Shown piece after piece: positions 1 to 64,000 of a stretch of DNA of 64,000 bases. This DNA comes from Polytrichum commune (taxonomy: Eukaryota > Streptophyta > Polytrichopsida > Polytrichales > Polytrichaceae). The position numbers and the translations under genes were made by a program. The stretch spans positions 7,256,501 through 7,320,500 of the forward strand of contig OX485807.1 in NCBI GenBank assembly GCA_950295325.1, read 5' to 3'. Numbering within the stretch: the stretch's first letter is position 1; each line of letters starts with the position of its first letter. The notes under the pieces were generated by a model that ran no database searches, was not told the origin of the DNA, and worked only from the letters and a program-made list of their open reading frames with translations.

Positions 1-808
1 ACCTCTATGTATCTAGTTTAGGCCCTTCACAAACAATGTACATGACACTAAATACCATAAACAATGTAGTTTCAAAGAAAACTGCAATCAATAGTTAATG
101 TAGTGTCACCAATTCTAATCGCCTTGCTCAATACTGATTGTAAATGCCCGTGTAGTGTCACCAACACTAAATGTGAACCTAACATTTATTTGTCATTCCT
201 TGTAGAAAATTTTGGGCATTATAAATTTACAATGTTGTTCTTATCATCACTTAGTAAGTGATTCTCCATCTAAATTTCAATCATCCATGACAGTGTGTCA
301 TTATAAAAATGTTCCGGATGCCAAATACACCAAGCTCTGTTCCTGTAACTAGCATTTGGATGAACTAAAAGTAAGTTGGGATGTCAATACTTGTAAAATT
401 ATTCATAGGAAATATCGTTGGAATAGTTACCACGGTGACATAAAATACCATATGACACGGTGACAAGATGATAAGCACGAACCGAGGCTAAGTTGCTGTA
501 GCTCCCAAAAGTCTGGTCATCTTTCCCGGGCGTCAATGACTTAGTGTCAATATATACACCATACGACACTAAATACAATATTTTAGTGTAACGTTCATCT
601 TCATTTATTTGATTTTATGTCATTATTGCAGAATGAATAACTTAAACCAAGTCACACTATTTATATTATTATGCTTGGCGTGATATCCCGGCCACCCCAA
701 ACATAGTTTATAGTGACAAGATGATAAGCACGAACGAGTGTAAGTTACTGTAGTCCCCAAATGTCTGGTCATCGGTTTCCGGGAGTCAATGATTCCGCCA
801 CAGACCCT
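1..808. repeat. Repeat-rich intergenic DNA, no gene seen
   Basis: This stretch is built from short degenerate motifs of the kind 'tagtgtcacc' and 'cactaaat'. The segment at about 108-205 is repeated in direct orientation at about 2713-2822, and in inverted orientation at about 27180-27310. Two diverged copies of an 80-bp unit containing 'caagatgataagcacgaac' lie at about 462-541 and 713-796; a third relative is at about 9664-9737. I see no reading frame or RNA gene. It is most likely remnants of dispersed non-autonomous elements. Confidence 0.6.
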
Positions 809-1210
809 GTAAGAGCATCCTCAGTCGGTCTAGGTAAAGCTCACTGCAAACCAAAACCTATCTTTTGACTGACCTAAAATTAGAAACTGAAATTACCATC
901 ATTAGAAGCACACCTAAATAAACGTGAGATATTTCTCAAGAAAAAAGAATTGTAAAAATTTGACGTAGGTGAAATCCCTCGTTGAAAACACCACATTTTC
1001 AAAATTTAGAGGGAGTGCACCAAATCTTGCTTAAAAATGGAAAGATCCTCCCACACTCCCTCCAAATTTTTGACATTTAGAGGGAGTGTGGGAGGATCTG
1101 TCCATTTTTAAGCAAGATTTGGTGCACTCCCTCTAAATTTTGAGCATTTTAAGCAAGATAGGTCTTGGTTTGCAGTGAGCTTTACCTAGACCGACTGAGG
1201 ATGCTGTAAG
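809..1210. mobile_element. Hairpin MITE with about 51-bp terminal inverted repeats and a 5-bp target duplication
   Basis: The left end (814 onward, 'agcatcctcagtcggtc') is the reverse complement of the right end (about 1155-1205). The arms are about 51 bp with one mismatch seen. A second nested inverted repeat pairs about 1005-1066 with about 1078-1140, so most of the 392-bp element can fold back on itself. 'GTAAG' flanks both sides (809-813 and 1206-1210) and reads as a 5-bp target-site duplication. No coding capacity is visible. The superfamily is unknown: 5 bp does not match the usual 8 bp of hAT, 9 bp of Mutator, or 2-3 bp of mariner and Harbinger. Confidence 0.85.
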
Positions 1211-3186
1211 GGCCGATTCACACTAAGGTAGAGGGTGCTCAAACCAACACTTTAAGCTATTGCACATAAATATGGCTACATGGTTGAGATTTATATATAT
1301 ATATATGTCTTTTTCTAAACATAGGTATAAAGAAAGAAAGAATATTTCTAGCCTCAATTAGATATTTGATGAATATTCAAAGTCAAAAGCACTAGCTTTC
1401 TTAAACCAATATATAGGCCCTGTGTATGACAACCTTGGATATGATGAGGACCTCCACTTTCATTGCCTAGACCAACACAACATAGTTGGGTACTAGACCC
1501 AATCTAAATCAAATACCAACTTGTAACAGTGCACAAAGCCTTCGTGATCCCACCTAGTTTGCTTGCAAAACCATCACCTTGCATCCCGGGCACCAACCCC
1601 TTTTGTGCTTTGTGGGCCTACCTCCGTGACTTTGTGAATAGAATGGCTATAACCCCCTCCCCTCCCCCCTTGTAGTGTATAAAATGGCTAGAATAGGCAT
1701 TGACAAGCCACCCTAAACCCACCTTGAACCAACCCGAGATAGAGTGGAGCCCGTTACCTACCCTACATGAAGGTAGTGGAGGTCGCTATGAGGTGGTGCC
1801 ACTGGTAGCGTCACTCCTTGGGCCCATACACTCCTACACTATGGGGAATGCTTTGAGGTAGTAGAGTGTTGGTGATTGGGAGGCGTTTATAGGTGTTGGG
1901 TTTGGGTGGGGTGGTGTTGGTTTTAGCACCCTCTACCTTATGGGCGTCCAAGTCGAGAGGCCATGGGATTGAATGGCCAAACTTTGTTGAGAGTCCAAAG
2001 AAATGGGCTGGAAATAGCCAATAACATATAGGAATTGGAGCCTACGGCCGGGTATAATGTGAAGCCTCCAAAGGCCAAGCCCAAAGTTTAAATCTTTGCT
2101 CATGAATTCCCATGGCCTCTCGACATGACAGCCATAGTGTGAAGTCTCAAAAGGCCAAGCCCAATGTCCAAACTTAAAAAGGAGCATCCACCCACTTTAT
2201 TCCCTGGCCAAAACAACCCCTCCAATCTAACGGCCAAGATCTTGTCAAATTTTTTGATTTCTTTTATGAAAAAAAACCGATGACATTTCGACCATACTTT
2301 GGGTTTCCATTCTTGTCCAACGCAAACTTCCTTCGAGAGTCCATCACCTTGGCCAAAAAGTACTCCCATGTAAGCATTTTGGAGAGCAATGGCCTTTGGA
2401 CTTTGGCCTTTACTGTGAAGGGTCAAGAGACCGAATTCTTGGTTTTTTGCAATTTGATTGGTGGACATCGACGGCCTCTCGACCTTTCGCCAAAGTGTGA
2501 AGCGGCCTTGAATGGCCAAACTTTGTTGAGAGTCCAAAGCAATGAGTTGAAAATATCCAATAAAATATAGGAATTGGACTTCCCATTTTTGAACGGGGAG
2601 AACTGACTACTACACTATTTTGTTTGATTAGTGTGGGTTACCATTGGGATTTATGTCCTGCTAAAACATTTTATTGAGAATATTACTTTTCACCCAAATA
2701 ACGTGAGTATACTAAATATGGTATTTAGTGTCACCAATGTTAATTGTCTTGCTCAATACTAACTGTAAACCGCGGTATAGTGTCACCACCACTAAATGTT
2801 GACCCAACATTATTTGTCATTTTTTGTTAAAAAAAAGTGATTATTGATTTACATTGTTGCAGTTAATGTCACTTACCAAGTGTTTTTTCATCCATGACAA
2901 TATTTCATTACAAGTTGCTGACAAGAGTAGGTAGGGTTTTGGCCAGAAGATGAACTCATCCATTATCTAGGAAAGGATTTGTTCAATTGTTCGTGAGAAG
3001 TGTCATCCGAAAAGTTACCATAGTCACATTAAATGCCATATGACACTAAATATCACGTTTAGTGTAGTTAGTATGCACACCAAAGAATATGGTATGATTT
3101 AGTTGGTAGAAAATGATACTCTTAGTAAAATTGTTATAGCAATACGTAACTTCAAATGGTAACCGACACTACATTAATCTCATGTT
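1211..3186. repeat. Intergenic DNA with a direct repeat pair; no gene seen
   Basis: A 70-bp segment at about 1969-2040 (containing 'ggccaaactttgttgagag') recurs at about 2509-2578 in the same orientation. The sequence between has related pieces in both orientations, around 2100-2160 and 2390-2500, with phrases such as 'catggcctctcgac'. Short open frames here read as low-complexity and resemble no family I know. About 2690-3075 is a copy of the 'cactaaat' dispersed repeat also seen at 1-420 and, inverted, at about 26925-27310. Confidence 0.5.
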
Positions 3187-3802
3187 TAAGTACTCACCCA
3201 TTTAAGTACGCATCCCGGTTAAGTGCGCAATTTTTTTGACAAAAATCAGGGTTTATACTCTATTTGTTTGAACATGTCATGTAGAGTCATTTGCCATGAA
3301 TGCATGAATTTTTTTCGCTTTACATTCATTCTCAATTTGTTAATGTTTCGCTGAAACGTCTCAAACGATCGGCACAATTCATCATACATATGTCTAGCTT
3401 TTGTTTGAACATTGGAGCAAAGCAATTGGTTGCCGATGTCAAGGACAATGATGCTTCAAAGCCTTTGAAATCGGTAGCACTTTCAGATTCAACAAATGTC
3501 TTGATAGGTTGGATTTCATCATCGATAGGTGGTTCTTCAATTTGCATCATTTCCATAACTTTCCAGATGGTACCTTTACTAACTTCATGCTCCCGCCCCA
3601 GCACCCGCTTGCTCAGCACATTCGGCTTTCTCAACTTTACAATGATTTCACATCGTTGGGCTTCGGTCAAGCGGGTTGCCTCAAGTTTCATCCGTTTCTT
3701 GTTGCGATTCATCGAATAAGAGGGTCTAGAAAGCTATATGAGTAAAGTACGCACCTACCAACTAAGTGTGCACCAACGGCTTCAGTTCAAAGTGAGTACT
3801 TA
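3187..3802 (-). mobile_element. Non-autonomous Tc1/mariner-pogo-like element with TA target duplication
   Basis: The ends are short perfect inverted repeats: 'agtactcac' at 3189 and 'gtgagtact' ending at 3800. Each is flanked by TA (3187-3188 and 3801-3802), the duplication expected of the Tc1/mariner superfamily. The 612-bp element contains a minus-strand frame for a transposase N-terminal fragment and is too short to hold the DDE/D catalytic domain. It is therefore a deletion derivative that would depend on a transposase from elsewhere. Confidence 0.8.
3332..3712 (-). pseudogene. Transposase N-terminal fragment (CENP-B/pogo-like helix-turn-helix)
   Basis: A 126-residue frame starts at an ATG at 3712. 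Its N-terminal part is basic and carries a helix-turn-helix-like region (about residues 15-55, with LTEAQRCEIIVKL, then KRVLGREHEVSKGTIWKV). This resembles the DNA-binding domain of CENP-B and pogo/Tigger transposases, which binds the element's inverted repeats. The rest, from about residue 60, resembles nothing I know, and no DDE catalytic residues can be placed. It lies wholly inside the TA-flanked element at 3189-3800, which supports a transposon origin. It could still encode a small DNA-binding protein, but there is no sign of selection for that. Confidence 0.65.
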
Positions 3803-6296
3803 AGCGGGAGATTACTATAATTGGACAAACAATGTACACAATTATAGATGAACATGTTCAGTTTGAGAAATAACTACACTAAATATGATATTTAGTGTTA
3901 GATACACTAAATACGAACACTACACTAAATATCACTAACCCTATGAGAGTAAGTAACATTAAATGTAAATTCAAACACTAAATATCATCTGTGTTAATGT
4001 GTGAAAGTTACATGCACGAATTTAGTGTTTAGTAGGAAAGAGGTGGCAACAAGGAAGGCGGCGGCGGCGCATTTATGTCTAACACTAATTAACAAAGAAT
4101 TGAAAATTAGTGTTGACAAAGTAGGGTGGTAAAACACTAATTCTAATCAAACACTAAATATCATGTTTAGTGTAGTTGAAGTTCAAGACTTCAAGAAAAC
4201 TACCCATCACTTCAAAGGAATCTATGAAATATTCCTCAATCAATAAAGAAAAACGAAAGACTAGAACGTGTACACCCTAACATCCATAGTGTTGCCCTCT
4301 ATAATCACTCCCTCTCTTATATATTGAAACCTGTGAGCCCAAAATGGTGCCCACATGTGGTGATTAACTCTTCGAAACCAATTTTAGTTTGACTTTGATG
4401 TGTTATGATTATTCACAAAACATAAAAAGAGTGAAGTGTGGTGTGGATTTAACTTTAGGCATTAGGTGGTGTTGTGTGATTATTTCAAGGTTTGATTTCA
4501 ATAAGAATGTGCCTTGATAATGTGAGTAGGGGGTAAGGTGAAGCAAGGTGAGCTCCGCGGGTTAAATGCCCACTTTTGGATCCACCTTGTTAGTTTAGGA
4601 AGAAGGAAGCTTGGTGGATGGGGATTAGTCCCTACTTTAGAGGTGAAGGTTAAGGGATTGTGATTGGAGGTGCTAATCCTCTCACCCTATCCTCACCTCT
4701 CTCTCCCTCTCTCCCTCTCTCCATCTCTCCCTCTTTGCTACTTAAGGTGTTTTCTCTCTCATTTACCACTCTCTCCATCAAGCGCTCTCAAGGGAGCAAG
4801 TCCTTAAGAGCTTGAGCCACGTGTGTAGGTTATTAGTTTTGGTGAAGTTAATTAGTTAAGCTCTATCTCTCACTCTCACACTTGGGGTAAGCTCTTAGGA
4901 TTAGACATAATGTTAGGGATTAGGTAGTTAAACATTTAGAATTAGGAGGTTGGGATTGGTTGGTTAGTTGAAAGATTATCTTGAGTTTAGTGGAAGTCTT
5001 AATTAGTGGTGTGGGGTGGCTAGTTTAATAGTTAGACAAGCAGTTGGGAGCTGGTTTACCCAGACTGGGCTACATTCGGCAGCAGAGCTGCAAGCAGCTG
5101 GGAGTTGGTTTACCCCAGACTGGGCTACATTCGGCAGCAGAGCTGCAATCAGTTGGGAGCTGGTTTACCCCAACTGGGCTACATTCGGCAGCAGAGCTGC
5201 AAGCAGCTGGGAGCTGGTTACCTAGACTGGTTACTTTCGGCAGCAGAGCTGCAAGCAGCCGGGAGGGCTTGGTTATTAACACATACACATGAAGCTACAG
5301 TGGGTAGCTAATTAGTGGAAGTAAGCAAGGTGGCATTTACTCATTAACTAATGGGTACCAGTTGTAAGTAAGATAGCCTAGTAGGTAGACAACTTAATTA
5401 GCTCATAGATAAGTAGCTAGTCACATTAGGCTTGCTTGGCATGTGTGGCCTTCACTAGCAAAGTGTACTTACTATTGGTTATAGAGAATAGCGTTTTTCA
5501 ACGCTTGCATCCTCTATATTAAATAAATCAAGTGCACAAGTGATGGAGAATGTTAACAACTCTAGCGATGGCCAGACAAAGGAAGTCAAGACTAAGGGTG
5601 CAAGGGGAATTTCCTTGAGGGCATGTGTGGCCAAAGCCGCGGGTTGGACTCTTGAGAAATCAAACTCTACCATAAGCCAAGAGGCTAACATTAATAAAGC
5701 ACGGTGAATTAAGATGACATGAATGCCTTGGGATGTGAAGGGAGCATTTTCAATACACAAACAATACATGTGATTCTCAAAACCATCACCCGGACTAGGA
5801 CGCTTAAGGGTGGTGGGTTTGGCCTCACAAAACCCTAGGGAACGGATATTTTCAATTTAAATCTCCCTCCTTGTTGTTACAATTCCCTCTCATATGTCAT
5901 AGATCTTGACATTAAAATAATCCCCCAAATAATACAAACCACAAGCTCACACACACCACATTGTCATCGTTGTCATTATTGTCATTATTGCATTTTTGAC
6001 TTTGTGTTTTATCATAGTGGCACATGCCACACTAATTCTTTATTATCACGCACCCATGTTAACATTGCATACCTCCTCAATATCACATGCACTTTGGTTG
6101 CCACACACACGATACTAAGGAGGTTAGAGTGTAGTTGGTTGGACATAGAAACACTAGGATTTTGACAGATAATGGCCAAAAATCTCTTGGACACTGCTTC
6201 CCTTCCTACAGAGCTTGGGACCACATTCATGATGGGGTCCTCGCCTTCCCCTCCATGAGCCTCTTATGTTGTTTTCAAGAAGTAAGGCCAAGTCCA
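3803..6296. other. Intergenic DNA without a recognised gene
   Basis: It contains more 'cactaaat' repeats (about 3830-4180), a CT-rich tract (about 4688-4740), the minisatellite annotated separately at 5037-5262, and at about 5880-6130 a segment whose reverse complement is found diverged at about 55120-55350. Some stretches at 4300-5500 have the texture of a decayed long-terminal-repeat element, but I could not find paired repeats, a primer-binding site or gag/pol motifs. No coding sequence is supported. Confidence 0.4.
5037..5262. repeat. Minisatellite, about 4 copies of a 52-55-bp unit
   Basis: Four head-to-tail copies begin near 5038 with 'agcagttgggagctggttta' and close with 'cattcggcagcagagctgc'; the third copy is slightly shorter and the fourth has lost several bases. 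A fifth partial copy starts at about 5253. Open frames across it in several phases are a by-product of repetition and contain no known domain. Confidence 0.85.
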
Positions 6297-6452
6297 TAAC
6301 ATTACTCAACATTTATTGTTTGTTCAGTGGGCCCTCGGAATATAATAATCGGATGCTCATAAAGCTAATTAGTCTCATGCTCAGTTTTTCGAGCATCCAA
6401 CTGTTATATTCCAAGGGCCCACTGAACAAACAAGGGGTGTTGAGTAATGTTA
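6297..6452. mobile_element. Small foldback element (hairpin of about 60-bp arms)
   Basis: The left arm (6297 to about 6356, containing 'ttgtttgttcagtgggccct') pairs with the right arm (about 6392-6452, containing 'agggcccactgaacaaacaa'). The arms carry a few mismatches and enclose about 35 bp. The structure resembles a short MITE or foldback element, and its transcript would form a long hairpin. No clear target duplication was found and there is no coding content. Confidence 0.75.
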
Positions 6453-9400
6453 TGTTTGTTTGTTTTTTTATTTACAATCTTGCCTCCAACTTGATGTGAA
6501 CTCATGCTCTTTACAACATGTTTTCTTTTTCTTTTTAAAAATAAATAAATATCATTCTTCTTCTTCTTCTTCTTAAGATGGAAGGAAATGTTGGCATATA
6601 TTGTTCTCACATAAAGGTTTATTTTTTTATTTAAATTACAAATTACTTGAAGGTGACATCCATACATCAAATTTCAAATGTCCACATGCCAAGGAACAAT
6701 GTATTGGATTTTGATCATAAACAATTTACACCTAGATTTTATATACTAACATTGTATCCCGAGGCTTTGAAACAATGTATTCTCAATGCACTTGATCGTA
6801 TTTGAATGCTATATTATGTTTTTTTCTTCATTATAATTTTCGTACCAATTGTTTCCATTGGATATTTTGAATTATTGATGACAATGATTGTACATTTTAA
6901 TGTCTCAAACGACTCAATTGGGCAATTCCATGCATGTAAATTGGGCTCAACAATTTCTTTGGCCTTCGTTCAATTTGCATATTATTCTAGATAAACTGAT
7001 GAAAAAGTACGAGCATGTTCAACCTTATAAATGAGACCATGATAATGAAGTTTTGTTTTTGCTAACTTCATCTTCGATGGTTACTTAGAAGAATACCCTT
7101 AACAAAAGTATATCTTTATTCTTCTAACGACTTTCTTCCATGGAAGGGTTAATTTGGCATGCAAACACAATCAAGTATGTTGAGCATAACTTCTTTTGAG
7201 CCTTGGGATGTCATTGTATTATTACATACCTTGGTATGGAATATTCATGATCGAAATACGATGCATGATCTCTTGGCATGTCAAGATGTAAAACTAAGTT
7301 GTCAAATGTATGGATGTACTTTACATTATATCTTTATATGTGTGAAAACATATCTAATTTTCAAGGTGCCACATGGGACGTGCAATCTCTCGTAACCAAT
7401 GACAACATGACAAGTGGCACTTGAGAATCTAGGCATTCATGGATATAATTAATCATGTACAAAATTAACATGCATGTAAGGTAATCTTCAAGTAATTTGT
7501 GATGTTTTTTCCTTTATGTGTAAAAACATTATGTGCATTCCCTGCCATCTTAACAAAAAAAAGTATTCAAGTATAATTCATTTAAGATAAATAAAATCGC
7601 ATAGTGAAGAGCTTGAGCTCACAACAAACAAAGTCATGAGGAAAAAAGCTTGCCCACTATATGGTCCTTTAGGAGTTAAGAGACTCACAGAGGGGAAGGC
7701 AAGGGCCGATAAGGAATGAGGTCTCAAGCTTGGTGGGAGGGGAACCTTTTGGGGGCAAGAGTATCATGCCCACACAAAATTCATCCTATATGAATATTTG
7801 GAGTTGTGGGTCCCATGATCAAAACTATTATTATACAACATACAAGGGCCTACATAGAAGGAGTTAGAGCAAAGATTAAAGTTGACCAATAATCATGAGA
7901 TATTAATAGATGGATCCTTATCAAGGTGGTGAAACTCTCCCCTCTATTAAGTTTCATATTTAAAGGTGCGGAAGAGTTTAAATGGGAGTGGGTACCTCTA
8001 AATTGGTCATAACAAGATATGTGTGAGTGTTTACTTTGTTAAAAAAATTAAACTCTAAACTATTTAGATGTGTCTTGCTCTAACGACAATGATCCAATTT
8101 TGTTTTTGAAGATAGTAGTACTATCCACGCTCAAGTATTAACTCAAGGGATGGTTTTTGCATAATCTAAGGTAGAAGTGTCCAGTTCCATTAATTCCGAC
8201 ACCTATTGAACCCCAAAGTGGGTAACTAGATACTTTGACATGAACGCTAACTAGGTGAAATAGTTTGGACACATGCCATCTCTCCATATTGCACATGCGC
8301 ATATGAAACAATGTCCCAGGCCATCCCCAAAATCTCCCCTCAACATGCTATTGTCAATGACAAATCATTTTGAAAGTTTAGAATGCTAACTACATCAACA
8401 CCCACACACCCTTGCTGTAGACTGCCAAATTGTGTGTGTGTGTGTGTGTACATATAAATATAAATAATTTTATAGATATAGATAATTTTGTTATTATAAG
8501 AACTAAAACCGTAGCTCATTGGTTGAAGGAAATAAACTATCAACAATCAACATTATCCATTTTGGGTGGCCCTATGTGACTAGGAAGAGTGAAATGAGGT
8601 TTGTGTGTTTGAACAATTCCATAAATATTAGATATGCTATGATTCACGTGATCTTAATGTTGTTGTATTTGTCATGTATTTATTAAGCTAAATCAAATAA
8701 AATTTTGGATGATTTGCATGGGTGAGGCAAGGGACTAGCTAGGGTTAGATGCCCACCTCTTTGAGTTGCACCGTACCATTATTACCAAGATAAAAGAAGT
8801 CTACTGAAAAATGGAGCCCTCTTGGATAGGTTTGTGGTTTATTCAACTCAAATGGTTCCTCCTAGACAAATTTGGGACCTCCGATGTTGATTTTGGAGTG
8901 TCCAAATATTTATTATACATGCTATAATAGGGTTGCCTATGTTTTCACCTCGGGTAGTCAGTTAGTGGTAGGTGCCAACTCAAAGAGGCGGGTGTCTAGC
9001 CTTGGTTGTAAGGGATCTTAGTGCTCAAAAGTTTACCAATTTTACCTCCACGTTGGGACTTATTAATTTGAGTGGGATTTGGGACTTGCACTACTAGGAT
9101 AGTGGAATGGACATTGCACTACCACGAATGGAATCATATTGGCAATTTGCGGGCGTGACACTTTGAGACCTCTGGGAATCTGGTTTAGGCTCTTCGCAAA
9201 CAAGTGTAAGTGACACTAAATACCATAAACGGTATAGTGGTCGGTTCTCCCGTTCATCTTGTTGAAGGGCTCGGGCGAACTAACCCGTACACAGGTTCCT
9301 TGAAGGCAAGGGTTTAGTCATCCAACAAGGAACGAGTGTATGGGTTGGTTTGCCCAAATCATGTTGAAGGTTGCATAAAGTACCCCAAGTCACAGTAAAT

Positions 9401-12400
9401 TATCATATGTCGCATGATGATCCATCCCAAACATATATACTACAGACCACTGCTCGGGAAGAACCGGCGTTAGTTACAGATGAGCCGGTTGAAGTTGGAG
9501 ACTTCCTGCAGGAGAATTACCGATCATTTCAGAGGAATCTATAGAATATACCCCCTCAGATGAATGAAGCAACCCCGGAAAAGATGTCAAACATGTAACC
9601 GGCTGGATTTAGAATGACTAGGATCTTCACCAACTACTGTATGCCCAAAAACTTCCCGGGCACATGTACAGACAGACAAGTGCAAGTTGCTGTAGTTCCC
9701 AAGTGTCGGGTCGTCTCTCCCGGGAGTCAATGATTCCCCCACGCACCTCGCACGTTGAGAGCTGCCAGCCTGCCCTGTGGGTCTGGCAAGGTTCGGAGCA
9801 CAGCGAGAGAGAGGGAGAGAGAGGGAAAGAAAGAAAGAGAAAGAGATTTCAGCCTGCCGTGTGGGTGTGGGAGGGTTCGGAGCAGAGAGAGAGAGAGAGG
9901 TTTCCGCTTGTCCTGTGGGTGTGGGAGGGTTTGGAGCAGAGAGAGAGAGATGTCAGCCTGCCCTGTGGGTCTGAGAGGGGTTTGGAGATGAAGGGAGAGA
10001 GAGAGAGATAGAGAGGTGTATGTGCTCACACTCCCTCTTTCGAAGTTTCTTGAGTAGTATGGACACGAGCTCTGATCCACGTTTAGGGGGGAGGAAAGTG
10101 GCAGTGGTTTGAGTGCAGGGCAAAGGAAATGTCTTTTTTTCCTTGCAAATCCTCTTCATCTTTCAACATCTTTTCGTTGCCGAAGTGTATGTGTGGATAG
10201 GGTTGTAGCAAAGACTGCATTTTTGTGCAGCCTTCATTTGCAAAAGAATTACGGAGATCTTAGTTTATGGAGATTCAAGTGAAGGGAAGGAGGGACATTG
10301 TTGGGATTCACGTGCATATTTTTTTCCACATGATTCGGTGATCTGCAACCCAGAAGGTGACTTGAAGTGGTAGAATCCAGAAAGTTGGATAGAGAGAGAG
10401 AGAGAAAGAAAGTTAGAGAGAGCAAGCGCCATTGACTTGCCTAACCTGCGAAATTGATGGTCCTTTAACAAGCTTGGCGCCAAGATTTTGAAGTTCAAGC
10501 TATGGGATGGTGGAACCTGAAAAATTTGATCATAAACGAGAGCAACCCAAGGGAATATTGATGAACATGTTTGGATTTATGCTTGATGCTACAAGGAAGC
10601 AATACTTGCTTAAGTTGTCACTAAAAGTGGATTGTCCTCCACCATTTTTGCCTTTCCCAACTCCACCTCATCCAAGTAAGCCCTTGCAACACATGCTCCT
10701 CATTCCTTCCACTAGCATATTGATAATTGGATTTATGTACTCAAGGCTTTTATGTGTTGCATACATTTTGAAGGAGCTTTACTTAATAGATAGAGAACAC
10801 TGTTGAAAAGAAGTTGAAGAGTTGAAGATATTCATTCACATGTTTTTACCAGATAAGCCGTCAAAACCATGTAGCGACAAAATGTTTGTTTTTATGTGCT
10901 TTTTTATTGTGTCATGAGCAACAAAGGTTTTTGATGTGGAGCTAGTGCATAGGTGTGTGTTTGACTTGTGGCCATACATCTGATTTATTGAAGTAGGTGG
11001 ATGTCTTGAGTAGCATATACTCGATTCTAGGTAACATATAATGCAATCTCTAGTCTGCGACCACTACTGTAGTGATATGCCATGCATAAGAATGTGTTCC
11101 AATTTGATGGTAAATAAGTTTAGATTTGTATTTGTTACTAGTAGATGGATCCTACCAAATGTCTAGATGGCAAAGTCCAATGCACATGACCAAATACCAA
11201 AAGTTACCAAAATAATAGAACATTGTGCCTAGTGGCCATTTATTGAAAATACATATTTTATTATAATAACAAAAAATTGCATTTTGCTACAACAAATTTG
11301 CGCACAATTTACTTAAGTTAGTCAAAGTGTTGGATCTGACATGTTACATGTCACATGTCAAATAATATAATTCTAAATAGAATATTAACCATGTTAGATG
11401 ACGGCATGATGTATGGTACATAGGATTTGACCTCATCAACTGCAAGGGGCTTAAGATGGTACATCCCCCCCAAAACCTTGACAATGCCTGAAATTGACAT
11501 TTGATTGGTGTCCAATTTTCACTACAAGCCTTGTCATATACCATTCTGGTTTCTTGTTATTACTTAAATTGTGGTGCTATTTCTTGGATGTCATGCTATT
11601 TCATAGAGTTGTGAGGATCTGGTGACCTTAGAATGCAAATAGTCATTTTAAGTTTCAAAATTTGAGTTGAATACAAAAATTATAGAAGGTTAGTTTAGTG
11701 GTAATTCTCCTAATTTTATCATGTTCATCTATATGTTGTTATCATGTTCATGTTCATTTTGTTTGTTTAAATTGCTATGTTGTTGATGGACTAAGCGTTG
11801 GGTTGCCAACTTGTCTTTTTTAGACACGTCACTGGGGCCCACATGAACTTCGGTTGTGAGAGTACTAAGATGCTCTAAATTTTTTTTGTCTGCATTGGTA
11901 GATTGGACTGACAATCACTAAGTTAAGTGATTTGTTTTCCTCTTTCACTAACTTATTCATCGTTGGCTCTCGCATTTAGATGATTCACCAATTCAACAAA
12001 GTGACACCAATAACTATACAAATAAGAGGGATATCAATATGACCCACCAACCTCCGGGTGGGAGTCAAATGACAATACCATTATCCATGAGTGCCTAGTC
12101 TTGCAACCATTAGGCACACTAACTTAGATTATGAAAACTTTCAGGTTGAGCTTCAACAGTAGACCAACTTAACTCCTTGCTTTCGCCTCCTCCCTTTCTT
12201 GTGGCAAGAGGCTCCCTTCCATCTTTGTTGTGGAAGAGGCTTGCCGCCCTTCCAACGTATAGAGAATGGAGTTCGTATATTGTTCGACATAGAGTGTGTC
12301 AATGTTACAGTTGCGTTAGGTTGCTTGTACCAACTCAACACTATGTCATGGTGCGCTAGTGTTTTGTAGTATGAGACATGCATCTTTGTATCTTCGTGTC

Positions 12401-15400
12401 TGCATCTATTACTTAACATCTCAATTTAACACCATGATATGTTGTCATCATTTTTCTTTTGTAAACTATTTTTAGGATTGAGTAACTATTTATAATGAAA
12501 TTGTTTTTCAAAATCCATTGGAACTTATCGAGGGAATGGCCATTTGGTAGACACTTCAAAAATCCCGAAAGTGTTGCAAAATTGTTCAAAATTTGGACTA
12601 AAGTCATTAGAATATTGAGAGGTTGTCGCAACTCTTGCTAGTGTCCCTTAATTTAACTTCACCACCTTAAAATATTGAGTTGATCATTGCCTTGCCGGAA
12701 CAACACTACAACAACCTAAGGCATATTTGGCAACTATGCCCCCATGTTGGGCCAATGCCCGTGGGCCATGTCTTTTTGCCTCAGGTGGGATCGGTTGATA
12801 ACATTGCCTTACTCATATAAGCTTCTAGAACTTTGGGCAGGGCCCCTACCTCACTATCAAGTATTTTTTGTCTCTCTCTAAAGACTTGGGATGAAGTAGA
12901 CTATTCCCTTAGCCACCGGGCTTGGAATCCCCCAGTAGCTTCAAACCTCCATAACTATTTGTGTGATGTTTGATTCTATCAAGCGACCACTGCATGGGCA
13001 TCTACTCTTCGCGTAGATGCCGATAGACCCTTCTCCAGCCCCATTTGGGCAAATCTTGCGGAAATCATGGTTGTTCTAACCTTGGCAGTCTCAGACGCCA
13101 CTCCCAAGTCATTGCAGTCCCATGGCGTTGTCCCTAGGTGTCCCACTCAAATTGCCATATCTCCTTGTTGAGACCTCCGATTGGAGAGTTCTTGAACATT
13201 TTAAAATCCGGACGCCATAGATTATTCAATGCTCATGGCCTTACCCTCGTGACTTCTAGTTTCCGTGGGTGAGAGGCATTTCCAACGCCCGGGGCCCTCA
13301 CCCACATTAGGACCACTTGGGCCCTCTCACTTATGGTGTCACAAGTCCCGGGTGTCACTCCGGGATCCTTGTTGTGCCCATGGTGTTGGAGGGAGTCCTC
13401 TTGGAGAGGTGGGTGATAGAGGTAGTACAATATTGAGTTAAATTTTATGTTTTATTTAGTGATTGGTTTTGTCTTTGTTGAATATACAAAGTTTGAATTA
13501 TGAGGTCGATACAGTAGTGGACATGTTTTGGTGGTGTTGTAAAGTATCAAATTTTCTCCCAGGTGTGCATCAATACACTACCTCAAGATGGAAAAATGTG
13601 CATGCTCCGAGTGGAAAATTGTTTAAACCTCCCTATAGAGTGGTTCTTGTGGGTATGATCAAGTTTATATAAAGATTTTGAGTTTGTTGATGTGATGTTT
13701 TGAGAGTGGTCTTATTGCGTCATGTATTAATTGGTTCATATTTTTGAAATTGTGGCATGTATTGGAGCCAAGAATTTGTGGTAGCCTTATGAATTGAGGT
13801 TGAAATTTTAGGATCTCATATACCTCAATTTTTTTCCTTTTTTGAACAAATTTAACCTGTAGTCTATACTAGAGATCTCAAATTAATCAAGTATTCATCT
13901 ATACATGGCTTAACAGACTACATAATGGACCCCTTAACATGGCTACAACTAATTGTAAGCCATACTTGGGGATTATCCTTATTGGTTGTAGCACAATGTT
14001 GACTTTGGTGTAGCCCCTTCATTGGATCACCATGTGTCTTTGATTTTGTTATTATAAAATTTTCTACCTAGTACACAAAGTCCCATTCTATGCATTTTTT
14101 GCATTACTTTGTCCTAGTCAAAGGCATAGAATTATACTTTATTATATTCTACCTAGAGTGACCTTCTATGCATGTATTGTTCTCATCCTAGTTGTGATGG
14201 GTATATGAGGACTTGCTACGTACTTATTGTTTTTCTAGGTTATTTCATGTTATGAAAACTCATTAAGAGACCAACCTAAAACTTTTCATTTGATGTTTTG
14301 AAGGTAGTCTTCATGTGGCTTGTACAAGGTTCATGTTTTGTATGTGTAATACATATGTAGATTGTGGGATGTAGGGAGCATTCCTTCTTGACGCATATTG
14401 CTTGACATGAAGTAGTATGCATGATGTGTAATTTGTCTTTATGATGCTTCAATGAAATAACTGTCATGATGGATGTGTGAAGAGAGTGTTGCTTTGCTTT
14501 GCCAAGTTGGGTCAGAAAAACTTGTAGTTACACCAATGCATTTTGAAATGGCTTTAGCTGATTCAATGATGATCATGTACAAGTATTCATAAACATTGAG
14601 TTTCAATAGTCAAATATGAAATGATTCATAACATACAAATCAACAATGTCTTGAAGTTAACCTATTTGGGTGTCCAAAGGAATTAAGCTACAAAATCTAC
14701 ATTTGTTGCTATGCTTAATGCTTAATGCCCACTTTATAAGGACCTTTGACCATTAGCATTTCCATGGTGAACATGGGACTCCAAAGATCGAGCGTACAAG
14801 GGGAAGTTATTCGCTTTAGACAAGTCGCATGGTTTTTCACTTTGTCACGTTTAGATTTTGCCATGTCCCTCAGTTGTTTGATGTTTTAATGCTTTGAGAG
14901 TGTCCTTAACAAGTTCCTTGTTATCTCATATACAATATAAGCCATGTGATTGAGTTCATGACAAACATTGTAAAAATGTTCATTGAGCTTGCATCCATAT
15001 AATTGTTAACTAGTTGTAAGTATGAAATGAGATTTATATATAATAATACTTCATATATGTATGTCGTACCTTGGGTACTTATAGAACTTTTGTATACAAG
15101 CTTAAGGAAGAAGAAATCTAATAAAAACAATTCTCTACACCAAAAATTATATTAAGAAAACCTTGAGACTAGAGTTTGGTCTACCAATCCCTTGATGGTT
15201 TCTATAATCATGTCAATCTTTATTTTAATGAAGTAATGGAAACATGATTTGAGGTTGCTAGTAGTATATTGATAGCTTTGTATATTGGAATCTAGTATCT
15301 TTTAAAATCAATTGTAACCCTTACTTTTGCATTTCAATATGATTGTGCTTGAAGGTGTATACTACTCATTTTGAGCAACTAGTATTTTTTATGACAACAA

Positions 15401-15433
15401 TTTTATGGAAACAAGAAATCACCGGTGTTGGAA
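6453..15433. other. Long AT-rich intergenic region upstream of the immune receptor
   Basis: No host gene could be supported in these 9 kb. Items seen: a (TG)n tract at about 8428-8450; 'cactaaat' repeats at about 9185-9425; a palindromic element at 9273-9355; a GA-rich tract at about 9790-10020 that gives low-complexity frames on both strands; and a 99-codon frame at 10507-10806 (+) starting MVEPEKFDHKREQPKG with no recognisable family. About 12660-13430 has higher GC than its surroundings and looks like foreign or transposon DNA, but it has no identifiable domain or ends. The receptor's promoter must lie in the last 1-2 kb; I see no distinctive regulatory motif there. Confidence 0.4.
9273..9355. 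repeat. Palindromic 83-bp element, copy 1 of 3
   Basis: The ends 'gggcgaactaacccgtacac' and 'gtgtatgggttggtttgccc' are imperfect reverse complements, and inside them 'ggttccttg' pairs with 'caaggaac'. Related copies lie at about 32214-32297 and 41350-41432, also palindromic. A transcript would form a stem of about 30 bp with a short loop. Confidence 0.75.
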
Positions 15434-18400
15434 ATGACGAACTTTCTACGAGTACCAATGGAGTTTGCAAATTTTCCCAATCTATCATTTCCAGAAGAAG
15501 TTTTGAATAGACGACAATGCAAAAATTTGTTGGACAACTTCCGCAAGGGTGTACATGCAATTGAAACAATTGCCCATGGTTCACATGGGAATGTCTTTCG
15601 TCGAATGGAGGAAGACATGCTTTTTGTTGTGAACAAGGCAAAGGGTGTGATAGAAGAATGTTGCAATGATGATTGGTGTCGAGTTGTCGTGAAGCAAATG
15701 AATAACAAAGAGACCTTCAGGGAACTTCTCGAGGACTTTGAGTGTTCTTTCCACACAATGTGCAATGCAATTTCTCATATTTTTCCTAGTCGAAAAACTG
15801 AAGTTTTGAAGATTGAAAGCTCTACAACATTTTTTCCAACGTGCATTGATGAAGTTGAAGAGGACCATAATTCAATGGTTGAAAGGTTTTCAAAGCACTT
15901 GAATATGTGCAAAACTGCAAGTTGCAAAGATTGCACTCTTGTAGGGTACCTAATGGAACTAGTAAAGGGTCTTCAAAGGGCAGAAGGTGGTGAATTGGAT
16001 AGCATCATTTTTCCTCCTAACTACCCTTGCCCTAAATATGGAAGGCAACGTGCTCCTCTGGGTGGAGGTGCATCAGGAAGTGTATATTGCACAAGATGGT
16101 TAGAATTTGATACTGTCACAAAGGTCATCGAAGTCAATGGCCTAGACCATGAAGAAATGATTCAAAATGAAAAAATGGTTTGGAATGAAGCAAGTATTTT
16201 GGGAGGATTGAATCATCCGAACATCATCAAGTTTTTTTGTTGTGGCTTTACTAGGGATCATCCGAACATCAAGTTGTGTTATTGTGGCTTCATGAGGAAA
16301 AACATTCAAGGCAAAAAAAAGAAAATGTTTGAAATTGTCACCGAGCAAGGAACAATGGACTTGTTATGTTTCTTAAATCAACAAACTTCGTTCAATGAAG
16401 AAAATATGATTGATATTATGTTGCAAATCGCAAGCGGAATGTCCTACCTTCACGATATGGAAGTTGCCCATCGTGACTTGAAGCCTGATAATGTTGTCCT
16501 AACTTTAAATGATTCAACTAGTGTGGAACATGTGCATGTGAAGCTAGTTGATTTTGGTATATCCAAAATTGAAGTGACAAGCTTTTCAAAGGTGCCCACT
16601 GGTGAGAATATTTATGGAACTTGTGGGTATATGGCACCTGAGGTTCTTGAAAGAAGTTCAAAGGTAGATGCATTCAAAACAGACGTCTTTAGTTTTGGCA
16701 TGATGTGCTCTGAGATCCTTTTAAGAAAGAGAAATTTCAATGATTATCGTCTTCGTGATTACAAGGATTCTATCTTGAATGGTGAAAGACCCGAGCTCCC
16801 TCAAGCATGTTCGGAAGGATTGAAATCATTGATACATATATGTTGGTCCCGGGAACCTTCAAAAAGGCCAACATTCCTTGATATTCATAAGACTCTAAGA
16901 AAATTAAAGAATGATGCAATCCTCAAGACTTTCCATGATGTTGTAGCTCCCAAGCAATTCAATGAGCCCACATTTCTTTTCGGTTTGAAGCTTGGTAATA
17001 CCACCTCATTATCAAAAATTGAAGAGCAATCAAAAGACACATCATCATATCAAATGCGACATGAGGTGAATACCACTTTGTCAATATTTATTTGCAAAGA
17101 AAGTTGTATGAATCTTGACCAATCATAATATCATAGATTTAACAGTGGAATACAATGTAAGACCTCATGTAACTTATATGATTTGTTCAATAGCAATGAA
17201 TTAACTTGGTATATTGACATTTTGTAGGGGGGACACAACATGAAGGAGGATTTCAAATTGATTGGCCTCAAAGAAAAGATTCCAATATTGGAAAAATCAC
17301 TCCAACGTGTTGGAAGTGTGGGGTTTGTGGGCATGGGTGGAATTGGCAAGTCAACATTTGCGGCTGCTCTAAGTGATCACATCTCCCACCAATATGATGC
17401 GACGGTCTTTGTAAATGCCTTCAAAGATGAAAGTTGTACTTTTGTAGTGAAATACAACCTACAAAATGTGAAAGTGCTACCTGAAACCAAAACATTAAAG
17501 GAAGGACGAGAGATTTTGACCCAATTACAAAGCACACAAAAAATCCTTATTCTTGTGGACAATGTTGGTGAGGCAAACCAACTCAATGAACTATTGGGCA
17601 ATCATAAATTTCAAGATGGCGATGGAAGTAAACTCATTGCCACTTCTCGTGAATGGAAGTCCTTGGAAGCATATGTACATGTGGTTGGTAAAGTGGATGT
17701 GAAAACCCTTGATGGGCAACAATCGTTGGAATTATTTTCAATGCATGCAAATTTTACAACCAACCAACCATGCTTGCCATACTTGACATATGTAGTGAAG
17801 AAAATTGTGAGCGCTTGTGATGGACTCCCGTTGAGTTTGGAGGTGATGGGTAGTTCCTTAAATGGGGAAAAACGTTTGAGAATATGGGAGCGAAGATTGC
17901 AAAGATTGTTGAGGGCAAGGCATGATGGAAGTGAAGATCGTAGAATTTGGAATACATTACGCACAAGTTTTGATGAGCTCAATGAAAGGGAAAAGAACAT
18001 GTTCTTGGATATATCTTGTTTCTTTTGCAAAGACTCATGGATTGGTGGCTTGCAATCTACAAAAGAGACTATACTTAGATGCTTTGATGATGATGATAAA
18101 AGCATCATAGATCAAAGTTTTGAAAGGCTACAAGACAAATCATTGCTAAAAGTTGACGAATATGGTGGTTTGGATATGCATGATCAATTGCAGGATATGG
18201 GTCGTATGATTGTGGAAAAAGAATATCAAGGCTCTCGAATATGGGATTTTTCTTCATCCACATTCATTGATTATTGTAATCGAAAGGTATGTGGCACACA
18301 AATGGATGGTTTTACAAAATCATTATGAAGTTATGACTTGAATTTAGAATTGTAACCATAACTTAGAAAAACTAAGATTTGAAAATAAATGTTCCATTGT

Positions 18401-20942
18401 CTAATATTTGGTTTTCATGCAGGATACAAGATTGATTGAAGGCATTTCATTTACAAATATTGAGAAAGTATTGACATTTACAACAACTATACAACTGCAA
18501 GGTCTACGATTGTTAAGCGTTCAAAATTGCGAGGATGTGTACCTTCTTTTTTCTATCCTCATTAGAACAACCAAACTCAAAAGGTTAAGGATCCATTTTA
18601 ATACGGAATGTGATAATTTTTGGGCAATGCAAGAGAGATTCAACAATAATATTAAAAAAATTGCCAAAAATCATTTGAAAAAGTTAAGTGTCCTTGAAAT
18701 ATTCAACGGCCATATTTCAAAATCTCTTCCATTTGATGTTCTCCATTTTACAACACTCAAAGAACTTAAATTTATGGGTTGTGAAACATTGGATAGGTTT
18801 CCAAATGGACTTCAAAAAATAGTATCCTTGGAGGACTTATACATAACACGATGCAAGTCATTGAAGATGATCCCGGAGGGATTAGGAGGTTTGACATGCT
18901 TGAAGAAACTTGGTATGTGGGAATGCGAGGCCTTGGAAGAATTTCCGTCCGGAGTGTGCACTCTTGTGGCATTGGAAGAATTGGATTTTCGTGGATGCAA
19001 ATCCTTGAAGATGATCCGAGAGGGACTAGGGGGTTTGACATGTTTGAAGAAACTTGACATGTGGGAATGCGAGGCCTTGGAAGCATTTCCGTCCGGAGTG
19101 TGCACTCTTCTAGCATTGGAGGAATTGAATTTTTGTGGATGCAAATCCTTGAAGATGATCCCAGAGGGACTAGGAGGTTTGACATGTTTGAAGAAACTTG
19201 GTATGTGGAAATGCGAGGCCTTGGAAGAATTTCCGTCCGGAGTGTGCACTCTTGTGGCATTGGAGCAATTGAATTTTCGTGGATGCAAATTGTTGAAGAT
19301 GATCCCGGACGGCCTAGGGGGTTTGACATGTTTGAAGAAACTTGCTATGTCAAAATGCGAGGCCTTGGAAGAATTTCCGTTCGGAGTATGCACTCTTGTG
19401 GCATTGGAGGAATTGAGATTTCATGAATGCAAATCCTTGAAGATGATCCCGGAGGGACTAGGGGGTTTGACCTGCTTGAAGAGACTTCGTATGTCGAAAT
19501 GCGAGGCCTTGGAAGAATTTCCGTCCGGAGTGTGCACTCTTGTGGCATTGGAGGAATTGAATTTTCGTGGATGCAAATCCTTGAAGATGATCCCAAAAGG
19601 ACTAGGGGGTTTGACATGTTTGAAGAAACTCTACATGTGGGAATGCGAGGCCTTGGAAGAATTTCCGTCCGGAGTGTGCACTCTTATGGCATTGGAGGAA
19701 TTGAAATTTAATGGATGCAAATCCTTGAAGATGATCCCGGAGGGACTAGGGGGTTTGACATGTTTGAAGAAACTCTACATGTGGGAATGCGAGGCCTTGG
19801 AAGAATTTCCGTCCGGAGTGTGCACTCTTATGGCATTGGAGGAATTGAAATTTAATGGATGCAAATCCTTGAAGATGATCCCGGAGGGACTAGGGGGTTT
19901 GACATGTTTGAAGAAACTCTACATGTGGGAATGCGAGGCCTTGGAAGAATTTCCGTCCGGAGTGTGCACTCTTGTGGCATTGGAGGAATTGGCATTTTAT
20001 GAATGCAAATCCTTGAAAATGATCCCCAAGGGATTAGGGGGTTTGACATGTTTGAAGAAACTTGGTATGTCGAAATGCGAGGCCTTGGAAGAATTTCCGT
20101 CCGGAGTGTGCACTCTTGTGTCATTGGAGGAATTGGATTTTCATGGATGCAAATCCTTGAAAATGATCCCGGAGGGACTAGGAGGTTTGACATGTTTGAA
20201 GAAACTCTACATGTGGGAATGCGAGGCCTTGGAAGAATTTCCGTCCGGAGTGTGCACTCTTATGGCATTGGAGGAATTGAAATTTTATGGATGCAAATCC
20301 TTGAAGATGATCCCGGAGGGACTAGGGGGTTTGACATGTTTGAAGAAACTTGACATGTGGGAATGCGAGGCCTTGGAAGAATTTCCGTCCGGAGTGTGCA
20401 CTCTTCTAGCATTGGAGGAATTGAATTTTGGTGGATGCAAATCCTTGAAGATGATCCAAGAGGGACTAGGAGGTTTGACATGTTTGAAGAAACTTGGTAT
20501 GTGGAAATGCGAGGCCTTGGAAGAATTTCCGTCCGGAGTGTGCACTCTTGTGGCATTGGAGCAATTGAATTATCGTGGATGCAAATTGTTGAAGATGATC
20601 CCGGACGGCTTAGGGGGTTTGACATGTTTGAAGAAACTTGCTATGTCAAAATGCGAGGCCTTGGAAGAATTTCCGTTCGGAGTATGCACTCTTGTGGCAT
20701 TGGAGGAATTGAAATTTAATGGATGCAAATCCTTGAAGATGATCCCGGAGGGACTAGGGGGTTTGACCTGCTTGAAGAGACTTTGTATGTCGAAATGCGA
20801 GGCCTTGGAAGAATTTCCGTCCGGAGTGTGCACTCTTGTGGCATTGGAGGAATTGAATTTTCGTGGATGCAAATCCTTGAAGATGATCCCGGACGGCCTA
20901 GGGGGTTTGACATGTTTGAAGAAACTTGCTATGTCAAAATGA
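15434..20942 (+). CDS. Kinase-NBS-LRR (PNL-class) intracellular immune receptor
   Basis: The model has three exons: 15434-17065, 17228-18286 and 18423-20942 (about 1736 aa), with canonical GT-AG introns in phase 0. Residues 1-200 form a helical region. The kinase starts with GGGASGSV (about 210) and has HRDLKPDN (346), DFG (373) and APE (401), all intact; a lysine in VTKV fits the ATP-binding position. The NB-ARC domain has GMGGIGKST (579), the kinase-2 run ILILVDNV, GSKLIATS, GLPL, FLDISCFF and MHD (861-863). LRRs follow, and from 18852 (residue 1041) they become near-identical 48-residue pairs. Kinase-NBS-LRR proteins are described from mosses. By analogy it would sense pathogen effectors in the cytosol through the LRRs, switch on nucleotide exchange, and signal through the kinase or N-terminus. 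The start is the first in-frame ATG. A 14-residue segment around HPNI is tandemly duplicated in the kinase N-lobe. The frame ends at TGA-TAG within LRR unit 15. Function is inferred from domains only. Confidence 0.9.
18852..20939 (+). repeat. Array of 14.5 near-identical 144-bp LRR units inside the receptor
   Basis: Units start at 18852 + 144(n-1), each beginning at the TGC codon of 'CKSLKMIPEGLGGLTCLKK'. Each unit encodes two 24-residue LRRs, the second containing CEALEEFPSGVCTLVALEEL. No length change occurs across 14.5 units. Variation is concentrated at a few codons: xMWEC or xMSKC, and xFRG, xFNG or xFHE, which fall near the variable face of the LRR. Units 2-5 share private variants with units 11-14 (LLALEELNF; LALEQLN; LLKMIPDG with FPFGV; LKRL), suggesting duplication of a block of nine units (1296 bp). 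Confidence 0.95.
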
Positions 20943-22280
20943 TAGGCCTTGGAAGAATTTCCGTCCGGAGTGTGCACTCTTGTGGCATTGGAGGAATTGA
21001 ATTTTCGTGGATGCAAATCCTTAAAGATGATCCCGGAGGGACTAGGGGGTTTGACATGTTTGAAGAAACTTGACATGTGGAAATGCGAGGCCTTGGAAGA
21101 ATTTCCGTCCGGAGTGTGCACTCTTGTGGCATTGGAGGAATTGAATTTTCGTGGTTGCAAATCCTTGAAGATGATCCCAAAAGGACTAGGGGGTTTGACA
21201 CGTTTGAAGAAATTCTACATGTGGGAATGCGAGGCCTTGGAAGAATTTCCGTCCGGAGTGTGCACTCTTGTGTCATTGGAGGAATTGAGTTTTTATAGAT
21301 GCAAATCGTTGAAGATGATCCCGGAGGGATTAAGGGGTTTCACATGTTTGAAGAAACTTGACATGTGGGAATGTAAGGCCTTGGAAGAATTTCTGTCCGG
21401 AGTGTGCACTCTTGTGGCATTAGAGGAATTGAATTTTCGTGGATGCAAATCCTTGAAGATGATCCCGGAGGGACTAGGGGGTTTGACATGTTTGAAGAAA
21501 CTTGGTATGTGGGAATGCGAGGCCTTGGAAGAATTTACGTGCGGAGTGTGCACTCTTGTGGTATTGGAGGAATTGAATTTTTATGGATGCAAATCCTTGA
21601 AAATGATCCGGAGGGACTAGGGGGTTTGACATGTTTGAAGAAACTCTACATGTGGGAATGCGAGGCCTCGGAAGAATTTCCATGAGGAATAAGCACGCTC
21701 GTGGCATTGGAGGAATTGGCATTTAATGGATGCAAATCCTTTAGGAAGATCCCGGAAGGATTAAAGGGTTCGGGTCGTTTGTAGAATTGTATATGAGGGA
21801 GCACAAGGCCTTGGAAGAATTTCCATCTGGAGTTTGAATGCTTGTGGTGTTGGAAGAACTGGTAGGTTGTTAATGTGAATCTTTGATGAAGAGCTCCAAA
21901 GGATCAATGGGTTTGGCACATTTGAAGAAACTCTATATGTTGGAATGCGAGGCCTTGGAGGAATGTCCATCTGGAGTGTGGACGCTTGTGGCGTTGAATG
22001 AATTGGTAGATTGTTAATGTGAATCTTTGATGAAGAGCTCCAAAGGATCAATAGGTTTGGCACATTCGAAGAAACTTTGTATTTGGGAATGCAAGGCATT
22101 GGAAGAATTTCCATCCTGATTGCGCATGCTCATGGTGTTTGAAGATGTGTATTTTGATGAATGCAATATGTGAAGAAGAGTCATGAAGAATTAAAGGGTT
22201 TGATATGTTTGAAGAAACTCTACCGATGGGAATTGTAGGCCTTGGAAGAATATCTATCCGGATTTATACTGTTGATTCCA
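20940..22280 (+). pseudogene. Decayed downstream LRR units beyond the stop codons
   Basis: After the tandem stops at 20940-20945 the same frame stays open through units 15b-19 with no length change. Unit 20 (21588) has lost one C in 'atgatcccgg', which shifts the frame and brings a stop at about 21618. Further units to about 22280 are progressively diverged, with phrases such as 'tttgatgaagagctccaaag' repeated at about 21883 and 22027. Position 20940 has TGA TAG where sister units have TGC GAG, so two substitutions made the stops. Either the receptor is truncated with a decaying tail, or the whole gene is a recent pseudogene; the intact upstream domains favour truncation. Confidence 0.85.
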
Positions 22281-22327
22281 ATAGATGAAGATGTCTCTTC
22301 ACCAAATGTGCCCTTGAACCTTAGTTG

Positions 22328-22370
<43 letters not shown>

Positions 22371-25300
22371 ATCATATTTTATTTCTTTAATGTTAATGAC
22401 TACTTATTTGAGTTTTCAATTTTGTCATAGTTAGTTATTTTGCCATCATAGTCTCCACACTCATAGTTGAATGATGATGGCCAATAATAATGTTTTGGAG
22501 CAAGAGGCAATAGCAATGTCAAGTACATAAATCTTGGAATTGCTCTACATGGAACATTATACTATATTTTTCCTTTAGATGTTATTATTATTGCAACATT
22601 AATGGAATATAATTTAAAAGTCATTTACTTTGGTGAAAGGTACCTCAAATGATTAGCTTGGTAATGGAGAAAACCCATGATGATGAATCTATATCAAGAC
22701 TTGTGTGGAGTCATCAATCAAAGTGGCTTCATCATGATTTGAGTGTGTTTATTGGACATTAATTACAAGCCTAACTCAAGACATCCATTTGATAATTGAT
22801 TGCTCCCAAAACCTCAATTGAAATAGTTGTGGGGCAAAGTTGTACCTTAATCCAACAACCCCAGGGCTGACACTCCCTAAAAATTAGAAACTACGTGTGG
22901 GCAAAGATAGGGTCTCTTTAAATGATTGTATCAAATAAATTGACGTGGTTTCAAAATATAATGGGCCTTGCACAATATGTGACTTTGCGTTCAAAATAGA
23001 TTGTGAAGGTTGTTATAATTTCCATGAAATAAAGTTTATATTATTTCTAAGATAGCATGGTAATAGAAAATTGCAAAAGGGTTATAGTGTAAACTTTCCC
23101 CCATTGCGCCCAGAGTGGATGAAAATTTATTGATATAGGAAAAAATGGTTGAAGAATGTCGGATGACGGGTTTAGGTAAGCAACGTTGAGGTCATGGCAT
23201 TGTATTATGAGAGTTTGGTGTATGCGAATGGTGAGATTGGTTTACAATCCTCAAAATTCCTTGCTTCCAAGCCTAGAAGCAAGATCATTGTAAACTCTTC
23301 TCATTTTTGAGGTGGATTTTCCTCAATTTAACGTCTATTATGTCTTCACGTTTTAGATTTTAGATTTTAGATTTCAAGCTTCTCTATTTCTTATGTTTCT
23401 CTATCTCCTTGTGATTAGTTCTTATTTATGGTGCTTAGGCTCAATTTTGGGACGCCTTCTCCGAATCCTGGTCGGCCTCAACATCCTTTGAAACCTCACC
23501 AATTTCGTTCCAAGTCTCTATAGTTGAACCAAAATCCTAAGTTTTCCAAAGTGGTATTTGGATCCACCTCCAAGTTTTTGTTCTTGCCGTCCTTCTCAAG
23601 CTTAGATCTTAAACAAAATTTGTAGAAGAAACTTCTACAAATGTTATCTCTTTGTTTTTTTTGTCTTGTTACTGGTACCTTTTGTCTTATATCTCCATAT
23701 ATTTCCACTTTGAAAATGTTTGGCACCCTTCATATATTAATGTGCATTGGGTTGCAAAAAATGGGATTTACGCTTTCAAGGTTGTGAACAACCCCATGAT
23801 TTAGTGAAGGTGCATCAAAGCAAGTCTTTACCAGTGTTGTGGTTATTGTGACAACATGTACGTATTTAACATGAATATTAATAATGGTATCTCTCACATA
23901 GTTCAACCTTAGTGGCAATCCAAATTGCTTTGTTTTCTTTAATGGCATTATGTAGCTTCAAGTAGAGTATTTGAAACCTCCTTCAAGTATAGTTTGTCAT
24001 CGGCGGAACTTGACTTTTGGAATAATTGTATTTGTGGAGGGTATATTCTCTAGTTGGAAAAGATGGAAATGACACCTTGACTATGTGGGAAATTGATTAT
24101 TGGAGAGCAACCAGGTGTCTATGTTCTGGACACCCTTGGTGTGTGTTTGTTTCAAATATTGATAATATTAAGGTTGGGCTAAAGTGTGCATTATCTAGTA
24201 AGTTATCTGCCATGTTGTTGATGATTTCTTTGATCCACCACAACCTATTATATAATATCTTTAATTTGATTAAGTTTTTGTGTTTGCTTTCATAGAACGT
24301 GCTTCTAATTCTATATGACTTGTTTGTGTAGTTGAGTTGCATTGCATTTGACACCTTTGTTGGAGGGGGTCATTCAATTGTTGAATCATGGATTGGGAGC
24401 AGATGTTGCACTTTAATAAAGACGACATTTCATCTCCAGAAACCCTTTCCTATGCTTCTTTTAACTATGTGTCTACAAACACACATTTTTGCTTTGTTTT
24501 GTTGACATCTACAAACTATATGTTATAACAGTTCGGTATTGGCACATTTGTTTTTTTGTTCACTGTTTAAGCTTGTGATGGTAATCTTTCCACATGAATA
24601 ACAATTTTGTAGGATTTCCATCACTCAGCTTGGGGATGTCATTGGTTTATGCTTCCACAAAAAATGCAATTTTTTTGTCCTCTAGAGTGCATATGAATTT
24701 TGTGGCTTTATGAAATTGCTTTGAGGCTAAATTGCATTGTAATGAAGTATTAGCTATGCCTTTTGAGATAGTTTTTAAAATAAGCCAAAGTTTGGCTTTG
24801 GTAAGACAACCAACTAGAATTGACCATGTGTGGAGGACAATCATAGAGCATTAGACTCTTCCAATTGGCCACTTGTTGATTTATAATAAACATGTGGTAT
24901 AAGAAAATTACTAATTGCACATATAGGTACAACAAAATGGTCAAATATCAAATTGTGCATATTTTGAAGTACCTAGATGTATAATACAATAAAAATTTGG
25001 TACAATATTTGATTTATAATAAATAAATGCACAAGTAGAAAATTACCTAATTGAATGGGTCATTTAATTGCTTTGTGAGCAAGATAATATCCCCAAACAA
25101 TTATACCGTCATCACATGTGGTCCTATTGTTAAGGTGGAATTTAGGACTATGTTTTAAGAACATGACCTTGGTAAACCAACCTATAAAATCCATACTAGT
25201 TGGCCATAGATTGTGAGAATGGCTGGAAATGGCATTTTAATGGTTGACATCAAATATAGCCTTAGTACAACTAGTTGCTAAAGTTGGCACTAGTTGATTT

Positions 25301-25557
25301 ATCTTAAACTGTTTTATTACTGAACACTATGTTTAATAGTGGTAAATATGTGGCCTTAGTAATTAATTGGCTTGGAAATTACTTGTAGGTCCGAAGTCAT
25401 TATAACGACATTGTGGGTTTTTTACTAGTAGACTGCTTTTATGTCATTATGTGCTAGCTAGTCATGACATGGACAAAGGGCAAAAACACGTCAAAACAAC
25501 TAGTTATAATATTTTGTCAGGGTGTCAATCTACGAAGTTGAATTGTTTAGTAAATAC
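22281..25557. other. AT-rich intergenic region, no supported gene
   Basis: It has a (GT)n microsatellite at about 22329-22369. Modest open frames exist, such as 24026-24295 (+) and 23496-23726 (-), but they lack domains, convincing splice context or family resemblance. I regard this as spacer DNA with possible unidentified transposon relics. Confidence 0.4.
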
Positions 25558-26151
25558 CAGGGTTGTCTATTGTGTCGTGACAGAGGGTAATCCCGACATA
25601 ATGTCGTGCCGTCACGACACGTATCCGTCACGACATTATGATGGATGATGTCTTTATCCTGCCGGACTTGAATTTTACCGAATTTTTTGTGTATTTACAT
25701 TACCCCATTGCGGACACGTAGGAGTTACGATGTCCACGTGTGATGACATGTCAGCAAAGTAGAGGTAAAGTGGGGAATAAAATTACTAGCTCCCGTCCGC
25801 CCTCCCGTCCGCCCCCGTTCCCCGTACCCTAACCCCGCTCCCTTAGCCCATTAACATGTCCCTAACCCGTTCCCTATGTTCCCTCCCGTCCGACCCCCCC
25901 GTCCGACCTTTTCCCGTCCTCCCTTTTCCCGTCCGACCCCCCGTCCTCCCTCCCGTTCCCCTCCCCTGTTCCCATCCATCCCGTCCTATCCAAACCTCCT
26001 AAACCTGCTCCCATCCCCCGCTCCCCACGTTCCCACACGCTCCCCGCATTCCCCCCCGTCCGCCCCCCCCCCCCCCCCGTTCCCACTTACCTTCCCGTCC
26101 TCCCTCCCCGTCCTCCCCCCCGTCTGACCCCTCCCCACCCCGTCCGACCCT

Positions 26152-26189
<38 letters not shown>

Positions 26190-26572
26190 TCCGACCCTTC
26201 CCCCCGCCCGACCCTCACCCCCATCCGACCCCATGTTCCCCCGCGTTCCCACACGTCCGCCCACGCTCCCCACCCGTTCCCCCCGTCCGACCTACACCCT
26301 CCTTAGTAATATTTTATTACTTTGATTTTAACAAAATGGTAAACACAATGGCAAAATGGTTTACATGCCAAGGGAAATATGCACATCCACGTTGGCATTT
26401 TTTGCCACATAGGACGCCACCTTGGCAAGAAGGTAAGTATTTTACCCACCCTACTAGGTTGACCCTAGTTTGACCCTACGAGGAGCCTATTGTGTCGTGA
26501 CGGAGGGGTCCGACCCGGCACGACGCATCATGACGGCACGACCCCGTCATGACGTCGCGATAGACAACCCTG
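25558..26572. mobile_element. TIR element with a C-rich 'cccgtccgacc' satellite core
   Basis: The left end 'cagggttgtctattgtgtcg' (25558) matches the reverse complement of the right end (ending 26572) over 'cagggttgtctat', with weaker similarity further in: both ends are full of 'cgtgacg' and 'cacgac' motifs. CAGGG termini are common in hAT elements, but I could not find a convincing 8-bp target duplication. The core (about 25790-26300) is a degenerate array of 'cccgtccgacc'-type units with a run of about 30 C at 26152-26188. Frames over the core encode only Pro/Arg/Ser or Gly/Arg low complexity and are not genes. Confidence 0.65.
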
Positions 26573-27703
26573 TTACCATCAAATGATCTGCATGTATGTT
26601 CACTCATTGTTGGTTCCCTTTTGGAACCAACATAAGCCAATATTCATGTTTGATGAACGGCTATCGTAATTCAAGTCAATTGGATCCCTATTTCCACCCC
26701 AAGGGCCCAAGGGGTGGACTCTGCATACCACGTACAAACTAACGTGAGTGTAAGAAGAAGTAATATTTGAGGCATTAGCGTACATAATATACACAACGGA
26801 GAGAAATTATTTTCTCTATTGTATAAGTTGCGGAACTAAACTAAGTGTAAAGCACATTTACCTACATTGCTCGGTTAGAGAATCAGAAAGCGTGGGAATA
26901 CACTAATTTAAATTCACTAACTACACTAAAAATGATATTTAGTGTCATATGGTATTTATTGTCACTATGGTAACTTTTCAGATGGCACTTGTTATGAATA
27001 ACTGAACAAATACTGTCATGGATGATGGGTGAGTTCATTATTGGCCTTCTCTTTGTGAGCAACTACCTTCTCTTTGTGAGCAACTTGTAATGGATGATAG
27101 AAATTTGGACGAAAAACCACTTGGTAAGTGAAAGTATTGCAACTCTGTAAATCTGTAATCCCCAAGAATATTTACAAGGAATAACAAATAACAGCAAATA
27201 ATATTGGGTTAACATTTAGTGTTGGTGACACTAACCCACGGTTTACAATTGGTATCGTCAAGACAATTAGTAATGGTGACACTAAATATCATACTTAGTG
27301 TACTTATGAGCAGGAATATGGTAATTCGAATCAACTAGCTACTACTTTAATGACATGGCAATGCATCTGTCACTGAATGGTCACATAGACCCTCCTATGA
27401 GTGTCCAGCTGGCAATTCAGTGGATACTAATACTTATTGAATCTTTTGAACATACAACACAGCTTGAATCAAATAGGTTTTGAAAAATGTGAATTATAGA
27501 ATTTAGCGTGGGCCACAGTAATTTTGCAATGAATTTTAGCACTATGTAATGAACCAGCAGTAGCTCACTTCTCATGCAAAACTGTAGCACTTGAAACATT
27601 TACAAAACACTCGGATGATTATATTCTCCATCTGTACATCAAACTTACTTGTATAAACAAGTTTCAGTTCTGAAACCAGAAAGCATGCAGAGCTAGACAA
27701 TCT
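26573..27703. repeat. Intergenic DNA with an inverted copy of the 'cactaaat' dispersed repeat
   Basis: About 26925-27310 is the reverse complement, with divergence, of the repeat at about 2700-3070. It includes the phrase 'gtgacactaaatatcat' and ends at about 27310. The rest, down to the caleosin stop codon at 27704, would hold that gene's 3' untranslated region and polyadenylation signals on the minus strand. I could not single these out with confidence. Confidence 0.6.
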
Positions 27704-30555
27704 TTACATTTTCTTCTTCTGCATCTTCTGTGCCTCTACTTTCTTTGCCATGGTCTCAAAAATACTACCATCAAACATACCACGAATCAACTCCTTGGAA
27801 ACAAATCCCTCCCTATCTTTCAGCAACAAGTAGGTGATACCCCACTCCAGTTTTTCGGCAGTCCTGTTTTTCAAAACATCAATCTGGTTCAGGAACTTGA
27901 CCTTGACACAAAATCAGGTTTGCTGTATGTGCATCAAGACTGCAATTGAACATGTAAATATCAAAAGATTAACGGGTAGGCACATGCTCACTTACCAACC
28001 GAATGGGTCGTACGCATTGCGATTAGCATTGGTCATTGCATACAATTCATTGAAATGAAGTCGTGATTTGTCAGTCTTAGCATACTTGCTGAAGAGCTCC
28101 TCAAACTTTTGAGGCACAAACCTGTTGCAATGACATTTTAGTATAAAGACATGATTGAACATGCACGTTGTAGTTGATTTCAAACATCCTGGAGGATAAA
28201 GTGATAGTGGCAACCAAAACAAATGAAAAATTACAGATGAGAACAAAGAATGGTGAATGTATTCGTTCAATATAATTCCATGACCAGAATCTAAACAACA
28301 CAGTAAACTTCTGAAAGCTCTTACTACATGCTCTATCAAGTGAAAAATGTTACCTCCCCTCCGTATCGTACACTTCAGAGTCACTGCCATGTTTTGCTTT
28401 GTGAATATTCTTTATGTAAATTGGAAACATGAGACTCGGAATCCAAGTCTGCACACAAAAAGTACACACCTTCCACTTGTCAAAAAGATAAAACACACTT
28501 GCAGCCAAAGCAAAATCATCTGGAATGAATAATATTCAACATTCAGCTCAGTGATCTTTTTTGAGACCATACTAAATTTACATCAGAATCAATGTAGAGC
28601 AAATGCATGCTCATGCCCGCCAAGTTCTTGCTTCTTGAATAGTACAATGACAAGGAATTACACAAGGCAAAACATGAAGCTTGCCCTCTAACCAGTCACC
28701 TCACCTCCAGGGTAGAATAGCTAAATGCTCCATTGATGATAACCATGGCAAGGAAACTGATGAGCAAGTTAAACCCAATAGCGCGAAATCCTGCAATCAC
28801 ATAATAAATCATCCCACCTTGCCTGTAAGGCTACTGAAATACAATAAAATCATCCAAAAGACTCTAGACATTCTAAAAATTAGCATTCATCTAATGTAAC
28901 CTCTACAAAGGTTCACCAGACACCGTCTCTGGTGGTGACCCTGACCCTAAGAGAAGCTTTACAACACACTCACATGCCAAATCAAGTAGTCGATCATGCT
29001 ATCACAAGTCTATTCAATAATTATCAACAATGTCCCACATTTGCTAAGAAATCATCATATACCTTGGAAGGTCTCCCATGGGTAGATAATTCCATCCTTG
29101 TTAATATCAAAGAACGCAATGTGCTGCTGGAGCACTGAGTAGCCATTGTTCTTGTAACCTGGGGTTCCATGGGGATGGTCACCGTCCACAGCCTCCAATG
29201 CTCGTGGTACGTCTGCATTCATTGACATCACACCAATTTTAATTTGAAGTAGAATTAAATTTACCATCATAGTTGCAGGATCATGATATAAATTATATCC
29301 ATATTTTCAACAAAAATTCACTTTGGCATACATTCTATGACATACAGTCATGGAGACGACATGCTTGCACAAAGTGGCAAACCAGGTTTTGCAAATATGC
29401 ACTACTGCAGTCTTGGCTCATAGCAACAGCGCATGAACAAATGTATGACAAATGTACAAATGTCCGTTTTTACAGCGGTTTGGAAAAAAAAAAAGGTTTC
29501 TAAATATTGGTATATTTACACAAAACATGCGGTTCACTTGAGCAAAAGACATTATAGCGCGCTAAATGTGTTGCAAATGCCCCTAGGTTTGTAACGCCCA
29601 TCACCGATGACTTTTGAGGGGTTTTGCAATGAATAGATTTGCATGTATTTCTGGCCACAATCATGCAGCAGTAATATATCGTCGCCCTTGCAATGTCCTT
29701 GGATTAACTTAGCTCACATCCAGACATGTCCAGCAATTCGATAACGTTCAACCAATTGTCAAGAAATCCAAATGCGTATCCAGAGACGGAGAATCAGCAA
29801 GACATACGTGAACTTACACTTCGCGGATCCAAAACAGAGTCGCATGTATGACTACACCCAACATGCATGTACGTTTTTGCATCAATCATGCAAAAAGTTT
29901 CTCATCGATCTTGCAATGTCCCGTTGGATTGGCTTAGCTCATATGCAGACATGTCTAGCAATACGACAACACTCAACCGAAGGTATGCAGAAACAGAGAA
30001 TTAACAAAATACACGTGAACTTATAATATTTCTCGGATCGAGTACATAGTTCCAGGTATGAATAAACCCAACATCACCCAACGTGCATAAATATTTTTGC
30101 AACAACCACGCAACAGTAGTTTCTCATCTTGCTTACAATGTCCTTGGATTAACTTGGCTCATGAGCAGACATGTCCAAAAATTCTGAAATATAACGGAAC
30201 CACTTGTCAAAAACCCCAAATGGGTATCCAGAGAAACTAGAGAAGAGGAGGACACATGTGAACTTTTCTTACAATCAGGAGATCATCAAGTAACACAGTT
30301 CCATGTATAAATCACATGATAATTATCCAGCAAGCATGCAGAGAGACCGAACATTCATCATATTTCCCCCCATTTACTCTCCACAACATTAACCAGATGG
30401 AAGAGGAGATTGGAAGGAGATAAGTATAATGATGCATACGAGGCTTGGGGATGCCGAGGCCGCCGGCGCTTACAATCCGCTCATACGTAACTGGCGCCTT
30501 GGGCGCCACTGTCTGCAAACTCTCTCTCCCCTGCCCCGTCTCCGCCTGCACACTC

Positions 30556-30560
<5 letters not shown>
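27704..30560 (-). CDS. Caleosin / peroxygenase (lipid-body Ca2+-binding protein)
   Basis: Six exons on the minus strand: 30440-30560, 29063-29212, 28705-28790, 28354-28448, 27996-28121 and 27704-27863 (245 aa). All have GT-AG borders and matching phases. One EF-hand, [12 protein letters not shown], lies at about residues 76-87. A hydrophobic stretch follows (about 93-118), then the 'knot' segment [19 protein letters not shown]. Histidines at about 71 and 135/139 fit the haem ligands of plant peroxygenases. The C-terminal half has [18 protein letters not shown] and [14 protein letters not shown], strongly typical. The family sits on lipid droplets or ER membranes and oxygenates fatty acids with hydroperoxides, in oil mobilisation and stress. 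The usual central proline of the PSP knot is leucine here. A (CT)n tract lies directly upstream of the ATG, and a tandem repeat fills intron 1. Confidence 0.95.
29640..30270. repeat. Tandem repeat in caleosin intron 1 (about 3 copies, about 220 bp)
   Basis: Three diverged copies begin near 29641, 29863 and 30081. They share 'gcatgta...ttttgca', then 'cttgcaatgtcc', 'ttggcttagctca' and 'cagacatgtc', and close with 'cgtgaactt'. The tract accounts for much of the unusually long first intron (29213-30439). No coding content is evident. Confidence 0.75.

Positions 30561-30601
<41 letters not shown>
30561..30601 (-). promoter_or_regulatory. (GA)n tract in the caleosin 5' leader
   Basis: Forty-one bases of pure CT dinucleotide on the plus strand lie immediately before the caleosin start codon, so the mRNA leader would carry (GA)n directly 5' of the ATG. 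GA/CT tracts in plant 5' leaders can bind GAGA-binding (BBR/BPC) proteins; a role here is inference. Such tracts also slip easily and vary in length between individuals. Confidence 0.6.
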
Positions 30602-30604
<3 letters not shown>

Positions 30605-33208
30605 GACAGCGGTTCAGTAGTAAGCAAGCACACACTCCGTCAATTTCACAGAGCTGAGCAAATTTTATCTCCCAAAGTTCGTGGTGAAGACGAATGATGA
30701 AGGTGGGAAAAGTCTTTTTAAGAAACGCGGGGGGGGCGATTGGTGGAGTGGTGACTGCATGCAATGGTTAACGTTGCCAATCCCGTAGCCAGCGCATGAT
30801 GATCGCATGGATGCGGCTCCCGAGTGCGAGCCGGAGCTCGCCGTGTGGCGGCTACCCAGGAGCGGCACTTGGACACTTTGTGAGCTTCTGTTATGGCCGA
30901 GTCAGGTTGGTAAGTTCTTGTTGTCCATTCAGGTGTCGTTCCTACTGGAGTGCTAGTTGTGGTCCCAGATCGGTGTTCATCCAAATGTGGGACGTTCTCA
31001 TCCAGACCCAATGTTCTGGTCATTTATAAACAGCGATTGCATTAGGTGACCGGTATGAACCGGATGAATGACTCAGTTGCTTTCGCAGTTTGTCATCCAC
31101 CTCTTCACGCCGGTCCCCGACTCGTCGCTCATCCAAGTGGAGGGCACCTCCAACAACTGAACCTTAAGGCGGGACACCATTGTCCCATAATTCACATGTT
31201 AAACCTTGAAGCCTGTGTCGACGTCAAAAATGGTCAATTGAAGGCGATCAAAGCGACATTGAGATTATCTCAACATCTTGTACATGCTATGATGTTTGAA
31301 GTTGGTTTTTATTGTCAATCACTCACAACCACAAAACCAATCATCAAGGAGGCTCTGATTTATTTGGGCCACCGGTGTCCTACCATAACGTTCAATTATC
31401 TTGCGTTTCCTATCCACACAGATGATGTTTCGTCATAGATTGTGTTTACATTCACGAACAAATCGATTATGACCAATAACCAACTCCATGAGGTGGATGA
31501 CTCGTCATTTTTGCAACTCGTCATCCACTCTTCTCTCAACGGTTATCTAATTGGTGGTAGTTTCGGACCCACCACCTTTTGGCATTCACACACAAGATAT
31601 AATTTAAGGGACAAAGAGAATTTGATTTGATGCCAAATTTAAATTCAATAATCGTATTAGTGTGTGTTAGAAAATGGCACGGATTACTCTAATTAGCATG
31701 GTTCACTCTGATTGTTTAATCGGAGTGGGATAGCGTGGGTCAAAGACCCTAGGTCTTCCCCTCAAACTTCCTCGAGACTTGTGGCCAACACCTTACATAA
31801 AATAAAATAATCACTTTATATCAAAAGTAACATAAATTGAAACATTCACCCACATCTATTCCTAGAAAAGAATTTGATGTGGCCCATGCTAATTTTGACT
31901 AAGGATTTGGCATGGGTTGAAAATTACCGTGGCCCACACTAGCTCTCAATATGAGAAATTAGTGTGGGCACTAGAGATAATTGTGGCCAACAATACTAAT
32001 AGGACTATTTAATGTAGCTTTAAAGATCTCAAATCAGTCTTGTCCAAGTTGTTTGAGATCAATAACAACAAACAAATAGGGGGTCATGTTTTCACATTGG
32101 ATGGATGAGAGAGGTATGTTCATCTACAATAATTCCGTCTCTCCCTCTCGGGGCACTTTAGACCAAGAGTGTGCTAACACAATTGTTGGTTTGGTATATA
32201 GGTGAATTGGGGGAGGGCAAACCAACCCATGCAGTGGTTCCTTGTTGGATGACTGCAACCCTGCCTCCAAGGAACCAATGTACAGGTTGTTTCACCCCAA
32301 CCGGTGAATTGTAGGGCATAGTATCAATAATTGTGTGAAATAACTTACCCATGGGTATCAAAATTGTAATACTATTTGATGGGTATGTCAAATTGAGAAT
32401 TTTTTCCCATACCTGATTTATAATGTTGTTCAATACCATTCTTAACCATACCAAAATAGTGCTTGGTATCAATAATCAACATCAATAATGGTATTAAATA
32501 TGAAGGTGAGCCCTTGGGGGTTGCACCTTTCATAACACGTATGAGTTAACCTTTAATTCAGCCAAGGTTTTGGTTGGGAGTTGGTTGTTTTGCATGTCAA
32601 AATGTCCATATTTGTTAAGTTTTGTTGCATGTGTTGGAGTCATTGTGGAGGTTTGTTTGAACTACATTCTATATTCATTCCTTGAGGGTCAAACTCATTA
32701 AAAATATATACTTATTGTATGAAAAGTTTTGTGAGAGAGAGAATCATTGTATAGGAGTGTACGTCTCATTCATCCAACATAAAACCATGAAATAATATGC
32801 ACATGAAAGGTTACTTTTTTAACGTCGATTTGACATTAAAATTAGCTTCAAAAACCCCAAATTATAGTTTACTCAAGGTCATTTTGAAATGAATCGGCAA
32901 CAAACCTATAGAGGTCCAAGTTTTAATGTTGGATGGATGAGAGGTACGCTTGTATGTGATAATTCCCTCTCACCAAATTTTGTATGCAAAACAACCAACT
33001 CCGTGACCAAAACTCTGGTTGAATTACAGGATAACTCCAATCCATGTGAACATTTGAAGAATGCACTTTCCATGGCTTTCGGTTTTTGGTGACTGGGGAT
33101 TGTGTGGCCTTGAGGCAGTATTGTGCAACAAAGTGGTGAAGTAAGGAAAGTGAGGAAAGTGAAGAAAGGTTCTCTTCGGAAAGGAAGAGGACGAGGGTAT
33201 GGGAGCCT
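30602..33208. other. Divergent intergenic region between caleosin and Hsp33
   Basis: About 30720-31150 is GC-richer than its surroundings and probably holds the caleosin promoter. A plus-strand frame from an ATG at 31055 to 31438 has no recognised domain; repeats such as 'gtcatccac' run through it, so it is probably not a gene. About 31640-32070 resembles, in inverted orientation, the sequence at about 47750-48090 in a CCDC93 intron, which suggests a dispersed element. A palindromic element lies at about 32214-32297. Confidence 0.4.
32214..32297. repeat. Palindromic element, copy 2 of 3
   Basis: 'gggcaaaccaacccatgcag' at the left end pairs imperfectly with 'tgtacaggttgtttcaccc' at the right, and 'ggttccttg' pairs with 'caaggaacc' inside. 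It is the same unit as 9273-9355 and 41350-41432. Confidence 0.7.
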
Positions 33209-33230
33209 TAAACCCTAAACCCTAGCCCTA
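33209..33230 (+). promoter_or_regulatory. Telo-box in the Hsp33 leader or promoter
   Basis: Two adjoining AAACCCTA motifs and a related CCCTAA lie 60-80 bp before the Hsp33 start codon. In plants, telo-boxes (AAACCCTAA) are common near the start of ribosomal-protein and other housekeeping genes and bind Telo-box factors. Their function at this gene is inference. Confidence 0.5.
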
Positions 33231-33289
33231 ATGCCTAATGCTCTGTTTTCGTCATCGACATTTTGCAAATTCTTGTCGCTATCGCCACC

Positions 33290-36200
33290 ATGCCTCCTTG
33301 TGCGCTCTTGCAACCCTGCCACTTACGCCTCTCCACGCTCTCCAATCTCTTCTCTTGTAAGTTTGGTCCACATTTTCCTCCTCACCTTTGCTTGTTGTCC
33401 TCTGTGGAGGATGTGAACTTAAAATTGTGCCTCACGGTGTTGGATTTTGTGTTGAATTCTGTGCACTAAGTTGTGAATGACAATTTGAATTACAAGTTTC
33501 ATCTTAACAATGTTTATGTAGTTTGCGTTTGGAAATCTTCCTCTGAAATCTTGAAAATTCTCTCAAGAATGTGGAGTTTTCTGTGGGAACTTTTCTGTGG
33601 TGTTTCTCCTTTGTGGTGTATTCAGAATTTGAAAGCTACTGCAGGAAGATTCAGGAAACTTCTAAATTTAGGAGAAATGTTTTGGATATGATTTAGTGCC
33701 TGAAGGCATCTGTATGTTTCAAGCTCTGCATTTTGCTGTACAACATTGTATAGTGTAAAGAAACTGCCTGATTTGCCATTCGATGGTTGTATCGGCCGAC
33801 ATTGCACTGTATCGTCAGCAGAACATGAATACGGTTTTCGTTAAAAGCCTTCATTCTATTCATTTACATGGCTCAAAATACAATCCACAACTAATGATGG
33901 AATAAATTATAGTTGCAAATACACCAATCATCCTCTGAACATGTTGAATGGCTCTCTTTCAGGTGCAAGAGCTGCAGATCGTCAATGCCTCCTTTACAAG
34001 CAGTCAGTGGGCTATAGAAAATTAAGGTCTCATTCCTGTAAGGCCAATAATTGTGGGAGGTACTCTGAAAGAATAAGGTTGAGTGTACTGCGTAACAGCC
34101 AATTAGTGGCTCCGATTCCGAATGCCCAACCATTACATACTAGAAATGTTTCTGTTCGAGCTTCCGGAAGTGATGATGAACCGAATGGGACCGAATTGGA
34201 CCCGCAAGGGGCTGGTGATAAGCTTGTGCTTTGCATCTCCCAGGATGCTGAGGTATGTGTTTCAATATAGTTGCGTGAGCAAGCACTTCAATGTGTTACC
34301 TTTCTCCTATATTATCATCACTGATGGTGAGACCACAATATTATGGCTGTTCATCCAGTGCAAGTGGCTCAAATAGTTCATTGAGGCCCCCTTTACAGTA
34401 GGGAAGTTGAGAGCTTGAAGGAGATTTGTCATTGGCAGGGAGCTCTTATGCATGCTTGTTCACTCAAATCCACTTTACACTTGAGCTTTTTACCGGGCTT
34501 ATAATGCTTAGATGGCGCCTTGATGAATTCATTTGGAACGACGACGATAAGCTCTCGGTCAAAGATTATAACCTAACTCATGTCGAGAGCGAGAGCTCTC
34601 GTTCAGTGGGCCCCGAGCCAATGGGCTTTTTAGCATTCTTTGGTTTGTCACGAATGCTCTTTTATTTAGTATCCTTCCCCCTTTGAATTCTCACTCTGAG
34701 CAGGGCCATTTTACATTCCCCTAAACTATTGCGAGCTTGAATATTGATCAAAAGCTTTGGATGAAAGCTTGTGAACTCCAAGTATGAAACTTTTGAATAT
34801 TGCAAGTTCGAGCTCTCAACTTGAGTTCTAGTGTAGAATGGGCCCGCGTCTTGAGTTGGCCCAAAGAGGGATTCTCTTGGTCTTGAGGTCTTCATGTTGA
34901 GGAGTTTAAGCTCATGTTACGTTAAATGAATTGTTCTCCAAAAGTATTTTGGCACAGTGGGCTTTATTTTCAGACTCTGTTTTGCATTAGATAAGTAGGT
35001 TAATTTCCTCGTATGGGAGGCAATAGTCACAAGCGTTGCTGACTATTTGTACATCAGCTCAGTGGCCAGATGGCTTCATCGTGCATTATGTACCACTAGT
35101 TAACATGACCTGATGTGTCCAAGACTCATCATAACCACAAGAACCAATTCTTCTGGCCATTGTAGATGAGAATGAAGATTGTAACAGAGATACGTATAGC
35201 TCAATGTAGGATTTTCTTGCTTTGAAAATTCAGCAAGTATGTGGCCTGTGGTTTTGGTCCCGGCTCACGCAGTTTGATGCTTATATGATGGTAACATAGG
35301 TTTCAGTACTCAGCCTTGTGGCCACAGAGGTTGTGCGGGAAGCCCAACAACGGCATAAGGCTGCCCCTACGGTGTGTTCCAGAGTTACCCTACACTCACC
35401 ATTGTCATCAAATACTGTTGTCAAATACTGTTGTCAATGTATTTGTCTGTGTTTTTGTTCATATAATTGCAAATTTCTGCAAGTGCATTCAAGTAATCTA
35501 GACACAGAGAGATGGTCGCGTACAGAAATGTATTATTTTCCCTTGGTCTCAGCTCAAATGTTCCTATAGGATCAGCATCTCTTGTATCTCTACCTCTTTC
35601 TGTGTTTGTTTCTTATTGTCTATGTGTATATAGTATAGGGTATATGGTTCTGAACTGGTTGCTCCACATGAAGCATTATATGTGTTGCAAAGTGCTCGAC
35701 GTCATCTCGAGATACTCAATCTGTGGTTGTGGGAGGGAAGGCAATTGCAGCACTGGGACGTTCATTAATGGGGACTCTTCTTCTGGGAGCCCTCAAAGGT
35801 GATGCAGAAACTGTACAGGTATGGCAAGGGTAAAACCTCTCCTTGCAAAGTTCCACTTTAGACATTAATCTGAAAAGTTTGGGATCTCCTGTGACTCACC
35901 TGCTTTCACATCCTTTTATCTTGTTAAATGAAAAGCTACAAAGATAAGTGGCCTAAAATAGGCACCTTCAGCTCTGCACTTCTTCTTCTAGGGTATTAAA
36001 CATGTGATTAGTACGAGATGATCAGCAAATTCAAATTGAGGCCATAGCCATTTTCCTCATTATTTTTGGAGCTCATGTGAATATTATGAATCTTATTTAT
36101 TATGAAAGTGAAGAGTCTCTTTCTTTCTAAATGGTCTTATACGTCTCCCCAATTATGTTGACCGTTGAACCTAGTATAGCTAACAAATTCTGAGCATGCA

Positions 36201-39200
36201 GTCCAATCTGTATAAATGTGTTTTTTTTAAACGTCCACTCTTAGATCCATATCTAACCACATATCACTGAAATATAAGTGCTCAATGAAGATAAGCAACT
36301 GAATTAGGCTCACTTACTTTAGAGGATGAATTGTGGTCAGATATGATTCAAGAAGCACAAACACACAGAATGATTATGATGTGGTTTTTTTTAGGCTTAT
36401 ATGGATTTATGTTGCAGGTGACCTTTTTAGGAGATGGTCCATTAGGACAAATGACATCAATATCGTCAGCCGGTAGTTTCGTAAAAGGGTTTGTTGGTAA
36501 TCCTCTGTGCCAGCCACCCTTGAAGGACAATGGCAGAGTATGATTTACTTGACCATATTTTTATCATCTTGTCATTGATCAATATTACTGGAGGAATTTG
36601 ATTCTGTATCCTGGCAGGAACTTTCTGGTCCATTCAAATAAGTTCATTTCATTTGCAAACAAACACATATCTAAGACCAAGACATTATCTTTGACTCCCT
36701 ATATTATTCTCAACAATTTTACGTATGTCAATTGTGTGTATAGCATGCATGCCTGTTGTTTTGTTTTGATTGAAATCAAACTCTATTAAATCTTGCTTCT
36801 ATCTATTGCTTCTTGCAGCTGGATGTTGGATCAGCTGTTGGATCTGGTGTGCTCAGTGTAGTGCGAAATCATACTGAATGGAAGCAACCTTATACGTAAG
36901 TTCCTCCTCCAACCAAAATACTTGACAATGATGTGAACTTGATTGTGCAGATCATATATTGTATGTAAGCTAGTTCTCCTTAATAACTATTTAGAAACAA
37001 TAGTTTGAAACAGGGGTTGAATTCATCATTGCCATATGTACTGATGAATATATGTAGTGTAAGACAGATGTTGCAAGCATGAGAGGTATAATGCAAGAGT
37101 CGCTTTTGTTGTAAGTCATTGACATTCACTTTATTCATCAACATGGTGATGACCTACAGAGGAACAATACCTATTTATTCTGGTGAAGTTGCTGAAGACA
37201 TTGCACACTATCTAGCAGATAGTGAGCAGGTAAGCCTCTTCTAAGTTGACTTCGTTGCAGAATTTCCTTGTTCAGAACACACAAGATGATTAAGTATCCT
37301 CCAATGTTTGATATAAAAATTAGAGTCACCAACTCAAGATGAAGGTTGAACAATCTGGGGACGATTTGGCTATGATTAATCGTACTAAAAGTTTTTCATT
37401 AGGTCATCAATGCAAGCTTTGTTCTCAATAATTTTTATGCTTATATGCAAAAAAAATTATGTGTTGATGCAAATCTTGTATGGAGTCTAAAGGGAAAAGA
37501 TACTCTTGTCATGTCCTTGTGATACACTCACCTCTATCTCAGAAGTGCTTGTAAGTTTGCCTCTGTCATGGTTTGTGTGCTTGTAAGTTTTTTCCACAGA
37601 ATTAACTAAAACTACCCAATTGTACTTCAGATGAACACTGCTTTGGGACTAGGTGTGGCATTTGACCGAGCATCAGGAATCAGGTTTGCAGGAGGATTTT
37701 TAGTGCAGGTAAACCTTGTCCTCGTGTGTCATACTTGGAACATTCATAAAAATGGTGTTTGGAAGCTTTGTTTCCTACTGAAGTGTGAGTGTCCATGATG
37801 TATGACTACTTACATAATGTGTGCAATTTTTATGCAGGTGCTGCCATTTTGCTCAGAGGAGACAGTAGCTAAGCTGGAAGAAAACATCTTGAAAATGCAA
37901 CCTATTTCAGAAGCACCAAGTGATCTGAAGGCGTCAGACATAGTGGAAGCATTACTTGATGGGATTGGAGTGGGGGATTACAATGAAACGGTACATCTAT
38001 TTTCCAGACTGCTTTAAGGATGTTGCTTTTATGTTTATGAGGAACAGCTGATGGTTGCAAAACATGTCCCGAAATACACTCAATATGGCTAAGAGTATTT
38101 GTTGCATTCAAGTTAAGATTGTTTGTGCTTTCAAACAAGAAAATCTCCTTTACTGGAAAATATTAAGAAATACTAAATCTTAGGGCCACTTTACACTATG
38201 TCCAAGAGCTGTGACCATCAACTGATTGCTATTTTGTTCCCATCCTATTGTTGTAGACTGTTCTACACATTAAGTTATAATAAATCAAGGGCTCTGAGAG
38301 TTTGAAATGTCATGATCTCCTGGTTTTGTGTTAGACCCAGTCTTTGAGGTGAACTTGATGCAAAAGCCGGTAGATCATGAATTTTTATCATTGCATGCCA
38401 TATAGGAGGACTTCATGTAGGTGTTACATCCATTCAAACTTCCTTGGTCCCTTGGGCCTTCAAGCTCTAGTGTAAAGTGCCTTTAGTACTTGCTTTGTGG
38501 GCGCAGACATGAAGTGCAGTTAGATAGGCGTGTATTGTAAGAGCTTGTATCATTTACAGACTTAAAGAGTAATCATTCCAAGTTCCGCCAAATATATTGA
38601 ATTAGAACCCTGGAAAGGAGGATATGTTGCAAAATGTGACGGATCACTAATTTTTGAGTACATATGTGAGTTGGGTTTTGCAGGTAGTTCCCAGGTATGG
38701 TCCATGTGGAGTAGAGCAGCTTAAGCCACGAATGATGCGTGCAATTGCCTCATTGGGGCAGTCAGATGTCCAGAAGATTCTGGAAGAACAAGGTCAGTGA
38801 TTAAAGTGACCTTCCTGTTTTCTCTTTTTTGATTTGCCTTGAGAACCTCTGGAGTCGCAAAAACTGGCCAGGTTTATTCAGTTGGAGCTGCTCACACCAG
38901 CTTTGTAGGCCCCCTTTACACTAGAGGTGAAGTTGAGAGCTTGAACTTGCAATGAACTTGTAGGCCCCCATTTCATGATTTTGATAGTTGGAGTTGACAA
39001 GCTTGCATCCAAAGCTCAAATTATTGAGAGCTTGAATTCACCAATCCTCTTGAAACCTCTCAATACTTTGACCAAGTGTAGTGTGGCCATGCTCAAAGTG
39101 AGATATCAAGGGAGCAATGTTACTAAACAAAGGAGCATTCATGACAACCCAAAGAATGTTTGGAAGCCCCGTGGCTTGGGGCCCACAAATTGAGGGGTCA

Positions 39201-39820
39201 AACTCTTGACATTTTTAATCTACCTTATGGAGGTAGCTTAAGATTTTGACTGAGAGCTTGTTGTAGTTGTCTCACCGGGCACCATCTAAGCGTTGTAAGC
39301 CCAGTAAAAAGTTGAAGCTCTGAAGTTGAAAGTTGAAGTGGAAAGTGGACTTGAGTGAGCAACCGTTCATAAATGGCTCCTTCATGCTAATGAGAAGGCT
39401 CGTTTCTTCAAGCTCTCAATCTCTATAGTGTGAAGGAGGGCCTCAATCTTTGTGCCTTTTTAAAAGTGCAACCCAGATAATGAAATATAATCCATCCATT
39501 CAATCAGAAGTTTTGTTATCTTGGCTCTAATTTCAAAATAATTTCGACTTTTACTTCCAACTCTGATCCTGGTTAGGAAGTCACCTTCCCCTTGGGTAGT
39601 CATGGTATGTGTGTTGTCAACAGTTTGACAATCGATTGGAGAAATAACAATGTGATTTGCATTTTGATCTCCATAGTCTTTTAATGCTAACGAAATCTTC
39701 ATTTCTCACCAGCTGTAATTTGTGTCTGCAGGTTCTGTAGAAGTTAGGTGTGAATTTTGTTGTGACGTGGTTCAGTTTCGAGAGGCGGACTTGGAACAGG
39801 TTTTGCAGTCAACAACCTAG
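33290..39820 (+). CDS. Hsp33 family redox-regulated chaperone, plastid-targeted
   Basis: Eleven exons: 33290-33356, 33963-34252, 35300-35371, 35741-35818, 36418-36537, 36819-36895, 37160-37229, 37631-37708, 37838-37990, 38684-38792 and 39732-39820 (400 aa). The ATG at 33290 has a strong context (gccaccATG). The first 90 or so residues are Ser/Arg-rich with few acids, like a chloroplast transit peptide. The Hsp33 fold follows: REAQQRHKAAPT, AALGRSLMGTLLLGALKGD, GDGPLGQMTSIS, VGNPL, SGEVAEDIAHYLADSEQ and GFLVQVLP. Bacterial Hsp33 is a holdase activated by oxidation and unfolding of a four-cysteine zinc site. Here the second pair, CEFC (378-381), is intact, but the first is YGPCG with one cysteine (343). 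The acceptor of the exon at 35741 was chosen by protein conservation and lacks a pyrimidine tract. Introns 2 and 10 each contain a MITE. Confidence 0.93.
34385..34843. mobile_element. GGCCCC-type MITE, copy 1, in Hsp33 intron 2
   Basis: The left end 'ggccccctttacagtag' followed by 'gttgagagcttgaa' is the inverted counterpart of the right end, 'gagctctcaac' then 'ctagtgtagaatgggcc'. The internal phrase 'tatgcatgcttgttcactc' is shared with the copy at 60155-60655, and other parts with the inverted copy at 38908-39442. There is no coding content and no clear target duplication. Confidence 0.75.
38908..39442. mobile_element. GGCCCC-type MITE, copy 2, in Hsp33 intron 10
   Basis: It begins 'ggccccctttacactagag' then 'gttgagagcttgaa', and ends 'ttcaagctctcaatctctat' then 'agtgtgaaggagggcc', so the termini are inverted repeats. 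Inside, 'cagtaaaaagttgaagctc' and 'ggacttgagtgagcaac' are reverse complements of parts of the copies at 34385 and 60155. Its length is about 535 bp. Confidence 0.75.
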
Positions 39821-42398
39821 GCACTCATTCATTTACCATTTTTAGTGTAGAGATCCTTTCTTATCAAGAAATAATTGGACAGCTTTATGTAATTATGAAT
39901 CACATCATTGTCTCACTAAAGTTCTTCACTTCTCTAATGGATATGTTGACATTGAACTGAAGATGTATTGTTGCACAAAGAACTTGCATGGAGATTGTCT
40001 CTTAGGTTACACTGATATGGTATGTACTGTGGGCCACACTTTTGAGCCTATTTCCACTGATAATACTGTGCATGCAAACTATTTATGAACCTACAATTTT
40101 TAACAGCAGAGATCCACGTTTTAGGTTACATGATTCCCATCGGAATGAAGATGGTGTGCAAGTGAAAGACTTCCAACCTAGTGGAAGGAGGTGGGTATAT
40201 CAGGTAGGCATGACAAGCAAACTACAGTTGCACACTATTTTTCTATTGTGATAGTGTATACTCATGGTTATATTGTGGTGCAAATCCAAAGAGCATAAAC
40301 TCACTTTGTAAGAAAACATTTAGAATTGACATGGAGGTTTTTCTCGAAAGAAAATGCAGCTTATCTCAATAGTCACTATGTCCAAACAACTGAGAGTTAT
40401 GAGGTGATCTTGGTGTCTTTGGAAAGAGCACGAGAAGCTACAAGTTAGATTGTTTGGCAGTGGAAAAAGACCAAGATTTGAAGGAGATATCATACATTGT
40501 TTCTTGGACCTCTAATATTATAGTGTAGGTTGGTAAATAGTGTGCACCCAAAGTATTTTCTCCAATGAGGTTTTTTGTAGGTACCTTGTTAATGATGGGC
40601 CCACAATATTTACCATAATTAACATAGTTGTTTTGAGTTCTTGAAACCCCTTTGCAATATGACCCCAAGATAATCAATGTCAACCCTCACCGACCTACAC
40701 CAACCAATTATTGTGAGGGGAGAACTATTGTAGGATCGACAGAAGTATTGTAGGCGACAAGAACTTACAAAATTTAATGAAGTTCAATGTGTCTATTGAA
40801 TCTTAATACTATATCATGAATTTTTAGGTGAAGGGAGAAAAGTTTAATAGGGGAAAGAGGGACCTCACAAGACAAGTATGGGAAAACCCCACAAGACAAA
40901 CATGGGGACAAAGAAGGGACACTTTAAAAGGGGGGCTTTGCAAGCTATATGCAATAGATAGCATGGTGGTGAGGTTGTCTCCCCATTGTTCCCCGTCTTT
41001 CCGGAAAGGTGGGGAGTCATGTGTCATGTGTACGGGTGTAAAGGGCCTAAACAACATGGGTCCATCCTAGTTCATTTATGAAATCTATCAAGTAACTACC
41101 TAGTTCATGTTGGTGCAACATGTTGGTGCAGGTTGATATGGCCCGTGTGAGATTGGTGTGGGTTGGTGTGGCCTTGGGGAAATAAATTGCATCTCCAACT
41201 TCCAACCTTATTTTTAGTGATTTTGTTTATCCTAATCCTCGTTTGATTGGGAGTTGATGGTCATGCACATTGTTTAGGCTCTCGAAATTGTCAAGTGGTC
41301 CTAAAAGTGGTTTGTTCAACATGATGGGTGGTCATGTTTGTCATGATTTGGGCGAACCAACCCATACCCTCATTCCTTGTTGGATGCCTTAACCCTTGCC
41401 TCCAAGGAACCAATGTACGGGTTGGTTCACCCGGCCTATTTGTCATGGAATATGGTTGCAATATTTTCACCCCTTCAACACTGCCAAACCTTGTATAATA
41501 ATGAAATTTCAAGTACCATGTAACTTATAATTGAAGTTCTTACAAGACCACACAAGTTACAACATTGTGATGCTACAAATACCATCTTATGACACTAAAT
41601 GGTTATGTTATGGTTATAACAAGCCTAAGTTAAAGTTACAACTATAATGGATTATAATGAATAATGTGTTACCTAATTAGTGTCGATGACAAATCACATC
41701 ATGTTTAAACTCATTGCTTGACAATGCCATTACACAATTATAATACATTACAAATACCATGACATCTAATATATTTATTTGGCAGGTACATTAATTCCAT
41801 GAGGGGTGCACTCAATGTTGGTTCCTTTCACCTATACCTAAGCTTATATTGCAATGTGCAACTTTCTTATAGCAGATTTAGTTGAATGGATTATCGTATA
41901 AACAAATCAGCACAAGTAAGAAATTGGGGATCATGTATCTTACATTTGGAAAATAACACACTATATATGTACATAGATATTTCACAATAAGAATAAGAAC
42001 GTATACTTATAACATGACATCGCAAGTTAAATATAATGTTGAGCTGGCATGCATGAAACCCAGCATGTAGAGCGTGCTTTTGCCATATCAAGCACTTCCA
42101 ATTACTAATGTTGGAATCCAAACCTTGGCGTCCGTTAGTTAGTGCACATCTTCATCCATCTCACATCCTTCATTCTTCATCCTTCTGCTTGGGAAGCGAC
42201 AAGCATTGGAGAGTTGTAGGCTTGTAGCTACTGTAGGAAGCCAGCTATGGAACCCTAGGATGCAAATCCCCACGCCTCGAGGCGATGGCAGATCACCGAT
42301 AGAATTGGAAGCTCGATTTGGCATCCTGTCGGACGCTCTTCACGTGATTCCAGTCCAATTCGAATGGTGTAGGATGGTGGTGTAACGACGGAGATGAG
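39821..42398. other. Intergenic region between Hsp33 and CCDC93
   Basis: A segment at 40108-40203 (+), beginning after 'tttttaacag' and ending before 'gtaggcatg', has splice-like borders and an open frame containing RDPRFRLHDSHRNEDG and DFQPSGRRWVYQ. It could be an orphan exon of a lost or captured gene, but no partner exons were found. A palindromic element lies at 41350-41432. The CCDC93 promoter should lie in about 41900-42398, but I could not identify a distinct element. Confidence 0.35.
41350..41432. repeat. Palindromic element, copy 3 of 3
   Basis: 'gggcgaaccaaccc' at the left pairs with 'gggttggttcaccc' at the right; 'ttccttg' and 'caaggaa' pair inside. It is the best-preserved of the three copies. 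Confidence 0.75.
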
Positions 42399-45300
42399 AT
42401 GGAGGAGGACAGGGAGCGAGCTGAGCTCTTGCGGGAGATTTCGGAGCTTCTGCTGTCCGGGGGTTACTTCAGAGCTCAAATCTCAACTCTCTCCCCCTTT
42501 GATATGCTCACCGGGGGATTGGCCTGGTCGATTACAGCCAGCAACGTGGACGTGGATTTCGATGTGCTTTATGATGACGATGCAACCCTTGGCTACAAGA
42601 TGTAAGAACCTGCCTCTATCCTCTGCGTTTGTAGCTACAGGGAAGGACATGGAAACATCAGACGATCTTTTCTTTTTCTGTACGCAAACAGAGTCGGTTG
42701 AAGCGTAATGACATGAATTGATTTCTAAAGAATTGGAAAGGATGAAGACTGTTTGAAGGAAGATCACATCTTATACATCCAAACGTTCTACGATCTTTTC
42801 TCTAAGGTACAGGAATTGCTTGAGGCGTAATGGCATGAAATTGGATTCGGAAGAATTGAAAAGGATTGAGAATTTTTGAAGGAAGATTACATATTGTATG
42901 CCTTTTGTGAAACTGTATAAATAGTAAATTTCAGCGCTTGTCTATTGTATCCGGTACGTGTTGCCGTCCATAGATCAAATCACGGGGGAAGCTTTATAAC
43001 AGATTCTTGGATTATCTATCATAATATGTCAAGCTTATCAGCAGCTTCGAGCACATTGTCTCGATTACCGTTTCTTAGGTGTGAGAGCTCTGGTGTGCAG
43101 AAAGGTAGGGGAGGCTATTGAGGAAGCTTTACAACGCATGGGGTGTCCTTACCCTCTCCAGGCACATCAGATCCAGGGGCTCGATTACCCCGCTGTTCTT
43201 TTGGTGGTGCAATGGCTAGTGAAAAGGGTGTTAGCGACCAGAGAAGAATCTGGAGACCAGGTATGTAAGGTTTAAGGTTTTTAAGGGTCTAAGGTTTAAG
43301 CAGTTTCTTCTGAATGGAGGTTTCGGTGGCGGAAATGTACTGCGGTGATGGTACTGGTGCTGTTTCCTGCTTGGGAGGATCTGTTTTCCATCCTTTAGGT
43401 TTCCTTGTGAAAGATAGGCTTGTACAAGAGATAATGGAGGGCAATGACAATCAAGGCGAGGGATCTGATAGTAGAGGTTGTGATTCAATTGCAGTTAAGA
43501 AAATACTCATTGTGGAAGTTTCAACAACATTATGCGCTCCCTGGAGAAGTTCCTGCCGTTGGTGAGCTGTCAACAAGACAGTTTGATTCTGAATTGCATC
43601 TACAGGCCAAGTATGTCTTCATCACTTGCATACTACTCAAACAAACATTTCTATGTGATATTTGCAGATCCTACTCAAATTTTGACATAACCTCCGCTGA
43701 TGATTGGTGTGATCAAAATTTGAGAGATGTTACTTTGGATTTCAAACACTCTTTTTGTTCACACAAAATCACAATCTTGAGATGATCTGTCTTTCTGGAC
43801 CTTCCGAACCAACCATGGTGGAAAAGAATTGGTGTACTTGGTATTTGATTGTTCACCATCTTGCAGATCAAAGTCTCAGTTGCCCTTGTTTAGCACATTG
43901 TGGTAATTCAAGGGGCAAATCTTGACTATGGTGGTAAATGCAACTTTTGGAATTTCTTAGACCCCCTAATTTGCCTAGTAATATTCTGAGATTGGCGTCT
44001 GAGGCTCTGGGATTGAAGAAACACACTTGCTTTCGGAAGACTAATTTATGAAATTATTTGGATTTCTTTGAATATCTCTTGAAATTCATGAACTTCCCTC
44101 CCTTTTCATCCAAAAATTTAAAATTTATTTTGGCGCACACTTTGTCTAACAAGCAAATCATATAATCATCCAATAAAGCATGCACCTTCCTTAATATATA
44201 GTTTGTATACTTCATTCATCTCTCTGGGCTCTAGTTGTAGACCTTGTGTAGTCTATCATTCTTGAACCTGAAATCTCTATCATTATACAGTTGTTGATTA
44301 GTGTTGCTTGTGGTGTATGCAGTGATGGCTTGGCTGACCTCCAGCTTGAGGATGCCAATAATCTTGGTGGAAAAGTTCAAGAGAGTGAACCAATCTCAAT
44401 TGAGCAACAGGCATAGTCTAACTTCCCTCTTGTCATTGATCCAATTTATGTGGTTTCTTTTTTTCAGGTGTCCTCCCATGTCTGTAGTGGAGATCTCTGT
44501 GACCAATTGCAATTGTAGCTTTCCAGAACCAGTATATCTTGATAATTTACCTTACTGGTATATCTTGTCAGTTTGTTATTGGTAAGCTGGGTTTGTTGTT
44601 TGATTTGTTGCTCTGGGCAAGTAGGGTATGACTACTTGTCACTGGAAAGATTCTCTTACAACATTCTTCTTCACTTGAGTTCTCTTTTGATTATCCAAGT
44701 TGTAAGAAACATGGACACTGTATTTCTGATATGATGCAGACTGCAGCCCTTGAGAAGCAGGTAGAGTTCCAGAAAGCCAGGCTGGAATCTTTGCAATCGC
44801 AAAGAGATTCTGCTCTGGAAGCTGCTGAACAAGTGAACCAGTTGGTTAAGAAAGAGGTGCCTCTTGCTTTCCTGTGCAGGGTTGTTTGGCCTTACATGTT
44901 ACCTCAAAGAGGAGGATTGGATTTTGTATAGCTCTTTGAAATATCCATGTGCATAACCTTTTTCTCTGTTTTTAAAGCAGCTTCAATGGTATCATCAAAT
45001 TGATCACATTATTCTACTAAATCACTATCAACCAGAGATGCTAATCTGTTTCTGTTCAAAAGCTTGATATATCATTGAGTTTAGCTTGACAAGTGTGCTG
45101 GGTGCACATGGCCCCCTTTTAGGAAGGCAGGAGGAGCGTTGGGCAGAGATTGTTGCAGAGAGAGCAGAGCTACAGCAAGCTGTGAATGCCGCCGGTGCGG
45201 GGTCACTGGTCCAGGATTTGATAACCTTGTTGGATCAATCTATGGTATGTCAAAAGAGATCTATCTGGTCCTTAGATCCACACCTAACCACAAACCACTT

Positions 45301-48300
45301 AACTGTTAGTGCCTGATTAAGATAAACAACCGATAGAGCTGCTTACCTTGTTCATTAATGTTACACCTCCTGCTCAGGCTGCCAGCTTATTTGTCAGTTA
45401 CACTAACTGCAAATTTCTATAGTGACTTAATGTAGTCAAGTTCACTGAGCAATCTTGAGCAAATACTTTCACATTGGTTTTAAATGCTCTCGTTCATTCT
45501 TGTGTATCCCTTCTAATGAGGCTTGTTGTCAGAATTTTGAACGTGTGGAAGCTGAGTTTCGATCAAGTTGCAAAAAGAGAAGGGCAGAGCTCATAGCTCG
45601 GATCAAGCAACTTCAAGATCCAGCTCAGTCTCTTGAACAGGACATAGAACAACGAGCAGAAGTTGAGGCTATGTATGAGGCTGAATCTCAAAAACTGAGA
45701 TCTGCTCGAAAAGTAAGAACTCTTCGTCTCTCACAGGTTGCTGGAACCAGGCTTAAATCAACCTAGTCTGTTGAATTGTTTGCCTTCTATTACATCAATG
45801 GTTTTGGGCTGCTATAGAAAATTTCGAAATAATGCCCCAAGTGTTTCCTTTTACCAATGTTTCTGCTGCCCTGAAGGGGTGTTTGTTGAAGACTCTCATC
45901 AATTTGAAAAGTAGTGAGACCTTTAATCTAACTCCATCTGCCTAATTCTTTGGTGTTTGCAGGAGCTGGCTGAAAAATGCCGAGAAGTTGCTTTGTTGCA
46001 GAGGCAGGTGGATGATGTTCCTGCTCAGTCTGAGCTTATCCAGTAAGTCTGATTGAACACTGATGTATGATTCACCTTGTGTGCTTGTCAACAGTTACAT
46101 CCTTTGGGGGTCATGCTGAATCTAGTGTTGACATAGAAGGTTTTTGTGCTGCTATTTTTGATGTTGTTTGGTCAATAACTGTCTTGTTACATTGATGTAG
46201 AAATAATATATGCAACTGGCAAGGAACTCCTCATGAGCCATGCTAAAAAATTTGATGCTTGTAAGGATGTCAGAGACTTCAACTTTTTTGTATCCTTAAA
46301 ATGTGAGCCTGTGTGGTTACGTGCAGGTATGAGCGTCGATTTGTAGAGCTTTATCTGCATATACAGGTCTGTTTCACTCCACATTCATCTTGTTTTGAAA
46401 CTGTCAGAAAATGTTTGATGCTATGCTTAATTTCTGTTTCGTGCATGTATGTGCTTATGGTATACATGTAAGGTGGTATCATAAGCATTCTTTCAAATTC
46501 CACTTGGTGGGCCCAAAGGACACACTTAACCTAGTTGTTTTAATTTGGTTGAAGAATTGAGGTATTTTCTTTCTTATGTTTGGATGCAAACATTGACTGT
46601 TTTGTTGGTACATCACAGAGGAAGCTAAGGGAAACAAGAAAATATTTTGCAACATATAACGCGCTTGCTGAGGCTCATGAACTTACTATGAAAGAGACCT
46701 CTCTACTGAACTCCATTCATTCTCAGGTTTGTGCATTCCAGAAAATAAGAAGGTTACTGAGGGTGTTCTATTTCTTCTTTACAACATAGTGCTGCAATGT
46801 AGTTTATACATGTGATATAAGGGTCTGGACCAACATGAGATTGACACATGGCAGAATTTGAAGGGAGAATAATAATTTTTGTCAGAATATAGAGCCTGGA
46901 TGTTACTCTGCTACCCTGCTACTGTGTTTGAAGTAACATACTATGTAGTTTGTTCAAGGGTGGTATCTGAATTATGTCGTCATCTATATTTTAATTTAGT
47001 GACTATTTGTTTTGTAAATTTTTGCAACCCCATTGAAAGTCACGTGGGAACTAGATGGGTGTTCTAGGGGTAGTTTCTGGCTTGTTCTTATATAACTGAC
47101 CTGAATGAAAATGATAAATTTTCTGCATCTCAGTTTGAGGCAGCTATGATGACCACCGGGGGGCGTGTGAAATTTGTGGATTCGATGGATGGCATTGTGA
47201 AGGGTGTAAAGCAGGTAAGATTTCCACAATTTCATTCACTGCTATTTATTTACTAGAACTTTGAGGACCTAAAGGACCAAGGAAGCTTGAATGGACGAAA
47301 AACCTACATTAAGTTCTACATGGCATGCAATGGATTATGTTTCATGGTCTACTGAATTTTATGTCAAGCCAACCCCAAAGAGGTGGGTCCAACACAAAAC
47401 CAGGAGACCATGACACTTCAAAATCTCACAACCCTTGATTGTAGAAGGGCCTGCATGAATAGGGTGGTAATGAATTAGCATTGGGTTCAGAGCCCAGTTA
47501 CATATGTCCTTGCACTGCACTTGGAAATTTGGGATTGGGTTTTGTGTGGTCATGGGCCTTCATGGTACGACCTTCGGAGGCGATTTAGGGGCCTTCACAA
47601 TTTCATGGTCACGGCCCTTGGCCATAGTGTAAGATGGCCCTAAATTCCGCGAGTACCTTGTACCAGTAAAGCCATCTTCTTGGATTTCTGGTGCTACCTT
47701 TTGCAAAGCTTGCAGGTTTACTATGTTCACTGGGTTGTTGACACTGCACTAAATAGGCCTATTAGTCTGGGCCATCTTCTTTTTCAACCCACACCAGATC
47801 TATAGTTTTAAAATAATGTGGGCCACATTAACAAGGTGAATGTTATATTTTATAGTGTTTCTAGGAAATTGATTTGGGCGAATATTGTAATATATACTAC
47901 TTTTGATGGAAGGTGACTATTTTCCTTATGTGAAGTGTTGATTGGAAGTCTCAAGGATGACTGAGGGCAAGACCCAGGGTCTTTGACCCATGTTATTTCG
48001 ACTCCAACTAGACAATTAGAGTGGCCCACATCAAATGTTTCCACACGAATTTTCCACCTACACTAATAGGACTATTTAGTGTAGTTACCATGTCTAAGCT
48101 TAAGAGGTGTCTGCATGATCCTCTCTATGTTGTTTGGTGTCATACAGAAATTGGGGAAGATGGAGAAGCGGTTCCAAGCAGAGAAGGACACATACTCTAT
48201 GTTGAAAGAGAAGCACGTGGCTTGTGTTGCTGCCCAACGGAACTATTTCTCTCTTCTCAAACTCTTCCAAGTAAGCTCTTCATTGACATCTTCAATTAGG

Positions 48301-49333
48301 CGGATCTCAAGAGAATATGGTAGTCCATGCAACCTTGGTGTATTCTTCAACCTCGGAAACAACAAAGTGGGTTAAATATATTTTCAATCTTCTAAAGTAC
48401 ATCAAGTATAACTTGAATCTAATACTTGTTGGGGGCTTGTATAAACTATTGGGTGGGCCGTAGGATGTATACTGGTGTCTTTAAGGGAACTTAATGCATG
48501 GCCAAACAAAGTAGCAATTCTTGCATTTACACCCAGTGTCCCACTGAGAAGTTGCTCACTTAGGATAGCTGTATATTAGGGTCCAGGCCTACGAAACTTG
48601 GGCGTCCGAAACACCCCTTCAATTGACCTTACTTTCAGACTCAAGGTTGGACCCCAGCTTAAAGACTTGTGTCTCAAACTAGGAATATTTTCAGGAGTGG
48701 AGACCGCCAAGATTTGACTCAAGATTAGTGTCGCTTCATTTTTCTATACCTTGGACCCAGACCCTAATGTAAACTCCTTGGGTCCAGAAATTTGCTCTCC
48801 ACCAATAGGATCGCTCAATTCTGGAGTTTTTTTAATCTTGGACCTTAGTGTAAACCTCCTCGGGTCCATAAATTTGCTCTTGACCAATAGGATCCACTCG
48901 ACTCTGGAGTTTCTTGGGTCTTGGGCCCTAGTGTGAAGCCCCTGGGGTCCAGAAATTTGCTCTCCACCAATGGGGTCGCTTGATTCTGGAGTTTCTTTGG
49001 TCTTGGACCCTAGTGTAAACCCACCCTCACATCATAGTATGACAATGATGAGTAGAGAAGGTGACGTTTGCCATGACTCTTGAGAGTGGGTAGCTCACAT
49101 CCAACCTTGAATATTTGAGCAAACCTTATTTTTTCTCTGTTTCTGTGTCAGATGCTTATGGTTTTCCTCCTGGATTGCAGGAAGAATGTGCACGCAGTGA
49201 GAAATTGCGATCTGCACTGGAGCCGTTTGCTACCAAGGACATCCCTTCGTCTCCACTGGCACTGGCACTGACACCGACACTGGAACCTTTAGAACTGGAA
49301 CCTCGGCAACAGTCTTTTGTACCACCACTGTGA
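42399..49333 (+). CDS. CCDC93: CCDC93 homologue, CCC-complex subunit
   Basis: Thirteen exons: 42399-42601, 43086-43260, 43495-43610, 44323-44410, 44740-44856, 45131-45244, 45533-45712, 45963-46042, 46327-46366, 46619-46726, 47134-47214, 48148-48270 and 49181-49333 (about 525 aa; animal CCDC93 is about 630). The N-terminal NN-CH domain has GGYFRAQISTLSPFDMLTGG, MGCPYPLQAHQIQGLDYPAV and VVQWLVKRVL. Long coiled coils follow from about residue 195. The C-terminal third has the family block DDVPAQSELIQYERRFVELY, then KETSLLNSIHSQF. In animals CCDC93 pairs with CCDC22 and the COMMD proteins in the CCC complex, which works with Retriever in endosome-to-surface recycling; the same role in plants is inferred. 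The exon 4 end is uncertain: the in-phase junction at 44410 would use a GC donor. An AATAAA lies at about 49437. The protein is short mainly in the middle, so an exon may be missing. Confidence 0.92.
48751..49020. repeat. Tandem repeat, about 84 bp x 3.2, in CCDC93 intron 12
   Basis: Copies start near 48751, 48837, 48921 and 49002 (partial). Each has 'ggaccctagtgtaaac', then 'tgggtccagaaatttgctct' and 'ccaataggatcg', and ends 'ttctggagtttctt'. No coding content. The related phrase 'agggtccaggcc' upstream at about 48578 suggests expansion from a local element. Confidence 0.85.
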
Positions 49334-50317
49334 ATGACTGACCGCATGCATGCAACGTTAATTGTTTTATAGTCCTTTAGGAGATCATCCCTTCAGTGTA
49401 TGATCATTTGTGCACTCTCTGTTTGTGGGAACTTGCAATAAAAGAAAAAGCCCTTTACAGATGCTTAAGTCTCCATTGTGTTTGTTGCTTTTTCAAGGGA
49501 GGGACAGTAATGGTGTCTGCTAGAATCTGACAACAGGATTGGTCAATGCACCAAAGAACAGTTTCAGAATGAAATGACTACCACTGAGACATAAGTGGCT
49601 TTTATCTCTTTAGTGGTCAAGCTGCCTACCTTCATTTGACAAATGATCAGGTTAAATGTAAAGACAGATCTGCCCCACACGGTAGAGATGACGGAGTGCA
49701 CCTTTGGGAAACTGTTCAATTCATGTGAGTGGGGTAGGCTTTAGTCTGCTCCAAGATGGGAGACCTCTCATCTTTCCAGGATGTCAATCTCGAGTAGCAA
49801 CATCTTTGACATAACTAGTGATCATTGAACTAATATGGCCTACTTCCTTGCATGAGGCAGGAAGGTGGAACACCTTGAAATTGTTGAGAATTTTATTTTA
49901 CAATCTGGAAGCTTCCAAGCAGACACTCCTCTTTAGTAGACCTTGAGAGTGAGAAGTTTATAAAAGGCTATATAAGAACTTGGAAAATTGAATCAGAGGA
50001 AGTATATAGTTCTTCTGGAGCACTTTTCTGGGATGTGATGCATCCTCTCTGATATTACAGGCTAAACGCAATTAGGTGCATCCAGGATGTGGAGGTTAGG
50101 TAATGTAGCTCATAGATGGTTTTTTTGTGAACTGAATCGTTGTCCTATGCCCAATCCACTAAAACTTGACTGTGTCAGTAAAATGATGCACAGCTGGACC
50201 TTTTTGAGGTTGTGTGGGACTGTACAAGGTCAAACTGCATCCCTGTGAAATTGCAGATTTGGACTTGCACCATTTGTGCAAATCTGTTTCAAGCAGATTC
50301 GGATTTTGACAAAGCTG
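49334..50317. other. Convergent intergenic spacer between CCDC93 and DMC1
   Basis: The two genes point towards each other, so this 984-bp spacer should carry both 3' untranslated regions. The AATAAA at about 49437 on the plus strand is a likely CCDC93 polyadenylation signal. No further gene or repeat was recognised. Confidence 0.5.
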
Positions 50318-53300
50318 CTAATCCTTGACATCGGCAACGCCTCCTTTTGTGATCTGGAAGATGTGAGATCAAGTTAAGGGCAACAGTGTAAGGGCAGCGA
50401 TAATATCAATATCAAATTCAATTTAGCGACCATGGAGAACCGACCCCGGGTGACGTGGGTGCAAAAGCAGATAAATTTTCCGGAAAGAAATATAGAAGTA
50501 CGAGGATATAGCTTCGTCGTCTGGCAAATTCGGTGCATCGAACACTTTGCAGATTCGCTGTTCAGCCTTCCCCTTCCTCAGCATCAATCGGACTGTCGAG
50601 GCGTGGGCTAATACATGACCGCCGGCAGGCTTCTTCGGGTCAGCCACGAACGTTCCTCCTCCAGGATCAGCTATGACTGAATAACGTCAACATGACAAAA
50701 CATTAAAAAAATTGTGGCCACTCCATAAATATGTGTACAAAGGCTACATACAAAAGCCAACCTTGGAACATCTTTGCCCACCTAAACGATGGTTTCTCGT
50801 ATTATCCTGTGTTCTCTGGTAACAACTCCGAGACATGAGTGCAAAAGAATTAGCTAGAATTGACATGGATGTGACAACTACTTCCCTTGTTAACGCTAAC
50901 GATGAAGAACGACTTCATCCGAGTACAAAACTCAGGTGTATAAAAGTACAACTGACCGTGGTTCGTCATGAAGACTGCAACATTGAACTCCTCAGCCATT
51001 TTAACCAGCTTTGAAAGCATTTGAGCCAGTTTTTGCTGTAGTACAGCCAACAGATCCAGATCCAGACCAAACACAAAGTTGGCACGAAAAAATCCACAAC
51101 ATAAGGAGATCGTACATCTTTAAGATAGAGGACATAGCCGACGGTACTATGTCATGATGTACTAAGCATTCCGTCTAGCAATGTAACAAGTTCAACAAAT
51201 TATTTTAAGTAAATGCTTCAAAAATGAACTGAAAAGAATTGGAGTTATAAACATTCCTCCTGATTTAAGGCACTTTTGAAGAATAACCCTCAGAACTACA
51301 TGATATGCCAAGATTTTTGTAAGGCTGCAATCACTGCGAAGAGGTAAATTACCTGCCGATCAGCCAGCTCTCCACGTCCAGTGAAGTCTACTCGGAAAAG
51401 AGCCATGATCGAATCAACGATCTGTTTCATGGCGTGTTATAATTACAATTTCGTAACTAATTTTCGAAGTGCCTACCACTGGTTCTAACTTTGGCGTCAT
51501 TGAATGTAGAATCTACAGATGTACAGGATGCAATTCCTGCTATACTAGTTTTTCTAGAAATCGTTATTCGATTGTTCAAGCCATTTTCTGACAGGGAATG
51601 CGGCACTCCTAGATGAGAATGGCTGCAAGCATGCCGAAGCTGGTGGATGCCAGTGTAAGTTTCCTGAGCTTACTAGAAATTTAGAACACTTCAGAAAAAA
51701 AATATAGATTCTTTTGAGGGCAGGAAGTTTGGAAGATACCGCAAGAGAGCACTTACAACTAATCGGAACGGTTCTTCGGCCATCCTGCAGGACAGACCGC
51801 CGAGCAATGTGAACTGGTGCTCATGAGTGTACGCGCGAGCATATACAATCTGCCACAATTGCCACGACAGAGTTTAATCCGCTACAAAATCATAAGATGG
51901 AAGAATCCTATCTGAAGGACACTAGTTAAAGTGGACAGTCTTCCTAATTTTCATAATGGCGATGTTCTATATCATAGAATTCTTGCACAAAATAAGTTAC
52001 CAGAGATCATCATCTAAAATATAGCGATAAAATATAGCGGTACAATTTCTCCATCTGCAACGCAATTTTAGAAATGAATAGGCTCGCTCATTCTTCTTCT
52101 CTGGGACTTACATTGTCGAGTACAGCAGTGTAATCAAGTCCAAAACGCTCCGCAATCGGAAGGAGGCGGTCAGGTCGGCTGTGTCATGTGATTAATTCTT
52201 ACTTCTCTTTTACTTAGAATCCAACCATGGTAAGTCGACATGCAAATGATAACTTAATGCTTGCAGCGGCATAATGAAGTGATAATAGGTTGCAGGTTGA
52301 AGCGACTCGATGAGCAGAATTGTCACCGTTCAATAACTTGAAGAATATATAACTAGTGCATTTTGAATGAGTTAATGTCACCTTACTGCGCACTATAATT
52401 TCAACTCTGCGACAATTTAAGCGTCCGCTGAGAGAAAGTATCGTGTTTGTCACATTATAGTGCAGAGTAAGGTGACATCAACTTAGTCAAAGCGATTAGT
52501 TGTACAAGACAATTTCTATTCACGGGTGAGGAAATTTATCCTTGGCAGACTTACAATGTTCCTTCAGTGTCAATGTATGCCACTTTCCCGTTTCCCCCTC
52601 CCATACTGAAAGGAAGCTGCTGTGTGTGAGTCCAACATTAGTAACTGATGCTGTAAATGTAGAACGGGTCAAATCGCTCACATCATCGAAAGAAATGCAC
52701 AAGAGTGGAAGGGAGAGGAAAGGAGAATATAGTGTCAACGATGAACTCTTTTTCAGATTCCAACATGCGTGGTAAAGGTTTGCATAATCAATGTGAAGCG
52801 GATCCGATAAAGAACTATCGGATTATTCGACAGGACTATTCGTCAAAGGAATTAATAAAAGAACCTGCGTTGATACGCAAAGTGTATGCGCCAACTGAGT
52901 CTTTCCGGTCCTGCATCACCAATCCAGAACCTGTTAATTTTGTGTCAAGGTTCACACGATTTACACAATCGATTTCTAGTAGCAATACGTCAAGAGTAAC
53001 CAACCTGAACTCGCCAAACACCTCTGTGAGTGACATGGTTTCAACACCGCCTTCACGGAAAACAACGAGTCATGTTAGCGATGTTATGTTTCGAATGGAA
53101 GAAAGCGATGTAAATTGCTTAGGAGAAGATCAATCTTAAACTTTATAGGAAATATAGAAGTTGAAGTAAATCGCTTAGGAGAAGATTGATCTTAAACTAG
53201 GAGTCGGAGACTCTGTAGAATAATTTAAACCTCCAAGAAGCACGTCGAGCGCCTGACATCCGGTTGTGATGCGTACAACTGTCTTTCGCTGTAAGTGCAA

Positions 53301-54241
53301 ACACAAAACCGCCTCAATCTTTGTGACGAAGAGTACATAACGATAATTAAAGAATCGCTATATATTTAAATTCGAGTATTTACAGATGCTTTTACTACAG
53401 TCTAGATTTAGAGCTCAGAAGTGCTTCATCGCGTCTTACTTTTAGAAGGAGATCGCTTCCTGTGCAATATCCAGTTCGCTGCGAGCAATTTCGTTAGTCA
53501 GAGACAGTTTTATGAAAATAATAAACAAAAATGTGCGCAGTGCAATTCTTCACTCAGACTGATGAATGTTCAACAGGACGATCGATTTAGCTTTCTTAAT
53601 GGACTCTGAAACTAAGAGTAGGCTTGTAAATTTGTTACCACAATTCTTCCTGCAGCATCCCATATCTTTTCAACTTTTGCGTCTGACAAGCCCTTTATGT
53701 TCGACAAAGCCTGCAAATAACATATGTATTTGTCAACTATGGTTAGCTGTAAGTGCAAGGATTGCTCACCGGAAAATCAAGAAATCTAAAAAATCCTTAT
53801 GTTTCCTTGTCGAAAGAGAATAGCCGAATCTGGAAAGGTTCAGGAGATCTGCCTTTTTGGTGTTCATCATCAAGCCATTGCAGGTGAAGATGCCAGCATC
53901 TTGTAACTTCTTGAGATCTCCCGCGTTGATTCCTTGCGCAATCACTGTGCAACAAAATAGAAGCAGGTTATGAGTAACTGGGCTTGGAATGGTTGTAGAT
54001 CATGACACAAGGTTAGGATTTAAACGGAAATAGATGTAAAAAGTAAATTTCTCAATGAACGCCACAAGCAGTGAGTTGAAAGTCCTCCTGTGAGCAACAG
54101 TCGGCAGGATAAACTAAGTCCAGTAAATTTTGTCGACTACATCCTGACTAGAACAAGATATTATAAATCTGACGTTTGTCAATGACGTCGAAATGTTCCT
54201 CTTCCTCTGCATCGAGGTCAACACGGTCCTCGTCTTTCTCC
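50318..54241 (-). CDS. DMC1: DMC1, meiotic RecA/RAD51-family strand-exchange recombinase (first exon not found)
   Basis: Fourteen exons, 5' to 3': 54174-54241, 53853-53944, 53639-53710, 53440-53478, 53231-53288, 53005-53050, 52865-52910, 52555-52616, 52112-52178, 51757-51849, 51353-51421, 50957-51035, 50510-50676 and 50318-50362. Phases agree throughout. The helix-hairpin-helix region has [19 protein letters not shown] and [12 protein letters not shown]. Walker A is [16 protein letters not shown] and Walker B is [11 protein letters not shown]. Also present are [50 protein letters not shown] and the terminal GGVADVKD. Such proteins form ATP-dependent filaments on single-stranded DNA and search for the homologue in meiosis; DMC1 rather than RAD51 is favoured by [13 protein letters not shown] and the C-terminus. 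The last intron is AT-AC; the intron after exon 53853-53944 needs a GC donor. The start-codon exon should lie above 54241, possibly near 54500-54600. Confidence 0.94.
50363..50509 (-). other. U12-type AT-AC intron, last intron of DMC1
   Basis: Read on the minus strand, the 147-bp intron begins ATATCCTC and ends CCCTTAACTTGATCTCAC. The start matches the minor-spliceosome 5' site (ATATCCTT) at seven of eight positions. CCCTTAAC matches the U12 branch-site consensus TTCCTTAAC, with the branch A about 11-12 nt before the terminal AC. Splicing here joins PDDEA to [14 protein letters not shown] in phase 0, restoring the conserved DMC1 C-terminus. Reading through instead gives a non-homologous tail and a stop at 50423, and no GT-AG choice restores the frame. 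Confidence 0.9.
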
Positions 54242-56216
54242 CTGCAGGACAAAGAGAACATATTAAACATATTACAGATGACTATTTACTATAACATTAT
54301 GACTCCATGTATTCCATGAGTATCTACACATTTCAACAGATATTACTTCAAATTTTATGATAAAAAAGCTGACAAACATATTTGAATTCGCAGGATGCTC
54401 GTTGGACACGAAATAATTTTGGAATCCCCAAGCATAATCCAAGCGAGAACTGTTTAAAGATCTCAGCAACAGAGCTATATGGAGGAGTTCCAGCGTACAT
54501 TTGATAACTTGTTTTCGACATGAAAATGAGATCCTTCTGCTGGTCGCTCTGATTCTAAACCGTGGAAGAAGAGTCTCAGCAGACACATTTCAGACCGAAT
54601 GCCCACGACGACAGCCTCTACATGGCTTTGGTGCAAAGATTGTCTGTACAGATATGTTCATCCATTTAATTTCATCCGACAATTTTCATCTAGATTTAAA
54701 GTTATCTTCCCTCTCCTTCACACAAACAACTCACAATGAGTGTGTCAGGACTCTACAAAAAGGAACCACCAATATATAGAAGGATAATTATTTTTCAACC
54801 CATACAACCAACACAAACCATAAGGATTTCTAAGAAGATTAACAACCTCTAGTAGGCCTTTCATAAGAAATACCATAAGTCGCACGTGTTTGGTGGGCCA
54901 TCGTACCATAAGCGAGATGTTCTCAAATAGGTATTTGAGATGCCCAACGTCATTTATTTTCAATTGAAATTTCCAAAGTATGTTATTCAAATTTGTATTG
55001 ATCTAAATCATTTGCTAAGACATGTGGAGAAATCTTTAGGGAATGTGGGGAATAATTAAGCAAGATACTCAAATTCATGTAGCACAATCAAGTAGTACCT
55101 ACTACGCAAGGAAAATTACACTCTAATCTCCATAACATCACGCTTGTGGCAACCAAAGTGCACATGATATTAAGGAGTATTGTAGTCTTAACATGGATGC
55201 GTGGTAAAAGTGAACTAGTGTAGCATGTGACATTATGGAATAACACAAAGTCAACACTGCAATAATGACAATGATTACAACGTGATGCATACAAGCATGT
55301 AGTTTGAATTCTTTGGTGATTTATTTTAATGTCAAAACCCATGATATATGGGAGAAAAACATGACACTATGGAGCAAGATTTAGACTAAGAAAATTTGTT
55401 TCCTAGGGTTTTGGGATATATTTGTTCATTATACACTCTAAACTCCGTAATACCAACATCCTTAATGGCACTCCTCTTATCACATTGTAGAATGTTGTGT
55501 TGATGTCAGAAAGACATAATGATAATCATGTGCACGTGATGTTAACATTGAAAAGGCACATCAAATGTCCATTGCAACATCAAATCTTGTCAATTTTAGA
55601 CTTCAAATGTCACATTTTCATTGCATTATCAATTTGCATGCAAATCCAAATCACTATTCATCCACATTTTGAAACAACAAAGCATCCACCTTTCAAAACA
55701 AAGGATAATGCAATATCATCTATGATACTTAAGGCAAGAATCTAAATATACAATGTTCCATTGGTAGTAAGACTTCTTCACTATAAAATGCTGACAACTT
55801 TAATAATATAATTAATGGTGTTGTTCGCTTTTTCAATTTGTTTATATATGACCTCAGGGACCTTCCCACATTGCCCATTATGAAAAAGAAACCACTATTT
55901 AGTAGGATAATTTGTCAACCATGGGACCTTCCACAACTTGTTTCGATTGTTTAAACTAGTATTTAAGAAACTTAAGCCGAAAGGCCCATTCACAACCCTC
56001 TTTCAATGCATGTCAAATGCAAAATCGCCCTTTAAAACACTTTTTTTCAGAGCCTTTAACATAGTTATGCACAGGTCCTTCACAAGAGTGTCACAGTGAA
56101 GACCAACAAATAAAAGTGTCCTTCACAATTTCATCATGACATAATGAGAGTAAATTGTCGCATTCAAGGGTATCTAAATGTAGTCATTTATTTATAGAGT
56201 AGGCTACAGTCCACCC
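54242..56216. other. Intergenic and repeat DNA upstream of DMC1
   Basis: The missing first DMC1 exon and promoter should lie in the first few hundred bases; ATGs at 54586 and 54522 on the minus strand are candidates I could not decide between. About 55120-55350 is a diverged inverted relative of about 5880-6130, with the shared phrase 'ggcaaccaaagtgca'. Open frames here carry no recognised domain. Confidence 0.4.
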
Positions 56217-56680
56217 TCGATAAATGTTACACTTATAAACGTTAACTCATTATATTTGTTAACAAAATCGTACTCCCCTCATATTGCTAACTAGAATGTT
56301 AACTATGTTAAATGTTAACAATAATTTACTCCCCTCTTTGTTAATTTGCCACTTATAAATGTTAACCTACGAAATACATCCAATACTGTGTGATGACATC
56401 CATTACATTGACTCACAACCTTTCAAAGTGGCAAAAGCCACCAAATTTGACTTTTGTGATCAAATTATTCATCTAGACTATATTGATTCTTATTTTGTTT
56501 CATAAAAATAAAATATTTATTTGATACACATATTTTATATATGATAATTTTGCAAAACTCTCCCTCCATAATTGTAATGAATTTATATTTGTTAAGCATT
56601 CAAAAAGCTCTCTTTATAACTGTTACAATGTTAACTCACTATAAATGTTAGGAAAATTTTACTCCAGAGGGTGGACTGTA
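56215..56680. mobile_element. Pogo/Tigger-like MITE with TA target duplication
   Basis: The left end 'CAGTCCACCCTCGATAAATG' (56217) is inverted at the right end as 'CAGAGGGTGGACTG' (ending 56678). TA flanks both sides (56215-56216 and 56679-56680). The pattern CAGT-N-ACCTC-near-ATAA resembles the termini of pogo/Tigger elements. The 462-bp interior is AT-rich with repeated 'cttataaatgttaac' phrases and no coding capacity. It lies just upstream of the exon-like sequence at 56704. Confidence 0.8.
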
Positions 56681-56703
56681 GTACTTTGTAGCTTGGAAAA
56701 CAG

Positions 56704-57663
56704 GTTCAAGAATCTGCAGATATTCTGGCTGGATTGACTCAGATGATGGCCAACCGGTCGTATAAGTGGAGGAAACGCCATCCTATTCATCCACATCAAG
56801 GTTCTTTGAAGGTATCAAATATTTGTCATCGATGCACAACATTGCTTGTTGTCAAATAAATCTCAAGAGTATTTAGAAGAAATTCATTTGGAGCTAATAA
56901 ACTCTCTGTATTTTTATGCTCCTGACAAAGCAAATAGCAACCATTCTTCCGGTGATCAACAAAATTTCAGCAATTTTCAGCAGCCGAAAAGTGAACCTCC
57001 TCATAGTGATTTGGCATGTTGCATTGAACCCAAAAATTCCAATCTAATTAGATCACTTTGCCACAGATTAGCTCAGCAATCAAGAAGATCTTGTTCAAAC
57101 ATCAAAATCCATACATCTCTACATGGTGAGAATTGCAATCCTCAGCTAACAGCTAATTTGATCGTACTTTGAATGACAGATTCTAGACTGGCCTCATCGC
57201 TAATCGTAGAAGATTAATGAAAAAACAAAATTTCACAAACTCTCACGCTGATGACCTGTGTACCTGTAATATAGCAAATCAAAATATGTGCCTGGAATTC
57301 CACATGAGGTCCACATGTCGAGAGGATAATATTTGAATCCTGGAGGCAGTATTTTAGTATAGTTTGTTCCGCAAGGATGACAAGGGGGCACTCGCTGGTG
57401 ATGGACAAATAAGAACCAACTATGTAAAATGAAAAGAGAAAGAAAACGCATGCCAGTAGATGTGTAGAATACAGTTCTGCTTTTTGCTGACAAGTGGCAT
57501 TGTCGAAGTAGCTCCACCTTTATTTTTTCCCATTCAACACATGTTTGAAAAGAAGATGAATGGGTTTGTCACCGGACTAGAAAGAGAATCAATACAAGGA
57601 TTGCCATCGCCAGAATCACCAAGATCAAACATGTCTGTCAATGTCCACACAACCCAGACTGAT
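56704..57663 (+). pseudogene. Exon-like coding remnants of an unrecognised gene
   Basis: 56704-56811 follows 'aaaacag', precedes 'gtatcaaa', and reads VQESADILAGLTQMMANRS then YKWRKRHPIHPHQGSLK. About 56819-57125 reads in another frame (SQEYLEEIHLELINSLYFYA ... LIRSLCHRLAQQSRRSC) and ends at a donor-like 'gtgagaat'. A later frame at about 57490-57663 is polar and ends SVNVHTTQTD. The first two pieces are only about 10 bases apart and differ by one in frame, so they cannot be joined by a normal intron: either one is not coding or the gene is broken. The opposite strand at 57214-57420 also has an open frame with PPGFKYYPLDMWTSCGIPG. I recognise no family and cannot decide the strand firmly. Confidence 0.25.
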
Positions 57664-58169
57664 TAGTCAGTGACTTCATATAAGCTTGAGAGCAGAGAAA
57701 AAAACCAGGCAAGGGCCTTGGTAATATCAACAGTATCAGATTCAATGATCTTGTGGTGCAAGACCTCCCACTAGAGGCTCAACCCTCAGGAAGATCTCCA
57801 TTTAGGATTCCTCTATATGTTTTCAGGATACAAGGTCAAAGGGGCTCAATGTACGACCTATATACAAAATAATTACAAGCCCTCACCAAATCTTGAAATC
57901 CTAAAAAATTAATATTTATGGGTTCAAAAGTTTAGTCAATCCATTATCCTTTTTCCAGGGGAAAAAAAAAATGTACTTATTATACTGATGATCAAACTGC
58001 AAAGTATGTATTTGCATCCAAGGGCACACAACCTATTTGTTTCAACCCTAATCTTCAATAACACTACGGTATTCAACCAATTTAAAAAGTGCACTGGAAG
58101 AATTAAATTAGCTTTAGATAAGGCCCAATTTACATATGTTGAGATTAGCTTATAAGGGAAGTATGTAGC
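57664..58169. other. Spacer downstream of the SYP2 syntaxin
   Basis: I examined this for a syntaxin transmembrane exon on the minus strand and found none. It should hold the syntaxin 3' untranslated region. No repeat or other gene is recognised. Confidence 0.4.
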
Positions 58170-60889
58170 TCAAATACACATTTTTGTATAGTGGCAGGGG
58201 GGAGGGTTTACAATGGTTGTCCCGGACTTTTGGCTTGTGGCTGCCTTCACAAGCTGTCGATTAGCCTGTTCAGTTGCAGCTTCAGCACCCGAGACATTAG
58301 AGTCAATGTCATCTGCTTCCACAAACACAATACAATGAACTCACAAATAAGTCAGGCAGCTCAAAACAAAAGCTCTAAAGTCCATGCAAAACTTAAAAGA
58401 ACTATAGGAGTAATTCTAACAAATCAGTTTGGTTGCACCACGTACCAATCATGTAACCTTGTTCATGCACAAGAACAGCCAAATCCTTGAAAATCTCATT
58501 TACTTCACCAATTTGTGTATGGATTTCTCGAATTCCTTGCTCTCTCTCCTCAATCACCGCCTCATTGTAGACTGTTTCATTCTCTAACTGGATAAATTCC
58601 TGTCTGCACACATACATGACATTTTCCATGAGGAGCCACGATAGATAGGCACAACCCAGAAATTATACCAAAGTAAGATTGTTAGCCCTCATTGTTAGCA
58701 ACAGTGAGTACTGATTACCTAGGTGGTGCACATGCTAGAGTCTGTTCCCATCTTAAAATGGTATTCCCAACAAATGTTGGTTACTTTGATGTTCATTTTG
58801 CATCGCTTAGCTTCTTTCACTGCTGTGAGGAACACCTTAACAAACATCTGCTATGTAATAAGAGCACTTGCAATTGTGCCCAAACAATGCGAAAGATTGA
58901 AAAGCTCCAGAATTTGAAGTTCTTAGATAATTGTCCTTACTGCCTTTGAGAGGCGTAGGCTGATCGTTGCTCCTGGCTCTCCTCTGGCACCAACTTTGAA
59001 TCAGCCAAATTTTGGCTGCACACACTCAAGCACATTATATAAGTCTCCAAGAAAAAGATGTAACCTTTTGTTAAAAACAATATGGACATGGATACCTGCA
59101 TGGTTTGAATAGGACCAGCCACCACGAACATTTCCACTTGAGAACAACAGAATTGGATATCTATGTCTTCATTAGATATTTGCAGCCAAATGTCAACTAC
59201 ATGGTGCAACTTCGACCTACATGAATCAGACACCAGCATACTAATGCAGTTACACTATGGTACTTGAGTGAATATATTGAATTACAAAAGAGATGAATAG
59301 TATACCTGGTAGGTGCTGCAGCTGCTGGGACAAACGGAGCATACATTTTTTCCCGTTCTTGGGAAATTTTTTGAGCATTTTGAAACTCTACCAGCACTGA
59401 TTGGAAATCCTTGGCAAGCTTTGCATCACTCACTTTCTTGGTGGCCTGTGATACAAAAATGTTCCTCAGAAACTATGCTATTTGTTACTAATTAATTCAA
59501 ATTATGGAAAACCAGAACATTGAAAAGAATCCAACAAGCAATAAATATCTTGAAAATTGATCCTAAGACCTAATGTCATCCAATCTATCAAAATCTCTTC
59601 AGAAGAAAGTTCGAGGTTGAAGAGGACTCACATTGGCAGGTTTATTGTGGTCATGGTCACTGGCTGCCTTCAGCTTTGACCCTGTCTCCTTTGCGAGTTG
59701 CCCTATTTGCTGCCGTGTCTTGTGCCTGTAAGATAATAGAATATATTGCATACCGCCCAATAAAAAACATGTTCTTGCAACCACTTGCGTTTCAAATCAC
59801 TTGTGATTAGATTGCTCCTTCAATTCCTAGATAAACCAAGACCAACAATCCGACCATCCCACGTTATGTACCAGTCACAGGTCTGGTACTTGACGTGAAC
59901 ACCTCTTGTGAAATACTGAAGGTTCAATAAGAAACTCATGGTAGTGTATGGCTTCACAAATAAACATTAACCAGCCTGTCAGTCCCGGGAAACATTGCAA
60001 CCTGACCTAATAAAGTTGGAAGCACTTATTAATCCGTGCTTCAGCTAGGTTACTACATCCTCACCCAGTCCAACGGTGAAACAGGTGCCTCAAAACCTTC
60101 AAGAACAACTACCACAACACAACAAGCAATGTATGAATCCCTTTCCCCTTCTAAAGCCCTCTTTGCACTACAGCTCAAGTTGAGAGCTCAAAGAAAGGAG
60201 CCTCTCGTTGGCAAAAAGCAGCCTCTTATGCATGCTTGTTCACTCAAATCCACTATATGCTTGAGCTTTTAACTTAAGAGCTTCAACTTTTTACCGGGCC
60301 TACAATCCTTCGATGGCCCCTTGATGGATCCCATGCGGAACAACTACAACAAGATCTTGCTCAATTTTACAAGCTCTCAGTCAAGAACCCTAAGGATTGT
60401 CAAGAGCTTAAGCTCTCATTTTATGGGCCCGAAGCTAAAGGGCTCTCAAGCATTCTTTGGCTTGTCGTGGATGCTCCTTGGTATATCACATCGAGAATAG
60501 CCACTTTACACTTGCTGAGACTACTGAGAGCTTAAAGATCAATGAAGCTCTCAATTTTTTGAGCATTGGATGAAAGCTTGTCATCTTCAAGTATCAAACT
60601 TCCGAAACCTATTGCAAGTCCAAGATCTCAGCTTGACCTTTACTGTAAAGGGGCTTAGATAGAAACAAGGAATCTAGGTTTGCACAATCAAATTCGGTGT
60701 CAAGGAGGCTTACAGCTTTTCTCGCAGAGCAGGGGTGTCTTTGGCAGTGCCAAGGGAACCAACAAGGCGCTTGAAGCTGGAAACCGCAGTGTTAATCTGG
60801 AACACTCCCAATGCAAGTTCTTGTGTGGAGTCTTGCGGTCGGCGGCGACCCTGAGGAACACCGCCAGCCTCCAGATCCAAGAAACTCAT
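58170..60889 (-). CDS. SYP2-type Qa-SNARE (syntaxin), model lacks a membrane anchor
   Basis: Six exons: 60714-60889, 59632-59725, 59306-59445, 58941-59015, 58446-58603 and 58170-58312 (261 aa). GT-AG borders and phases agree. The N-terminus [10 protein letters not shown] then [19 protein letters not shown], with [14 protein letters not shown] and [16 protein letters not shown], forms the Habc bundle. The SNARE motif (about 165-225) has [20 protein letters not shown], then [12 protein letters not shown] with the zero-layer glutamine. SYP2 syntaxins act in fusion at the prevacuolar compartment and vacuole. After [13 protein letters not shown], where relatives enter a transmembrane helix, the frame reads [13 protein letters not shown] and stops at 58170. 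A possible donor (ATT then gtaaac) precedes this tail, but no hydrophobic exon was recognised downstream. Intron 1 contains a MITE. Upstream DNA is non-coding. Confidence 0.92.
60155..60655. mobile_element. GGCCCC-type MITE, copy 3, in the syntaxin intron 1
   Basis: The left end 'agccctctttgcactacagc' followed by 'tcaagttgagagct' pairs with the right end, 'agctt', 'gacctttactgtaaaggggct'. The interior shares 'tatgcatgcttgttcactc', 'actttttaccgggc' and 'gcattctttgg' with the copy at 34385-34843. No coding content. Confidence 0.75.
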
Positions 60890-63663
60890 TGCTCCTCACT
60901 GCTTCTCTCCTTGTTTTCAAAAGGTTTTCACCTTGTTTTCAAAGATCGCCAGTCACTCCCTCTTCAAATGTTCGGCGTTGCACACTTTATTAGCAACAGG
61001 TGCACTTCTTCCAAGAAGATATTGTTCTGCTCCCTCTTCTTTTCATAAACGCATGTGTAGGCGTAGGACACACTTGCACATAACCATCATCTGTACAGGC
61101 TCCGTAACAAGCTGCAAATCCCCTGCTCTCCAAACCACACAGCCTTGCCATGCAATCCCTTCACTCTTCTCCAATTTTTACAAATCAACATAGCCCTGCA
61201 ATAACAACAACGAGGCGCTCTTATCCCGTAAGGTAGATGATGTTAAAACCAACACCCTAAAATCTTGCACAATAGGTACATCTAATTCAGAGAGTGTCCA
61301 CCACCGTATCATCAGGCTCCCGTGTTCGATTTGAGTCATCTACTAATATATTTTGAACCCATATAGCTTTTGCACATGAAATTCAAATAAGACATTCTGG
61401 GTGCATTCGAAATCCCTGTCCGTCGCTAAGAAGAATCATTTGAATTTTTTTGAATCTAATGATGATATCCATGCTCAGCGCGCTTAGAGTGACGTTTTTA
61501 GCTCCATCTACCTAGTCAAAATCCAGTCGAAGGCGTCGAATTCTTCTCGAAAACTCTGGGGCGCTATTCCAACCTCCTGTGTATGTTCATAGAGAAATCG
61601 GACAATATCTTCACATGAGGCCACACACATTATTTACACGATCATCCATCTTGCAATCGCAAAGTTAACCAGAGGAACCCTAATCTTCCACTTCAAAACG
61701 ATGACAAGATCATCGAACCAACTGTACAACAAAGATCTCCGAATTCGACAACACTAACCCTTTCCAACCGGGATAATCGAAAATCGGATCCTCAAACGAT
61801 GATCCGCATCCCAAACCTGTAAAGAACACATCCATGCATCCCAGTCCCTTTTTTGCCGGCTACTAGTAGCCACTTTGCTACGGTGGAGTGAATTGATTCC
61901 CACACATATTTAAAAAATTGGACTTTTGCCTTGTAAGGTGCCACCTGCACTCTTTGTGGACATGCATGAGGTGGTGCCAACTAGCTTCACATGGGTGGGT
62001 GGAGTCGTTTAAAAACCGGGACTTGTCTAACCTTCATTATTAGGAGTAGCCAGTGCGTTTCATTATGAGCAGTGGATGGAGCCCATCTTCCCATCCAAGG
62101 GCTCATGTCACCTAGGATTTAGTTGGGTCAGGTGATATAGTCGACACACCGGGGGTCCACCCAGCCAACCCAGCCGATGCGGGCCACCTTGCGGAGCTAG
62201 TGTTGCCCATCTAGGGCGGATGGGACAAGTTCCCATCCAGCACCAGCTCACCAACGTGATCAGGCCAGATAACGGCATCCCATGCACCATGATAGCTACT
62301 CAAGCTCCCTGGTGGGCCCATTGGTTGAAAGTGCATGAAAAAAGTTTCAACATGTAAAGTAGGCTTTCCTCTTAGAAAAACATACACAAGGAATAAAAAA
62401 GTCATGTTTCAACACCTTTCTTTGCCAGGGCTCTAAGGGGTTCATGGTGTCTATGTAAACTCATTCATTGTGAAGATGAAAACGCGAAGAATCATATTTT
62501 AGCTTGTAATTAATTATTTTAAGACGAGTTGACTCCTAAAGTAGAGTAAGAGACCAAATTAATCTAGAGGAGTCAAATTGGAATGAATTGGCCCTCAGTC
62601 TTGTAAAGGAATTTTTTTTACTAGAACCCCTTCATCCATGATGGAATCGATGAGGTTACATGAAGTAGGGCTCAGATTCATGACTTTTATATGCAACCTT
62701 AAATATTTATCTTTTCCCAATTAATTTGTGTGTTGGAGCAGAGAGCCTCGTGTTCACCTCAAGCTTCCAACATGTGGAGTTTGAACATAGGGTAATCACA
62801 TTAGGGCCCAAGACCTAAACTCCTAAAGTCAACCAATCCTATTGGTTGACAGCAACCCTTTTTTTTTAGGCGAAAAATTGCCAGAAAATGATAAATTAAA
62901 GGACACGGTGGCACCTGTGTGTTAATAATTGGGAGGGAATGATGAGGAAATCGCCAAATAACATCCATCATCAGCCCTCATTAGGCCAAATCCCCGCAGC
63001 TGTAGCATGATTGCTAGCCAGTTGCCACCCACCAAATCCGATTCCATGTAAAAGTCCCTCGCCACCTCCCGCCACGAAAACGTCCATGTCTTGCCGCCTT
63101 CCATCCCCTTATTTCAGCTCCCTCACCCCTTACCGTTACTGTACTCTTTAGGGCTCGCCAACATCCTCCGCGTTCATCGCAGTCCGTCGCTCTCCTTCAC
63201 TCGCCTTCTTCGACTTTCATCACTCCCTGTCCTTGCCATTTACTTCCCTTAGATTGATTGCGCGTCGCCAACTCTAAACTCCTAATGCTACTTCTTCACT
63301 TTGCTTCAATGTCTCACCCCTTGCACATCACATCATCTTGAAACCCCGCTACAATTTCGTTTGTGAATTGAATTGTTGAACAATCAGTGTTTGTGAATTG
63401 AATTGTTGCAATGGAGTGGGCTTTGGATTGCGCTGCAATGGACATTGTTGTTTTTTCTGTAGGGTCAGTATATAGTGTCGACACTGAATTCTTTGATGCA
63501 CAACCAATGCTTTGTATGCTTACATGTGTTCTTGTTCATTTCTGTGTTTGCACATTGTGGCTGTGGATTTACTTGCATGAATTGGGTTTACTTGCATCAA
63601 TTCAAGGTTTAGGGTTAGGCTGTGGGCCAATTGGGTTTACTTCCATCAGACAGGGAGGTCCAC
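60890..63663. other. Region upstream of the syntaxin; no supported gene
   Basis: The syntaxin promoter and leader should lie in about 60890-61700. A plus-strand frame at 63411-63758 (ATG, 115 codons) begins MEWALDCAAMDIVVFSVG but runs into the TTTTGGG repeats and becomes low-complexity, so I do not call it. About 62100-62330 is GC-richer, with 'ccagcccaacc'-like phrases and no known domain. Confidence 0.35.
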
Positions 63664-63964
63664 ATTGTGGTTGTGAGTTCACCTGTGGGTTTTGGGTTTT
63701 GGGTTTTGGGTTTTGTGGATCCGTGGGTTTTGGGTTTTGGGTTTTTGGTTGTGCGTAGATTGTTGCATACCCTTGGTCGAAGGGGAGATGATCGCGGCCG
63801 AGGGAGGTGATCGCGGCTTACACTTCGTCGAAGGGGAGGTGATCGCAGCATACACTTCGTCGAAGGGGAGGTGATCGCGGCATACGGACGGTCGAAGGAG
63901 AGGTAACCAGCTTCGAGGGAGGTGATCGCGTCAGCCGAAGGAGGTGGATCGTTGCGGCCGTGGG
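63664..63964. repeat. TTTTGGG short tandem repeat followed by a 30-40-bp minisatellite
   Basis: About 63684-63751 is (TTTTGGG)n, interrupted once; it is a relative of, but not identical to, the plant telomere repeat TTTAGGG. About 63776-63964 has five or six diverged copies of a unit containing 'gtcgaaggggaggtgatcgc' followed by a variable 'ggcatacac' part. Frames over both tracts are repeat artefacts. Confidence 0.75.
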
Positions 63965-64000
63965 AGGTCATCATGGACGGTCCTACAGAGACTCCTCTTG

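Follow-up and report, generated by a model that had tools for sequence, protein, structure and literature searches.

The 64-kb window of Polytrichum commune DNA analysed here, by which we mean the whole stretch, carries on its forward strand a gene whose predicted protein, with kinase, NB-ARC and LRR domains, marks it as an immune receptor of the PNL class of mosses (Table 1). Its domain order of N-terminal kinase, central NB-ARC and C-terminal LRR and its two predicted phase-0 introns underlie this assignment, since they fit the available part of the PNL description, in which the three domains follow in this order and each of the two domain boundaries carries a phase-0 intron (Xue et al. 2012, PMC3352924). 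Of the 407.81 Mb of this genome, 406.07 Mb lie in seven contigs, which would agree with the seven chromosomes suggested for the ancestral moss (PMC13120521). The 5' limit of the kinase exon is that of the mechanical open frame, with an in-frame ATG at 15434, and further 5' exons are possible. On reading, this exon contains the glycine loop, HRDLKPDN, DFG and APE motifs, while the NB-ARC exon contains the P-loop GMGGIGKST, GLPL and MHD and has Roq1 as its top PDB sequence match (7.8e-29). The LRR exon matches Pfam LRR_14 at 8.7e-81 and forms a single open frame from 18423 to 20942 with no introns between the array units; the 144 bp preceding unit 1 differ from the unit consensus at 78 of 144 nt.

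Table 1. Features of the predicted receptor gene and its repeat array, in window positions
Feature	Position	Strand	Remarks
Kinase exon	15425..17065	+	Pfam Pkinase 9e-42; frame open
Intron 1 (predicted)	17066..17227	+	162 bp; phase 0; GTGAAT ... TTTTGTAG; from splice-site reading and frame check
NB-ARC and winged-helix exon	17228..18286	+	Pfam NB-ARC 1.8e-22, WHD_ROQ1 4.5e-11
Intron 2 (predicted)	18287..18422	+	136 bp; phase 0; GTATGT ... TTCATGCAG; from splice-site reading and frame check
LRR exon start, diverged LRRs ahead of the array	18423..18851	+	shares the open frame of the array
Units 1-14	18852..20867	+	144 bp each, two 24-residue LRRs
Unit 15, first part	20868..20945	+	closes with tandem stops TGA TAG at 20940-20945
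Unit 15 remainder and units 16-19	20946..21587	+	past the stop; frame-open
Decayed tail units	21588..22161	+	frame slip, stops; 143-bp and 287-bp spacings; TRF end 22005
Duplicated block, copy 1 (about units 2-5)	18992..19594	+	603 bp; differs at 11 sites from the stretch lying 1296 bp further along
Duplicated block, copy 2 (about units 11-14)	20288..20890	+	same 603-bp match

The gene was compared with 17 close relatives picked for similarity, which together with it provide the 18 arrays discussed below. The dN/dS of the kinase exon was 0.36-0.74 against 16 of the 17 paralogues (some matches are partial, and C2c holds one stop), the remaining one, C2e, giving no kinase-exon match. For the NB-ARC exon all 17 could be matched, several of them partially and with one stop each in C3d and C3f, at a dN/dS of 0.28-0.71, and the stretch of the LRR exon ahead of the array gave 0.36-0.93 against the 17.

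Elsewhere in the window, ten of the 20 other ORFs (at least 100 codons, outside the gene) were submitted to Pfam, with a partial caleosin match (5.9e-12) to a minus-strand ORF at 27992-28390 as the single match. Short tandem repeats rich in C fill about 0.5 kb at 25790-26289 and contain an uninterrupted stretch of 36 C, and a degenerate TGGGTTT repeat resembling the plant telomere type lies at 63686-63750, distant from any contig end. Ten open frames of 113-196 codons, antisense to the array or in another plus frame of it, occur within 18772-21276, as expected because a long stop-free unit is repeated.

Organization of the repeat array

TRF describes the array as a period of 144 over 18850-22005, with 21.9 copies and 88% matches. 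The initial annotation had placed 14.5 units of exactly 144 bp at 18852-20939, and the units are in frame as it described, but the array does not end there, continuing to about 22005 (21.9 units). Position 20939 is the last base ahead of the TGA TAG, so that interval covers only the part of the array that precedes the stop. The open frame 18408-20942 spans units 1-14 and half of unit 15, where it is ended by the tandem stops at a site that reads TGC GAG (Cys-Glu) in most other regular units. The array frame then reopens at 20949-21620, through unit 19, and units 16-19 lie 2-13 nt away from the consensus; after unit 19 the register slips by way of a 143-bp spacing.

Units 1-14 (48 residues per unit; 672 aa) have a mean amino-acid identity of 86.4%, which lies above the threshold for high internal conservation (HIC) of at least 85% identity over at least 100 aa. 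Their differences had been described as confined to the variable face. This is largely so, as eight of the 48 codons, each of them on the predicted concave strand, account for 65% of the amino-acid differences, but codons 7 (P/R/Q) and 8 (E/D/K; 0-based) vary too and lie off the exposed face. Two structure models of low confidence (mean pLDDT 60 and 64) both show strands every 24 residues, a period that fits the LxxLxLxx consensus, and in the second model most repeats have their predicted strands at unit residues 19-23 and 43-47. The hits of a fold search were LRR proteins of a general kind (LGR4/5, SHOC2 and others), which is informative on the fold alone. Near-identical units with their variable residues together on one face would suit a TALE-like programmable code, with a linear ligand read element by element, one per unit. 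The fold, however, is that of an LRR solenoid, whose relatives are known to bind proteins by surface and not via a unit code, and we regard a code of this kind as highly improbable.

The pairing of units 2-5 with units 11-14 that was noticed at the outset is borne out: unit pairs 2/11, 3/12, 4/13 and 5/14 differ by 4, 2, 4 and 1 nt, compared with a mean pairwise difference of 13.2 nt among the 19 regular units, and the block match is unequalled in 2000 shuffles of unit order (p=0.0005). Its interpretation as a duplication of nine units is ruled out, the match being limited to four units at a nine-unit offset; units 6-10 are 17, 9, 11, 17 and 11 nt away from units 15-19, about the average distance. 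The 11 mismatches between the block copies, placed by hand, touch ten codons, nine of which replace the amino acid and five of which are face codons. The four-unit block test gives p<0.05 in 7 of the 18 arrays, namely the window array (WIN), C6a, C6c, C3b, C2a, C3e and C3f. It superseded an earlier test of mean similarity per lag, which was weak (window p=0.042) and in which only WIN and C3f fell below 0.05 among the 18 arrays.

Distribution across the NB-ARC family

Matches to the unit occur in at least 576 places in the genome, and matches to the NB-ARC exon number at least 113. Counting units that match the window consensus at 66% identity or more, the 18 arrays contain 12-62 units each. 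Their basic period is 144, from which 15 of them depart at one to three spacings, the C7 array is interrupted by two gaps of about 2.4 kb each, and only 8 of the 18 reach a mean amino-acid identity of at least 85%. The longest and most uniform array read is C2a (L009 and L011, G000 C2:13166000-13179500), with 62 units, the highest amino-acid identity and 44 identical pairs out of 1830 among 61 units. A 143-bp spacing puts C2a out of frame after unit 3, and since this array is homogeneous yet frame-broken, homogenization alone is no proof of function.

Eight loci from more distant NB-ARC clades were chosen by hand as possible array-free controls, and seven of them proved to have arrays. The exception, L027, is a partial NB-ARC match with two stops that has no array within its 8 kb and a unit match about 8 kb beyond that stretch. 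Twenty further loci, hand-picked at about every fifth row of the remaining NB-ARC matches, all have LRR arrays in the 2.2 kb that follow downstream, the period being 144 in 19 of them and 72 in the other; four of the 20 show fewer than six copies in the 2.2-kb stretch, one of these at 71% matches.

A divergent relative, L025 (G000 C6:541500-549500), has a 72-bp single-LRR array of 36.5 copies, in frame with an apparent kinase and NB-ARC, with one in-frame stop and a non-repeat C-terminal tail. NB-ARC matches of about 63-65% identity are clustered at G000 C6 ~29.8-31.5 Mb, most of them holding a single TGA that may represent an unrecognized intron or an inherited stop.

Turnover between paralogous loci

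The clearest comparison of unit number is offered by C6a and C6b, two loci separated by about 63 kb, whose flanks show 98.86% identity over 4548 bp and which possess 30 and 16 units, respectively. Their first six units correspond pairwise, with at most one difference per pair. When jumps to any position were permitted but penalized, the 11 regular units of C6b could be drawn from C6a with one in-register jump of ten units, from unit 7.47 to unit 17.47, and 23 mismatches in 1784, two before the jump and 21 after it. The zero register of this jump is partly expected, because only in-register units are alike. Ten segments were needed to draw C6a from C6b, as would be expected if C6a carries internally repeated blocks; units may have been gained at one locus or lost at the other.

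Two further pairs of loci were compared. C2c and C2d have flanks that are 98.5% identical and carry 16 and 12 units, and three segments were needed to relate them. The window gene has an inverted paralogue about 80 kb away, C5inv (L001; G000 C5:7185500-7193500, minus strand), with flanks 96.1% identical and 15 units against the 22 of the window. Six to eight segments were needed here, two short ones in the decayed terminal part of C5inv being out of register. The NB-ARC of C5inv is interrupted, being found as two overlapping match pieces, one with a stop, and its 14-unit array is open.

The nearest neighbour of a unit lies in its own array for 243.6 of 372 units (ties shared), compared with 27.1 expected. 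The mean distance within an array falls below every between-array mean in only 7 of 18 arrays, as expected from young duplicates that still share unit types. The earlier proposal that arrays of this kind are generated by unequal exchange is well supported by the unit counts of C6a and C6b and the ten-unit jump between them, and falls in its specific form of a nine-unit duplication.

Units duplicated or collapsed by the assembler would be a trivial source of such differences; near-identical arrays are hard to assemble, and C6a includes a four-unit block repeated with zero differences. Set against this, the block copies in the window differ at their 11 sites, the arrays of the family each have their own unit types and the jump between C6a and C6b is in register, and we give an assembly artefact very little credence.

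Variability of the concave face

Ten face codons were chosen from the LxxLxLxx consensus before pairwise diversity was counted, the unit translations having already been seen. For counts of distinct codons a set of eight was used (0-based 18, 20, 22, 23, 42, 44, 46 and 47), which drops two low-variation codons of the ten and corresponds in position to the four sites that the accessible portion of PMC11378527 gives for each LRR of brown algae. The diversity, neighbour, tree, codon, synonymous-variety, four-gamete and identity counts left out units that hold a stop or N or that agree with the reference at fewer than 30 of 48 residues, leaving 372 units over 18 arrays; the spanning-tree count also omitted edges above 6 nt, and for the window array the identity count took units 1-14. 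As pairwise and spanning-tree ratios recount shuffled copies of one variant, distinct-codon counts are relied on instead.

All 18 arrays show more replacement diversity at the ten face codons than at the others. In distinct codons, the eight face codons of the window array give 22N:3S, a ratio of 1.60 (p=0.6 against neutrality), and its non-face codons 20N:19S, a ratio of 0.32 (face versus rest, Fisher p=0.003). Counted separately and summed, the 18 arrays give 407N:73S at the face, a ratio of 1.28 (p=0.06 against neutrality), and 498N:423S at non-face codons, a ratio of 0.36 (p=1.8e-49), with a Fisher p of 2.6e-32 between the two classes; the spanning-tree face ratio is 1.37 (p=0.07). Within arrays the face is clearly freer to vary than the other codons. 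The initial annotation had located replacement variety on the concave LRR face, and it is there that the variety is concentrated; it had also held that invariant copy number and a lack of excess replacement at the exposed positions would speak against exchange, and with paralogues in place of accessions neither was found.

Positive selection on the face codons is suggested by ratios of 1.3-1.6, although not proven. The face might instead be merely unconstrained, within a coding minisatellite homogenized by neutral unequal exchange, and such turnover would fit the face ratio, which is close to 1 without exceeding it significantly. The ratio is 1.13 with units pooled by clade, and 0.54 compared with 0.49 elsewhere when all 18 arrays are pooled, the latter probably reflecting saturation; homogeneous units also survive in the frame-broken C2a. 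Against neutral turnover, single face codons hold up to 16 amino acids, and pairwise-diversity face ratios reach 2.5-4.6 in C2a (frame-broken), C3c, C3d and C3e, although this count repeats shuffled copies. Synonymous variety is also raised near the face codons, at 0.206 compared with 0.107 (p=0.019); 16 of 18 arrays show the rise, which is absent from the window array and C6d. This rise may reflect retained cassettes, which would argue against neutrality, or a local mutation bias that mimics them. We treat purely neutral turnover as a serious but less probable account. A general free shuffling of half-units is not borne out, as four-gamete pairs, the mosaic of two faces within units, occur in only 3 of 18 arrays (C6a, C3b and C2a).

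Stops and the state of the window copy

By hand reading of the spacing and stop data, the open frame stops inside a recognized unit in 11 of 18 arrays, and in the remaining seven it is closed by an irregular stretch, an insertion or a slip of the frame. Seven of the 11 stops fall at one of the ten face codons; tryptophan codons, which are common at the face, are one change from a stop. A receptor of flexible length should tolerate late stops, and some copies of the array are surely dead.

The window copy could be among the latter, a decaying pseudogene in which the 14.5-unit ORF is a relic. Its tandem stops are followed by frame-open units as far as unit 19, its register slips beyond that point, and its inverted neighbour has an interrupted NB-ARC. 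However, the kinase, the NB-ARC and 14 units are all open, a frame ended by a stop within a unit is the pattern of those 11 arrays, and the kinase and NB-ARC show purifying selection against the paralogues, although a very recent loss would escape such a comparison. Decay is, on balance, unlikely, and we judge the window copy more likely to be a shortened working receptor than a relic.

Proposed mechanism and significance

We consider it likely that near-identical 144-bp units serve as the sensor of this PNL receptor, resized and homogenized by unequal exchange while the face is left free to differ. Misaligned units would exchange homologously, through unequal crossing over and gene conversion, so that units are added, deleted and homogenized, and such exchange would mostly keep the frame intact. 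Selection or relaxed constraint would let the ligand-facing codons differ, giving rise to new recognition surfaces. The receptor itself would presumably act like other NLRs, the array being its sensor, the NB-ARC its switch and the kinase its signalling part. A stop in a late unit would then mean a shorter solenoid rather than destruction, and the units past it would decay.

A broader and more speculative possibility, which we advance only tentatively, is that the NLR family, with its at least 113 NB-ARC matches, acts as a self-renewing LRR library in which in-register resizing outpaces divergence of the flanks, face cassettes are retained and the units after the stop form a reserve from which later exchange could return units to the coding part. 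If so, the length and order of the arrays should differ between individuals, and perhaps between shoots, as they do between het-d/het-e alleles. The question of how plants without adaptive immunity match their pathogens could be approached here through long-read counts of units. Near-identical LRR units that tolerate a few changes of face codons also offer natural models for the design of repeat proteins.

Comparison with known systems

Changes in LRR number by unequal crossing over are familiar from angiosperm NLRs such as flax L/M and RPP5, and the same process is proposed here. Those genes are known for a few partial duplications, in contrast to the family-wide near-identical arrays of this moss.

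Within the mosses, the available parts of PMC3352924 and PMC3991678 make no mention of near-identical tandem LRR units or of arrays of tens, the word ‘tandem’ being absent from both, and the literature searched, which leaves most subscription journals outside it, yielded no description of near-identical LRR arrays in plant NLRs. A moss kinase N-terminus gave a modest and variable response in Nicotiana, according to the accessible text of PMC11218826.

Two systems outside the land plants share the LRR unit. As far as the portion of PMC11378527 at hand describes them, brown algal ROCO genes shuffle LRR exons of 72 bp in variable number, as here, and PAML predicts four concave-face sites per LRR to be under positive selection; they hold one LRR per exon and a ROC-COR GTPase, whereas the moss gene has an intron-free array and an NB-ARC switch. 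The 90-bp-exon LRR genes of Tetrahymena likewise have long arrays of exact LRR repeats for which unequal exchange is inferred, but their units are separate exons with phase-2 introns, and the available part of PMC6564038 does not describe them as NLRs.

In its way of working the window gene resembles the fungal HIC-NLRs, in which, in the text available to us, at least 85% identity over 100 residues, variation in repeat number and selection on face codons occur together (PMC4986451, PMC12222747). In Podospora the alleles of het-d/het-e, which are of this type, differ and unequal crossing over has been proposed, again in the accessible parts of these papers (PMC4986451, PMC12222747). A 2014 survey of ANK, TPR and WD repeats, as far as its available text goes, found no LRR in fungal NLRs, and high internal conservation in 0.4% of such repeats in green plants (PMC4986451). 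The window gene shares with these receptors a sensor of repeats at least 85% identical, few differing face codons and a variable repeat number. Judging from the available accounts, the repeats of HIC-NLRs are WD40, ANK or TPR and those of the window gene LRR, and the number variation known there is between alleles, whereas paralogues are compared here (30 versus 16 and 16 versus 12 units). Because of the repeat type, we prefer to say that the window gene works in a similar way without filing it as a member: on its sequence it is classed as a putative PNL gene with an HIC-like sensor built of LRRs, and it is probably best read as a plant counterpart of these fungal receptors. Rapid renewal of recognition surfaces through the exchange of repeats is already known from fungal NLRs with WD40, ANK or TPR repeats; the same design would appear here, probably of independent origin, in a plant NB-ARC receptor with LRRs and at 20 of 20 sampled loci.
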